From: a virus
DNA: 37,711 nucleotides
Virus record (IMG/VR): IMGVR_UViG_3300030382_004766
Span: 1 to 37,711 of that record
Reading direction: 5' to 3' (one strand)
The notes below the pieces were generated by a model, which had not been told where the DNA came from, made no database searches, and was given only the letters and a program-made list of their open reading frames with translations. Below, in pieces: positions 1-37,711 of this stretch (position 1 is the stretch's first letter; each line of letters opens with the position of its first letter). Position numbers and translations under genes: made by a program.

Positions 1-98
1 CTGACCAATACCTAATAAAAGACTTAAGATTGGTTAAAAGAAGGGTGACTCAATCTGGGATTGCTATTATCTTTCCTGAGACAACGGATAAAAGGCAC
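1..98. repeat. Terminal overlap, left copy (circular assembly join)
   Basis: Bases 1-98 are identical to 37613-37710; the next base differs (T at 99, A at 37711). The large terminase frame continues across the join without a break, so the two copies represent the same locus read twice in a circular or circularly permuted molecule. A repeat just under 100 bases inside a coding gene fits an assembler k-mer overlap better than a genuine packaging repeat. A short direct terminal repeat is not excluded. Confidence 0.9.
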
Positions 99-266
99 TG
101 TGATTATGCCCCCGCTGTCGCCCGAGCTTTGGCTAAGTGGATATCCGATGTTAGGATTGAGCCGCCTAAGCCCGGAGAAGAAGGGTATAATAACTGGATT
201 TGTGACCGGATGCTGTCTCAGGAATTAGAAGAATTTAATTCCCCGGATGAATGGTGGGACAGATAA
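3..266 (+). CDS. terL: Terminase large subunit, C-terminal part
   Basis: This is the end of the large terminase that starts at 36253 and crosses the contig ends. The in-frame reading begins at base 3 with no stop upstream, so a TTG at 30 is an artefact of the cut and not a start. Joined through the 98-base overlap, the full protein is about 541 residues, normal for a phage TerL. This part covers the end of the nuclease domain and an acidic tail finishing with EWWDR. It is followed after 38 bases by a strong ribosome site and a small lysine-rich gene. Confidence 0.9.
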   Translation, partial: DQYLIKDLRLVKRRVTQSGIAIIFPETTDKRHCDYAPAVARALAKWISDVRIEPPKPGEEGYNNWICDRMLSQELEEFNSPDEWWDR

Positions 267-304
267 AATTTTAATGGTATATTGCCCGAGGGAGGATAAT
301 TAAA

Positions 305-409
305 ATGCCAGTAGTTGACGGAAAGCATTACCCCTATACGGACAAAGGGATGGTTGCGGCTTTAGCCGCTGCTGGGAAGAAAAAGAAAAAGAAGAAGAAG
401 GGGAAGTAA
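305..409 (+). CDS. Small lysine-rich phage protein (34 aa)
   Basis: The 34-residue frame starts at ATG 305, about nine bases after GGAGG (291-295), and ends in TAA overlapping the next ATG (TAATG at 407-411). Its N-terminus is MPVVDGKHYPYTDKG, followed by an alanine-rich turn and a run of eight lysines. Very short proteins with this layout are common beside the terminase and portal genes of short-tailed phages. Their role is not established; nucleic-acid binding is an inference from charge alone. The ribosome site and the tight coupling on both sides support the gene. Confidence 0.7.
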   Translation: MPVVDGKHYPYTDKGMVAALAAAGKKKKKKKKGK

Positions 410-954
410 TGGCTAGATATATCTTCGACGCTAAGGGAAATAAGCGAGAAGTAAAAGGACACAAGCACAGGTTCCGAAAAGTCCCAGACAATATGAAGGG
501 GCTCCCTGAAGAGTTAATCGGAACCGATATGGCAGACCCGGACAAAATTGATGTCCTGGACGCCCCACACGTAGTCGAGGGGATTGTTGACGACTACATG
601 GAAAAGCAGGACGCGCCGGAGAAAAAGAAACTTCGCTGCGCCCAGCCGGGGGAATACGTCCCACTTAGCCAGTGGGAGATTGACTGCGTTCGGATGCGAG
701 TCATCAAGACTTCTGTTGACCGGTACATTGAAGAAGCCAAGAGTGGCATTACTCCCAATTGGGGAGTGAAGCATCTTTGGTTCCCCGAGAACAACGTGAA
801 CCATTACGAATTGCGAGAAGGCAACCCACCGGGGGATAGCCAGCGCCCTAAGCATATGCGCCGGTTTCGAATCGAGATTGATATCTTATGTATCCCTGAA
901 ACCATCCAAGAGCTTTTAGACAAAGAGCAGGAACAGGAAGGGCTAGTAGCATGA
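409..954 (+). CDS. Hypothetical protein, late operon (181 aa)
   Basis: The start at 409 overlaps the stop of the upstream gene and has AAGGGGAAG as a ribosome site. The protein is basic at the N-terminus (KGNKREVKGHKHR) and acidic at the C-terminus (LLDKEQEQEG). I see no membrane segment, signal or catalytic motif. It lies between the terminase and portal, where head-assembly or packaging accessory proteins often sit. It ends in TGA, overlapping the next start by four bases (ATGA), so the two are probably translationally coupled. The function is unknown. Confidence 0.85.
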   Translation: MARYIFDAKGNKREVKGHKHRFRKVPDNMKGLPEELIGTDMADPDKIDVLDAPHVVEGIVDDYMEKQDAPEKKKLRCAQPGEYVPLSQWEIDCVRMRVIKTSVDRYIEEAKSGITPNWGVKHLWFPENNVNHYELREGNPPGDSQRPKHMRRFRIEIDILCIPETIQELLDKEQEQEGLVA

Positions 955-1211
955 CGCACAAAACCATTATGGAAGTTCTCCAGTGGGCCAGAGAAAATAA
1001 CGTGATGAAGATAAAGGTTGAAGGGGTCGAGGCGGAATTTGCCCCGGTGGCAGTAACCCCCGAAGACCTTGAATTGGCCGATAAGATGTATAATCAGCAT
1101 GAACTGAACTCGTACATCAACTCGACGCTGGAAGAGCAAGGCGAGCAGCAGAAAAAAGACGAAGCTCAAGAGCAAAAAGAGCGCGATGAAATGATGTACT
1201 ACTCTAGTTAA
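951..1211 (+). CDS. Small acidic hypothetical protein (86 aa)
   Basis: This begins inside the stop of the previous gene (ATGA overlap) and ends 11 bases before the portal start. The N-terminal half (HKTIMEVLQWARENN, then an IKVEGVEAEF strand) could fold as a small alpha/beta unit. The C-terminal half is rich in Glu, Gln and Lys and probably forms a helix or coiled coil. The function is not recognisable. Its place directly before the portal suggests a head or packaging accessory role, which is inference only. Confidence 0.8.
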   Translation: MTHKTIMEVLQWARENNVMKIKVEGVEAEFAPVAVTPEDLELADKMYNQHELNSYINSTLEEQGEQQKKDEAQEQKERDEMMYYSS

Positions 1212-1222
1212 AGGATGCTCTT

Positions 1223-3076
1223 ATGTTTTTTGGTGACGATAGAAAGCACTGGTGGCTGAACAAGTCCGATGTCTTCCGCTCGATTTTTGAAGTTGTTGAA
1301 CACTTGGACGAGAACCAGGTCTACCAGAGAGAAGCCAATCTTCACCATCTCCGGCTCTACTCTAACCGGATGGCGCAAGGGCTAAACTCCAGAGCCTACG
1401 CCTTGAACAGCGTGGGTGACCGGCTACGGCTAAATGTTATCCGTTCGGTTATCGATGCTGCCGTGGCGCACATTGCGACGAACCGACCGCGCCCCGAGTA
1501 CCTGACGATTGGGGGAGATTTCACTTTGCGGCAACGCGCTGAGTCATTGGGGAAGTTTATCAACGGGCAGTTCTACGCCACCGACCAGTACGCCATGAGC
1601 CTAGATGTCTTCAGGGATGCGGCAATCTTCGGAACCGGCATCGAGAAGATTTACGAGTACGACGATAAGATTCATGCGGAAAGAGTCTTCCCCAACGAAA
1701 TCTTGGTGGATGACCAAGAGTCTATGATGGGCGACCCTCGGAGCCTTTATCAGCATAAAGAAATTGTCAGAGAGGTCGCCGCTAGCATTTGGCCGAAATA
1801 CAAAACGAAACTCGAAGACGCCGACCTTATTCGAAACGATGACTATGTGACCCACCACGGAGTGACTGACTTAATTAGTTGCGTCGAAGCGTGGCACCTT
1901 CCTTCTACTCCGGGTGCTAAAGATGGGCGGCATGTGATCTGCGCGTCCAACGTTACCCTGGTGGATGAGCCATGGGACCGGGACAATTTTCCTTTCGCTA
2001 TCTTCCGATGGCAGAAATCCCCCTTGGGCTTTTGGGGCTCGGGGATTGCCGAGGAACTCTCCACCATTCAAGTGGAAATCAATTACATCGCTAAGAAGAT
2101 TCAAGACCACTTCACCGCGAGCGCTGGCCAAATGTGGATGAAGAAGGGCTCGGGAGTGGCTAATGGCTCAGTGACCAACAAGGTTTGGGCGATGAATACT
2201 TATCGGGAAGCTCCCCCAACTCTTCTCACCCCCAACCCGGTTAACCCGATGTTCCTGCAATATCTCGATACCCTCTATAGCCGAGCGTTTCAGCAGGTGG
2301 GGCTTTCGGAGATGGCAGCAACCTCGATTAAGCCAGCCGGGTTGAATTCAGGGCAGGCCCTTCGAACCTACAACGATATTGGTTCAAAGCGGTTTATGCA
2401 TGTTGGCCAGAATTGGGAGCGGTTCCACCTAGCCATTGCGGAGCAAATGAACGAAACCGCGAGAGCGATTACGGAGAACGGTGGTGGGGCAATCAAGGTA
2501 TTGGCCGCTGGAGACAAGTCGGTAGAGCAGATTAACTTCAAAGAAGTCTCTATCGAGAAAAATATGTACACCATGCGGTGCGCCCCGGTCTCGTACCTCG
2601 AAGGTACACCGGCAGGTAAAATTGCAGCACTCCGAGAGCTTGCCCAGGTGAGCCCCGAGTTTGCGTCAATGTCGGTTCACCTACTCGATATCCCCGATTT
2701 GGACAAAATAAGGTCACTTATAAACGCCCCATTGGACATCACAGACAAATTCATCGAGCGAATTCTGAAGGATGGGGAATTTAGGGCACCTGACCCGATG
2801 ATGAATCTCGATATGGCGCGGCAAAGAGCGACTTTAGCCCTTCTCCGTGCCGAAGTGGACAATACTCCCACCGACCGAGTGGAGCTTCTCCGCCGATGGA
2901 TTGTCCAGATTGATGAACTCCAGGCAATGGCCGAAGCTCCGCCGCCGATGATGCCTGGACCCGAAGGAATGCCACCCGACGCAATGGGGATGCCACCAGG
3001 CGCAGAAGGTCTGCCAATGGAACCGGCACCCCCCGGAGCCATACCACCAGGAGCTTTGCCCCCTGGACTAATGTAA
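1223..3076 (+). CDS. Portal protein
   Basis: This 617-residue protein would form the dodecameric portal at one capsid vertex, through which DNA is packaged and ejected. It has typical podovirus portal features: an N-terminal tract with VGDRLRLNVIRSVIDAA followed by TNRPRPEY, the FRDAAIFGTGIEKI segment, and a long central region with IQVEINYIAKKIQDH and LNSGQALR. The last 45 residues are low-complexity Pro/Met/Gly (PPGAIPPGALPPGLM), as often seen at portal C-termini. AAAGGATG lies before the start. Its position between packaging genes and the scaffold fits. I have no alignment, so the family is called from motifs and order. Confidence 0.9.
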   Translation: MFFGDDRKHWWLNKSDVFRSIFEVVEHLDENQVYQREANLHHLRLYSNRMAQGLNSRAYALNSVGDRLRLNVIRSVIDAAVAHIATNRPRPEYLTIGGDFTLRQRAESLGKFINGQFYATDQYAMSLDVFRDAAIFGTGIEKIYEYDDKIHAERVFPNEILVDDQESMMGDPRSLYQHKEIVREVAASIWPKYKTKLEDADLIRNDDYVTHHGVTDLISCVEAWHLPSTPGAKDGRHVICASNVTLVDEPWDRDNFPFAIFRWQKSPLGFWGSGIAEELSTIQVEINYIAKKIQDHFTASAGQMWMKKGSGVANGSVTNKVWAMNTYREAPPTLLTPNPVNPMFLQYLDTLYSRAFQQVGLSEMAATSIKPAGLNSGQALRTYNDIGSKRFMHVGQNWERFHLAIAEQMNETARAITENGGGAIKVLAAGDKSVEQINFKEVSIEKNMYTMRCAPVSYLEGTPAGKIAALRELAQVSPEFASMSVHLLDIPDLDKIRSLINAPLDITDKFIERILKDGEFRAPDPMMNLDMARQRATLALLRAEVDNTPTDRVELLRRWIVQIDELQAMAEAPPPMMPGPEGMPPDAMGMPPGAEGLPMEPAPPGAIPPGALPPGLM

Positions 3077-3085
3077 AGGAAAACC

Positions 3086-4033
3086 ATGAGCGAGCCAGAT
3101 TTAGCAGCAATTTTAGAGTCCGTTACCGAGGCAGGAGCAGAAGCCCCGGCAGTGGAGACTACACCAGAGCCTAGTCAGAATATGACTAGCCCACCGGAAA
3201 CACCCGCAGCCGAAGAAGCTCCACCGGCCGAAGCCCCCAAAGAACCGGACCAGTTCGACCGGTCCTGGGCAGCGATTAAGGCAGCGGAGAAGCGTAACTT
3301 AGCGGAACGCACCGAAGTTAAAGAGCAGCGCCGCCAAATGGAGAGCATGAAAGCCCAAATGGACTCCATGAAGGCTGAATTAGACCGATACCAAGGCGGA
3401 TTTAAGGAAAACCCCGTAGAATTCATCGAGAAACAAGGAATGACTTTCGATGATTTGGCTAAAAGGGTGATAAACGACGGCGCAGCCTCCCCTGAGGAGT
3501 TAATTCGTCGGAATTCTGACAGGAGTACGTCAGAAATCCAACAATTAAGACAAGAATTGGCGCAGCAGCGTGATATCATTCAAGAACAAACTAACGAACG
3601 CTACGTTCGGGAATACCAAAAAGACGTAAACTCGGTTCTTCAAGGTGAAGAGTTTGAGCTTTTACGCGGGTACCCCGATAGTGAGACCCTTATCTTTAAC
3701 CTGGCTTCGATGCACGCCACCGACCAGGGAGAAGTGTTGACACCAACTGATGCTGCCCGTAGAATTCAAAGTGAATTAACGGAGCAGCTAAAAAGCTTAT
3801 CTAAAAATGAAGCAGTGCGACGACTGCTTGGGTTCCAGGGCGAACCCGTTGAATCAAAGAGCGCAGTAGTACCAGCCACAAGCAATCCCGGCGAACAATC
3901 AAAACCACAAACTTTGACTAACGCACTCGCAGCTACGCCTGCAGCAGAAGTGCCTGACATGTCGAAAATGTCGGAGTACGAGCTATTAAGGGAGGCAGCG
4001 AAGTTGATTCCGTCTGATACTTGGACGGATTAG
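3086..4033 (+). CDS. Scaffolding protein
   Basis: This 315-residue protein sits between portal and capsid, the usual place for the internal scaffold that guides capsid assembly. It is Ala/Pro/Glu-rich at the start (residues 10-55), then becomes a long charged helix with heptad-like repeats (EQRRQMESMKAQMDSMKAEL) and a second coiled segment (IQQLRQELAQQRDIIQEQ). Strong bias, acidity and predicted coiled coils are typical of scaffolds. The C-terminus (SEYELLREAAKLIPS) may be the helical capsid-binding end. GGAAA precedes the ATG. The call rests on composition and gene order. Confidence 0.85.
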   Translation: MSEPDLAAILESVTEAGAEAPAVETTPEPSQNMTSPPETPAAEEAPPAEAPKEPDQFDRSWAAIKAAEKRNLAERTEVKEQRRQMESMKAQMDSMKAELDRYQGGFKENPVEFIEKQGMTFDDLAKRVINDGAASPEELIRRNSDRSTSEIQQLRQELAQQRDIIQEQTNERYVREYQKDVNSVLQGEEFELLRGYPDSETLIFNLASMHATDQGEVLTPTDAARRIQSELTEQLKSLSKNEAVRRLLGFQGEPVESKSAVVPATSNPGEQSKPQTLTNALAATPAAEVPDMSKMSEYELLREAAKLIPSDTWTD

Positions 4034-4045
4034 GGATTTTAAAAA

Positions 4046-5305
4046 ATGGCAACTACTGTCACCAATTTCGACGCAGCGTTGAAGCAGATTTACTCTGCTA
4101 GCAACCTAGCCAAAACAACTCTTTCTCGACGACCCTTATTGGCAATGCTTCCTAAGCGTTCCGATTTCGGTGGTCGCAATATGCCTATTGTAAATGTTTA
4201 CGGTGACCCGCAAGGTCGAAGTGCAAGCTTCGGAAATGCTCAGGGTACCACCGGAACAGCACCATCTAACCAAGTTAGTGTGGATGACTTTCTCTTAACC
4301 CGAGTTTCAAACTACTCGATTGCACAAGTCGGTTCAGAGGCGGCGGAAGCTTCTAAAGGCGATGCAATGGCTTTCCTTCAAGCTTTGAAGGCAAGCATTG
4401 ACGGAGCGATGAACTCTCTGTCTAACTCGATTGAGACTCAGCTTTTCCGAAGCGGTACCGGTTCCATTGGCACGGTAGGGGCCATCGATCCCGATAGTGA
4501 TGGGAGTACCACTCTCGCGGCTCTTGGCGAAGAAGAAGACATTGCCAACTTTGATGTTAACCAGGTACTGGTTTTTAGTGCTACCGATGGAAGCAGCCTT
4601 AGAGCGGGTACGCTTGTCGTCAGTGCCGTTAACCGAAGCCTGGGAAGGGTTACAGTCGGCGCTGCGTACAGCACCGTGACAACTGACGGTGACTTTATTT
4701 ACGCACAGGGGGATGCGGCAGACGGGGGGTCTAACGTTTGTATTAGTGGGCTTTCCGCTTGGATTCCCTCCGCTGCGCCTGGCGGCGGCGATTCTTTTTT
4801 CGGTGTAAACCGTTCAGTGGATTCACGGCTTTATGGTCAGTATACTGACCAAAGTTCAGCGGATATCGAGGACGGGCTAATTACTGCCGGTTCTCTTTCT
4901 GCCCGAGTTGGTGGAAATCCAAATGTTGCATTCATTAACCACGTTCAGCAACGTAGTTTGATTCAGAACCTTCACAACTCACAGAATTACCAAACCGTGA
5001 ATGCGACTACCCACAAAGGGCTAGTTTCTGACATTGGTTTTCGTTCTGTAGCCATCCAAGGCGACACTGGTGCAATTAACGTCGTAGCCGCAAACAAGTG
5101 CCCCGCCGAAAGTGGCTTCATGCTTGAAATGGATAAGTGGATTTTAGCGACTCTAGGTGAGCCGGTGAAGTTCTTAAATCTTGATGGTAACCGAATCTTG
5201 CGTTCTGCCACGGCAGATTCAGTAGAAGCGCGACTTGCTTTCCGAGGAAACTTGGGCTGCAAGGCACCTATCTACAACGTGCGAATTCTGATGCCAGCAG
5301 TTTAA
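4046..5305 (+). CDS. Major capsid protein, HK97-like
   Basis: This 419-residue protein follows the scaffold and precedes the tail adaptor, the standard capsid position. The N-terminal helix (FDAALKQIYSASNLAKTTL) and the C-terminal segment with GFMLEMDKWILATLGEPVKF and SVEARLAFRGNLGCKAP resemble capsid proteins of short-tailed phages with the HK97 fold. A middle stretch rich in Asp, Ser and Thr (roughly residues 140-230) looks like an inserted beta domain. There is no frameshifted extension after the stop. The gene has no separate protease neighbour, consistent with a scaffold-driven head. Confidence 0.9.
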   Translation: MATTVTNFDAALKQIYSASNLAKTTLSRRPLLAMLPKRSDFGGRNMPIVNVYGDPQGRSASFGNAQGTTGTAPSNQVSVDDFLLTRVSNYSIAQVGSEAAEASKGDAMAFLQALKASIDGAMNSLSNSIETQLFRSGTGSIGTVGAIDPDSDGSTTLAALGEEEDIANFDVNQVLVFSATDGSSLRAGTLVVSAVNRSLGRVTVGAAYSTVTTDGDFIYAQGDAADGGSNVCISGLSAWIPSAAPGGGDSFFGVNRSVDSRLYGQYTDQSSADIEDGLITAGSLSARVGGNPNVAFINHVQQRSLIQNLHNSQNYQTVNATTHKGLVSDIGFRSVAIQGDTGAINVVAANKCPAESGFMLEMDKWILATLGEPVKFLNLDGNRILRSATADSVEARLAFRGNLGCKAPIYNVRILMPAV

Positions 5306-5326
5306 TATAGTTTAGGGGAGGTCATA

Positions 5327-6019
5327 ATGGCTAGTGCAGCCACATTAAGTGACTTACGCGCACGAGCGTTAGACTACGCCGATATGACCGGCTCTAACTT
5401 CCCCGTTGAGGCGAGAGTTAATGATTACATTAACTCCGCCGCTTCGGAGATGTACGACATCCTGGTTAATGCTTATGAGGACTACTTTTTAAGCACTCAA
5501 AGCATCACCTTAGTTGCAGGGACAGAAAACTATGCTCTCCCTTCTGACTTCTATAAAGCGAAGCGTGTTTATTATACTACTGGCGGTCGCCGCTTTTCTA
5601 TCCACCCTTTTAATCTAGAGACGTTGGACGGGGCTAAGACGAGCCCTCTGACATCTGGAACCGCCGAGCTTTGGTATGTCCCCGAGATGTCTTTGATGAC
5701 ATCCGACTCGGACACCATTTCAAGCATCATTCCTCCCATGATTAAGGGCTGGCCGGATTACATCGCCCTAAGTGCGGCTATCCGGCTTCTGATTCGAGAA
5801 GAATCAGACCCTTCTGCTTTGATGAGGGAAAAGGCAATGATGCAGGACCGCTTACTCTCTATGGCAGAGCCAAGGGACGCGGGGATCCCTGACTCGATTC
5901 AAGACATCGGCCATCGGTGGAACGATGTCGGGTTCGCCTATGACCCCGGAGCTTTTTTAATGCGCTATCGAATAATGGGGTCGAATATTAAGTTTATCCA
6001 ATACGACGCGGGGGTCTAA
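5327..6019 (+). CDS. Tail adaptor / head-tail connector (gp11- or gp4-like)
   Basis: The 230-residue protein starts after AGGGGAGG with a spacing of about six bases. It begins with LSDLRARALDYADMTGSNFP and EARVNDYINSAASEMYDIL, followed by strands such as YALPSDFYKAKRVYY. This helical start followed by a beta region is seen in adaptors that bind under the portal of T7-like and P22-like phages. It directly follows the capsid gene, as gp11 follows gp10 in T7. The next gene starts with GTG immediately after its stop, so the two are coupled. Confidence 0.75.
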   Translation: MASAATLSDLRARALDYADMTGSNFPVEARVNDYINSAASEMYDILVNAYEDYFLSTQSITLVAGTENYALPSDFYKAKRVYYTTGGRRFSIHPFNLETLDGAKTSPLTSGTAELWYVPEMSLMTSDSDTISSIIPPMIKGWPDYIALSAAIRLLIREESDPSALMREKAMMQDRLLSMAEPRDAGIPDSIQDIGHRWNDVGFAYDPGAFLMRYRIMGSNIKFIQYDAGV

Positions 6020-6475
6020 GTGGCGAAAACGAATAAGAACAGTAAAGCAGCCTGTAGGAAGATAAAGAACTCTCAAGTCGCACTAGAACTGCGGCTAAAA
6101 GGGTTTAGCTACAATAAGATTGCCGATACCATGGGGCTCTCTGCTGCGTACGCCCATAAACTCGTTGAAGACGAGCTTAGGCGTTGCCGCGAGATGACCG
6201 CCGAGACTCGGGACCAGATTAAAGAGCAAGAGCTGATGCGGCTCGACCGGCTTTTGGAACAAGCCAGGGAGCACCTTTTAAAAGGGTGGTGTACTAAAAC
6301 CGCTAAAATCTTACTCGATATCCAATCCAGACGAACCCTTTATCTCGGGCTCGATGACGCTGTTTCGAGAGTCGAGATTTCTACCATCGATAAGCTGTCC
6401 GATAATGAGATTAGGGACCGCGCCATGGAATTGCTGCAGGTTGAAGTATTGTCTCAACCTGAGACAGAGCATTGA
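6020..6475 (+). CDS. HTH protein, candidate terminase small subunit
   Basis: GTG start directly after the stop of the adaptor gene; 151 residues. Residues 20-55 (LELRLKGFSYNKIADTMGLS, then AAYAHKLVEDEL) form a clear helix-turn-helix of the kind found in small terminases and resolvase-type DNA-binding proteins. A long helix follows (EQELMRLDRLLEQAREHLL). This two-part layout is typical of TerS, which recognises the packaging site and feeds DNA to TerL. No other TerS candidate lies near the terminase. The gene is far from terL, so a regulatory role is possible. It ends in TGA, one base before the next ATG. Confidence 0.5.
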   Translation: MAKTNKNSKAACRKIKNSQVALELRLKGFSYNKIADTMGLSAAYAHKLVEDELRRCREMTAETRDQIKEQELMRLDRLLEQAREHLLKGWCTKTAKILLDIQSRRTLYLGLDDAVSRVEISTIDKLSDNEIRDRAMELLQVEVLSQPETEH

Positions 6476-6476
6476 G

Positions 6477-6785
6477 ATGGAGCCCTGGAAGCGAGTTACT
6501 ACCGGCGACCCTGTAATTGAAGAATTGCAGGACAACGCCGAACCTATAATGAAGCGCGTTGAGGGGGCGTTTTTGCTGGATGGTGTTTTAATTAAAAAAC
6601 AAACCATCGGAACCTCGCCTGTTGTGGTCAACCATGGTCTCGGAAGACCTCCACAAGGGTTCATTGTGATAAGAAGAAGAGCCAATCAGCAGGTTTGGGA
6701 CTTACAGGATATTAATAAAAATACCTCTCAGACGCTGGTGTTAATTGCTGGCGGTGATGTTGAAATAGACTTGTGGGTGTTTTGA
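6477..6785 (+). CDS. Small virion-associated protein (102 aa)
   Basis: I chose ATG 6477, one base after the upstream stop; a longer frame from 6354 would overlap the HTH gene by over 100 bases. The central beta stretch (VVVNHGLGRPPQGFIVIRRR, then a hydrophobic C-terminal strand ending IDLWVF) resembles small beta-rich structural proteins of short-tailed phages in which a GFIV core precedes a C-terminal aromatic strand. Its stop TGA overlaps the start of the large tail protein (TGATG), implying coupled synthesis. A tail or fibre-attachment role is inferred. Confidence 0.65.
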   Translation: MEPWKRVTTGDPVIEELQDNAEPIMKRVEGAFLLDGVLIKKQTIGTSPVVVNHGLGRPPQGFIVIRRRANQQVWDLQDINKNTSQTLVLIAGGDVEIDLWVF

Positions 6786-9700
6786 TGGCGCTACAAAAGC
6801 AAATGTACTCTATCCCGTTTACGGGAGGTCTGGACGAAAAGGCATCGGATAAGCACCTCCAGCCTCCGAAACTCGATATTTGCGACAATGGCAAGTTCAG
6901 TAAAAATGGGCAGGTGCAGAAGCGGAATGGGTTTACCAGGCTAGCCAACACAAGCTTTATTGGCGGTTCGGCAAGTACTGTCGGTGCGTCCGTTCAGTGC
7001 GCTAGCTACCGAGATGAAAAGCTTATCTTCGATGGGAACAATGCTTACACCCGGTCTGCCAGTGGAACGTGGGTGGACAAAGGGCGCATAACCGGCTGCA
7101 CCTTCAAAGACACCACTGCTTTTAATAATGACGCCATGACGAGCGGCCAACTGGCTGCAGCATCAGCAAATGGCTATCGCGTGGAGTCATGGGCAGAGAC
7201 AGATACGGACACCGCAATTGTCCCCTTTCTGGCGACTAGCATAACTTATCAGATTTACACGCGAGTAGTTGATGAAGCTACCGGCGTTGTGGTGGTCCCT
7301 AAGACAAGGATTACCCCCGCTGCTGGCATTGTTGTGACTAAAGCTCATGCCCAAAATGACGATAGCAATTACCTGAACCCCCAAGTTCAAGCGGTGACGA
7401 TGGGGGATTATGTATTTGTCCTTTTTTGCGACTGTCAGCAGCACGACCCGAAGGTAAATGTAACATCGATTTCGGCAGGCAGTGGGACAATTCGGGTCAA
7501 TTGCGATGCAGCACACAACTACCTTTATCAGGACGTAATCACGCTGGCGGGCAGCACAGGGTACGACGGCAATTATATTGTTACGGCAATTGACAGCGCA
7601 ACAGGCTTTCAGGTTGCTGCCAGCTTTTCTGCTACTGGAACCGGAACCAGCACCGTAAAGCAGACCTACAGCAGTGGAATGGTAAACGGTGTTCACGCTA
7701 TTGCGATTAACACTGCAAACGATATAGCGGCAGGGCTCACCCCCACTGCTTTGGCGAACTTCAATTCTCCGGCTTTTTATGTGAACGGGGTCTACCCTCT
7801 TTTTTCGGTCGCCTATGCGGATAACTCAACGACGAGCGCAGGGACCGAGAAGGCCGCTGTCTTCAGGTTTAATACTGCGCCAATTAATGATGCTGCCGCA
7901 ACGGTTCCATCCTATCGACTCGATTACTTTGAAGAAGCCAGCGGAGTTTTTCAGGAATGGGAAGACACGCAGCCCGGATACCGAGGGAGAAATACCCCCA
8001 TTCTCCCGGCTGACCGAGTGGCCTACTTTCAGGCTTCTAAGGCAGGGCATAGCGACACAGACAGAACCCTTAGCCATATCGCCTTGAACGCGATTGACGC
8101 CGACGACCGATTAATGATTGCGGCGACTTTCGAGGAGTCAGGGACTCCCACCAACCCCGAAGTCCGGGTGAAGATGTACACAGACTCATTGGGGACAACG
8201 GGTGCAGCGGTTACTGACCTTGCCCAAAGCTCTCAGTGCTTAATCTCGGGTAGCTTTTTAAAGCAGTTAACCGGGACAGATCTTCAATTTGTTTGGACGG
8301 GGCAAGCCATCACCGAGGGGAGTGCCGTTGCCCCAGACTCAGGGCAAGCGGCAGACCACGCACTCTGGAAAGGGGAGATCACCACCACTGGGACCGTTAA
8401 ATCTCAGATAATCGTAAAGCACTTTACGACCCTCACATCCGACCTCTTTTCCTATAATGGGAAAATCTACTTCGGGGCGACCTACGCCATTACCCCAAAT
8501 GCTTCTTTTTACTCTGGAGGCGGCGACTTTACGTTTGTGAACTTCCTTTCGTCTATCAATCTGATTAGCGATACGGATGGGAATATCATTGCGACAGGCG
8601 GCACAGGGCTCGCTGGCAATTGCGCTTCCACCGATTGGTTGCCAAATGCCGTAGACGACAGAACCATGTTCTGGAACGTCAGTCGAGTTACTGCGATTTC
8701 TGCGTCCAAGTTTTCCTTTGGGTCAGCTAGGTTTTCCGGGGTGTCCGAAGGCGGAAACGCTGTCTATCAGGCTAAAAGCATTTTCAACCCGTCCTATTCT
8801 GAGATTGACTTCCTCCCCGCTAGAAACCTCCCCACCGCCGAAGGCAGCGGCTCTCTTCTTTTGTGCGGTGGGCTCCTGTGGGAATACGGCGGCGACGCCA
8901 TGAAAGAGAACGGCTTTCTTACCTATCCTCAGACTACGGATGTGATCACTAGTTACGCGATTACGGCAGTCGGAGACGCGGGAGGCGGCAGTAGCGTCTT
9001 CCAGATAAATACGACCACTCCCCACGGATTAGAGGTGGGTGACACGGTGCAGATTACAGGGACCAGTCACTACGACCAAGCCGACGCAGTGATAACCGTA
9101 ATCGATAACGCCACTAACACTTTTACGATTGTAGATGCTTTTGTAGCTACTGATACCGGAGTGGTGGCTTTAACGGGCGGAGTTCTTGGCGTTGGCGCGT
9201 ACACGTACAAGATCATCTATGAATGGGTTGGAGCCAATGGGGATATTCAAAGGTCGTACCCTTCCGATGGGGAGACCGCTGAAATAGATGCTGGAACAGT
9301 CACCGGGACAACTGGCCGCGTTCGATTAAAGGTTTACACGCCGCAGTGGACTCAAAAGTCACTAGCTAATGGGGTGAGCAATCCAACGATTGTTCTCTAT
9401 AGAACAGCTTTAGGAGGGTCTACCTTCTACAGGGCCGCAGCGGCACCAGTGGACTTTTCCGAAGCCGGGTCATCGTCAACGCAAACTTTGGACGATGGCT
9501 TAATTGGTAATTCGGCAATAGAGGACAACGAGCACATTTACTCGACCGGCGATGCTGGCGATGTCTTCGGGAATATGGCTCCTCCCTGCTCTACCGATAT
9601 CGTAGTACACAAAAACAGAGTGTTTTTGGCGATTAACGATGGCTCCGTTTGGTATTCAAAAAAGCTAGCCCCTAAGCGCGGAGTGGAATTCTCTGACCTT

Positions 9701-10627
9701 CAGGTGAAGCCGATTGAGAATTACGCGGCATCTATCGCTTGCATTGGAGCAGTCCGAGACTACGTGGTCGTCATCACCGCTGAAGACGCCTACTTCCTTG
9801 CCGGAGAAGGGCCTAATGCGGCAGGCATTGGCACCGACTTTTCCCCTCCTACGATTTTCTCCCGAGACTCCGGTGCTAATATCGGATGCGCTAGGACTAA
9901 CTCCCCCGTTGGGTTTATCTACCGGGCGAAGGGGGGGATTTACCGTGTGACCCCGTCAATGCAAGTGGAGTGGATTGGGGCTCCGGTCGAAGACACGGTT
10001 GATAAGACAGACGTCACGAGGGCCGTTGTTAACGATAGCGAGGGAGAAATCTATTTCGGGCTGAATAGCACTACCAGTGGGATCCTTGTTTACAACTATG
10101 TGTTCAATGCTTGGTCAGCATGGAGACCAAGGTATGCCGCATTCAGTAGCAACATTACCCCTGAGGGCATGATGGTGCACAACGGGACTCTTAACTTTGC
10201 AATCCCGAGCGGCTATCTTCTGGAGCAAAACACTGGGTTTACCGACATTGGGAGTGGGACTTATGATTTCGGTCTTCTCGTTTCCACTCCATGGCTACGG
10301 TCAGAGCAGTTCCTGCACATGGTCAGGTTCTACAATATTCTTATCAGTGGGACGTTCAAATCTAACCACACCCTGAACTGCACCATTTACAGCAATTACG
10401 ATGAATCGGTGACAGACAACCAGACTTTAGCGATTACCACCTCTACAGATGACCCGTACATCTTTAGGCAACACGTAGCGAATCAGAAGGCTAGGGCCAT
10501 AAAAATAACCTTAAGCGATACCCCGTCCGCCGGAACTTTCGAAAGCTACCAGCTTGATGGGATTGCAGTAGAGTTTGGGGTGCGCCCAGGAACATTCAAA
10601 CTTGGGACAACCAAGACGTTAGCGTAG
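6785..10627 (+). CDS. Large tail protein, nozzle / tail tubular protein B-like (1280 aa)
   Basis: The start at 6785 overlaps the previous stop; four upstream in-frame codons lie inside that gene. The protein opens with QMYSIPFTGGLDEKASDKHL and KNGQVQKRNGFTRLA, a start typical of podovirus tail proteins that take the position of T7 gp12. The rest is beta-rich with repeated IxVNxD / TGxxTF segments; two parts (around residues 225-300 and 720-800) share a Thr/Val-rich theme with VITVIDNATNTFTI-like strands. A beta-propeller or nozzle at the tail tip is the likely form. At 1280 residues it is longer than T7 gp12 (about 790), suggesting inserted beta domains. Confidence 0.75.
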   Translation: MALQKQMYSIPFTGGLDEKASDKHLQPPKLDICDNGKFSKNGQVQKRNGFTRLANTSFIGGSASTVGASVQCASYRDEKLIFDGNNAYTRSASGTWVDKGRITGCTFKDTTAFNNDAMTSGQLAAASANGYRVESWAETDTDTAIVPFLATSITYQIYTRVVDEATGVVVVPKTRITPAAGIVVTKAHAQNDDSNYLNPQVQAVTMGDYVFVLFCDCQQHDPKVNVTSISAGSGTIRVNCDAAHNYLYQDVITLAGSTGYDGNYIVTAIDSATGFQVAASFSATGTGTSTVKQTYSSGMVNGVHAIAINTANDIAAGLTPTALANFNSPAFYVNGVYPLFSVAYADNSTTSAGTEKAAVFRFNTAPINDAAATVPSYRLDYFEEASGVFQEWEDTQPGYRGRNTPILPADRVAYFQASKAGHSDTDRTLSHIALNAIDADDRLMIAATFEESGTPTNPEVRVKMYTDSLGTTGAAVTDLAQSSQCLISGSFLKQLTGTDLQFVWTGQAITEGSAVAPDSGQAADHALWKGEITTTGTVKSQIIVKHFTTLTSDLFSYNGKIYFGATYAITPNASFYSGGGDFTFVNFLSSINLISDTDGNIIATGGTGLAGNCASTDWLPNAVDDRTMFWNVSRVTAISASKFSFGSARFSGVSEGGNAVYQAKSIFNPSYSEIDFLPARNLPTAEGSGSLLLCGGLLWEYGGDAMKENGFLTYPQTTDVITSYAITAVGDAGGGSSVFQINTTTPHGLEVGDTVQITGTSHYDQADAVITVIDNATNTFTIVDAFVATDTGVVALTGGVLGVGAYTYKIIYEWVGANGDIQRSYPSDGETAEIDAGTVTGTTGRVRLKVYTPQWTQKSLANGVSNPTIVLYRTALGGSTFYRAAAAPVDFSEAGSSSTQTLDDGLIGNSAIEDNEHIYSTGDAGDVFGNMAPPCSTDIVVHKNRVFLAINDGSVWYSKKLAPKRGVEFSDLQVKPIENYAASIACIGAVRDYVVVITAEDAYFLAGEGPNAAGIGTDFSPPTIFSRDSGANIGCARTNSPVGFIYRAKGGIYRVTPSMQVEWIGAPVEDTVDKTDVTRAVVNDSEGEIYFGLNSTTSGILVYNYVFNAWSAWRPRYAAFSSNITPEGMMVHNGTLNFAIPSGYLLEQNTGFTDIGSGTYDFGLLVSTPWLRSEQFLHMVRFYNILISGTFKSNHTLNCTIYSNYDESVTDNQTLAITTSTDDPYIFRQHVANQKARAIKITLSDTPSAGTFESYQLDGIAVEFGVRPGTFKLGTTKTLA

Positions 10628-10636
10628 GAGAGAGTA

Positions 10637-11482
10637 ATGCCACTGACCCCTTTAAGCCAAGCTGAAATAGACGCGGCGCAAGCGAGTCGGAGAAAGAAAG
10701 AAGCGGCTGGCGGTGGCCACCCAGACTATCAAGGGAAGAACAAGGATAGCATTGTTCAGCAAACAGGGGATTATGCCTCAAACCCAGAGAACTGGAAGTA
10801 CACCGGGAGCGCTGGCGACTTGGTGAAAAACTTTCTTGACCCTGCAGGATTGGTTTTTGACCGGCACAAAACTCAACAAATCTCTGGGACCAAAGCAGAC
10901 CCAAGAGCGGCTGAAAATAGATACAACCAAAACATGGCTGAAGCCATGCGTGTTGTTGGAGATTTAAGGGGACAGTCGCCAGAGAACATAAGGCTCGGGC
11001 AACAATTGGATGCCATTGCGAAAATGTCTAGAGCCGGAGTTCGCTCTGGGACAGGTCCCTTGGGCATTGCATCAGGACTCGGGCAAACTGGCCGAGCCCA
11101 AGTAAGTTCGACTAAGGCGTCTGCTGCAGAAATCTTAAACGACGAACAAAAGATGACTGGTATCTTGAACGGACTGTATGGAGACGAAGAGCAGTACAAG
11201 TGGATTAGAGCTTTAGAAGAATCAAAACGATTAGGAACCATTACTGCGGTTAATCTTGGATTGCTTGCTGACGCCAAAGCGCGGATGGCGCAGAGAATCG
11301 CCACTGCGGGGGTCACGGGGGCGAAGGTATACGGCGATTGGGAGAGGCGACAGGATAGAAAAAACGCCACTGAAGAGCTTCGCCGAGAGAAAGACTTAGA
11401 CGATCTGGATAGTTTTTACGGCATAGGGGACGCTACCGGCGCGGAGGCATTTCCTCCTGGGCCTGGGGAATTGGACTTATAA
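10637..11482 (+). CDS. Predicted internal virion / ejection protein A (281 aa)
   Basis: GTAGGAGAG lies before the start. This is the first of four consecutive genes for Ala/Gln/Glu-rich, mostly helical proteins lying after the tail gene, where short-tailed phages keep the proteins ejected ahead of the DNA. The protein is soluble-looking with no signal peptide, has a disordered start (residues 1-60), a helical core with AENRYNQNMAEAMRVVGDL, a Gly/Ser stretch and a basic helical end (DWERRQDRKNATEELRREKD). The stop is one base from the next ATG. The precise role is not known. Confidence 0.6.
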   Translation: MPLTPLSQAEIDAAQASRRKKEAAGGGHPDYQGKNKDSIVQQTGDYASNPENWKYTGSAGDLVKNFLDPAGLVFDRHKTQQISGTKADPRAAENRYNQNMAEAMRVVGDLRGQSPENIRLGQQLDAIAKMSRAGVRSGTGPLGIASGLGQTGRAQVSSTKASAAEILNDEQKMTGILNGLYGDEEQYKWIRALEESKRLGTITAVNLGLLADAKARMAQRIATAGVTGAKVYGDWERRQDRKNATEELRREKDLDDLDSFYGIGDATGAEAFPPGPGELDL

Positions 11483-11483
11483 A

Positions 11484-12731
11484 ATGGCAACAACAGTACC
11501 TGACATTGTAGCTAACCCGACCGGGGCAGCATTAGACTATGCGTTCGACTCGGGGGCAGACTCTATTGACGCACTGAACTATTACGTTGCACCCGACGCG
11601 GAGCACCCTAGACGGGCGGAGGAGATAAACCGACTTCGCGCAATTGCGATGGGGCATCAGGAATCTCCCGGAGTTCGAATGCTAGGGGAGCGAATGAGGC
11701 AAGGGGCCGCGCAGTCATACGGCCTCGCCCAAAGTGCGGGGATACAAAACGCTGCGACACAGCAGCGATTGGCGCAAGGAGCTAGAGCGGGAGTTATGCG
11801 TCAAATGCCTCAAATAATGGATGCAGAAAGGCTTGCTGCCCAACAGCAGGCAGCAGGGGCACTCGCACAAGAAGAGTCAAGACGCCGCGCACTTGAAGAA
11901 GAAAAGCTTCAAGATTTCAAGAACAAAGAATTGCAGGGCGAAATTGATAAAATAAGCGCAATTGAGTCTAATCGAGAGGCGGAGGCGCAGTTCATGGCTG
12001 CTCTGGAATCAAAGGCTGCAAAGATTATAGGGGCCATGTTCTCTGACGAGAAACTCAAAGAGAACATAACCCCAGCCGGTCGAGAGACTAGGAAGTTCAT
12101 CGATTCGCTCGCCCCCAAGTCGTTCAACTACAAAGGGGCTGACCCAGGACAGCAACAACTCGGAGTCTTGGCTAACGACACCTCCCCGGAGGTTGTTAGC
12201 AATTTAGGCACTGAGCAAGACCCTATTCTGGGATTTGAGCAGCAAAAAGTAACTCCAGCATTGCTCGCATCCGTTGGCCAATTAGGAGCGGAGAATAAAA
12301 AACTCCGAAACGCACTTGTAGACTTAGACGACAAGCTTAATGCAATGACCGGTGATAAGCGCGGGGCAGTGCAAGAACATGAGAGGCGCTTTGAACCTAG
12401 CGACGAGTGGGGGGTTCTTAAGGATTTTGAAAAGTCGCAATTTAGGAAGCCTGTAAGCCGTGATACTTCTGGCGGTTTAGGAGGAGCGGGGATTGCTGAC
12501 CCTGCGCTCCATCCCCTCACCGCCAAGGCCAGAAAAGATATGCGCGGGGCTATGCAGGAATGGGAGATGCAGCCATCCGGCGCTATCCAGGCATTTGAAG
12601 CCGAGCCGATGCCAATAAGGGACCGCATTGGCGAAGAAGCTCAGGCAAACATTCTAGCCGCTCAAGAAGACCAGATGATGAAAGCACTTGAGGAAAGCTT
12701 TAGGCGCGACCAGCGAAGGAAGGGTTACTAA
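11484..12731 (+). CDS. Predicted ejection protein with embedded S74-like chaperone motif (415 aa)
   Basis: This protein is helical and Gln/Ala-rich over residues 60-180. Residue 187 then begins SDEKLKENI, the signature of the S74 intramolecular chaperone/peptidase family. It is followed by KFIDSLAPKSFNYKG, QQQLGVLANDTSP, and a helix ending in LASVGQLGAENKKL. In the family, the Ser at the start of the motif and the Lys five residues later form the self-cleavage dyad; here these are Ser187 and Lys192, both present. Unusually, the domain sits mid-protein with about 140 residues after it, and in a predicted ejection protein rather than at a fibre C-terminus. Self-cleavage is possible but unproven. 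Confidence 0.7.
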   Translation: MATTVPDIVANPTGAALDYAFDSGADSIDALNYYVAPDAEHPRRAEEINRLRAIAMGHQESPGVRMLGERMRQGAAQSYGLAQSAGIQNAATQQRLAQGARAGVMRQMPQIMDAERLAAQQQAAGALAQEESRRRALEEEKLQDFKNKELQGEIDKISAIESNREAEAQFMAALESKAAKIIGAMFSDEKLKENITPAGRETRKFIDSLAPKSFNYKGADPGQQQLGVLANDTSPEVVSNLGTEQDPILGFEQQKVTPALLASVGQLGAENKKLRNALVDLDDKLNAMTGDKRGAVQEHERRFEPSDEWGVLKDFEKSQFRKPVSRDTSGGLGGAGIADPALHPLTAKARKDMRGAMQEWEMQPSGAIQAFEAEPMPIRDRIGEEAQANILAAQEDQMMKALEESFRRDQRRKGY

Positions 12732-12732
12732 G

Positions 12733-14559
12733 ATGGCGAATGGAGATGAAGCCGCGATTGCAGCACTTGAGGCAGAGCTTGGGCTCGGTCCCGCCACAGA
12801 GGAAGGGCTAGCGCAGGAGGAAGCGCAGGTGACTGAAGACGCCAGAATTCAGGCGGCTATAGAGCAAGATCGGGCCACTCGTCAGCACCCCTTTTCGGAG
12901 TTTATGTTCGGCACCCCTGAACACCAAGCAGCAATGGAAGCAGAGCGAAAGTTAAAGTCAGAAACATCGTTCATGGACCAGCTTCTTAGGAGCAGCGATT
13001 ATAATAGAGGAAGGCGAGAACGATTAGCGGCAGAGCGTGGAGAAACCGAAGCTCCCCCTGAACCTGCAGCAGACCCTGGCGTGGAAACTGGCGCGGGGTG
13101 GAAGGCTGAACTCGACCCTGAAAAACTTGCCAAAGAGAAATCAACCGAAGAAGACTATTTGAGCGGCATTAACCGCCAAATCTGGATGCAGGGGCAGATT
13201 GGCAAGAAACTAGGTCAGATTGGGGACAAACAAGCAGAACTAATCGGGCTAAAAGCTGATTACGGTGCAGGCTTCCCTGAAACTTTGGCCGATGCCAAAT
13301 TGCGAATCCAGCAAAAATACGTGAAGGACACGCAAGCTTATCAAGCACGATTCGACACTAACATGGAAGAAGCGGAGCTTATGGCTCAATACCCTGGAGC
13401 TTCCATGGACCAAATTCGACTTTGGAAAAGGCAGATGGAGTTCGACCCCCATCGCGTTGGGTTCTCCCCCGAAGCAGCAAAGGACATGCTGCGAAGAAAA
13501 GCCACTGCCATGAAGAACCTCGCCAGGGCTGAAGAGATTGACCCCAACAGGGCATTCGGTGGCGTCACTTCTCAAATTTTGGCAGGCTTGGCCATAGGCC
13601 TCGGAGCGTGGGCATCTTCAAAAAGCGGGAGACCTAACACCGCATTAGACCTTTATAAGCATGCCATCTCTACTGACATCCTGGCGCAAAAAGAAAAGTT
13701 CAGTCATGCGCGGGGGGCCCCTGCCCGAGAAAGAAGCCAATACGCCTTTTGGATGAATCGCTACGATAATGAGCGAGTGGCGACACTCGGAACCGCAGTG
13801 GCCCAATATGGAGCCGCCGCCAACACCATTCAAAAAGAAATCGCCCAACTAAAAGGTGGTGTACAAAAAGACCAAGCCCTCGCTATTCAAGGTCAGTTAA
13901 TGTCGCAAAAAAATAAGCTTCAAATGGAATTAGCGAAAGCGGCTATGGAGGCAGAACGAGCGCAGAACTCGGAGGTTAATGACCTTGACGGTAAGCCCAT
14001 CAGATACACCGGACCAGCTAAGTATAATGTTAAAATCCGTAATGACCTTGCAGAAACAGGAAGAAAGAGTCACCAGGCAACCGGTGCGCTTGAGCAATAC
14101 AGACAAGCATGGAAAGAAGTCGGTTTGTCAGCGATGAAGCCAACCGACAAAAGGGCTAAGTTAGACGCTGCGCTTCAGGCCCTTATCGCTCGCTTGGGGG
14201 ATGTTTGGGATAAAGGGGTTCTTCAGGAATTTGAATGGGAGCAGTTAAATGACATGCTTCCGGGTTCTAGTTGGCCGGTGTTTGAAAGGTTCGGCCCAGA
14301 CCGAGTAGAAGCTGTTTTGGACGAACTGCAAAAGAGTTTCGCTGGTGCGCTTAATGCCCATGTAGACTCTTTGTCTAATTACCAGCGCCAAACGGGCGGC
14401 TTCAAGGGAGATGTCGTTAGCACCGGAGAGCAGGGGGCGGCGGCCCAACAAGGTGTTCTCAACGACAAGCAGAAGGCAGCTTTGGCCAGGTTCAGGAAGA
14501 AAAAATTTATTACAGACTCATCCAATTGGAAGACCCGCAAAGAGCGAGAGAAGCAATAG
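12733..14559 (+). CDS. Predicted internal virion / ejection protein (608 aa)
   Basis: I took ATG 12733, one base after the upstream stop, rather than the longer overlapping start. The protein is highly charged and helical, with long predicted coiled coils. Around residue 275 it carries DPNRAFGGVTSQILAGLAIG, then a single hydrophobic Gly-rich segment and TALDLYKHAISTDILAQ. That arrangement recurs in large virion proteins of short-tailed phages near the ejection genes. A hydrophobic helix inside an otherwise soluble protein is consistent with membrane insertion during DNA entry, which is inference. A GAAGGAAGGG tract about 12 bases upstream may serve as ribosome site. Confidence 0.65.
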   Translation: MANGDEAAIAALEAELGLGPATEEGLAQEEAQVTEDARIQAAIEQDRATRQHPFSEFMFGTPEHQAAMEAERKLKSETSFMDQLLRSSDYNRGRRERLAAERGETEAPPEPAADPGVETGAGWKAELDPEKLAKEKSTEEDYLSGINRQIWMQGQIGKKLGQIGDKQAELIGLKADYGAGFPETLADAKLRIQQKYVKDTQAYQARFDTNMEEAELMAQYPGASMDQIRLWKRQMEFDPHRVGFSPEAAKDMLRRKATAMKNLARAEEIDPNRAFGGVTSQILAGLAIGLGAWASSKSGRPNTALDLYKHAISTDILAQKEKFSHARGAPARERSQYAFWMNRYDNERVATLGTAVAQYGAAANTIQKEIAQLKGGVQKDQALAIQGQLMSQKNKLQMELAKAAMEAERAQNSEVNDLDGKPIRYTGPAKYNVKIRNDLAETGRKSHQATGALEQYRQAWKEVGLSAMKPTDKRAKLDAALQALIARLGDVWDKGVLQEFEWEQLNDMLPGSSWPVFERFGPDRVEAVLDELQKSFAGALNAHVDSLSNYQRQTGGFKGDVVSTGEQGAAAQQGVLNDKQKAALARFRKKKFITDSSNWKTRKEREKQ

Positions 14560-14562
14560 TAG

Positions 14563-17457
14563 ATGGCTAGCTTAATCAAAAAAGGTACACGGGAAGTTGT
14601 CGAGGTCGCTCCGGGCGATGTTTACAAGTATCTCTCTTCGGGAGAGTTTAATTTCCCGTCTGAGTTGGTTAGTGACGGACGCCTTGAAATGGTGTCTGAC
14701 AGTGGCGAAATCGTAAAGGTTGCTTTAGGCGATGTCCAAGATGCTTTCCGGCATGGGTACAATTTAGAAAGCGGAGCCTCCCGACAAGGGAGAGAATTAA
14801 AAAAAGAATATAGCGGCTTTCTCCCCGGCTTAACTTCCGCAGCCCTTGGTGCGGCCAAAGGTCTAACCTTCGGTGTTTCCTCTGCCATCCTGGATAAGAT
14901 GGGTGTCGATGTCGAAATGTATGAAGCTTTTCGACCCGATGAGTTTGTAGGGGGTGAGGTAGTAGGGGGTATTGCCGGACTCATGGGGACAGGTCCCGCC
15001 GGGTTGGCTGTCCGAGGTGGCGCTAAATTAGCCGCAAAAGGGGCCGCTGGGGCTACCGCTAAAATGGCCGAGAAGACCTTCGGTCAAAGGTTAATGAAGA
15101 AGGCTCTAGCCGGAAGTGTTGAAGGGGCTATCGACGGGGCTCTTTACGGGACCGGCGAAGCAATCCATCAGATAGGGCTGGGGAAGGCAGAGCTAACAGG
15201 GGAAACCCTGGCTTCCACCATAGGAACCGGCGCAGGGCTAGGGCTAGTATTCGGTGGTGGTATCGGGTTCGCTAGCGTTCCCGTTATGGAGGGGATTCGA
15301 AATTACGCAGCCCCCGCAGTGAAGGCCATTGCGAAGTCTATGCCCGTAACGCTGCCCACAACGATTACGAGCGCCGAGGGTTTTTTTAGGCGAATCTCGA
15401 AAGATGCCGGGTACGAATCTCTCGGGCCGATGCTCAAAGACGAAAGGCTAATTAGTAAAAAGTGGACTGACGAGGAGATTGACGTCGCCAAAGCATGGCT
15501 GATGGATACCAAGGTTGTCGGAGAGGGAGGGGAACTTGTTTCTCCCATCCAAGCCGGTGAAACCTGGGAAGAGATAGCTCATAAACTCGGGCTAAAAAGA
15601 GATGAGGTTGGCCAACAGCTTGGAGAGTTTACGCGCCGGATAGAAGAAGTTGCTCCTGAAGGATTCGGGTTAGACCCAGAGGAGCTATTAAAGCGCCTGA
15701 AAGAGCTTAGAAGGGAGAGACTAAAAGCTAACCCAGCACTAAGCAAAGGACTTCAGGAAGCTGGATTCGAAGCGGAAACGACAGTTAAAAGAATTGCTTT
15801 AGCGAACGACCTTGAGCGAAATTTAATGCTGGACGCCACGTATGGCACAGACAGAACTCTTAAGAGGATTGAGGCCTACGCCGAAAATACTGGTCGAAAT
15901 ATCGACGAGATTATAGCGGAAGCCAAGAGGCACCGGGAAGCATCTAAGGTGCCTGACGATTTGGACCTGGATTTTGGAAGAGAAAAAGTCGCCCCAGAAG
16001 AGATACTGGAAACAGAGGCTGCGGTAGGAAGGCTTGGTGAAGATCTGGACGACGCTTTGGGTGCGTCACGCGGTTTGTCGCCAATGGAAGACTTGGTGGC
16101 TGACCTAAAGGATGACATCTACCGGATGCACCCGTCCGAAATTGACGCTCTCTATGGGAAAACAAAAGGCATTCACAAAATATCCACAGTCAATGGCCAC
16201 AACACCAAAAGGTCTTATTGGGACAAGTCCAGGTTCGACAGACTTGCAGCAAGCGAAATCCCCGACTACGCAAAAAAAGTAGGGGCTATTTGGCGTGATG
16301 TATTGGATGAGTCCTCAGATGAGATTATCCAGAATTGGCGCAGATGGGGTGAACTCGGAGAAGATGTCATTGGGGATATGGACATCGACACATTTAGACG
16401 CCTTAAGAAAGAATACGGTTATGCCGACACCTTCCACACTATCGCGAAGGATAGGGCTGCCCGGTCTACGGTAAACAGCCAAACCTCCATGAGCGGCCTA
16501 TTGATGACCACCGCAGGCACAATGATGGGCCTCGCAGGGGGTGGACCGTGGGGAGGAATGGTCGGCGCGACTATTGGCGCAGCCACCACAAAGTATCTCA
16601 AAGAGAACGGAACTTCACTAACCCATGCAGGAGCCCGGTTCCTTTCCAAACTCGCTTCAGTTCGAAACGGTAAAATTGACGACATCGCAAAAAGAGCGTC
16701 TTCCGTCGTAAAGGGGACCGCTAAACGAACGCAAGAAATAGGATTGCCGGTCAGTCTTAAAGCTTTAACCGCTCTTAGCTTCACCGGAGCCCCACCGCAG
16801 GGAGACACTAAAGCCGAAGTGATGTTGAGTTTAGTTGACCAAATTGAGTCAGTTGCCGGGAACCCTCAAATGTTCGCCACGATGGTAGAAGCAGAATTGC
16901 AGGATTTAAAGGTTGTCGCTCCGCTAGTCGCTCAAGAGACAATGAAGACCAAGGTTAGAGGGATGCAGTTTCTAAGCGAGAAGTCCCCCAAGAGAAGCGG
17001 GAGCTACAGCAACTACCAGCCCAAGCTTTACCAGAAGACCGAGATAGACCCGCTGGCCATGTCCCAATTTGGGAGGTACCTCACTGCGGTAATGGATTAC
17101 ACCGGGACAGTGTTTGACGACTTGGCAGATGGCACCTTGATGCAAGAAACTATTGAGGTTGGAGAGAAAGTTTACCCGGAGATTCTTAGGGAAATAAGAA
17201 CTGTCATGGCTAAGGGTTTAGCCGGTGAAGATAAAGCTTACGATAATTCTTTTATGGCGAACCTCAACACCCTCTTCGGAGAAGGTGTTGTCCCGTATCA
17301 GAGCCCTGATTTTATGCGGAGACAGCAAATGCAATACAAGGTAGAATCCGAAGGGTCGATGGCTGGGGTTAAGCCATCTTCTGCCGCTCAGGGACCAGTC
17401 GCGTTAAATACAGAAACCGCAATGGAAGCGGTCGATTCTAACTTAAAGAGAGGATAG
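14563..17457 (+). CDS. Large ejection protein with hydrophobic glycine-rich segments (964 aa)
   Basis: The N-terminus holds two copies of a short beta-type unit, VVEVAPGDVYKYLSSGEF and IVKVALGDVQDAFRHGYNL, a feature I associate with phage ejection proteins. Residues 85-245 are rich in Gly/Ala with several amphipathic or hydrophobic stretches (GGEVVGGIAGLMGTGPAGLA, GTGAGLGLVFGGGIGFA). The centre is charged and helical, and another hydrophobic block (LMTTAGTMMGLAGGGPWGGM) lies near residue 650. A long protein able to pass between soluble and membrane states fits formation of a channel for DNA entry. It is the last and longest of the four. No transglycosylase motif was recognised. Confidence 0.7.
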   Translation: MASLIKKGTREVVEVAPGDVYKYLSSGEFNFPSELVSDGRLEMVSDSGEIVKVALGDVQDAFRHGYNLESGASRQGRELKKEYSGFLPGLTSAALGAAKGLTFGVSSAILDKMGVDVEMYEAFRPDEFVGGEVVGGIAGLMGTGPAGLAVRGGAKLAAKGAAGATAKMAEKTFGQRLMKKALAGSVEGAIDGALYGTGEAIHQIGLGKAELTGETLASTIGTGAGLGLVFGGGIGFASVPVMEGIRNYAAPAVKAIAKSMPVTLPTTITSAEGFFRRISKDAGYESLGPMLKDERLISKKWTDEEIDVAKAWLMDTKVVGEGGELVSPIQAGETWEEIAHKLGLKRDEVGQQLGEFTRRIEEVAPEGFGLDPEELLKRLKELRRERLKANPALSKGLQEAGFEAETTVKRIALANDLERNLMLDATYGTDRTLKRIEAYAENTGRNIDEIIAEAKRHREASKVPDDLDLDFGREKVAPEEILETEAAVGRLGEDLDDALGASRGLSPMEDLVADLKDDIYRMHPSEIDALYGKTKGIHKISTVNGHNTKRSYWDKSRFDRLAASEIPDYAKKVGAIWRDVLDESSDEIIQNWRRWGELGEDVIGDMDIDTFRRLKKEYGYADTFHTIAKDRAARSTVNSQTSMSGLLMTTAGTMMGLAGGGPWGGMVGATIGAATTKYLKENGTSLTHAGARFLSKLASVRNGKIDDIAKRASSVVKGTAKRTQEIGLPVSLKALTALSFTGAPPQGDTKAEVMLSLVDQIESVAGNPQMFATMVEAELQDLKVVAPLVAQETMKTKVRGMQFLSEKSPKRSGSYSNYQPKLYQKTEIDPLAMSQFGRYLTAVMDYTGTVFDDLADGTLMQETIEVGEKVYPEILREIRTVMAKGLAGEDKAYDNSFMANLNTLFGEGVVPYQSPDFMRRQQMQYKVESEGSMAGVKPSSAAQGPVALNTETAMEAVDSNLKRG

Positions 17458-17462
17458 CCACC

Positions 17463-17786
17463 GTGCATACTATTAATTATCAAAATACCTACGCTAGCGC
17501 GTTAACTGACGAACAGGTGATGGACCTTACGGTCGTCACCAATCAAAAGCTTTCGCTTCATGCGATGACCACCGATGCTGACGGAGGTACGCTCACCACT
17601 TACTACGTTTTTATTGACCCCATTACCAAAGCCGAAACCGAAGTAACTTATGACACGACTGCGATGACGCAAAATAACTTGTTTGTTGTCGTCTATGATT
17701 ACAAAGTTCCATTCCTCCGCGTGAAGTATACGAACGGCGGAACAGCGGGTGGGATTATCAGAGTAACCGGAACAACGGCGGAGTAG
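17463..17786 (+). CDS. Small beta-rich virion protein (107 aa)
   Basis: GTG start behind GAGAGGA. The sequence alternates Thr/Val-rich strands (LTTYYVFIDPITKAETEVTY, then FVVVYDYKVPFLRVKY) and ends GGIIRVTGTTAE. There are no cysteines, signal peptide or membrane segment. The pattern is that of a small beta-sandwich decoration or fibre-base protein. It lies between the ejection genes and the fibre gene, four bases before the fibre start. The function is inferred from composition and position only. Confidence 0.65.
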   Translation: MHTINYQNTYASALTDEQVMDLTVVTNQKLSLHAMTTDADGGTLTTYYVFIDPITKAETEVTYDTTAMTQNNLFVVVYDYKVPFLRVKYTNGGTAGGIIRVTGTTAE

Positions 17787-17790
17787 GAAC

Positions 17791-19602
17791 ATGGCAGATG
17801 CAACCATTAAAATCAGGGGTGGTGCTGGCAACGCTACACAAATTCAATCGAGGGATATCGACGCAGCGGCACCGACAGACGGGCAAGCGTTGGCTTGGAG
17901 TAATTCTGATTCGGAGTGGGAGCCAACTACGATAAGTGCAGGCTCTTCTGAGTGGACCGATACCGGAACCGTTCTTCACCCTACCGAGTCAACTTTGGAT
18001 AACGTTGTGGTGGGAGGAACTACCACCGGAAACTCGGACATTGTTCTTGGGGTTGATGGGTCGGCGGTATTTAACGAACAGGGTGCGGCGGTCGATTTTA
18101 GAATTGAGAGCGACACGAAGCAGAACATGTTCATCGTCGATGGCTCCGAAAATAAAATTGGAATGGGGGATATTGCGGTCCCTCTCGATTTGCTGAACCT
18201 GAAAGGCTACACCCCAAATGTTCGGCTTAGTAATGATGATGAAACCGAATCGGGAGTCATCTTTGATGATTCAGCGCAACCGCTTTCTCAAAAAGCATCG
18301 ATAATCTTCGATTCGGGGAATACCTCCGGCCTTACGAACGGCTTAAGTCTTATGACCTCGGGCGGCGTCGTTGCAATTACAGGAAGCATCAACCCCACTG
18401 CCTCTACCTCAGTCGTAGGGGTTGGAACTGCGTTTACCACCCAGCTAAGAGTTGGCGATAGAATAACGGTCTCAGGGGAAACGCGCACTATCGCGACAAT
18501 TACGGATGACACTAATCTTACAGTTACCGCCGCGTTTACCGATACAGCGAACGACACTGCTGTAGAGATGGAGCGCCGAGCAATGCAAATCAGTTCAGCG
18601 GGGCTAGTGGGAATAGGAGTAAAGCCCAGCACGGCGGGTGAGACACTCGCGATTAACGGAGCCGCTGCATTTCTGGAACAACACAGCACGTTCGTTCCGT
18701 CAACAGTTAGCACCTACTCTAAGCTGTACTCTAAGAGAGAAGATGGACCTAGATTTGGCACTGCGTCAGCAGACCTTCTAAAGTCTTCTACTGAATATCT
18801 CCGCGTTGCGTATGATGCAGCCAATCCCGATTTTGAACTTGGGACTGGAGAGCTGACGGCTGAAGGCTGGTTCATGTGGCGCGGTGTCTCAGCTACTTCA
18901 TTTGAGCTAATGTCGATCGGCCGTTGGAACGAAAGTGGCTTGGAATGTGTTTGGCTCGGAACTAATGATTCTTTTAAGATGTATATTGACGGCACGACTG
19001 TGATTAACACGGGGGCAAGCTCGTTTACCCCTACACTAAAGCAGTGGTATCACATTGCGTTTACTCGTGATGGAAGTGACGATTGCCGAATTTTTGTTGA
19101 TGGGGCGCAGGTGGGTTCGACTGTAAACGACACAGGCACTATCACTGGAAACAATGCGACGGGTCTGAACGGTTTCAAAGTTGGAAACGATTCGGCGGGT
19201 ACGTCCTCTTGGGATGGTTGGATTGATGAAGTGCGTATCTCCGATACCGCACGGTACACGTCCACCTTTACGCCACCAACGGCGGCGTTTACTACTGACG
19301 CCAACACAGTCGCGTTGTATCACATGGATGGCTCGGCAGGCGGCACAACGTTCACGGATTCCTCAGGAAATGGCCAAAACTTAACAGCGGTGAATGGCGC
19401 GACGACAGAAATCGGACAGGCTGAATTATACGCCTTCGACGGCTCAGGGAACTCGACTAAGATTTCCCCACACAATGCCGAGGGGGAATGGGAGTATTAT
19501 TCCAAGAATGTCAACACCGGGAAGACGGTGCGTATCAATATGGAAGAAGCCATTCGAGACTTGGGAGAGTTGACGGGCAAAGATTATATTAAAAGAGGAT
19601 AA
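17791..19602 (+). CDS. Tail fibre / receptor-binding protein with LamG-type domain
   Basis: The 603-residue protein has a fibre-like first half with Asn/Thr/Gly-rich repeats (QSRDIDAAAPTDGQALAW, LDNVVVGGTTTGNSDIVLG, INPTASTSVVGVGTAFTTQL). Residues about 350-545 form a concanavalin/LamG-like jelly roll: LTAEGWFMWRG, LKQWYHIAFTRDG, CRIFVDGAQVGS, SWDGWIDEVRISDTARY, TVALYHMDG. The W-Y-H-I-A-F-T-R-D and W-I-D-E-V-R-I-S motifs are classic for this fold. The C-terminal 60 residues are polar and end DYIKRG. Such domains bind sugars, so recognition of host surface glycans is a reasonable inference. Confidence 0.85.
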   Translation: MADATIKIRGGAGNATQIQSRDIDAAAPTDGQALAWSNSDSEWEPTTISAGSSEWTDTGTVLHPTESTLDNVVVGGTTTGNSDIVLGVDGSAVFNEQGAAVDFRIESDTKQNMFIVDGSENKIGMGDIAVPLDLLNLKGYTPNVRLSNDDETESGVIFDDSAQPLSQKASIIFDSGNTSGLTNGLSLMTSGGVVAITGSINPTASTSVVGVGTAFTTQLRVGDRITVSGETRTIATITDDTNLTVTAAFTDTANDTAVEMERRAMQISSAGLVGIGVKPSTAGETLAINGAAAFLEQHSTFVPSTVSTYSKLYSKREDGPRFGTASADLLKSSTEYLRVAYDAANPDFELGTGELTAEGWFMWRGVSATSFELMSIGRWNESGLECVWLGTNDSFKMYIDGTTVINTGASSFTPTLKQWYHIAFTRDGSDDCRIFVDGAQVGSTVNDTGTITGNNATGLNGFKVGNDSAGTSSWDGWIDEVRISDTARYTSTFTPPTAAFTTDANTVALYHMDGSAGGTTFTDSSGNGQNLTAVNGATTEIGQAELYAFDGSGNSTKISPHNAEGEWEYYSKNVNTGKTVRINMEEAIRDLGELTGKDYIKRG

Positions 19603-19622
19603 GGTGTTATGAGGGGGCGGAG

Positions 19623-19868
19623 GTGGAACCGTTTTTGGAGTTCGGGGGAAATGGTGTCATTCTGGCTATGGTGCTTGCGGCTTTCAAAGCTTTGGAAGCT
19701 AGAGCATCTAAGAAAAATGGCTCTGTCTCGGCTCGGATTGAATCCATCGAGAAGAGCTTAGAAGTCCTAACGAATGAATTTAGAAGTTTTCGTCAAGAGG
19801 TAGCGGAGAGACAATTAAAAGAAGATATCATTAAGGAGATTAGTCATGAGCAGCAAACCGGGAGTTAA
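19623..19868 (+). CDS. Small membrane protein with coiled coil, holin-like (81 aa)
   Basis: GTG start shortly after AGGGGG. One N-terminal hydrophobic helix (GNGVILAMVLAAFKAL, residues 9-24) is followed by a basic turn and a charged coiled coil (SARIESIEKSLEVLTNEF). Single-span proteins with a cytoplasmic coiled coil occur in phage lysis cassettes as holins or holin partners. The gene overlaps the next, holin-like gene by 23 bases, which strengthens the lysis assignment. The exact membrane role is not proven. Confidence 0.65.
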   Translation: MEPFLEFGGNGVILAMVLAAFKALEARASKKNGSVSARIESIEKSLEVLTNEFRSFRQEVAERQLKEDIIKEISHEQQTGS

Positions 19869-20091
19869 GACTTCGGAGTGGTGGCTAAGTTTAGCCGCCC
19901 TAATCACATCGGCACTTTTGTCGTCAGGTCTAGTAAGCAACAGCCTCGCGCTCCAGTGCATCGGTGGCGTTGCTACGCTTCTAACCGCTCTGGGGTACCA
20001 AGTATCCCGGTCCTTTGTGAAAACCTCCGAGAAGCGCTCTGAGGCGCTCATGGAGGCATCCAAGATGGGCGCGGGAAAGTCCCAGGACTAG
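19846..20091 (+). CDS. Holin (81 aa)
   Basis: Strong AAGGAG ribosome site seven bases before the ATG. The sequence KTSEWWLSLAALITSALLS begins the first membrane span, and CIGGVATLLTALGYQVSRS gives the second; a charged tail follows. The TSEWWLSLAA start is common in a family of small phage holins, which form the membrane lesion that times lysis. The 3' end carries a perfectly framed slippery heptamer (G GGA AAG, 20073-20079), and the -1 frame stays open for 76 codons beyond it. The 81-residue form may therefore be one of two products. Confidence 0.8.
   Translation: MSSKPGVKTSEWWLSLAALITSALLSSGLVSNSLALQCIGGVATLLTALGYQVSRSFVKTSEKRSEALMEASKMGAGKSQD
20073..20079 (+). promoter_or_regulatory. Slippery heptamer GGGAAAG, candidate -1 frameshift site
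   Basis: The heptamer reads G GGA AAG in the holin frame (codons GCG GGA AAG), the X XXY YYZ pattern. It is the same heptamer used for the gpG-gpGT frameshift of phage lambda (established knowledge). A -1 slip enters the frame GTC CCA GGA, which stays open to TAG at 20304. Without the slip, the holin stops 12 bases later at 20089-20091. I did not find an obvious downstream stimulatory hairpin by eye. Confidence 0.55.
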
Positions 20092-20306
20092 AAGATGCGC
20101 TGCAGGCTGCGTCAACGCTTAAGGCAGGTCATGGGTCTATTTTGGCCGCTTTCAGCATGGACGACATTCGGGCTCGCGGTTCTCTTGGTCTTAGTTCTCG
20201 AATTTCTGACAATCTTCTGGTCGTAGGAGAGGGTTGGGTATCGAAGGATTGGAGGAGCACCCAAATCAACCATGGAGTCATGGCGGGTTTGAAGCTCCAA
20301 TGGTAG
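20079..20306 (+). CDS. -1 frame extension of holin or separate small protein (open frame without usable upstream start)
   Basis: This frame is open from 20043 to TAG 20304-20306 (87 codons plus stop) but has no ATG, GTG or TTG before TTG 20142. ATG 20157 lacks a ribosome site. The conceptual sequence includes GLEDALQAASTLKAGHGSIL, AAFSMDDIRARGSLGLSSRI and GVMAGLKLQW, which reads like a real beta-type phage protein with an aromatic C-terminus. Its stop ends exactly one base before the stop of the opposite-strand endolysin, so the genes meet without overlap. I infer it is read by frameshifting from the holin. A 43-residue hydrophobic frame at 20095-20226 appears to be its shadow. Confidence 0.5.
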   Translation, partial: VPGLEDALQAASTLKAGHGSILAAFSMDDIRARGSLGLSSRISDNLLVVGEGWVSKDWRSTQINHGVMAGLKLQW

Positions 20307-20645
20307 CTAGCTATCCTTCCAATTCCAAAAATGGTCGATCCACCTCGCCCTCCGCCCCTCCCTTGAATCCACGTGTATACGCCCCCTGTACAAACCAATC
20401 CCTTTAAAACCTCCGACTTGGTCTGCTAGAACGTAGAGCTTCAGAATTCTTCGGTTAGATAATGTGCCGGTGGCGTAGGTTATATCTGACGCCACGCAAA
20501 TCCCGTCTTCATTTGGGACGTGCTTTGACCGCTTTGCCCCGCCCACTTCGGCATTGTGCTTTTTGCATCGAATGCCCGATGTGACCTTAAGAGGGCCTGC
20601 GGCATCGCGGAGCTTTTGGAGGAGTTCAATATGTTTAGGGGACAT
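20307..20645 (-). CDS. M15-type peptidase endolysin, core (112 aa from internal ATG)
   Basis: This is a zinc peptidase of the M15 family (D-Ala-D-Ala carboxypeptidase / L-Ala-D-Glu endopeptidase type) that would cleave peptidoglycan stem peptides at lysis. The family's core is visible: VTSGIRCKKHNAEVGGAKRS, then KH and SDIT, and GIGLYRGRIHVDSR near the end. His42, Asp54 and the His of RIHVD are the expected zinc ligands, counted from the ATG at 20645. That ATG lacks the conserved N-terminus, which is encoded just upstream behind an in-frame TGA (see 20646-20717). The gene is the last of the leftward operon and faces the holin tail to tail. Confidence 0.85.
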   Translation of the reverse strand: MSPKHIELLQKLRDAAGPLKVTSGIRCKKHNAEVGGAKRSKHVPNEDGICVASDITYATGTLSNRRILKLYVLADQVGGFKGIGLYRGRIHVDSREGRRARWIDHFWNWKDS

Positions 20646-20717
20646 CGTACCGAGGCCGCACTTGCAGCTTCAGAAGAATTCGTAGTCCATGAAGTTTTTT
20701 GAAAGTCTCTTCCCCAT
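20646..20717 (-). pseudogene. Upstream in-frame part of the endolysin, interrupted by TGA
   Basis: Reading leftward from ATG 20717, which lies six bases after a strong GGAGG, gives MGKRLSKNFMDYEFF, then TGA (20670-20672), then SCKCGLGT running in frame into the M15 core at 20645. The words LSKNF...EF and CKCG are the normal N-terminal signature of this endolysin family, so both flanks of the TGA belong to the protein. Either the TGA is a nonsense mutation or assembly error, or it is read through, or a shortened enzyme is made from ATG 20645. TGA serves as a normal stop in several other genes here. Confidence 0.65.
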
Positions 20718-20827
20718 CCTCACCCTCCGAAAGCGGGGCCGGTAGCTTACGTGGAGGTATCTAATCAGCTATGCTAATAAGAACGCCACCGGACCCGCTT
20801 GAGAGTACAAGGTTAATTGCCTTTCGG

Positions 20828-21136
20828 CTACCCTTCTTCTTTTTCAATACTTTTCTGCAGCTCCTGGATTTTAGCCAGAACGGCAATGGTCAATTGGGTG
20901 GATGCCATTTCCGCTATCTCCTCTTCTTTCTGCTTGAGTTCGGTTTGAGCATCATCAAGCATGGCGAACATAGAGCTGATAACGTCAAGCATATTAAGCA
21001 AAGCCCAGGACAGCGCAGTGCAGCCGATTAAAGCCAGCATGGCGTCTGTTATAGGGTTATGGGTAATTCGGATTACACCGAAAACAATAAGCAATGGGCT
21101 AAACCCTAATGCTAAAATAATACCTTTTCTTTTCAT
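20828..21136 (-). CDS. Two-span membrane protein with C-terminal coiled coil (102 aa)
   Basis: I chose ATG 21136 (MKRKGIILALG): it follows GAGAGGAAA and overlaps the upstream stop as ATGA, while the longer frame would add 13 residues inside that gene. Two hydrophobic helices (GIILALGFSPLLIVFGVI and AMLALIGCTALSWALLNML) are followed by a polar coiled coil (TELKQKEEEIAEMASTQL). It sits one gene upstream of the endolysin in the same operon, so a role in lysis, such as an antiholin or second holin, is plausible but unproven. The 110 bases down to the endolysin start hold no clear gene. Confidence 0.65.
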   Translation of the reverse strand: MKRKGIILALGFSPLLIVFGVIRITHNPITDAMLALIGCTALSWALLNMLDVISSMFAMLDDAQTELKQKEEEIAEMASTQLTIAVLAKIQELQKSIEKEEG

Positions 21137-21792
21137 GGCAATTTCCTCTCTTCTGCCTCGTAGCTGATTTCGCAATTATCGTTACACGTGAAACGATTGT
21201 AATAGATTAAGCCATATAAGACCGCTTCGATGGCAATCTCTGCGCCCACCATCTTAGGGGTAATCTTCTTTACCGCTCTTATCTGAACCCCGGTACCAGC
21301 TACCGCTCCGGTATAGATCCCAGCCACTGCTAGGCAACAGTCTTTGCACCCATCCATTGACTCCCTGCCGTTGCAAAATGAGTCACCGTCAGCAGGTCCG
21401 TAAAGTTTGTTGGTAACCTTCGGTGGCTTCGGCGGAGCACACGAAAATGGGACTGCCCCAAATTGGTACACTGCCGAGTCATCCGTGCCTGCCACCAGTG
21501 CCGCAGGGTCAACCCCTATCGGATAGGTGGCTCCTTCATCGCAAACTAGAAGAGCGGTGTTCTCTCCTGGCTCAACGTCAAAGGTGGCGTTGGGTAGCTG
21601 CAACTCTTGCATCCCCATCGCACTAATGTACTTCTCTACTCTATTGGTCTTGACGCACTGAATTGTGCTGTCGCTATTTGCTACACAGATTTGGTCGTAA
21701 CCTCCTCCGGAAGCCAGCCTCGTTGCCGCAGTCCCCACTAAGATTGCCGGAATTAAAAATCCTTTAAATCCTACCCCGTTTTCTTTTTTCAT
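21133..21792 (-). CDS. Secreted or membrane-anchored cysteine-rich protein (219 aa)
   Basis: The start follows GGAGCAACAAA, a leader shared by many leftward genes here. The N-terminus (KKENGVGFKGFLIPAILVG) looks like a signal or anchor. The rest contains about eleven cysteines, including the cluster FCNGRESMDGCKDCC, and a second hydrophobic stretch near the end (AEIAIEAVLYGLIYY) before CNDNCEISYEAEE. Disulphides in the periplasm or outside the cell would suit this composition. The gene lies in the membrane-protein part of the leftward operon near the endolysin. The family is not recognised; a spanin-like or surface-exclusion role is speculation. Confidence 0.6.
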   Translation of the reverse strand: MKKENGVGFKGFLIPAILVGTAATRLASGGGYDQICVANSDSTIQCVKTNRVEKYISAMGMQELQLPNATFDVEPGENTALLVCDEGATYPIGVDPAALVAGTDDSAVYQFGAVPFSCAPPKPPKVTNKLYGPADGDSFCNGRESMDGCKDCCLAVAGIYTGAVAGTGVQIRAVKKITPKMVGAEIAIEAVLYGLIYYNRFTCNDNCEISYEAEERKLP

Positions 21793-21803
21793 TTTGTTGC
21801 TCC

Positions 21804-22157
21804 TCAGGACTCATGAATGCGCCCCTCGTTTAGTAGTTTGTTTATTCCCTCTATTTCCCCCAAGGGGGTGCTATTTTTACCGCTAACTTGCCTTACTCTC
21901 GGTTTCTTTCTATCATCGCGTCTCCATTCCAGCTTTATGCAGTTGCTTGGGTTAGTGAACTTCTCAAGCAATATCCTCTCCGGCTTCGGTGGCCATCTAT
22001 TCGCTTTGCATTGAACCACCACAAACCACTCTGGCGCGATGCCAACAATATCCCATTCGCCTAAGCTTGCCGCTGACCGGCAGCATTTGAACCCAACGGA
22101 TTCTAAGAGGCGCATAGCCTCATGCTCGATTCTGTTTCCCTTAGCCTTCGTATTCAC
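21804..22157 (-). CDS. PD-(D/E)XK nuclease, Hjc / VRR-NUC-like (117 aa)
   Basis: I prefer GTG 22157 (VNTKAKGNRIEHEAM), because the longer frame from 22190 starts inside a predicted terminator stem. The catalytic pattern is clear: Glu in NRIEHEAMRLLES, Asp in LGEWDIVGI, and QCKANRW with the QxK lysine, spaced as in archaeal Hjc resolvases and phage VRR-type nucleases. Such enzymes cut branched DNA, resolving recombination or packaging intermediates. It is part of the leftward recombination and replication operon, downstream of the terminator at 22173-22239. Confidence 0.75.
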   Translation of the reverse strand: MNTKAKGNRIEHEAMRLLESVGFKCCRSAASLGEWDIVGIAPEWFVVVQCKANRWPPKPERILLEKFTNPSNCIKLEWRRDDRKKPRVRQVSGKNSTPLGEIEGINKLLNEGRIHES

Positions 22158-22172
22158 GCCCACTCCCAAAAA

Positions 22173-22239
22173 AACCCTCGGGCAGCACATTGGGGGAGAA
22201 ACCGCATTTGTCTTCCAATGCGGATACTACCCGAGGGTT
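22173..22239 (-). terminator. Rho-independent terminator with nested hairpin
   Basis: Outer arms are AACCCTCGGG (22173-22182) and CCCGAGGGTT (22230-22239), a perfect 10-bp stem. An inner stem pairs CCGCATT (22202-22208) with AATGCGG (22217-22223). Read leftward, the outer stem is followed at once by seven T residues. It lies between the small membrane peptide gene and the nuclease gene, so it may attenuate transcription into the lysis half of the operon. The nested hairpin is unusual for a simple terminator and could mark a structured leader. Confidence 0.75.
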
Positions 22240-22243
22240 CCTC

Positions 22244-22336
22244 TTATCCAGCCGCGCAGGTTTGCACGACTTGACAAATTGAAATTAGAACCACTGCTGC
22301 TATCATCCACTCTTCGGGTGTAATCCCTTTTCCCAT
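22244..22336 (-). CDS. Small single-span membrane peptide (30 aa)
   Basis: This short frame starts at ATG 22336, nine bases after AGGAGG, and ends just before the terminator. The peptide starts MGKGITPEEW, followed by a hydrophobic helix (MIAAVVLISICQVVQT) and CAAG. The clean ribosome site, the placement between a gene stop and a terminator, and the single membrane span make a real gene likely. The function is unknown; very short membrane peptides occur in phage lysis and host-takeover modules. Confidence 0.5.
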   Translation of the reverse strand: MGKGITPEEWMIAAVVLISICQVVQTCAAG

Positions 22337-22355
22337 CTCATCCCGCCTCCTCTGA

Positions 22356-23201
22356 TCAGCCCCTCCTAGAGTATCTCGGGCAATTCTCCGCTTTAGTCTT
22401 CTGTTCGTCAAGACTCAGAGAAGTGCTGTAGCGGGTGCATAGCCATCCCCCTTCTTCCAATGGCCGGGAGAATTCGCAGGTCCGGCAGTTCTTTTGCTGG
22501 ACCGGTTCCCCCTGATGACAAATCCCATAATGAGAACACCACTTGCACAGATAATAATCTGGACGCTCCGAGAACCGAGGAGGTGGCTCATTCGCGAAGA
22601 TAACACGCTCCGCCTTCTCCTGAAGCTCCCCTGCGAAATACTTGTCGTAATGGATTCGCTCTAGGTAATAGCGGTCATCGTCTTTGCACACGGCAATGTA
22701 GACCGCTCTCGTCATTCCCGACTTGTGCATGTAGCTCTGCATTTGAGCGTAGTGCTTGGGCTTGGACTTCTGGACCCCTTCCTTCACCAGCAAATCGAAG
22801 CTCTTTTTGTTGTGAGTTTTGAACTCCCCAACGTGCCAAGTCTTTGGAGCTTCCTGCAGCCCCAAGATGGCGGCATCCATTGAGCCGCCGAAGTGACCAC
22901 CCAAGGAAGAGAAGCGCCATTGCTCACCCTCTGCGGGGCCCTCAGAGACCGTCACACCGGCCATTCGAAGGTCGGCTACGATGGTGGTCTCTTCGTTCTG
23001 GCCGCGCCTGAAGAGCCTTAGAATGCGCCCCTGGAAGTCTGGGGAGCTGAACCACCGGAAAGCGTACCATAGGAGCCGCTCGCAAGGGTCGCCAATGATT
23101 GAATCCCCCAGATGGGCTCTGCGCCAGTCCTGCGAATTCTGCTCTATGCGTTCGTCGATTATCGCCAGGGTGCGAGATGGGCGTTCAGGTAGTTTTGCCA
23201 T
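22356..23201 (-). CDS. Cas4-like PD-(D/E)XK exonuclease with C-terminal cysteine cluster (281 aa)
   Basis: ATG 23201 (MAKLPERPSR) follows GGAGAAG; the longer frame is inside a terminator. Nuclease motifs include GDPCERLLWYAF and FRRGQNEETTIVADL near the N-terminus, then HVGEFKTHNKKSFD, where ExK follows the upstream acid, and KPKHYAQMQSYMHKSG. The C-terminus has CKWCSHYGICH, then CRTCEF and CTRYS with CPRYS, which suggests an iron-sulfur or zinc site as in Cas4/AddB-type nucleases. Phage Cas4-like proteins usually process DNA ends for recombination. Its neighbours Sak4-like ATPase and SSB-like protein fit that job. Confidence 0.75.
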   Translation of the reverse strand: MAKLPERPSRTLAIIDERIEQNSQDWRRAHLGDSIIGDPCERLLWYAFRWFSSPDFQGRILRLFRRGQNEETTIVADLRMAGVTVSEGPAEGEQWRFSSLGGHFGGSMDAAILGLQEAPKTWHVGEFKTHNKKSFDLLVKEGVQKSKPKHYAQMQSYMHKSGMTRAVYIAVCKDDDRYYLERIHYDKYFAGELQEKAERVIFANEPPPRFSERPDYYLCKWCSHYGICHQGEPVQQKNCRTCEFSRPLEEGGWLCTRYSTSLSLDEQKTKAENCPRYSRRG

Positions 23202-23218
23202 TTTCTTCTCCAAAAATT

Positions 23219-23246
23219 GGGGGCCCAAGCAGCGAACCGGGCCCCC
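23219..23246 (-). terminator. GC-rich terminator after the DUF669 gene
   Basis: Arms GGGGGCCC (23219-23226) and GGGCCCCC (23239-23246) form a perfect 8-bp stem with a 12-base loop. Read leftward, the stem is followed by AATTTTT. It lies 12 bases past the stop of the SSB-like gene, and its T-run overlaps the region before the ribosome site of the Cas4-like gene. Partial read-through would set the level of downstream genes. Confidence 0.75.
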
Positions 23247-23258
23247 CCAAGATTAGAA

Positions 23259-23792
23259 TTAGAACGGGAGGGGTTTATTCCCATCCTTCTTCTGCTCCTG
23301 GTTTGCCCATGGTGGGGTGACACCACCATTCGCAGGTGCGCCCGCCACTTGTGGTGGAGCGTCCGCTGCAGGCGAATAGCCTTTGATTTCATTACTAGCG
23401 TCGTAGCCGTTCTGAGCTTCCCGAATAGTCACTTTAATTTTAAGCGGCTTATTATGGAGAGCCTGCGAGTCATCAAGCGGCGTTAGGTGATGAACCGAAC
23501 GACAAATGCTCGCAAGGTTCCGGTTGGCAATTTCGACTGCCTTGGGGTTCTTATTCACCAGATTCAAATTAGTCCAGACGAGACGACCCTTGTAGGGTCC
23601 GTCGATAATCTCAAACGTAAGTTTAAGGTACCATGCTCTAACCTTTTCTCCATTAAACATAAAAAGCGTTTCGTCACGAGTGTCTCGCTTATCACTGTCT
23701 GTGATCATGGCGACATACTGCGCTGCAGGGATAGGGTCGAAGGACTTTTCTTCTTCATGCTCGTTGGGATTAAACCCACCTAAATTAGCCAT
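23259..23792 (-). CDS. DUF669-type, SSB-like protein (177 aa)
   Basis: The protein begins MANLGGFNPNEHEEEKSFDP, then has the beta core AAQYVAMITDSD, WYLKLTFEIIDGPYKGRLVW and NKPLKIKVTIREAQNG, which match phage DUF669 proteins encoded beside Sak4-like ATPases. The tail is Pro/Ala-rich and ends KDGNKPLPF; like bacterial SSB it finishes with a hydrophobic Pro-Phe tip, although acidic residues are few. Binding of single-stranded DNA and recruitment of partners is the likely role. The gene overlaps the ATPase gene by eight bases and is followed by a strong terminator. Confidence 0.8.
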   Translation of the reverse strand: MANLGGFNPNEHEEEKSFDPIPAAQYVAMITDSDKRDTRDETLFMFNGEKVRAWYLKLTFEIIDGPYKGRLVWTNLNLVNKNPKAVEIANRNLASICRSVHHLTPLDDSQALHNKPLKIKVTIREAQNGYDASNEIKGYSPAADAPPQVAGAPANGGVTPPWANQEQKKDGNKPLPF

Positions 23793-24468
23793 TGTTTTCT
23801 CCTAAAATCTTGTTTTTAATGTGTGCTAAACTTGGAACTTCGTACATATCCAAAGCTCCGCTTCTATCTTTGGCAGCGTAGGTGCCATCGGCCTGGCACT
23901 GCAGCCACCGTTTAATATCTCCGCTCTCCGGGTCTCGATGCACCCTCAAGGTAAATAATTCGTCGAAGAGGTAAGGAATTGAATTACCTACCTTGGCTCC
24001 AGGAAATGAGGGAGCCCAAATTAATCCAGCTTCCGACTGAATGCGTTCAGTCTTGCAAGACATGTAGATGTGCTTGTCCAAATCCCGAAAGCTTTTGATA
24101 AGCCGGTCCATGACAATGGCCAGCTCTCCATAGGCTCTGCGAGGGTCTTTGCTCTGTTTTCTCTCATGAGAAAGAACCTGCTCTGCAATCTCAGAGATTG
24201 AATCAATGCATACCCATTGAATTCCCCGAGCCTCATCCGAATCACAAATCCATGCGTACGCTTCCAACACGTCTTCTTTGTTCGAACACTCAATTGCTGT
24301 GATGTTAGAATCGCGAAGAGACAAAAGACCCCCTTCTGCTGAAATGATGACGGTGTCATCCCTTGCGCCAGTCGTGGCGCAGAGCCGAGTCTTACCCGTT
24401 CCTGCATCACCGTGAACGCATATCTTGAGATGATGCATTCCCTGGTCATTAGTTTTAATAAGCTTCAT
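23785..24468 (-). CDS. Sak4-like RecA-fold ATPase (227 aa)
   Basis: The P-loop is KICVHGDAGTGKTRL (residues 15-29) and the Walker B strand is GIQWVCIDSISE (about residues 79-90). The rest matches phage AAA_24 / Sak4 proteins: IYMSCKTERIQSEAGLIWAP and GNSIPYLFDELFTLRVH. Sak4 proteins are RecA-like and promote single-strand annealing together with an SSB. Here the next gene is an SSB-like DUF669 protein, the usual partner. The start overlaps the upstream stop (TAATG), so translation is coupled. Confidence 0.85.
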   Translation of the reverse strand: MKLIKTNDQGMHHLKICVHGDAGTGKTRLCATTGARDDTVIISAEGGLLSLRDSNITAIECSNKEDVLEAYAWICDSDEARGIQWVCIDSISEIAEQVLSHERKQSKDPRRAYGELAIVMDRLIKSFRDLDKHIYMSCKTERIQSEAGLIWAPSFPGAKVGNSIPYLFDELFTLRVHRDPESGDIKRWLQCQADGTYAAKDRSGALDMYEVPSLAHIKNKILGENNG

Positions 24469-24662
24469 TAAACTTTCTCCTTGCGTTGCTTGTCTGCTTC
24501 GTCAAACTCTTCCTGCAACATCCTGCGGTTGTGGTGAGTGGCTAAGTTGGCTACTTCCAACGGATCGGGGGTAGGCCCGTTTACGTATTCCGACTTAAGG
24601 GCCGAAAGAGGCCGAGTCTTCCCTGTTGCATTCAAGCCAGGTTTTATTTTTTTCTTCTTCAT
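24468..24662 (-). CDS. Small basic hypothetical protein (64 aa)
   Basis: Both ends overlap neighbours as TAATG, a strong sign of a real, coupled gene. The protein starts MKKKKIKPGLNATGKTRPLS and has a charged helical end (RRMLQEEFDEADKQRKEKV). No domain is recognised. Its position between two recombination genes suggests a nucleic-acid-related accessory role, which is inference only. Confidence 0.7.
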   Translation of the reverse strand: MKKKKIKPGLNATGKTRPLSALKSEYVNGPTPDPLEVANLATHHNRRMLQEEFDEADKQRKEKV

Positions 24663-25054
24663 TAGCTCAATACCTCTACCTTAATTGATGTTTTAGCGGG
24701 CTTGGTGGCAATGGCATTGCACACAAGCTTAAACAACTCCGGGTTGGCGTTCTCGATTGCCCGGAGCTTGGGAAGGTCGATGTCAACCTTCGTCTTCACG
24801 GGCTGAAGCTCAAGGGGGATATCATCGCGGATATTCTCCCAGGCTTCCTGATCGAGCTTACGAGTCAACTTGCCAGTGCAAGTGCACTTGTAATAGCGCG
24901 TCTTAGTGATAGAAGAACCTTCTTCTTTCACGTCCGAAATTGCGACAATCAACCCTTCGATTTCTAGTCGACGGGCTTTTGCCTTTTTCTCTTCCTCTGC
25001 TGCCTGCTGATGGGCATGACAAAGTTTGTCTAGTTCTGTTACTCCATTATCCAT
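24662..25054 (-). CDS. Hypothetical protein of the recombination operon (130 aa)
   Basis: I chose ATG 25054 (MDNGVTELDKLCHAHQQAAE), which follows GAGGAG with a good spacing. The longer frame to 25294 overlaps the upstream gene by 158 bases and reads as unlikely sequence. A helical, charged N-terminus (EEEKKAKARRLEIEGLIVAI) is followed by a beta part with YYKCTCTGKLTRKLD. Small proteins of this shape often occur beside Sak4-type ATPases in phages. The function is unknown. Confidence 0.7.
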   Translation of the reverse strand: MDNGVTELDKLCHAHQQAAEEEKKAKARRLEIEGLIVAISDVKEEGSSITKTRYYKCTCTGKLTRKLDQEAWENIRDDIPLELQPVKTKVDIDLPKLRAIENANPELFKLVCNAIATKPAKTSIKVEVLS

Positions 25055-25071
25055 TTTGCTTTTCTCCTCTT

Positions 25072-25137
25072 TTATTGGTGGCTTACACAGCACCGAGTTA
25101 TTGGGGTCAAGCTTGCCGCCCGACTTAAGAATTTCAT
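25072..25137 (-). CDS. Possible 21-aa coupled peptide
   Basis: A 21-codon frame starts at an ATG overlapping the stop of the upstream gene (TAATG, the same junction used by three other pairs in this operon) and stops two bases before the ribosome site of the next gene. The peptide begins MKFLSRAASLTP. It fills the otherwise empty gap of 82 bases. It may be only a ribosome-passing leader that keeps translation coupled. Confidence 0.3.
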   Translation of the reverse strand: MKFLSRAASLTPITRCCVSHQ

Positions 25138-25463
25138 TAGAGTGACCCATTAGCTGCTCCGCCGAGTCCATTTGCGAGGTTACGGATGAAGATGTTCCTA
25201 CGAGTCGTGTAACAATCGTCGGCTTCGAGTCTTCCCTCGAACCAGCTTTCGTAGAAGGACTCGCGAATCTGATCGCGAACCACCTCAAGCTCAAGCTTGT
25301 ATAGCCGGTGCTTATACCCTGACAGCCAAGCCGGGTCTTGAGTCATGTAGTCAAGCCAAGCGGCTCGCAACCCTCGACAGATGTCGATAATTAAAGCCTC
25401 TTCCTCTCCCTCCGTCATGGGGAGGGCTTCGAGGATTCTTCCTAAGAACGTAAGTTCAGTCAT
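25137..25463 (-). CDS. Hypothetical helical protein (108 aa)
   Basis: The start overlaps the helicase stop (TAATG) and follows GGAGCAAC. The protein is helical and acidic, with EALPMTEGEEEALIIDICRG and VVRDQIRESFYESWFEGRLE. The residues DDCYTTRRNIFIRNLANGL lie near the end. I see no known motif. Tight coupling behind the helicase suggests a partner or regulator of replication genes, which is inference. Confidence 0.75.
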   Translation of the reverse strand: MTELTFLGRILEALPMTEGEEEALIIDICRGLRAAWLDYMTQDPAWLSGYKHRLYKLELEVVRDQIRESFYESWFEGRLEADDCYTTRRNIFIRNLANGLGGAANGSL

Positions 25464-27451
25464 TAGTTGCTCCTTACGGCATCGACGTTGTCAGTCATTT
25501 TAGTTTTACGTGTGATCGACTTGTGAATAATTTGGTCAACTTCCGAATTGGAAGTGATGAGGAAATATTCACAGGCATTTTTTTGGCCAATGCGGCAAAT
25601 TCTATCCTCGGCTTGTGCGATTTCAGAATTTGACCAAGGGAGGTCAATGAAGACCATGCGGCAGCTTTTGGTCAAAGTTAGGCCGACACCCATTGCGCCC
25701 ACCGTGCCAGCTATCCCGTCGAGTTCTCCCATCTGGAACCGCTCAACGATTTCTGCCCGCTTCTCAGCCGGAGTATCGCCGACGATGCATTCCCAGCGGT
25801 CGTACTTACCAAGCTCTTTGCATGGCGCTACGTGAGCTGAGAAGACAACGATGGGACCACCGCCGCCTTCGATAAGTTCATCGATAAAAGGAAGGGCTTT
25901 CTTTCCCTTGGCGATGGCCAACTCTTTGCGAGCTTCGGCGAGCTTCCCGGCGATGGGGGTTTGGAGCCCGAATCGCTTGAGGCACCCATAAACGCTCTTA
26001 GGCCCTGCCGACCAAGCCTCAAGTTCGTCCATTGATTCGCGGTCAATCTTGCCGCAACTCTTAGGGAGCTTGACTTCAACTTCGGTCCAACGCTTTGACG
26101 GGAGGTCAGGCAGAACGTCAATTCGCTTTCGACCGAACGAACACTTAGCTAGTCCTTCTTGAGCCAACTTCTCGTTAATCCTATTCGGACTCCAAAGAAG
26201 GCCATAATGGCCCTTGTGGCCGCCCCAGACAGACACAAAGTTGCCATAGCTGCCATAGCCCTGCTTCAAGAGACCGAAGCTCTGGAGGCAACCGTAGAGG
26301 TCATAGGGAGTGGTGACCAAGGGGGTGCCCGTCATGCCCCAAGTAGAGCCGCCAGCTTCTAAGATATCGCGGCTAATCGAGCGCCAATTCTTAGTGCGAG
26401 CACTCTTAGACTTTTTAAGATAGTGAGCCTCATCGACAATCGCATTGACTTCCCAATTCAAATAAGAGGCTTCGCCTTCCTTAGGGAGAATCTCGTAATT
26501 CACAATTACGATTTCTCCGAGGCATGGCCATCGGAAATTCCCCCGCCCACTCAGTACGACCGGGGTTAAATCGGGTCTCCAAGTTTTAACTTCACGAGCC
26601 CAATTGCCTTTAAGGCTGGCAGGACAAACCACCAACGCAGCAGTGGCCGAAGGGAGAGCCATCAAAGCCTGGATGGTTTTCCCGAGACCCATCTCATCGG
26701 TTAAGAATGCCTTCTTATTCTTTCGAAGATAATCGATGCCCTCATCCTGGTGAGGATAGAGAGGGAAGGCGGGGTCAACGTACTCGACGGCATCCAACTT
26801 GCTACAGTCCATGTTCTGGAAACCGGCAGGGGCTGGAGAAGGGGTCGAGTCATTGGGAACCAAGCGAAGATGGTTAACTTTCATTTCGGGGAGCGCGGAA
26901 TCATCGAAGTCCCATTTCTCTGCAAATTCTTTGACAGAAATCTTGGAGGAGACCGGAACCCCCCACGTATAAGGAACGTAGTCGCGACCCGGAAGCTTGC
27001 GAACCGATGCAAGGATGTCGTACTTTTCGGGGTCATTCCAATCCCAGGAGATGCAAAAGCGGAATTCTCTGCCGTCAAATCGTTCCCAGGTGATTTTGCG
27101 GGATGCCTTATAAAGAGCAATTTTCTCTTCGGCTCTAAGCTTGTCATGGGTGGCGCGGATAACATCCCGGCCTCGGGCTTTTGCCGCAGCATCTCGGATA
27201 ATGAGTTCATCGACATCACTACAGACTTGAGAAGGTCTCAACTGGCTGTTGATGTACTTGACCAGCACCGCCGCCATCTCGGCAGTCAGCTCATCGGTCC
27301 ATAATTCTAGGGGGAGGTTGGCAGCGATATGACCAACTTGAGAATCGGCTTTAGAAAAGCCTACGCCGTTTCGGAAGGCGGCTTTGTCATCATCGCGGGA
27401 TTGGATAAAGTTAAGGGCGTCATAAATACATTGTTTGTGCAGTTTGTTCAC
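25463..27451 (-). CDS. SNF2-family DEAD/H-box helicase (662 aa)
   Basis: I chose GTG 27451 (VNKLHKQCIYDALNF) because the leader AAGGAAAACCAA precedes it, as it does for the gene at 30990. An upstream GTG would place the start in the promoter region. Motif I is FLTDEMGLGKTIQAL (around residue 250), motif II IVDEAHYLKKSKSARTKNW, motif III GMTGTPLVT, and motif VI QAEDRICRIGQ. These are the complete SNF2 set. The N-terminal 200 residues are unlike other phage helicases I can recall. Such proteins move along duplex DNA or help replication fork processing. It is the first gene of the leftward operon. Confidence 0.9.
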   Translation of the reverse strand: MNKLHKQCIYDALNFIQSRDDDKAAFRNGVGFSKADSQVGHIAANLPLELWTDELTAEMAAVLVKYINSQLRPSQVCSDVDELIIRDAAAKARGRDVIRATHDKLRAEEKIALYKASRKITWERFDGREFRFCISWDWNDPEKYDILASVRKLPGRDYVPYTWGVPVSSKISVKEFAEKWDFDDSALPEMKVNHLRLVPNDSTPSPAPAGFQNMDCSKLDAVEYVDPAFPLYPHQDEGIDYLRKNKKAFLTDEMGLGKTIQALMALPSATAALVVCPASLKGNWAREVKTWRPDLTPVVLSGRGNFRWPCLGEIVIVNYEILPKEGEASYLNWEVNAIVDEAHYLKKSKSARTKNWRSISRDILEAGGSTWGMTGTPLVTTPYDLYGCLQSFGLLKQGYGSYGNFVSVWGGHKGHYGLLWSPNRINEKLAQEGLAKCSFGRKRIDVLPDLPSKRWTEVEVKLPKSCGKIDRESMDELEAWSAGPKSVYGCLKRFGLQTPIAGKLAEARKELAIAKGKKALPFIDELIEGGGGPIVVFSAHVAPCKELGKYDRWECIVGDTPAEKRAEIVERFQMGELDGIAGTVGAMGVGLTLTKSCRMVFIDLPWSNSEIAQAEDRICRIGQKNACEYFLITSNSEVDQIIHKSITRKTKMTDNVDAVRSN

Positions 27452-27498
27452 TTGGTTTTCCTTTTTCACTAGGGGACTCACATGAGGTCCCACTTCGA

Positions 27499-27526
27499 AT
27501 TCTACAGTAAACTAAATAATTGTAAA
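27499..27526 (-). promoter_or_regulatory. Leftward sigma-70-like promoter for the replication/lysis operon
   Basis: Read leftward, TTTACA (27526-27521) and TAGAAT (27504-27499) are separated by 16 bases. They lie about 50 bases upstream of the helicase start, inside an AT-rich divergent region. The same -10 hexamer, TAGAAT, is used by the leftward promoter at 34550-34578. A near-palindrome GGGACCTCATGTGAGTCCC sits between the -10 box and the start and could be an operator. Confidence 0.55.
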
Positions 27527-27539
27527 GCTTTTTCTTTAC

Positions 27540-27568
27540 TTGATATTTATTTAATATTTACCTAACAA
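27540..27568 (+). promoter_or_regulatory. Rightward promoter for the regulator-primase pair
   Basis: TTGATA (27540-27545) and TAACAA (27563-27568) are 17 bases apart and lie about 30 bases before the ribosome site of the small regulator gene. The -10 box is weaker than that of the opposing promoter. The two promoters are back to back within 70 bases, so one DNA-binding protein could control both. Confidence 0.45.
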
Positions 27569-27597
27569 TGACCCAAGTCTTTTTCAAGGAGAATTTT

Positions 27598-27792
27598 ATG
27601 GACGATGACCAAGTTGTTAAAGTTATGCTAAATTTGAGCCGCGATATCTGCGACCGGTGCCAGTTTCTGACCAAGTGGATGGCACGGAACAGCCTGAGGG
27701 GGTCCGCAAGTAGAGCCGATGTTATGCGTAAAGCTCTAGCTCTGGGCATCGATATCTTGGAGAAAAAGCAAATAGAAGAAGAGGCAGCTTAA
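27598..27792 (+). CDS. Small DNA-binding protein, possible ribbon-helix-helix regulator (64 aa)
   Basis: ATG 27598 follows AAGGAG; an upstream ATG at 27568 lies within the promoter -10 box. The protein reads VKVMLNLSRDICDRCQFL, then KWMARNSLRGSASRADVMRK and ALALGIDILEKK. A short strand followed by two helices and the SRADVMRKAL word resembles ribbon-helix-helix repressors. It is the first gene after a divergent promoter, a normal position for an autoregulator that also controls the helicase operon. The fold is inferred. Confidence 0.6.
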   Translation: MDDDQVVKVMLNLSRDICDRCQFLTKWMARNSLRGSASRADVMRKALALGIDILEKKQIEEEAA

Positions 27793-27803
27793 AAATAATT
27801 TGG

Positions 27804-27821
27804 TGCCAGCGGGAGCTGGCA
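27804..27821 (+). promoter_or_regulatory. Strong hairpin before the primase ribosome site
   Basis: TGCCAGC (27804-27810), loop GGGA, GCTGGCA (27815-27821) makes a perfect 7-bp stem with a tetraloop. GGAGG (27823-27827) starts two bases later. There is no T-run, so it is not a normal terminator. A structure stacked against the ribosome site suggests translational control or an RNA-processing signal between the regulator and the primase. Confidence 0.5.
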
Positions 27822-27836
27822 TGGAGGAACCAATTC

Positions 27837-29984
27837 ATGGAGGGTGGCAAGATGCTTCAGTGCGCGACTGAGCTTAGGGATTTCGGGTTTAACATAATTG
27901 CTTTAATGGAACGGGAGAAAAAGCCCCACTTCGGGGCATACCGGGGAGGGGAAATCGAGGCAGTCTTTCAGACGCCTCATTCAGCAGACGATATCGAAGA
28001 ATTATTTACGAGGTACCCACAAGCAAACGTAGGTATCCTGACTTCAAACGTGACGGTGGTAGATGCAGACTGCCAAGATGTTATTGACTACATCGAAGAG
28101 TATTTTCCACCATCACCGCTCATCGCCAAAACTGCAAAGGGTAGACACTATTTCTACGCCGCCGGAGACGTCGAACGAATCAGCATCAAGCGCGATGGTA
28201 AAGAAGTTTTCTCGATCAGAGGACCGGGGACCTGCAACTATGTTGTGGGGGCAGGAAGTATTCATCCCAGCGGTTCGAGGTACGAGTGGATTCGGCAGGA
28301 CCTCGGACTCGATGAACTCCCGGCCTTAACCCAAGAGGATATCGGGGGGTTGGTAGGTCTGTTTCAAAATGGGACAGCGTTTGTCCCAGAAGTAGCGGCG
28401 TCCTATAAATCAAACGGAGGCGGCGGAAACCTCCTCGGGTTTGACCCATCCCAAATTAGAATGGTCGGCGACCCGGCGAAAGTAGGCTCTCGAAACAATA
28501 CGCTAGCTAGTGATATTGGAGCATTCGTAAGAGACGGGGCGAGCAGGGAAGATTCTCTGAAGCAAGCCCTGGATTGGAACGCAAAGCTAGAGAAACCGCT
28601 CAAAGTTCGAGAAGTCAAAAAGACGCACAGTTCTATTTGGAAAGTTCACCTTAAGAATCATCCTGAAGAACAAGCCATCGTAGCAGTCGAGATGCCAGCC
28701 AGGGCCAAGCCAAAGGCGAAGGCCCCAGCTAAACCCATCACCCCTATCCCTGGGGTGCTCGGCGAATTCGTCGATTGGTTCTGCGAGACCTCGCCCAAAG
28801 AGGTGGTGGACAAGAGAATAGCTATTCAGTCAGCTCTAGCCCTAGGCTCAGTTATTTTAGGAAGGCGCTACGTTACCAGTGCTGACAACTATTCGGCACT
28901 ATTTCTAATCGTCGTCGGGCGCAGTGGCTCAGGGAAAGAGCACTGCAAAACGACGGTGGAGGGAGTACTCGAGGAAGCAGGGCTCGAGGATTTAATCGGG
29001 GGGAGTGGGTATACTTCGCCTGGGGCAGTATTTTCAGAATTAAAGGAACGAGCAAATCATATCTCGACCGTCGATGAATTCGGGCGCTACTTATCTGCGA
29101 CGAAACAAATGGGCCAATCAAACTTAGAGCAATCAATGCGTGTCTTAATCGAGATATTCGGAAGACCCCACGGACTGCACCGGCCGCCTAGTTATTCTCG
29201 AATGTCAGATAAGCAAGCCAAAGGAATCGACCGGTTCACAGTTAAAAAGCCCTCGATTACCCTGCTCGGGATGACGACTCCAGGTAGTTTCTACCAGGCC
29301 CTTGAAGGGGCGGAGGTAGAGAACGGAACCTTGGGGAGATTTCTGGTGGTGGAGAATGAGTCACCGCTCAGTAAATACCGAAGGGATAGGTCGAGAAGAG
29401 ACCCACCCGACCGGGTAGTCGAGTGGGCTAAGAAAATGAGGCAGGGTAACGTGCTATCAGATGCTTCAGAGACGCACGACATAGCACCCGAACCTATGGT
29501 TATCAACATTTCCGATGAAGCTTACGAAGTATTCGAACGGTTTGAGGAGAGTATTTTAAAGCAACGCGATGCCGTAAGAGCCTTCGGACTAGAAAATTTA
29601 TTAGTTCGAGCCCATGAAATAGCTATGAGGATTTCCCTAATTATTTCCTGCTCCCTCTGTGAACCAACTATTTCAGCTAAAGCAGCTCAGTGGGCCTGTG
29701 ATTATTCCGGCGATTGCTTCCTAAAATTAGTTGAGAGTGTCCGAATTAAGATGTGCGGTTCCAAGTATGAGGGGGACAGACAAAGAGTTCTCCAAGCAAT
29801 TGACGGGGCGGGGGAGAAGGGTTTGACCGACCGGGAACTTCGAAGACACAAAGGGGTGGGAGTCCTTCAACCCCGAGAGTTGACGATTATTTTGGGCGAC
29901 CTTGTGAGTCGGGGCGAAGCTCTGAAAGTCAAAGCTCCCCAAGCCGGGAGACCTCGGGAATCTTGGGTGGCATCGTTACGGTAA
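27837..29984 (+). CDS. Primase-polymerase / DUF3987 helicase-like fusion (715 aa)
   Basis: The N-terminal domain (residues 1-200) is a Prim-Pol of the type in D5-like phage replication proteins: LRDFGFNIIALMEREKKP, NVGILTSNVTVVDADCQDV with the acidic pair, TAKGRHYFYA with the S/G-x-H motif, and VVGAGSIHPSGSRYEW. The middle matches DUF3987 ATPases: IVVGRSGSGKEHCKTTVEG (P-loop near residue 361) and HISTVDEFGRYLSATKQMG (Walker B near 412). The C-terminus looks like a winged helix (GAGEKGLTDRELRRHKGVG). It would prime and unwind DNA; no phage polymerase is visible, so a host enzyme would elongate. ATG 27852 is an alternative start with its own GGAGG. Confidence 0.85.
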   Translation: MEGGKMLQCATELRDFGFNIIALMEREKKPHFGAYRGGEIEAVFQTPHSADDIEELFTRYPQANVGILTSNVTVVDADCQDVIDYIEEYFPPSPLIAKTAKGRHYFYAAGDVERISIKRDGKEVFSIRGPGTCNYVVGAGSIHPSGSRYEWIRQDLGLDELPALTQEDIGGLVGLFQNGTAFVPEVAASYKSNGGGGNLLGFDPSQIRMVGDPAKVGSRNNTLASDIGAFVRDGASREDSLKQALDWNAKLEKPLKVREVKKTHSSIWKVHLKNHPEEQAIVAVEMPARAKPKAKAPAKPITPIPGVLGEFVDWFCETSPKEVVDKRIAIQSALALGSVILGRRYVTSADNYSALFLIVVGRSGSGKEHCKTTVEGVLEEAGLEDLIGGSGYTSPGAVFSELKERANHISTVDEFGRYLSATKQMGQSNLEQSMRVLIEIFGRPHGLHRPPSYSRMSDKQAKGIDRFTVKKPSITLLGMTTPGSFYQALEGAEVENGTLGRFLVVENESPLSKYRRDRSRRDPPDRVVEWAKKMRQGNVLSDASETHDIAPEPMVINISDEAYEVFERFEESILKQRDAVRAFGLENLLVRAHEIAMRISLIISCSLCEPTISAKAAQWACDYSGDCFLKLVESVRIKMCGSKYEGDRQRVLQAIDGAGEKGLTDRELRRHKGVGVLQPRELTIILGDLVSRGEALKVKAPQAGRPRESWVASLR

Positions 29985-30045
29985 AAGTGAAATGTCATAT
30001 CAACTCTACAATATCACTAGGGAAAGGGCTATTTCGGCAGCCGAA

Positions 30046-30095
30046 CCCCACCCCCCCCCTTATATATACCTCCGGGGTGGGGAGGTGTGGGGCGG
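30046..30095. promoter_or_regulatory. C/G-tract hairpin with G-quadruplex motif
   Basis: CCCCACCCC (30046-30054) pairs perfectly with GGGGTGGGG (30074-30082) around a TATATATA loop. The G side continues as four G-runs (30074-30095: GGGG-T-GGGG-6 bases-GGGG-C-GGG), which fits the usual G-quadruplex pattern on the + strand. No T-run follows. It lies between two convergent operons, so it could block transcription, pause replication or act as an origin element. Confidence 0.5.
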
Positions 30096-30141
30096 GAATA
30101 TTTTGAGGGGGCCTTCTAAGTGCCTGATATTGTGTGATGGA

Positions 30142-30165
30142 TGTGGGGGAAGTGTACCCCCCACA
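30142..30165. promoter_or_regulatory. 8-bp dyad TGTGGGGG...CCCCCACA
   Basis: TGTGGGGG (30142-30149) and CCCCCACA (30158-30165) are perfect inverted arms around AAGTGTAC. With the hairpin 60 bases upstream, this 293-base gap (29985-30277) is dominated by G/C tracts around short T/A cores. The same style recurs at 35118-35174. No gene is supported in the gap. Confidence 0.5.
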
Positions 30166-30244
30166 AACTAGTGTCATAACTATATAGTTAATAACAATTA
30201 TATTAATATTTCCAACTTAGTAGTGTGATTCTGATTCGGTATTG

Positions 30245-30277
30245 TTTTGACATTCAAGGGAATTTGAAATGACAAAA
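30245..30277. terminator. AT-ended imperfect hairpin between convergent genes
   Basis: TTTTGACATT (30245-30254) pairs with AATGACAAAA (30268-30277) except for one central mismatch; CAA and TTG extend the stem. It touches the stop of the leftward gene at 30278. A-rich and T-rich ends would let it act in both directions. It has no long GC stem, so strength is uncertain. Confidence 0.45.
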
Positions 30278-30535
30278 CTATTCATCGCAAGCGACGAGGG
30301 CCCCCCGCCTGTTGTAATCAACAGGGACGCGAATGCAGGAGGGCTTTATATTTTCTAGCCTTAGGTAGTACCATTCAATATGAAGGAACAAATCAGCGAG
30401 TTTCTGCGCTTCTTCATCTGATAAACCTTCGGCTAGCTTTGCCCGGAACGGGAGTTCCAGGATGCGTCGAAGTATACCTTCAACAGGGTGTACGTCGGTA
30501 ACTCGCATAGTGACTTCTTTAAATAATTTCATCAT
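30278..30535 (-). CDS. Small hypothetical protein (85 aa)
   Basis: The start follows GGAGCAACA, the leader common to leftward genes here; two adjacent ATG codons are possible. The protein is mostly helical, with VHPVEGILRRILELPFRAKL and AQKLADLFLHIEWYYLRLE, and has a basic end. It is the last gene of the three-gene leftward block 31204-30278. No domain is recognised. Confidence 0.7.
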   Translation of the reverse strand: MMKLFKEVTMRVTDVHPVEGILRRILELPFRAKLAEGLSDEEAQKLADLFLHIEWYYLRLENIKPSCIRVPVDYNRRGALVACDE

Positions 30536-30556
30536 GGGGTTGTTGCTCCATTAAGA

Positions 30557-30576
30557 GAAGGGGGTAATTCCCCTTC
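30557..30576 (-). promoter_or_regulatory. Leader hairpin GAAGGGG / CCCCTTC
   Basis: GAAGGGG (30557-30563) and CCCCTTC (30570-30576) form a perfect 7-bp stem, lying just before the ribosome site of the gene starting at 30535. The core GGGGAATTACCCC (leftward reading) closely matches the hairpin at 31013-31028, which is also placed before a ribosome site. A shared translational or transcript-processing signal is likely. Confidence 0.45.
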
Positions 30577-30624
30577 AATTAATAGTGACGCAGCGGTGCC
30601 CGTATTTCTGACAGACTATTTTTA

Positions 30625-30990
30625 TTATTCTGGGGATGGGCCAAAGCGAGTCTTACCTACTCCGGCTTCACGATAGGTATCTAAATGTATTATTTCAGCC
30701 TTGGGGGGAACGATTCTACCGTCTGCATCAAACAAAGTAGGGTCGAGGGCACCTTCAAAAAGAACAGCGATGTCGGGAACCGGCTCTCCTAATTCCGAGA
30801 AACCTTGACCGAGATTCCTAAACTCTTCATCAAAAACCAGAGCGAGTCGGGACCGATTAATTGCTTGGGTTAATTCCTCGGGGCTTATCTCAACGAAATC
30901 GCAGAGCGGATCGACTGCATCCAATAAGAGCTGTAACGCGCTGCGTAATATAGATGCTGCCTTGGCGGGTTGCTTAGTGTTTTCGGGCAT
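30625..30990 (-). CDS. Acidic hypothetical protein (121 aa)
   Basis: ATG 30990 (MPENTKQPAKAASILRSAL) follows AAGGAAAA; the longer frame starts inside the upstream gene. The sequence has QLLLDAVDPLCDFVEISPEE, a helical middle, and EAGVGKTRFGPSPE at the end. The GVGKTRFG words look like a P-loop fragment but lie at the extreme C-terminus without the rest of an ATPase, so I do not assign that function. It starts within the last codons of the gene upstream. Confidence 0.7.
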   Translation of the reverse strand: MPENTKQPAKAASILRSALQLLLDAVDPLCDFVEISPEELTQAINRSRLALVFDEEFRNLGQGFSELGEPVPDIAVLFEGALDPTLFDADGRIVPPKAEIIHLDTYREAGVGKTRFGPSPE

Positions 30991-31204
30991 GATTTTGGTT
31001 TTCCTTTTCTTTAGGGGATAATTCCCCTGTAATAGGTTCACGGGTAGCTGCCACTAACCGGGACAATATTTCTTCTAGGTCCTTTATCGATGGGGGCTTA
31101 GGAGTATTTTCCCTAACAATTCTCTTTCGGCTCTTAGGCTTGCCCTTCCCAACTCTCTGCTTAGAAATCCACTGATTCTTCCTACGCTTACTACCTTTAG
31201 ACAT
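30974..31204 (-). CDS. Small, strongly basic hypothetical protein (76 aa)
   Basis: ATG 31204 (MSKGSKRRKNQWISKQRVGK) follows AAGGAGCAAC. The first 35 residues are rich in Lys and Arg (GKGKPKSRKRIVRENTPKPP); the rest is a charged helix with IKDLEEILSRLVAA. The basic arm suggests RNA or DNA binding. It is the first gene after the iteron region and overlaps the next gene by 17 bases. The family is unknown. Confidence 0.65.
   Translation of the reverse strand: MSKGSKRRKNQWISKQRVGKGKPKSRKRIVRENTPKPPSIKDLEEILSRLVAATREPITGELSPKEKENQNHARKH
31013..31028 (-). promoter_or_regulatory. Leader hairpin AGGGGA / TCCCCT
   Basis: AGGGGA (31013-31018) and TCCCCT (31023-31028) form a 6-bp stem with a four-base loop, about 25 bases before ATG 30990 and inside the upstream gene. 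Leftward it reads CCCCT, then a purine-rich run and GGAAAACCAA before the start. A nearly identical leader lies before the helicase start at 27451. Confidence 0.45.
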
Positions 31205-31271
31205 ACCGTTGCTCCTTACCTTCATTAATACTGACGGCTGGGCTCTCGGGTTCGGGACATATTTCTAGGGG

Positions 31272-31420
31272 AGTATTCGTAAAAGTATTTTAAGTAATTA
31301 TTTTCATTAAGTATTTTGGAAAATATTTCTGGGAAGTATTTTGAAAAGTATTTCTGAGAAGTATTTTCAAAAAGTATTTTGAGGAGTATTTCTGAGAAGT
31401 ATTTTCAAAAAGTATTTCCA
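31272..31420. repeat. Iteron-like array, AGTATTT every 12-13 bp
   Basis: AGTATT(T) begins at 31272, 31284, 31310, 31335, 31347, 31360, 31373, 31385, 31398 and 31411, with a degenerate copy near 31322. Units alternate AGTATTTCTGAGA, AGTATTTTCAAAA and AGTATTTTGAGG. A 33-base block starting at 31347 is repeated exactly at 31385. The stretch is AT-rich and sits in the divergent gap 31205-31525, which holds no supported gene apart from this array and the terminator at 31472. Such helically phased repeats usually bind an initiator or repressor. Confidence 0.8.
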
Positions 31421-31471
31421 ATGTTATTTTGGAGATCGGTTAATTGGTGTTGGCCGAAATTATAAAGAGGT

Positions 31472-31508
31472 TGGACCTAGGTTGCTCCGGGTCCAGTCTC
31501 TTTTTTTT
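31472..31508 (+). terminator. Rightward terminator/attenuator in a leader
   Basis: TGGACC (31472-31477) pairs with GGTCCA (31490-31495), followed within five bases by eight T residues (31501-31508). There is no gene upstream on this strand, so the terminator must act on a short leader transcript, perhaps from TATAAA at 31461, or on transcription coming through the iterons. It lies 18 bases before the next gene, which suggests attenuation. The loop contains TTGCTCC, the complement of the leftward ribosome leader. Confidence 0.65.
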
Positions 31509-31525
31509 ATTTTGGAGGGTAGGGA

Positions 31526-31633
31526 ATGAGTCAAAACGGAAAAGGGGACAAGCCAAGACCGGCTGAAATTTCCAAAGATAAATTTAATAAGAATTTTGAG
31601 AAGATATTTAAGAAGAAAAAGAAAGCCAAGTAG
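31526..31633 (+). CDS. Small basic phage protein, MSQNGKGDKPRP type (35 aa)
   Basis: GGAGGG lies seven bases before ATG 31526. The peptide starts MSQNGKGDKPRPAEISKDKF, followed by NKNFEKIF and a lysine-rich end. Tiny proteins with this NGKGDKxRP start and NFxxIF end are widespread in tailed phages, but their function is not known. The match to that pattern and the good ribosome site support the gene despite its size. Confidence 0.75.
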   Translation: MSQNGKGDKPRPAEISKDKFNKNFEKIFKKKKKAK

Positions 31634-31662
31634 GCTGAACTTAATTTTAGTGGAGGAAAATT

Positions 31663-32133
31663 ATGGGAAAATGTCTAGTGCACGATGATTGTAATTGGCC
31701 CAAAGAAGGGGTTAATTATTCTTGTGAGCACCACACCAAAACCACATTTGCTGGGTTGGATAAATTAATTAACCGGATGAATGATATCGTGTCTCCTAGC
31801 AGGATAGGAAGTAGAGATTCACTTGAAAGAGAATTGACTGAAAACGCAAACAAGTGCGGCTTCAATCAACCGGTAATCGCCGACCTATGGGATACGGACA
31901 ATGTTTATTTCTTTGAACTGTCCAAGGCAGACCATTGGGAAATAGACGACGAGGGGAACCACGTTCAGCTATGGGAGCAAGTATTGACGTGGGAAGGGAA
32001 AGAGCTAGAGCCAAGGGATAGGGGAGAATACGAGCTAGAGCTTAGGGAGGAGTATGAACGGAAGAGAGACGAGGAGAGGAAACAATTTAATCGGGGCTGG
32101 CCTGAAGATAAGCGCAAAAAAAAGCCCTCATGA
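31663..32133 (+). CDS. Hypothetical acidic protein (156 aa)
   Basis: GGAGGAAA lies before the ATG. The N-terminus has a possible metal site (CLVHDDCNWPKEGVNYSCEH, then H) with three Cys and three His within the first 25 residues. The middle is mixed, and the C-terminus is a charged helix (RDRGEYELELREEYERKRDE) ending in Lys-rich residues. The stop lies inside the stem of the terminator at 32116-32142. The family is not recognised; a zinc-binding small domain at the start is an inference. Confidence 0.75.
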   Translation: MGKCLVHDDCNWPKEGVNYSCEHHTKTTFAGLDKLINRMNDIVSPSRIGSRDSLERELTENANKCGFNQPVIADLWDTDNVYFFELSKADHWEIDDEGNHVQLWEQVLTWEGKELEPRDRGEYELELREEYERKRDEERKQFNRGWPEDKRKKKPS

Positions 32134-32142
32134 GAGGGCTTT
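32116..32142 (-). terminator. Strong leftward terminator between convergent genes
   Basis: AAAGCCCTC (32121-32129) and GAGGGCTTT (32134-32142) form a perfect 9-bp stem with a four-base loop. Read leftward, the stem runs into eight T residues (complement of 32116-32123), so it ends the leftward block 34514-32164. In the rightward direction the T-run is short, so termination there may be partial. Confidence 0.85.
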
Positions 32143-32163
32143 CTAATTGGGTTAGGTTTGGGA

Positions 32164-32370
32164 TTAAATGGTGGGTTTAACGTCCTTAAGAAGTCCTGAG
32201 AGCGTCAAACCGTAAAAGATTGACAGTTTACTAAGCAAAGAAAAGCAAGGGGGTTGCTTGTGCTCAACTCGTTGATAGTTGCTATGCGGGATACCAAGCA
32301 ACTTGGACAATTCCCTGATGCTTAAATCAGCTTCCCTTCTAAGAGATATTAGACGTTCCTGAATAGTCAT
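32164..32370 (-). CDS. Cro/CI-like HTH regulator (68 aa)
   Basis: The helix-turn-helix is clear: ISLRREADLSIRELSKLLGI, then PHSNYQRVEHKQP (residues 7-40), of the HTH_3 type. The remaining residues form one more helix (LLSKLSIFYGLTLSGLL). With 68 residues it contains only the DNA-binding domain, like Cro proteins and small repressors. It is the last gene of the leftward block whose promoter contains a 19-bp dyad at 34559-34577, so autoregulation through that site is attractive but unproven. The start lies one base after the stop of the upstream gene. Confidence 0.8.
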   Translation of the reverse strand: MTIQERLISLRREADLSIRELSKLLGIPHSNYQRVEHKQPPCFSLLSKLSIFYGLTLSGLLKDVKPTI

Positions 32371-33168
32371 TTATGCCGCTCTCTTTCTGATTTGAACTAA
32401 AGCTTGGGAAGCGTCAGAACCTGGTGCTTGAGAACCGTGAATCAATAAAGCGAAGCTTGGGTGATTTGGGTCGGAAGCAAGGGAATCATCCTTGTCAATC
32501 TTAAGTCCAAGCTTTCTAGCTTCTGCTTTAGAATAAACGACGGTTGCTGATTTGAAGCCATATCCCTCTAATTTCTTAATGAGATGGTCATGGGTGCCAC
32601 CTCTAGAAAGATTGATGACAAAATTCTTTGGAAGCCGACGACGATACTTGAGAACAAGTGGTAGCGCTTTAGTGTATCCGTAAACAGTCCAAAGGGGGTT
32701 TCTCCGTGCTACTTCGGACCATGCCATAAGGTACCAACTGGCAAACATGTCCCCACTCACATGCGGCCTCACCAGTTGCTTAGGGTCTGGATTTCGCTTG
32801 GGTTGACTTGCTTTGAGGGAAGCCTCAAGCAAATCAGCAACCCCTGAGATACCATCCCTCTTATAAGATTTCTTAATCATGTTGAAGTTACGCAACCTGG
32901 CGCGGTAGGTTTCTACATATTGTGCTTCTTGACTTGCTGAGAAACAACGGAATTCCATGTCAGGACCGTCTTTGACTTTCAGCTTAAGCTTGGTTGAACC
33001 ATCATCTAGCTTGATACGCTCCTTTATAATGGCTTTAGCTAAACACTCTTTAGCGTACGGGCATGTGACGCCAGCGAGTAGGGAAATAGAAAGCACAAGC
33101 TTTTTATCTTTTCGCTTGTCAAATTTTTGGTTGGACTTGGCTACTTGTAGCAGTTGATTCTTTTTCAT
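32371..33168 (-). CDS. GP88-like phage protein (265 aa)
   Basis: ATG 33168 (MKKNQLLQVAKSNQKFDKRK) follows AAGGAACAACACCA and overlaps the upstream stop as ATGA. LSISLLAGVTCPYAKECLAK followed by MEFRCFSASQEAQY and YRARLRNFNMIKKS matches the gene product 88 family found in many phages, including mycobacteriophages and cyanophages. The family's conserved cysteines (TCPYAKEC, FRCF) are present, and His residues occur later (RGGTHDHLIKKL). The biochemical function of GP88 is not established. It is the largest gene in an otherwise small-gene early-type block. Confidence 0.75.
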   Translation of the reverse strand: MKKNQLLQVAKSNQKFDKRKDKKLVLSISLLAGVTCPYAKECLAKAIIKERIKLDDGSTKLKLKVKDGPDMEFRCFSASQEAQYVETYRARLRNFNMIKKSYKRDGISGVADLLEASLKASQPKRNPDPKQLVRPHVSGDMFASWYLMAWSEVARRNPLWTVYGYTKALPLVLKYRRRLPKNFVINLSRGGTHDHLIKKLEGYGFKSATVVYSKAEARKLGLKIDKDDSLASDPNHPSFALLIHGSQAPGSDASQALVQIRKRAA

Positions 33169-33452
33169 TGGTGTTGTTCCTTTGTTGTTGATTCTTTCAT
33201 GATGTAACAATTTCCCATGATGCTAGTAGTCCATTGCTTTTCCCCGCTGGGGAGTATCACTTGCCAAGCATACCCGAATCCCGCGTATAGCCACTGTTTG
33301 AAACCAGTGGTCTCTACAATCGCTTGTGAACCGTCGAAAGCTGGCTCGCTTAGCTTCATATCGCTAGCTACCCAAAGTCTACCGGTTAGGTTAGCGTCGA
33401 AAATAACGGGGTTGATAGATGATGGATTGCCTTTAGGGTTTGGCTCATTCAT
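33165..33452 (-). CDS. Hypothetical protein (95 aa)
   Basis: ATG 33452 (MNEPNPKGNPSSINPVIFDA) follows AAAGGAGCGACACCA; the longer frame overlaps the gene before it. The remainder is beta-rich with several Trp (LWVASDMKL, FKQWLYAGFGYAWQVILPSG). There is no signal peptide or known motif. The stop overlaps the start of the GP88-like gene by four bases, so the two are coupled. The role is unknown. Confidence 0.7.
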   Translation of the reverse strand: MNEPNPKGNPSSINPVIFDANLTGRLWVASDMKLSEPAFDGSQAIVETTGFKQWLYAGFGYAWQVILPSGEKQWTTSIMGNCYIMKESTTKEQHQ

Positions 33453-33477
33453 TGGTGTCGCTCCTTTGGTGTTGGTG

Positions 33478-33711
33478 TTAGCTGTTTTCAATATCTTCTT
33501 TAGCAAAGTCAATTGCCTCAATTAACAATTCAAGCGTGCACTTGATGTCAGAACGGTTTATCCCGTCCACTTCGCTAGCATCATTAACGCCCCCTAGGAG
33601 GGAGTCTAGGTCAGTTGATAGGCTGGTCAGGGTTGTTAGGCTGTGACTCTTCAGAACCTCAGAGATTGCTTCTGATGCTTGTTGGATTGCTGAATCTTTT
33701 AAGTCAGTCAT
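33478..33711 (-). CDS. Small acidic helical protein (77 aa)
   Basis: TTAGGAGCGACA precedes ATG 33711. The protein is helical and acidic: KDSAIQQASEAISEVLKSHS, LTSLSTDLDSLLGG, and IKCTLELLIEAIDFAKEDI. It is short, soluble and negatively charged, a profile shared with phage anti-host or DNA-mimic proteins, though there is no specific evidence for either. It belongs to the leftward block of small unknown genes. Confidence 0.7.
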   Translation of the reverse strand: MTDLKDSAIQQASEAISEVLKSHSLTTLTSLSTDLDSLLGGVNDASEVDGINRSDIKCTLELLIEAIDFAKEDIENS

Positions 33712-33747
33712 TGTCGCTCCTAATTGGATTGGTGTTTACACCAGAAT

Positions 33748-33767
33748 AGCCCGCTACTCGGCGGGCT
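33748..33767 (-). terminator. Intergenic hairpin AGCCCGC / GCGGGCT
   Basis: A perfect 7-bp stem with a six-base loop lies between two leftward genes. Read leftward it is preceded by the 17-bp dyad at 33776-33792 and followed by ATTCTGGTGT. The gap at 34135-34200 has the same order of elements, so the two gaps are related copies. The T-run is poor, so this may be a partial terminator or a processing hairpin. Confidence 0.5.
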
Positions 33768-33775
33768 GTTCGGCT

Positions 33776-33792
33776 GTGTCTCATATTGGGAT
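33776..33792. repeat. Dispersed copy of the 17-bp dyad
   Basis: GTGTCTCATATTGGGAT matches the 17-bp unit of the array at 34874-35042 (general form GTGTCNCANNNTGNGAC). Its last base overlaps the stop of the gene at 33792. Confidence 0.6.
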
Positions 33793-34115
33793 TAATCGTC
33801 GCAAGTAATAGGCGCTTGTTTGAACGCGATGATGTCAGAAGCGGTTAGTCCCCAAACGCTCTCACGCATTACACCGACGTGCGTTAAATGGCGTGGGTGA
33901 AAGTGCCATTCTTTTTCACCCATTGGGACCTTACCCATATTATCCTTCACAGTAGCCTGAGAAACCCGCTCGACTGTGTAAAATCGTGGGGCTTCGGTAC
34001 CGGTAGCATGGTAAACTCCAACGCTTAGACCAGCGTTGTGGAGGGCTTGTATCTCAATGTTGAGGTTCTTGGTAGTGGTTTGGGATAGGCTGAATGGCTT
34101 GATTAAATAGTTCAT
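33792..34115 (-). CDS. Hypothetical protein (107 aa)
   Basis: CGGAGCAACAAC precedes ATG 34115. The N-terminal half is a helix and strand (LSQTTTKNLNIEIQALHNAG, LSVGVYHATG), and the C-terminal half holds several His and Trp (MGEKEWHFHPRHLTHVG) and LTASDIIAF. I do not recognise the family. It is flanked on both sides by the paired hairpin and 17-bp dyad elements, which suggests the gene and its gap were duplicated or acquired as a cassette. Confidence 0.7.
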   Translation of the reverse strand: MNYLIKPFSLSQTTTKNLNIEIQALHNAGLSVGVYHATGTEAPRFYTVERVSQATVKDNMGKVPMGEKEWHFHPRHLTHVGVMRESVWGLTASDIIAFKQAPITCDD

Positions 34116-34153
34116 GTTGTTGCTCCGTTGTTAGATGTTGGTTACACCAGAAA

Positions 34154-34172
34154 AGGGAGCACTCGGCTCCCT
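34154..34172 (-). terminator. Leftward terminator AGGGAGC / GCTCCCT
   Basis: A perfect 7-bp stem with a five-base loop, followed leftward by TTTCTGG with a short T-run. It lies between the first and second genes of the leftward block. The surrounding gap shares TTACACCAGAA, CTCGGC and TTCGGCTGTGTC with the gap at 33735-33792. Confidence 0.6.
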
Positions 34173-34180
34173 ATTCGGCT

Positions 34181-34197
34181 GTGTCCCAAAATGGGAT
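34181..34197. repeat. Dispersed copy of the 17-bp dyad
   Basis: GTGTCCCAAAATGGGAT is an almost perfect dyad (TCCCA...TGGGA) of the same design as the array 34874-35042. It sits exactly at the stop of the first leftward gene, as the copy at 33776-33792 sits at the stop of the second. Confidence 0.6.
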
Positions 34198-34514
34198 TAT
34201 TCGCATTGCATATAGAACGGGTTTCGAAGAGCCCAAACAAGTGCCGCCTTACGTGTCTTGTGCAAGCCTTCTATCATGTACATATCGCCATCGCGGCAAA
34301 GTACTTGTAGCTTCCATCGTACAGTGGATGTGCCATCCATATGGTCCATTGTGGAACGGCGTACTTGGAACGCGTTGCCGACAATGAAGACATCGCCGTC
34401 AGCATCGTACCGGGCAGGAGTGCAGTCGTAGACATAATCGCCCAAGTGGTTGATGCGGGGGCTTGCTTCAAAGCTTACATAGTCTCGGCTGGTAGGGTCA
34501 TTGGTAACTGGCAT
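34197..34514 (-). CDS. Hypothetical protein, first gene of the leftward block (105 aa)
   Basis: TGGAGCAACACA precedes ATG 34514. The protein is beta-rich in the middle (GDYVYDCTPARYDADGDVFI, VRWKLQVLCRDGDMYM) with a short helical end (LHKTRKAALVWALRNPF). No family is recognised. As the first gene after a promoter with an operator-like dyad, it would be among the earliest expressed from this block. Confidence 0.7.
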   Translation of the reverse strand: MPVTNDPTSRDYVSFEASPRINHLGDYVYDCTPARYDADGDVFIVGNAFQVRRSTMDHMDGTSTVRWKLQVLCRDGDMYMIEGLHKTRKAALVWALRNPFYMQCE

Positions 34515-34549
34515 TGTGTTGCTCCATTGGTTGGTGTTGGTGTTTCCTC

Positions 34550-34578
34550 ATTCTAGCCTGTATCACTGAGAGATACAA
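34550..34578 (-). promoter_or_regulatory. Leftward promoter with embedded 19-bp operator dyad
   Basis: Read leftward, TTGTAT (34578-34573) and TAGAAT (34555-34550) are 17 bases apart. The spacer is almost filled by the dyad TGTATC-7 bases-GATACA (34559-34577). A repressor bound there would block polymerase, so this is a convincing operator by position. The HTH gene at 32164, the last in this block, is a natural candidate for the binding protein. Confidence 0.65.
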
Positions 34579-34769
34579 GATAGAATCGTACCTTATATAG
34601 AGGGAAAAAGTACTTTTGGGAGTGGGCTCCTAAGCCCTTGAAATTGCTCGAGTTTTCAGGACCTTTGAGGAGTGCTTAGGAATGGTGTATACAAGCTTAA
34701 TGAATTCATAAGGGATTCGTGGGGCGAAAAAGAAACTTTTTCGGGGGTTTCAGTTCAAACCGCCGGGTT

Positions 34770-34803
34770 CGGTTCGGACTCGAACCGATAGCGGTTCGAA
34801 CCG
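34770..34803. promoter_or_regulatory. Pair of CGGTTCG palindromes
   Basis: CGGTTCG-GACT-CGAACCG (34770-34787) is followed by the perfect 12-bp palindrome CGGTTCGAACCG (34792-34803). Both lie in the 555-base gap 34515-35069 between divergent operons and just before the 17-bp array. Two similar sites in tandem are typical for a dimeric regulator. Between 34580 and 34760 I see only AT/GC-mixed sequence and a small GGGCTCCTAAGCCC dyad. Confidence 0.55.
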
Positions 34804-34873
34804 TTGTTTGTGTCGCAGAATGCTACACAAAGAGCTGCCCGTGTAGCGAATTGAGCCGCGAACACGCGCAAGC

Positions 34874-35042
34874 GTGTAGCGTTTTGAGACGTGTAGCGAA
34901 ACGATGCATGACTCGTTTCGATACGTGTAGCGTTTTGGGACGTGTCCCATTATGGGATTGTCGCAGAATGCGACGTGTAGCAAAATGCGACAAGTCGCAA
35001 TATGCAACATGTCCCATTTTGAGACGTGTCTCATTTTGAGAC
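34874..35042. repeat. Tandem array of 17-bp dyad repeats
   Basis: Ten units follow each other in 169 bases, nine of 17 bases and one of 16. Examples are GTGTAGCGTTTTGAGAC, GTGTCCCATTATGGGAT, TGTCGCAGAATGCGAC, ATGTCCCATTTTGAGAC and GTGTCTCATTTTGAGAC. The general form is GTGTCNCANNNTGNGAC, and the arms vary in matched pairs (TCGCA/TGCGA, TCCCA/TGGGA, TCTCA/TGAGA). Related units lie at 34810, 34841, 33776 and 34181. Period 17 is not a multiple of three, so coding is unlikely. Confidence 0.85.
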
Positions 35043-35069
35043 AAGCATTCATCTGAAAGGCAGATTGGA

Positions 35070-35639
35070 ATGGGGAAAGCAGACCGCCCTAAGTTGCTGA
35101 TATCATTGAGGAAATCAATGGGGGGTATACCCAATAGGGGGGAGGGGGGAACAAGAGGGGTATATACCCCCCATAATCCCACACCCTCAAAAAATAACCT
35201 GGTCCTACAAAATAGAACCACCCTACCAATCAAGCTCAGAGACCCCGTAGACGGGGATTGGAACTATATCTATGATTCCTGGAAGCGGTCTTTTAAGGAA
35301 ACGATGCCTTGGGTCCCTACCTCAAATTTTTTCCGGGCCATGGGGGAAAGGGTCGAGGCCATCAAGGGCCGGAAGGAAACAAGATTCTTCATTGCCTGTG
35401 ATCCTGAAGATGAGGGTTTTATCTTTGGCTGGGGATGCTTCGGGAGAAAGAACCTCATTCACTATATATTTGTGAAGCAAGCTTTTCGCCATGCTCAGGT
35501 AGCTGGTCGACTGGTAGACCACGCCACCAACACAAATAAACCAATCGCATTTACTCATTGGACTAGAGTCTGTGAGAGACTAAGTAAAAAGCATCCGGGG
35601 GCTTTAAGGTATGAGCCCTCGAAACTACCAAAACTTTAA
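35070..35639 (+). CDS. GNAT-like phage protein (up to 189 aa)
   Basis: The conserved part begins near LRDPVDGDWNYIYDSWKRSF and continues with ETRFFIACDPEDEGFIFGWG, LIHYIFVKQAFRHAQVAGRL and VDHATNTNKPIAFTHWT. This IYDSW...HYIFVK...FR pattern is known in GNAT-fold proteins encoded near phage terminases; a true acetyltransferase activity is not shown. The start is uncertain: ATG 35070 has a weak ribosome site, and ATG 35118 has GAGGA at good spacing. The first 50 residues are low-complexity and coincide with palindromic G-rich DNA (35118-35174), so a later start is also possible. Confidence 0.65.
   Translation: MGKADRPKLLISLRKSMGGIPNRGEGGTRGVYTPHNPTPSKNNLVLQNRTTLPIKLRDPVDGDWNYIYDSWKRSFKETMPWVPTSNFFRAMGERVEAIKGRKETRFFIACDPEDEGFIFGWGCFGRKNLIHYIFVKQAFRHAQVAGRLVDHATNTNKPIAFTHWTRVCERLSKKHPGALRYEPSKLPKL
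35118..35174. promoter_or_regulatory. Inverted pair of G-rich palindromes flanking G-runs
   Basis: GGGTATACCC (35123-35132) and GGGGTATATACCCC (35157-35170) are each perfect palindromes. With their flanks (ATGGGGGG... and ...CCCCCCAT) they also form a larger inverted repeat. Between them lie GGGGGG-A-GGGGGG, so the + strand could form a G-quadruplex. The site covers the uncertain N-terminus of the GNAT-like gene, which argues that it is regulatory DNA at the start of the late operon. Confidence 0.6.
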
Positions 35640-35649
35640 GGGAGAGCAA

Positions 35650-35892
35650 ATGGCCAACGACGCACGGAAAATAGTCCTGACCGAAGAAGCTGCAAAGTAT
35701 CTGAGGATACCAACAGAAACCTTGGTCGAATGGCGAGAAAAGGGGATAGGCCCACGCTACTATGATTTAGACGAGTTCATACGGTACTCGGTTGCCGACT
35801 TAAACCGATGGCTTAATATCAATAGCATAGAAACAGACTGGCTGATGACCGATAGAGAAGATATTGAAAACCTCGGCCCAGTAGAAGATTAA
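35650..35892 (+). CDS. Excisionase / MerR-type HTH protein (80 aa)
   Basis: ATG 35650 (MANDARKIVLTEEAAKYLRI) follows AGGGAGAGC; the longer frame overlaps the previous gene. ILTEEAAKYLRIPTETLVEW-type words (here VLTEEAAKYLRI, PTETLVEWREKGIGPRYYDL) and IRYSVADLNRWL are typical of the HTH_17 excisionase-like domain, in which a winged helix binds DNA and the RY segment forms the wing. With no integrase in sight, a role as a regulator or in packaging-site recognition close to terL is more likely than excision. Confidence 0.8.
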   Translation: MANDARKIVLTEEAAKYLRIPTETLVEWREKGIGPRYYDLDEFIRYSVADLNRWLNINSIETDWLMTDREDIENLGPVED

Positions 35893-35902
35893 AGGAGAGA
35901 AA

Positions 35903-36253
35903 ATGCCTGTTAAACTGAAGAGCTTTGCAACAGTGGATTATTACCATATCTGCGGAATGCACCTGAAGAGATTCGCTGCCGGAGTCAAAGGCAACGTGAA
36001 GATTGATTACCACCATCCCCACGGAGTGATGGTTTACCGGGACGAGAAAACCCCGGAGTTTGTTCCTATCCATAATATTAAAACCATCACTCCCGAGAAG
36101 ATTGAAGACCTTCAAGCGGTACTCGGCGTAGCCCCGAAAGAAGAGGCACAGGTTTTTGCTGTAGTGGAAGATGGCCCCATTCCTGCCACCCCCCCAAAGC
36201 GCAAACGACGGACCAAGGCTGAAATGGAAGCCGCCCGAGCTGCTGCTAGTTAA
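35903..36253 (+). CDS. Hypothetical protein before the terminase (116 aa)
   Basis: AAAGGAGAG precedes the ATG. The protein starts MPVKLKSFATVDYYHICGMH and has a beta core (GNVKIDYHHPHGVMVYRDEK) with several His. The tail is basic and Ala/Pro-rich (PATPPKRKRRTKAEMEAARA), which suggests nucleic-acid contact. The stop overlaps the terminase start (TAATG), so it is coupled to terL. A packaging accessory role is inferred from this. Confidence 0.75.
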   Translation: MPVKLKSFATVDYYHICGMHLKRFAAGVKGNVKIDYHHPHGVMVYRDEKTPEFVPIHNIKTITPEKIEDLQAVLGVAPKEEAQVFAVVEDGPIPATPPKRKRRTKAEMEAARAAAS

Positions 36254-37711
36254 TGGCGAAGTACTCGGATGACCAAATCCTTAAGGAGTACCTGAAGAGG
36301 TTCGGTGGAAAAAATTTCTCCAGCCTTGAGGATTTAATCACCGCCAAAGAGGGGATGGGTCTCGAAACTGCCACCCCTCTGCAGCGAGCCATCTTTCGGA
36401 TTGCCGATGGCAAGCCGTTGGAGTACCTCGCCAAAAATAAGGATGTTGCCGAAGCTCTCGGGATATCCTGGGAGCAGTTAAGAAAATTCCACCTTGGAGA
36501 AGCTCCTAGAGAATTGGTCGTGCTCTCGGGGATTCGTACCGCCAAGTCATTCATGGCTGCTGCCATTGCAATCTGGGCAAGTCAGACCTGCGATGTTGAC
36601 CACCTGAGAGCTGGGGAAATTCCCCGGTACTCCATTGTCTCCCTGAATAAGGATTTAGCCCACGTTGTCTTGAACCACTTGATGGGTTCAATCCTTGCCA
36701 GCCCCGCTTTAACCCGATTGATTTATGACCAGAACTCCGCGAAGAAGTGGTTAGACAACGGGCGACCCGGAGCGGATGCGATTGTGTTGAGGCACCCCTC
36801 TGGGAGACCAGTGGAGATTAAGGTGGTGAGTGGGAAGCGGGCTGGAGCTTCACTGGTCGCTCGTTGGTCTGCCGGGGTTACTTTTGACGAAGCTCCGAGA
36901 ATGGCTGGCCAGGATGCAGCGGTTATTAACTTGGACGATTCGAGAGCTGCGGTAGTTGGCCGACTTCTCCCCGGTGCCTGCATTACGATGATTGGCTCGC
37001 CGTGGGCTCCGATGGGTCCGGTTTACAACATGGTGCAGGAGCACATGGGTAACCCGAATCGGGAGCGTGTGGTTATCAAAGCTCCCGGTCCTCTCCTCAA
37101 TCCATATTGGTGGACCGAGGAAAGATGCGAGCGGCTAAAGAAAGCTGACCCCACCGCCTACCGGACTGATGTTCTAGCTGAGTTTGTTGATATCGAGGAA
37201 AGCCTTTTGAGTCAGTACCTGGACTCTTCCACCCGCGAAGAGATGGTGTTGGCTCCAGCGGAAAACCAAGAGTACATCGCATCGATGGACCCAGGAACCA
37301 GAGCCAACGCCTGGACCCTAGTAATAGCCACCCGCAAAGGCAATAAGAAAATGATTGCCTTTGCCCAGCAGTGGCAGGGGACTGCGATGGAACCTCTCCG
37401 CCCCCGCGAGGTTTTAAGGGAAGCGGCTGCGGCTTGTTTTAAGTATGGTATCTCTTGGGCGATTACCGATCAGTACGCAGCGGATGCTTTAAAGGATTTA
37501 GCGGAAGCCCATGGTCTCGAATTGGTTATCGAACCCTGGACCCGTCAGAATAAGATTGATTTGTTTATGGAGCTGCAGAGCCAATTCCAGCAGGGGAATG
37601 TGGAAATCCCTCCTGACCAATACCTAATAAAAGACTTAAGATTGGTTAAAAGAAGGGTGACTCAATCTGGGATTGCTATTATCTTTCCTGAGACAACGGA
37701 TAAAAGGCACA
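36253..37711 (+). CDS. terL: Terminase large subunit, N-terminal part (continues at base 3)
   Basis: TerL is the motor and nuclease that packages DNA into the procapsid. The start overlaps the upstream stop (TAATG). The ATPase part has a degenerate P-loop VVLSGIRTAKSFMAA (near residues 89-103) and Walker B AGVTFDEAP, followed by a TMIGSPWAP coupling motif. The nuclease part shows SMDPGTRANAWTLVIA and WAITDQYAADALKDL, with the acidic residues that bind metal. The frame is still open at the contig end and continues at bases 3-266; the full length is about 541 residues. No separate small terminase lies next to it. Confidence 0.93.
   Translation, partial: MAKYSDDQILKEYLKRFGGKNFSSLEDLITAKEGMGLETATPLQRAIFRIADGKPLEYLAKNKDVAEALGISWEQLRKFHLGEAPRELVVLSGIRTAKSFMAAAIAIWASQTCDVDHLRAGEIPRYSIVSLNKDLAHVVLNHLMGSILASPALTRLIYDQNSAKKWLDNGRPGADAIVLRHPSGRPVEIKVVSGKRAGASLVARWSAGVTFDEAPRMAGQDAAVINLDDSRAAVVGRLLPGACITMIGSPWAPMGPVYNMVQEHMGNPNRERVVIKAPGPLLNPYWWTEERCERLKKADPTAYRTDVLAEFVDIEESLLSQYLDSSTREEMVLAPAENQEYIASMDPGTRANAWTLVIATRKGNKKMIAFAQQWQGTAMEPLRPREVLREAAAACFKYGISWAITDQYAADALKDLAEAHGLELVIEPWTRQNKIDLFMELQSQFQQGNVEIPPDQYLIKDLRLVKRRVTQSGIAIIFPETTDKRH
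37613..37710. repeat. Terminal overlap, right copy
   Basis: Second copy of bases 1-98. It lies inside the large terminase gene, in the same reading frame. The final base 37711 is A where the left copy has T at position 99, which would change a Cys codon to Ser. That is either a population variant or an error at the contig edge. Confidence 0.9.

Follow-up and report, generated by a model that had tools for sequence, protein, structure and literature searches.

A putative phage holin gene probably extended by programmed -1 frameshifting, with a small membrane-protein ORF nested in the extension

Organization of the lysis region

The window, by which we mean the whole stretch of DNA analysed, comprises the 37,711 bases of an uncultivated virus record. 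Its portal and capsid proteins have weak matches to families of SU10-type podophages, and its lysis region lies 3' of a lectin-domain gene that probably encodes a tail protein. Upstream of the holin, a gene on the plus strand (19623-19868) encodes a small membrane/coiled-coil protein of 81 residues with one N-terminal transmembrane (TM) segment followed by a charged, probably coiled-coil part; its start codon is GTG in the window and ATG in one relative (L008), and its sole PHROG match is Rz-like and weak (E 0.31).

The gene at 19846-20091 on the same strand encodes a putative class II holin of 81 residues. Its product has two hydrophobic segments, with hydropathy peaks of 1.63 and 1.45 at residues 13 and 28, and a net charge of +3, and the gene is preceded by a strong Shine-Dalgarno (SD) sequence (-9.2 kcal/mol). 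The dN/dS ratio of this gene versus its counterpart in another relative, L010, is 0.08 (Nei-Gojobori). The traits of class II holins are present: small size, two TM segments, a basic C-terminus and an adjacent convergent M15 endolysin. No convincing match was found in Pfam, PHROGs or NCBIfam, the last giving sub-threshold noise only. Since no holin family model matched, the protein is not filed under any named holin family, and the designation as a holin, judged by size, the two hydrophobic segments and position, stays putative. A dual start of the lambda S type is absent, as a single start precedes the first TM segment and the next methionine is residue 69. The two hydrophobic segments together with the basic C-terminus lead us to expect an N-in, C-in holin, in which any C-terminal extension would lie on the cytoplasmic side.

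The endolysin gene (20307-20645, minus strand) encodes a Peptidase_M15_3 domain (E 6.8e-12), is convergent with the holin gene and belongs to a leftward block of replication-type genes. Being on opposite strands, endolysin and holin need different promoters, and their transcription converges stop to stop. Further along the minus strand, 20828-21139 encodes a protein of 102 residues, with two TM segments and probably a coiled coil, which has a weak PHROG match to Rz-like spanins (E 7.5e-4) and is only 37% identical to its L010 counterpart. Elsewhere in the window, 34840-35045 is occupied by a degenerate array of tandem units of about 17 bp (ACGTGTAGCGTTTTGAG / ACGTGTCCCATTATGGG / GTCGCAGAATGCGAC ...), several of which carry a small internal inverted repeat with arms that seem to co-vary; the array looks like iterons or another protein-binding array.

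The slippery heptamer and the -1 frame

The 3' end of the holin gene reads GCG GGA AAG TCC CAG GAC TAG, so that GGGAAAG is phased as G GGA AAG. The preliminary description had placed this heptamer, in the correct frame, at 20073-20079; the phase is confirmed, and the heptamer lies nine bases 5' of the holin stop codon. Frameshift sites of the lambda G/GT type are characterized by a heptamer of the form X_XXY_YYZ that precedes the zero-frame stop and is in phase with the zero frame, and G_GGA_AAG is the very heptamer used in the lambda gpGT frameshift. Analysis of downstream RNA revealed no significant stimulatory structure (z from -0.37 to +0.70). A GGAGG sequence is found 16 nt 5' of the heptamer, which is more than the usual spacing for a stimulatory SD.

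From 20043 onwards, the -1 frame has no stop before the TAG at 20304-20306, as was originally reported. Its first potential start codon is TTG at 20142, with no ATG, GTG or TTG before that position, and its stop abuts the minus-strand stop codon of the endolysin gene at 20307-20309; both points also agree with the earlier account. The length of the extension had been given as 76 residues and is corrected here to 75 residues after a tandem slip (VPGLEDALQ...GLKLQW), corresponding to 75 codons plus TAG at 20079-20306 (plus strand; VPGLEDALQAASTLKAGHGSILAAFSMDDIRARGSLGLSSRISDNLLVVGEGWVSKDWRSTQINHGVMAGLKLQW). The predicted fusion has 153 residues, 78 from the holin and 75 from the new frame. Searches with the extension gave no match in Pfam, PHROGs, NCBIfam or PDB sequences, and tblastn with the extension and the fusion against 50,697 phage records gave chance-level matches only. 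The extension contains no cysteine, and its AlphaFold model (mean pLDDT 40) is uninterpretable except for a weakly suggested C-terminal beta hairpin.

The length of the open -1 frame was considered as evidence by itself and rejected, because long -1 extensions are also found in other genes of the window, where the next gene may occupy that frame. Among 27 genes of the window that were compared, only the holin gene combines an in-frame slippery heptamer inside the -1 window with a long -1 extension.

Conservation in related phages

A search of 2.9 million viral contigs revealed three relatives that carry the lysis region, all of them metagenomic phage contigs with DNA about 75% to 96% identical to the window. 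Over the locus, identity is about 96% for L008 and about 75% for L009 and L010; proteins encoded by the neighbouring genes of L010 are mostly 55-80% identical to those of the window. The comparisons below are thus based on four sequences representing two lineages only. Scans of genome collections with alignments of the holin and the extension yielded no relatives, and when the internal virion protein, a resolvase-like protein and the holin served as queries in wider scans of viral sequences, the outcome was relatives without the lysis region or only a distant holin relative, L004. In L004, other genes are found downstream of the holin gene, and the 3' part of the latter has no GGGAAAG. This contig also contains an overlapping gene pair (L004:3519-3921), one gene encoding a TM/charged protein and the other a protein with a lipoprotein-like signal, LLLTGCG; it looks like a spanin pair of the Rz/Rz1 type. 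In L008, the sequence on both sides of the holin is about 96-100% identical to the window and the holin body (window positions 19893-20070) is strongly different, resembling L010 at several sites, which suggests recombination inside the holin gene.

All three relatives keep the holin phase, the heptamer and a 75-codon open -1 frame ending in W and a stop, as well as an ORF nested inside it that is described below. The check proposed in the preliminary description, that relatives should keep both GGGAAAG and the open -1 frame, thus comes out positively in three of three relatives (two lineages, the window included). In none of the four sequences is the second frame provided with a clear independent start and ribosome site or organized as a separate gene, and in none has the slippery site been lost with the second frame retained. 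In L009 and L010, a -1-frame TAA is located about 12 nt upstream of the heptamer and confines the frame change to about 27 nt that hold GGGAAAG. A sequencing error as the source of the frame change was rejected, because four separate contigs agree.

The heptamer belongs to a 22-bp block (20071-20092, GCGGGAAAGTCCCAGGACTAGA) that is kept in L008, L009 and L010 and also contains the holin stop codon and the SD sequence (AGGA) of the nested ORF. None of its 22 sites is variable among the four sequences, versus 24% of the holin sites (P about 0.002 against the holin rate; 0.015 with third positions alone). Since the heptamer spans only three synonymous third positions, its own invariance is weak evidence, and conservation of the block may be due in part to the SD and the start of the nested ORF.

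Selection and codon usage

Variable sites were assigned to codon positions along the locus. Zero-frame third positions account for 34 of the 54 variable sites in the holin gene and for five of eight in 20142-20223, and -1-frame third positions for six of nine in 20092-20141 and for 14 of 24 in 20224-20306. A likelihood analysis of mutation placement gave ratios for -1-frame constraint of 8.5-10.3 in 20092-20141, a segment that precedes the first start codon and where the test is carried by nine variable sites, and of 7.7-9.2 in 20227-20303, compared with 0 in the holin control; in 20142-20221 the constraint was undetectable (ratio about 0). The corresponding zero-frame ratios are 4.5-6.0, 3.2-3.7 and 0 in 20092-20141, 20142-20221 and 20227-20303, respectively, and 33-39 in the holin. 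The -1-frame tail has a dN/dS of 0.10 versus L010 (Nei-Gojobori), and the double-coding stretch has proportionally fewer variable sites (17/132) than the tail (24/83; P 0.004).

Codon usage points in the same direction. The -1 extension scores 0.138 per codon. Not one of 2,128 out-of-frame segments from the phage's genes attains this value, which is typical of the genes themselves, as 76% of in-frame segments score equal or higher. The part before the first start codon (20079-20141) has a score reached by 1.4-1.6% of out-of-frame segments, and codon usage in 20142-20225 is gene-like in the -1 frame and poor in frame 0. The tests of substitution phase, selection and codon usage agree with each other, but are not fully independent. 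From these patterns we infer that the -1 frame is translated.

A nested transmembrane ORF

The preliminary description overlooked an ORF in the holin frame (20095-20226, plus strand) that lies wholly inside the -1 extension and has to be included in any account of how the locus works. It encodes 43 residues in the window (MRCRLRQRLRQVMGLFWPLSAWTTFGLAVLLVLVLEFLTIFWS) with a basic N-terminus and one strong TM segment, predicted as a helix. The ATG at 20095 is 3 nt past the holin stop and has an AGGA 8 nt upstream, a weak SD (-4.0 kcal/mol). The ORF, including ATG and AGGA, is kept in all four sequences, with 42 residues in L009 and L010, and its dN/dS versus L010 is 0.28 (Nei-Gojobori). Its codon score of -0.114 is below that of 99.5% of in-frame segments; such atypical usage would not be surprising if a younger ORF had been overprinted on an older frame. 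Conserved and with detectable zero-frame constraint, the ORF is likely, though not certain, to be expressed; given its codon usage, the case for expression is weaker than for the extension. Features of an Rz/Rz1 spanin pair were absent from both overlapping products, the extension having no lipobox cysteine and the nested ORF no periplasmic domain.

Interpretation of the overlapping frames

Programmed -1 frameshifting that extends the holin gene is the best explanation of the locus and, in our judgment, probably the correct one. Selection and gene-like codon usage in the -1 frame start before any ATG, GTG or TTG, and the only entry shared by the four sequences contains the in-phase heptamer. 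An entry from within would make the -1 frame a separate short gene, starting at TTG 20142 (54 residues) or at the ATG or GTG at 20157 (49 residues), with GGGAAAG a coincidence. Both start positions are present in all four sequences, and an SD-like stretch (-5.1 to -6.7 kcal/mol) precedes TTG 20142. This stretch is, however, about 12 nt away and thus poorly spaced, and the start at 20157 has no SD (-1.5 kcal/mol). Moreover, an internal start accounts neither for the codon usage and selection that reach upstream of 20142, near the heptamer, nor for the presence of a correctly phased heptamer within the window of about 27 nt. The conserved TTG with its badly spaced SD-like sequence leaves some weight to an internal start, which we nevertheless regard as improbable.

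If the true second product were instead the nested TM ORF, reached by reinitiation, the -1 frame would be open by chance or as a relic. The ATG and AGGA shared by the four sequences, the location of five of eight variable sites of 20142-20223 at the third positions of this ORF and the zero-frame likelihood ratios before and after 20142 agree with such a product, and it can coexist with frameshifting. As a replacement for frameshifting it is very unlikely, because it accounts neither for the strong purifying selection that acts on the -1 frame beyond the end of the ORF (20227-20303) nor for codon usage that is gene-like in the -1 frame and poor in the ORF itself. The alternation of the frame under selection from -1 to 0 in the TM part and back to -1 would also fit readthrough of the TAG or other recoding that joins the holin to the TM ORF, or a shift near 20217-20226 that joins the TM ORF to the -1 tail. 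We consider such recoding barely credible: inspection of the sequences found no conserved slippery heptamer in the holin phase inside the TM ORF, and the codon usage of 20142-20225 favours the -1 frame over frame 0.

Under programmed frameshifting, a minority of ribosomes would slip by -1 on G_GGA_AAG near the 3' end of the holin gene and continue to the 153-residue extended holin with its 75-residue C-terminal domain. The remaining ribosomes would stop at the TAG at 20089 and could reinitiate at the ATG at 20095, producing the single-TM protein of 42-43 residues. The slip signal would then determine how much holin is made relative to extended holin and perhaps to the small TM protein, and the minority extended form might mix with the short form and slow or tune hole formation. 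We infer the slipping itself, the product ratio and the role of the extension as a modulator of hole formation. Of the two parts of the original proposal, the holin frameshift holds up in all four sequences as the best-supported reading, whereas the internal lysis timer stays speculative. A complete lysis-timing switch, in which one slippery site yields a holin, a frameshift-extended regulator holin and a reinitiated TM miniprotein, three overlapping products within about 460 bases, is offered as a tentative scheme that is more doubtful than probable.

Comparison with known systems

A review that covers the lambda gpG/gpGT frameshift calls G_GGA_AAG highly prone to shifting in E. coli (PMC5009743). 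The locus resembles gpG/gpGT and related tail assembly chaperones in having this heptamer close to the 3' end of a short gene, a -1 extension without its own start and two products, here predicted, that share their N-terminus; stimulators apart, its sequence appears to match a lambda-type frameshift cassette in those features that can be tested. It differs in that the gene is a putative holin rather than a tail chaperone, no tape-measure gene follows, and the extension is unrelated and has a TM ORF nested inside. In Kuravirus-like podophages, GGGAAAG extends the major capsid protein (PMC7881722, PMC9965538). These phages (phiEco32, YF01, Privateer) likewise are short-tailed and have GGGAAAG shortly before the stop codon of a late gene, and the window encodes an SU10-like portal and capsid; however, its capsid gene has neither a usable heptamer nor a -1 extension.

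The MS2 lysis gene is a small membrane-protein ORF that overlaps the coat gene in another frame and is tied to upstream termination. The nested ORF is similar in these respects, but MS2 is an RNA phage and the overlapped gene there encodes the coat protein, whereas here the neighbour is a putative holin and the overlap is with its -1 extension. Lambda S105 and S107 are two holin forms produced from two start codons. In SPP1, two holin forms also arise from two start codons, with no frameshift (PMC6316719). S105/S107 and the SPP1 pairs 24.1/24.1* and 26/26* share with the arrangement predicted here the production of two holin forms from one gene, one of them longer and possibly regulatory; the forms differ by their starts in those phages and at the C-terminus, by a predicted frameshift, in the window.

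Implications

Programmed -1 frameshifting in phages has been documented for tail chaperones and capsid proteins (PMC5009743, PMC7881722, PMC9965538), and searches of open-licence papers found no -1 frameshift in a holin or other lysis gene. Standard gene callers would annotate the short holin only, missing both the extended holin and the nested ORF. If real, the arrangement would be evidence that a frameshift extension can accommodate overprinted small membrane ORFs, and it would be another route by which a phage obtains two holin forms from one gene and tunes the time of cell burst.
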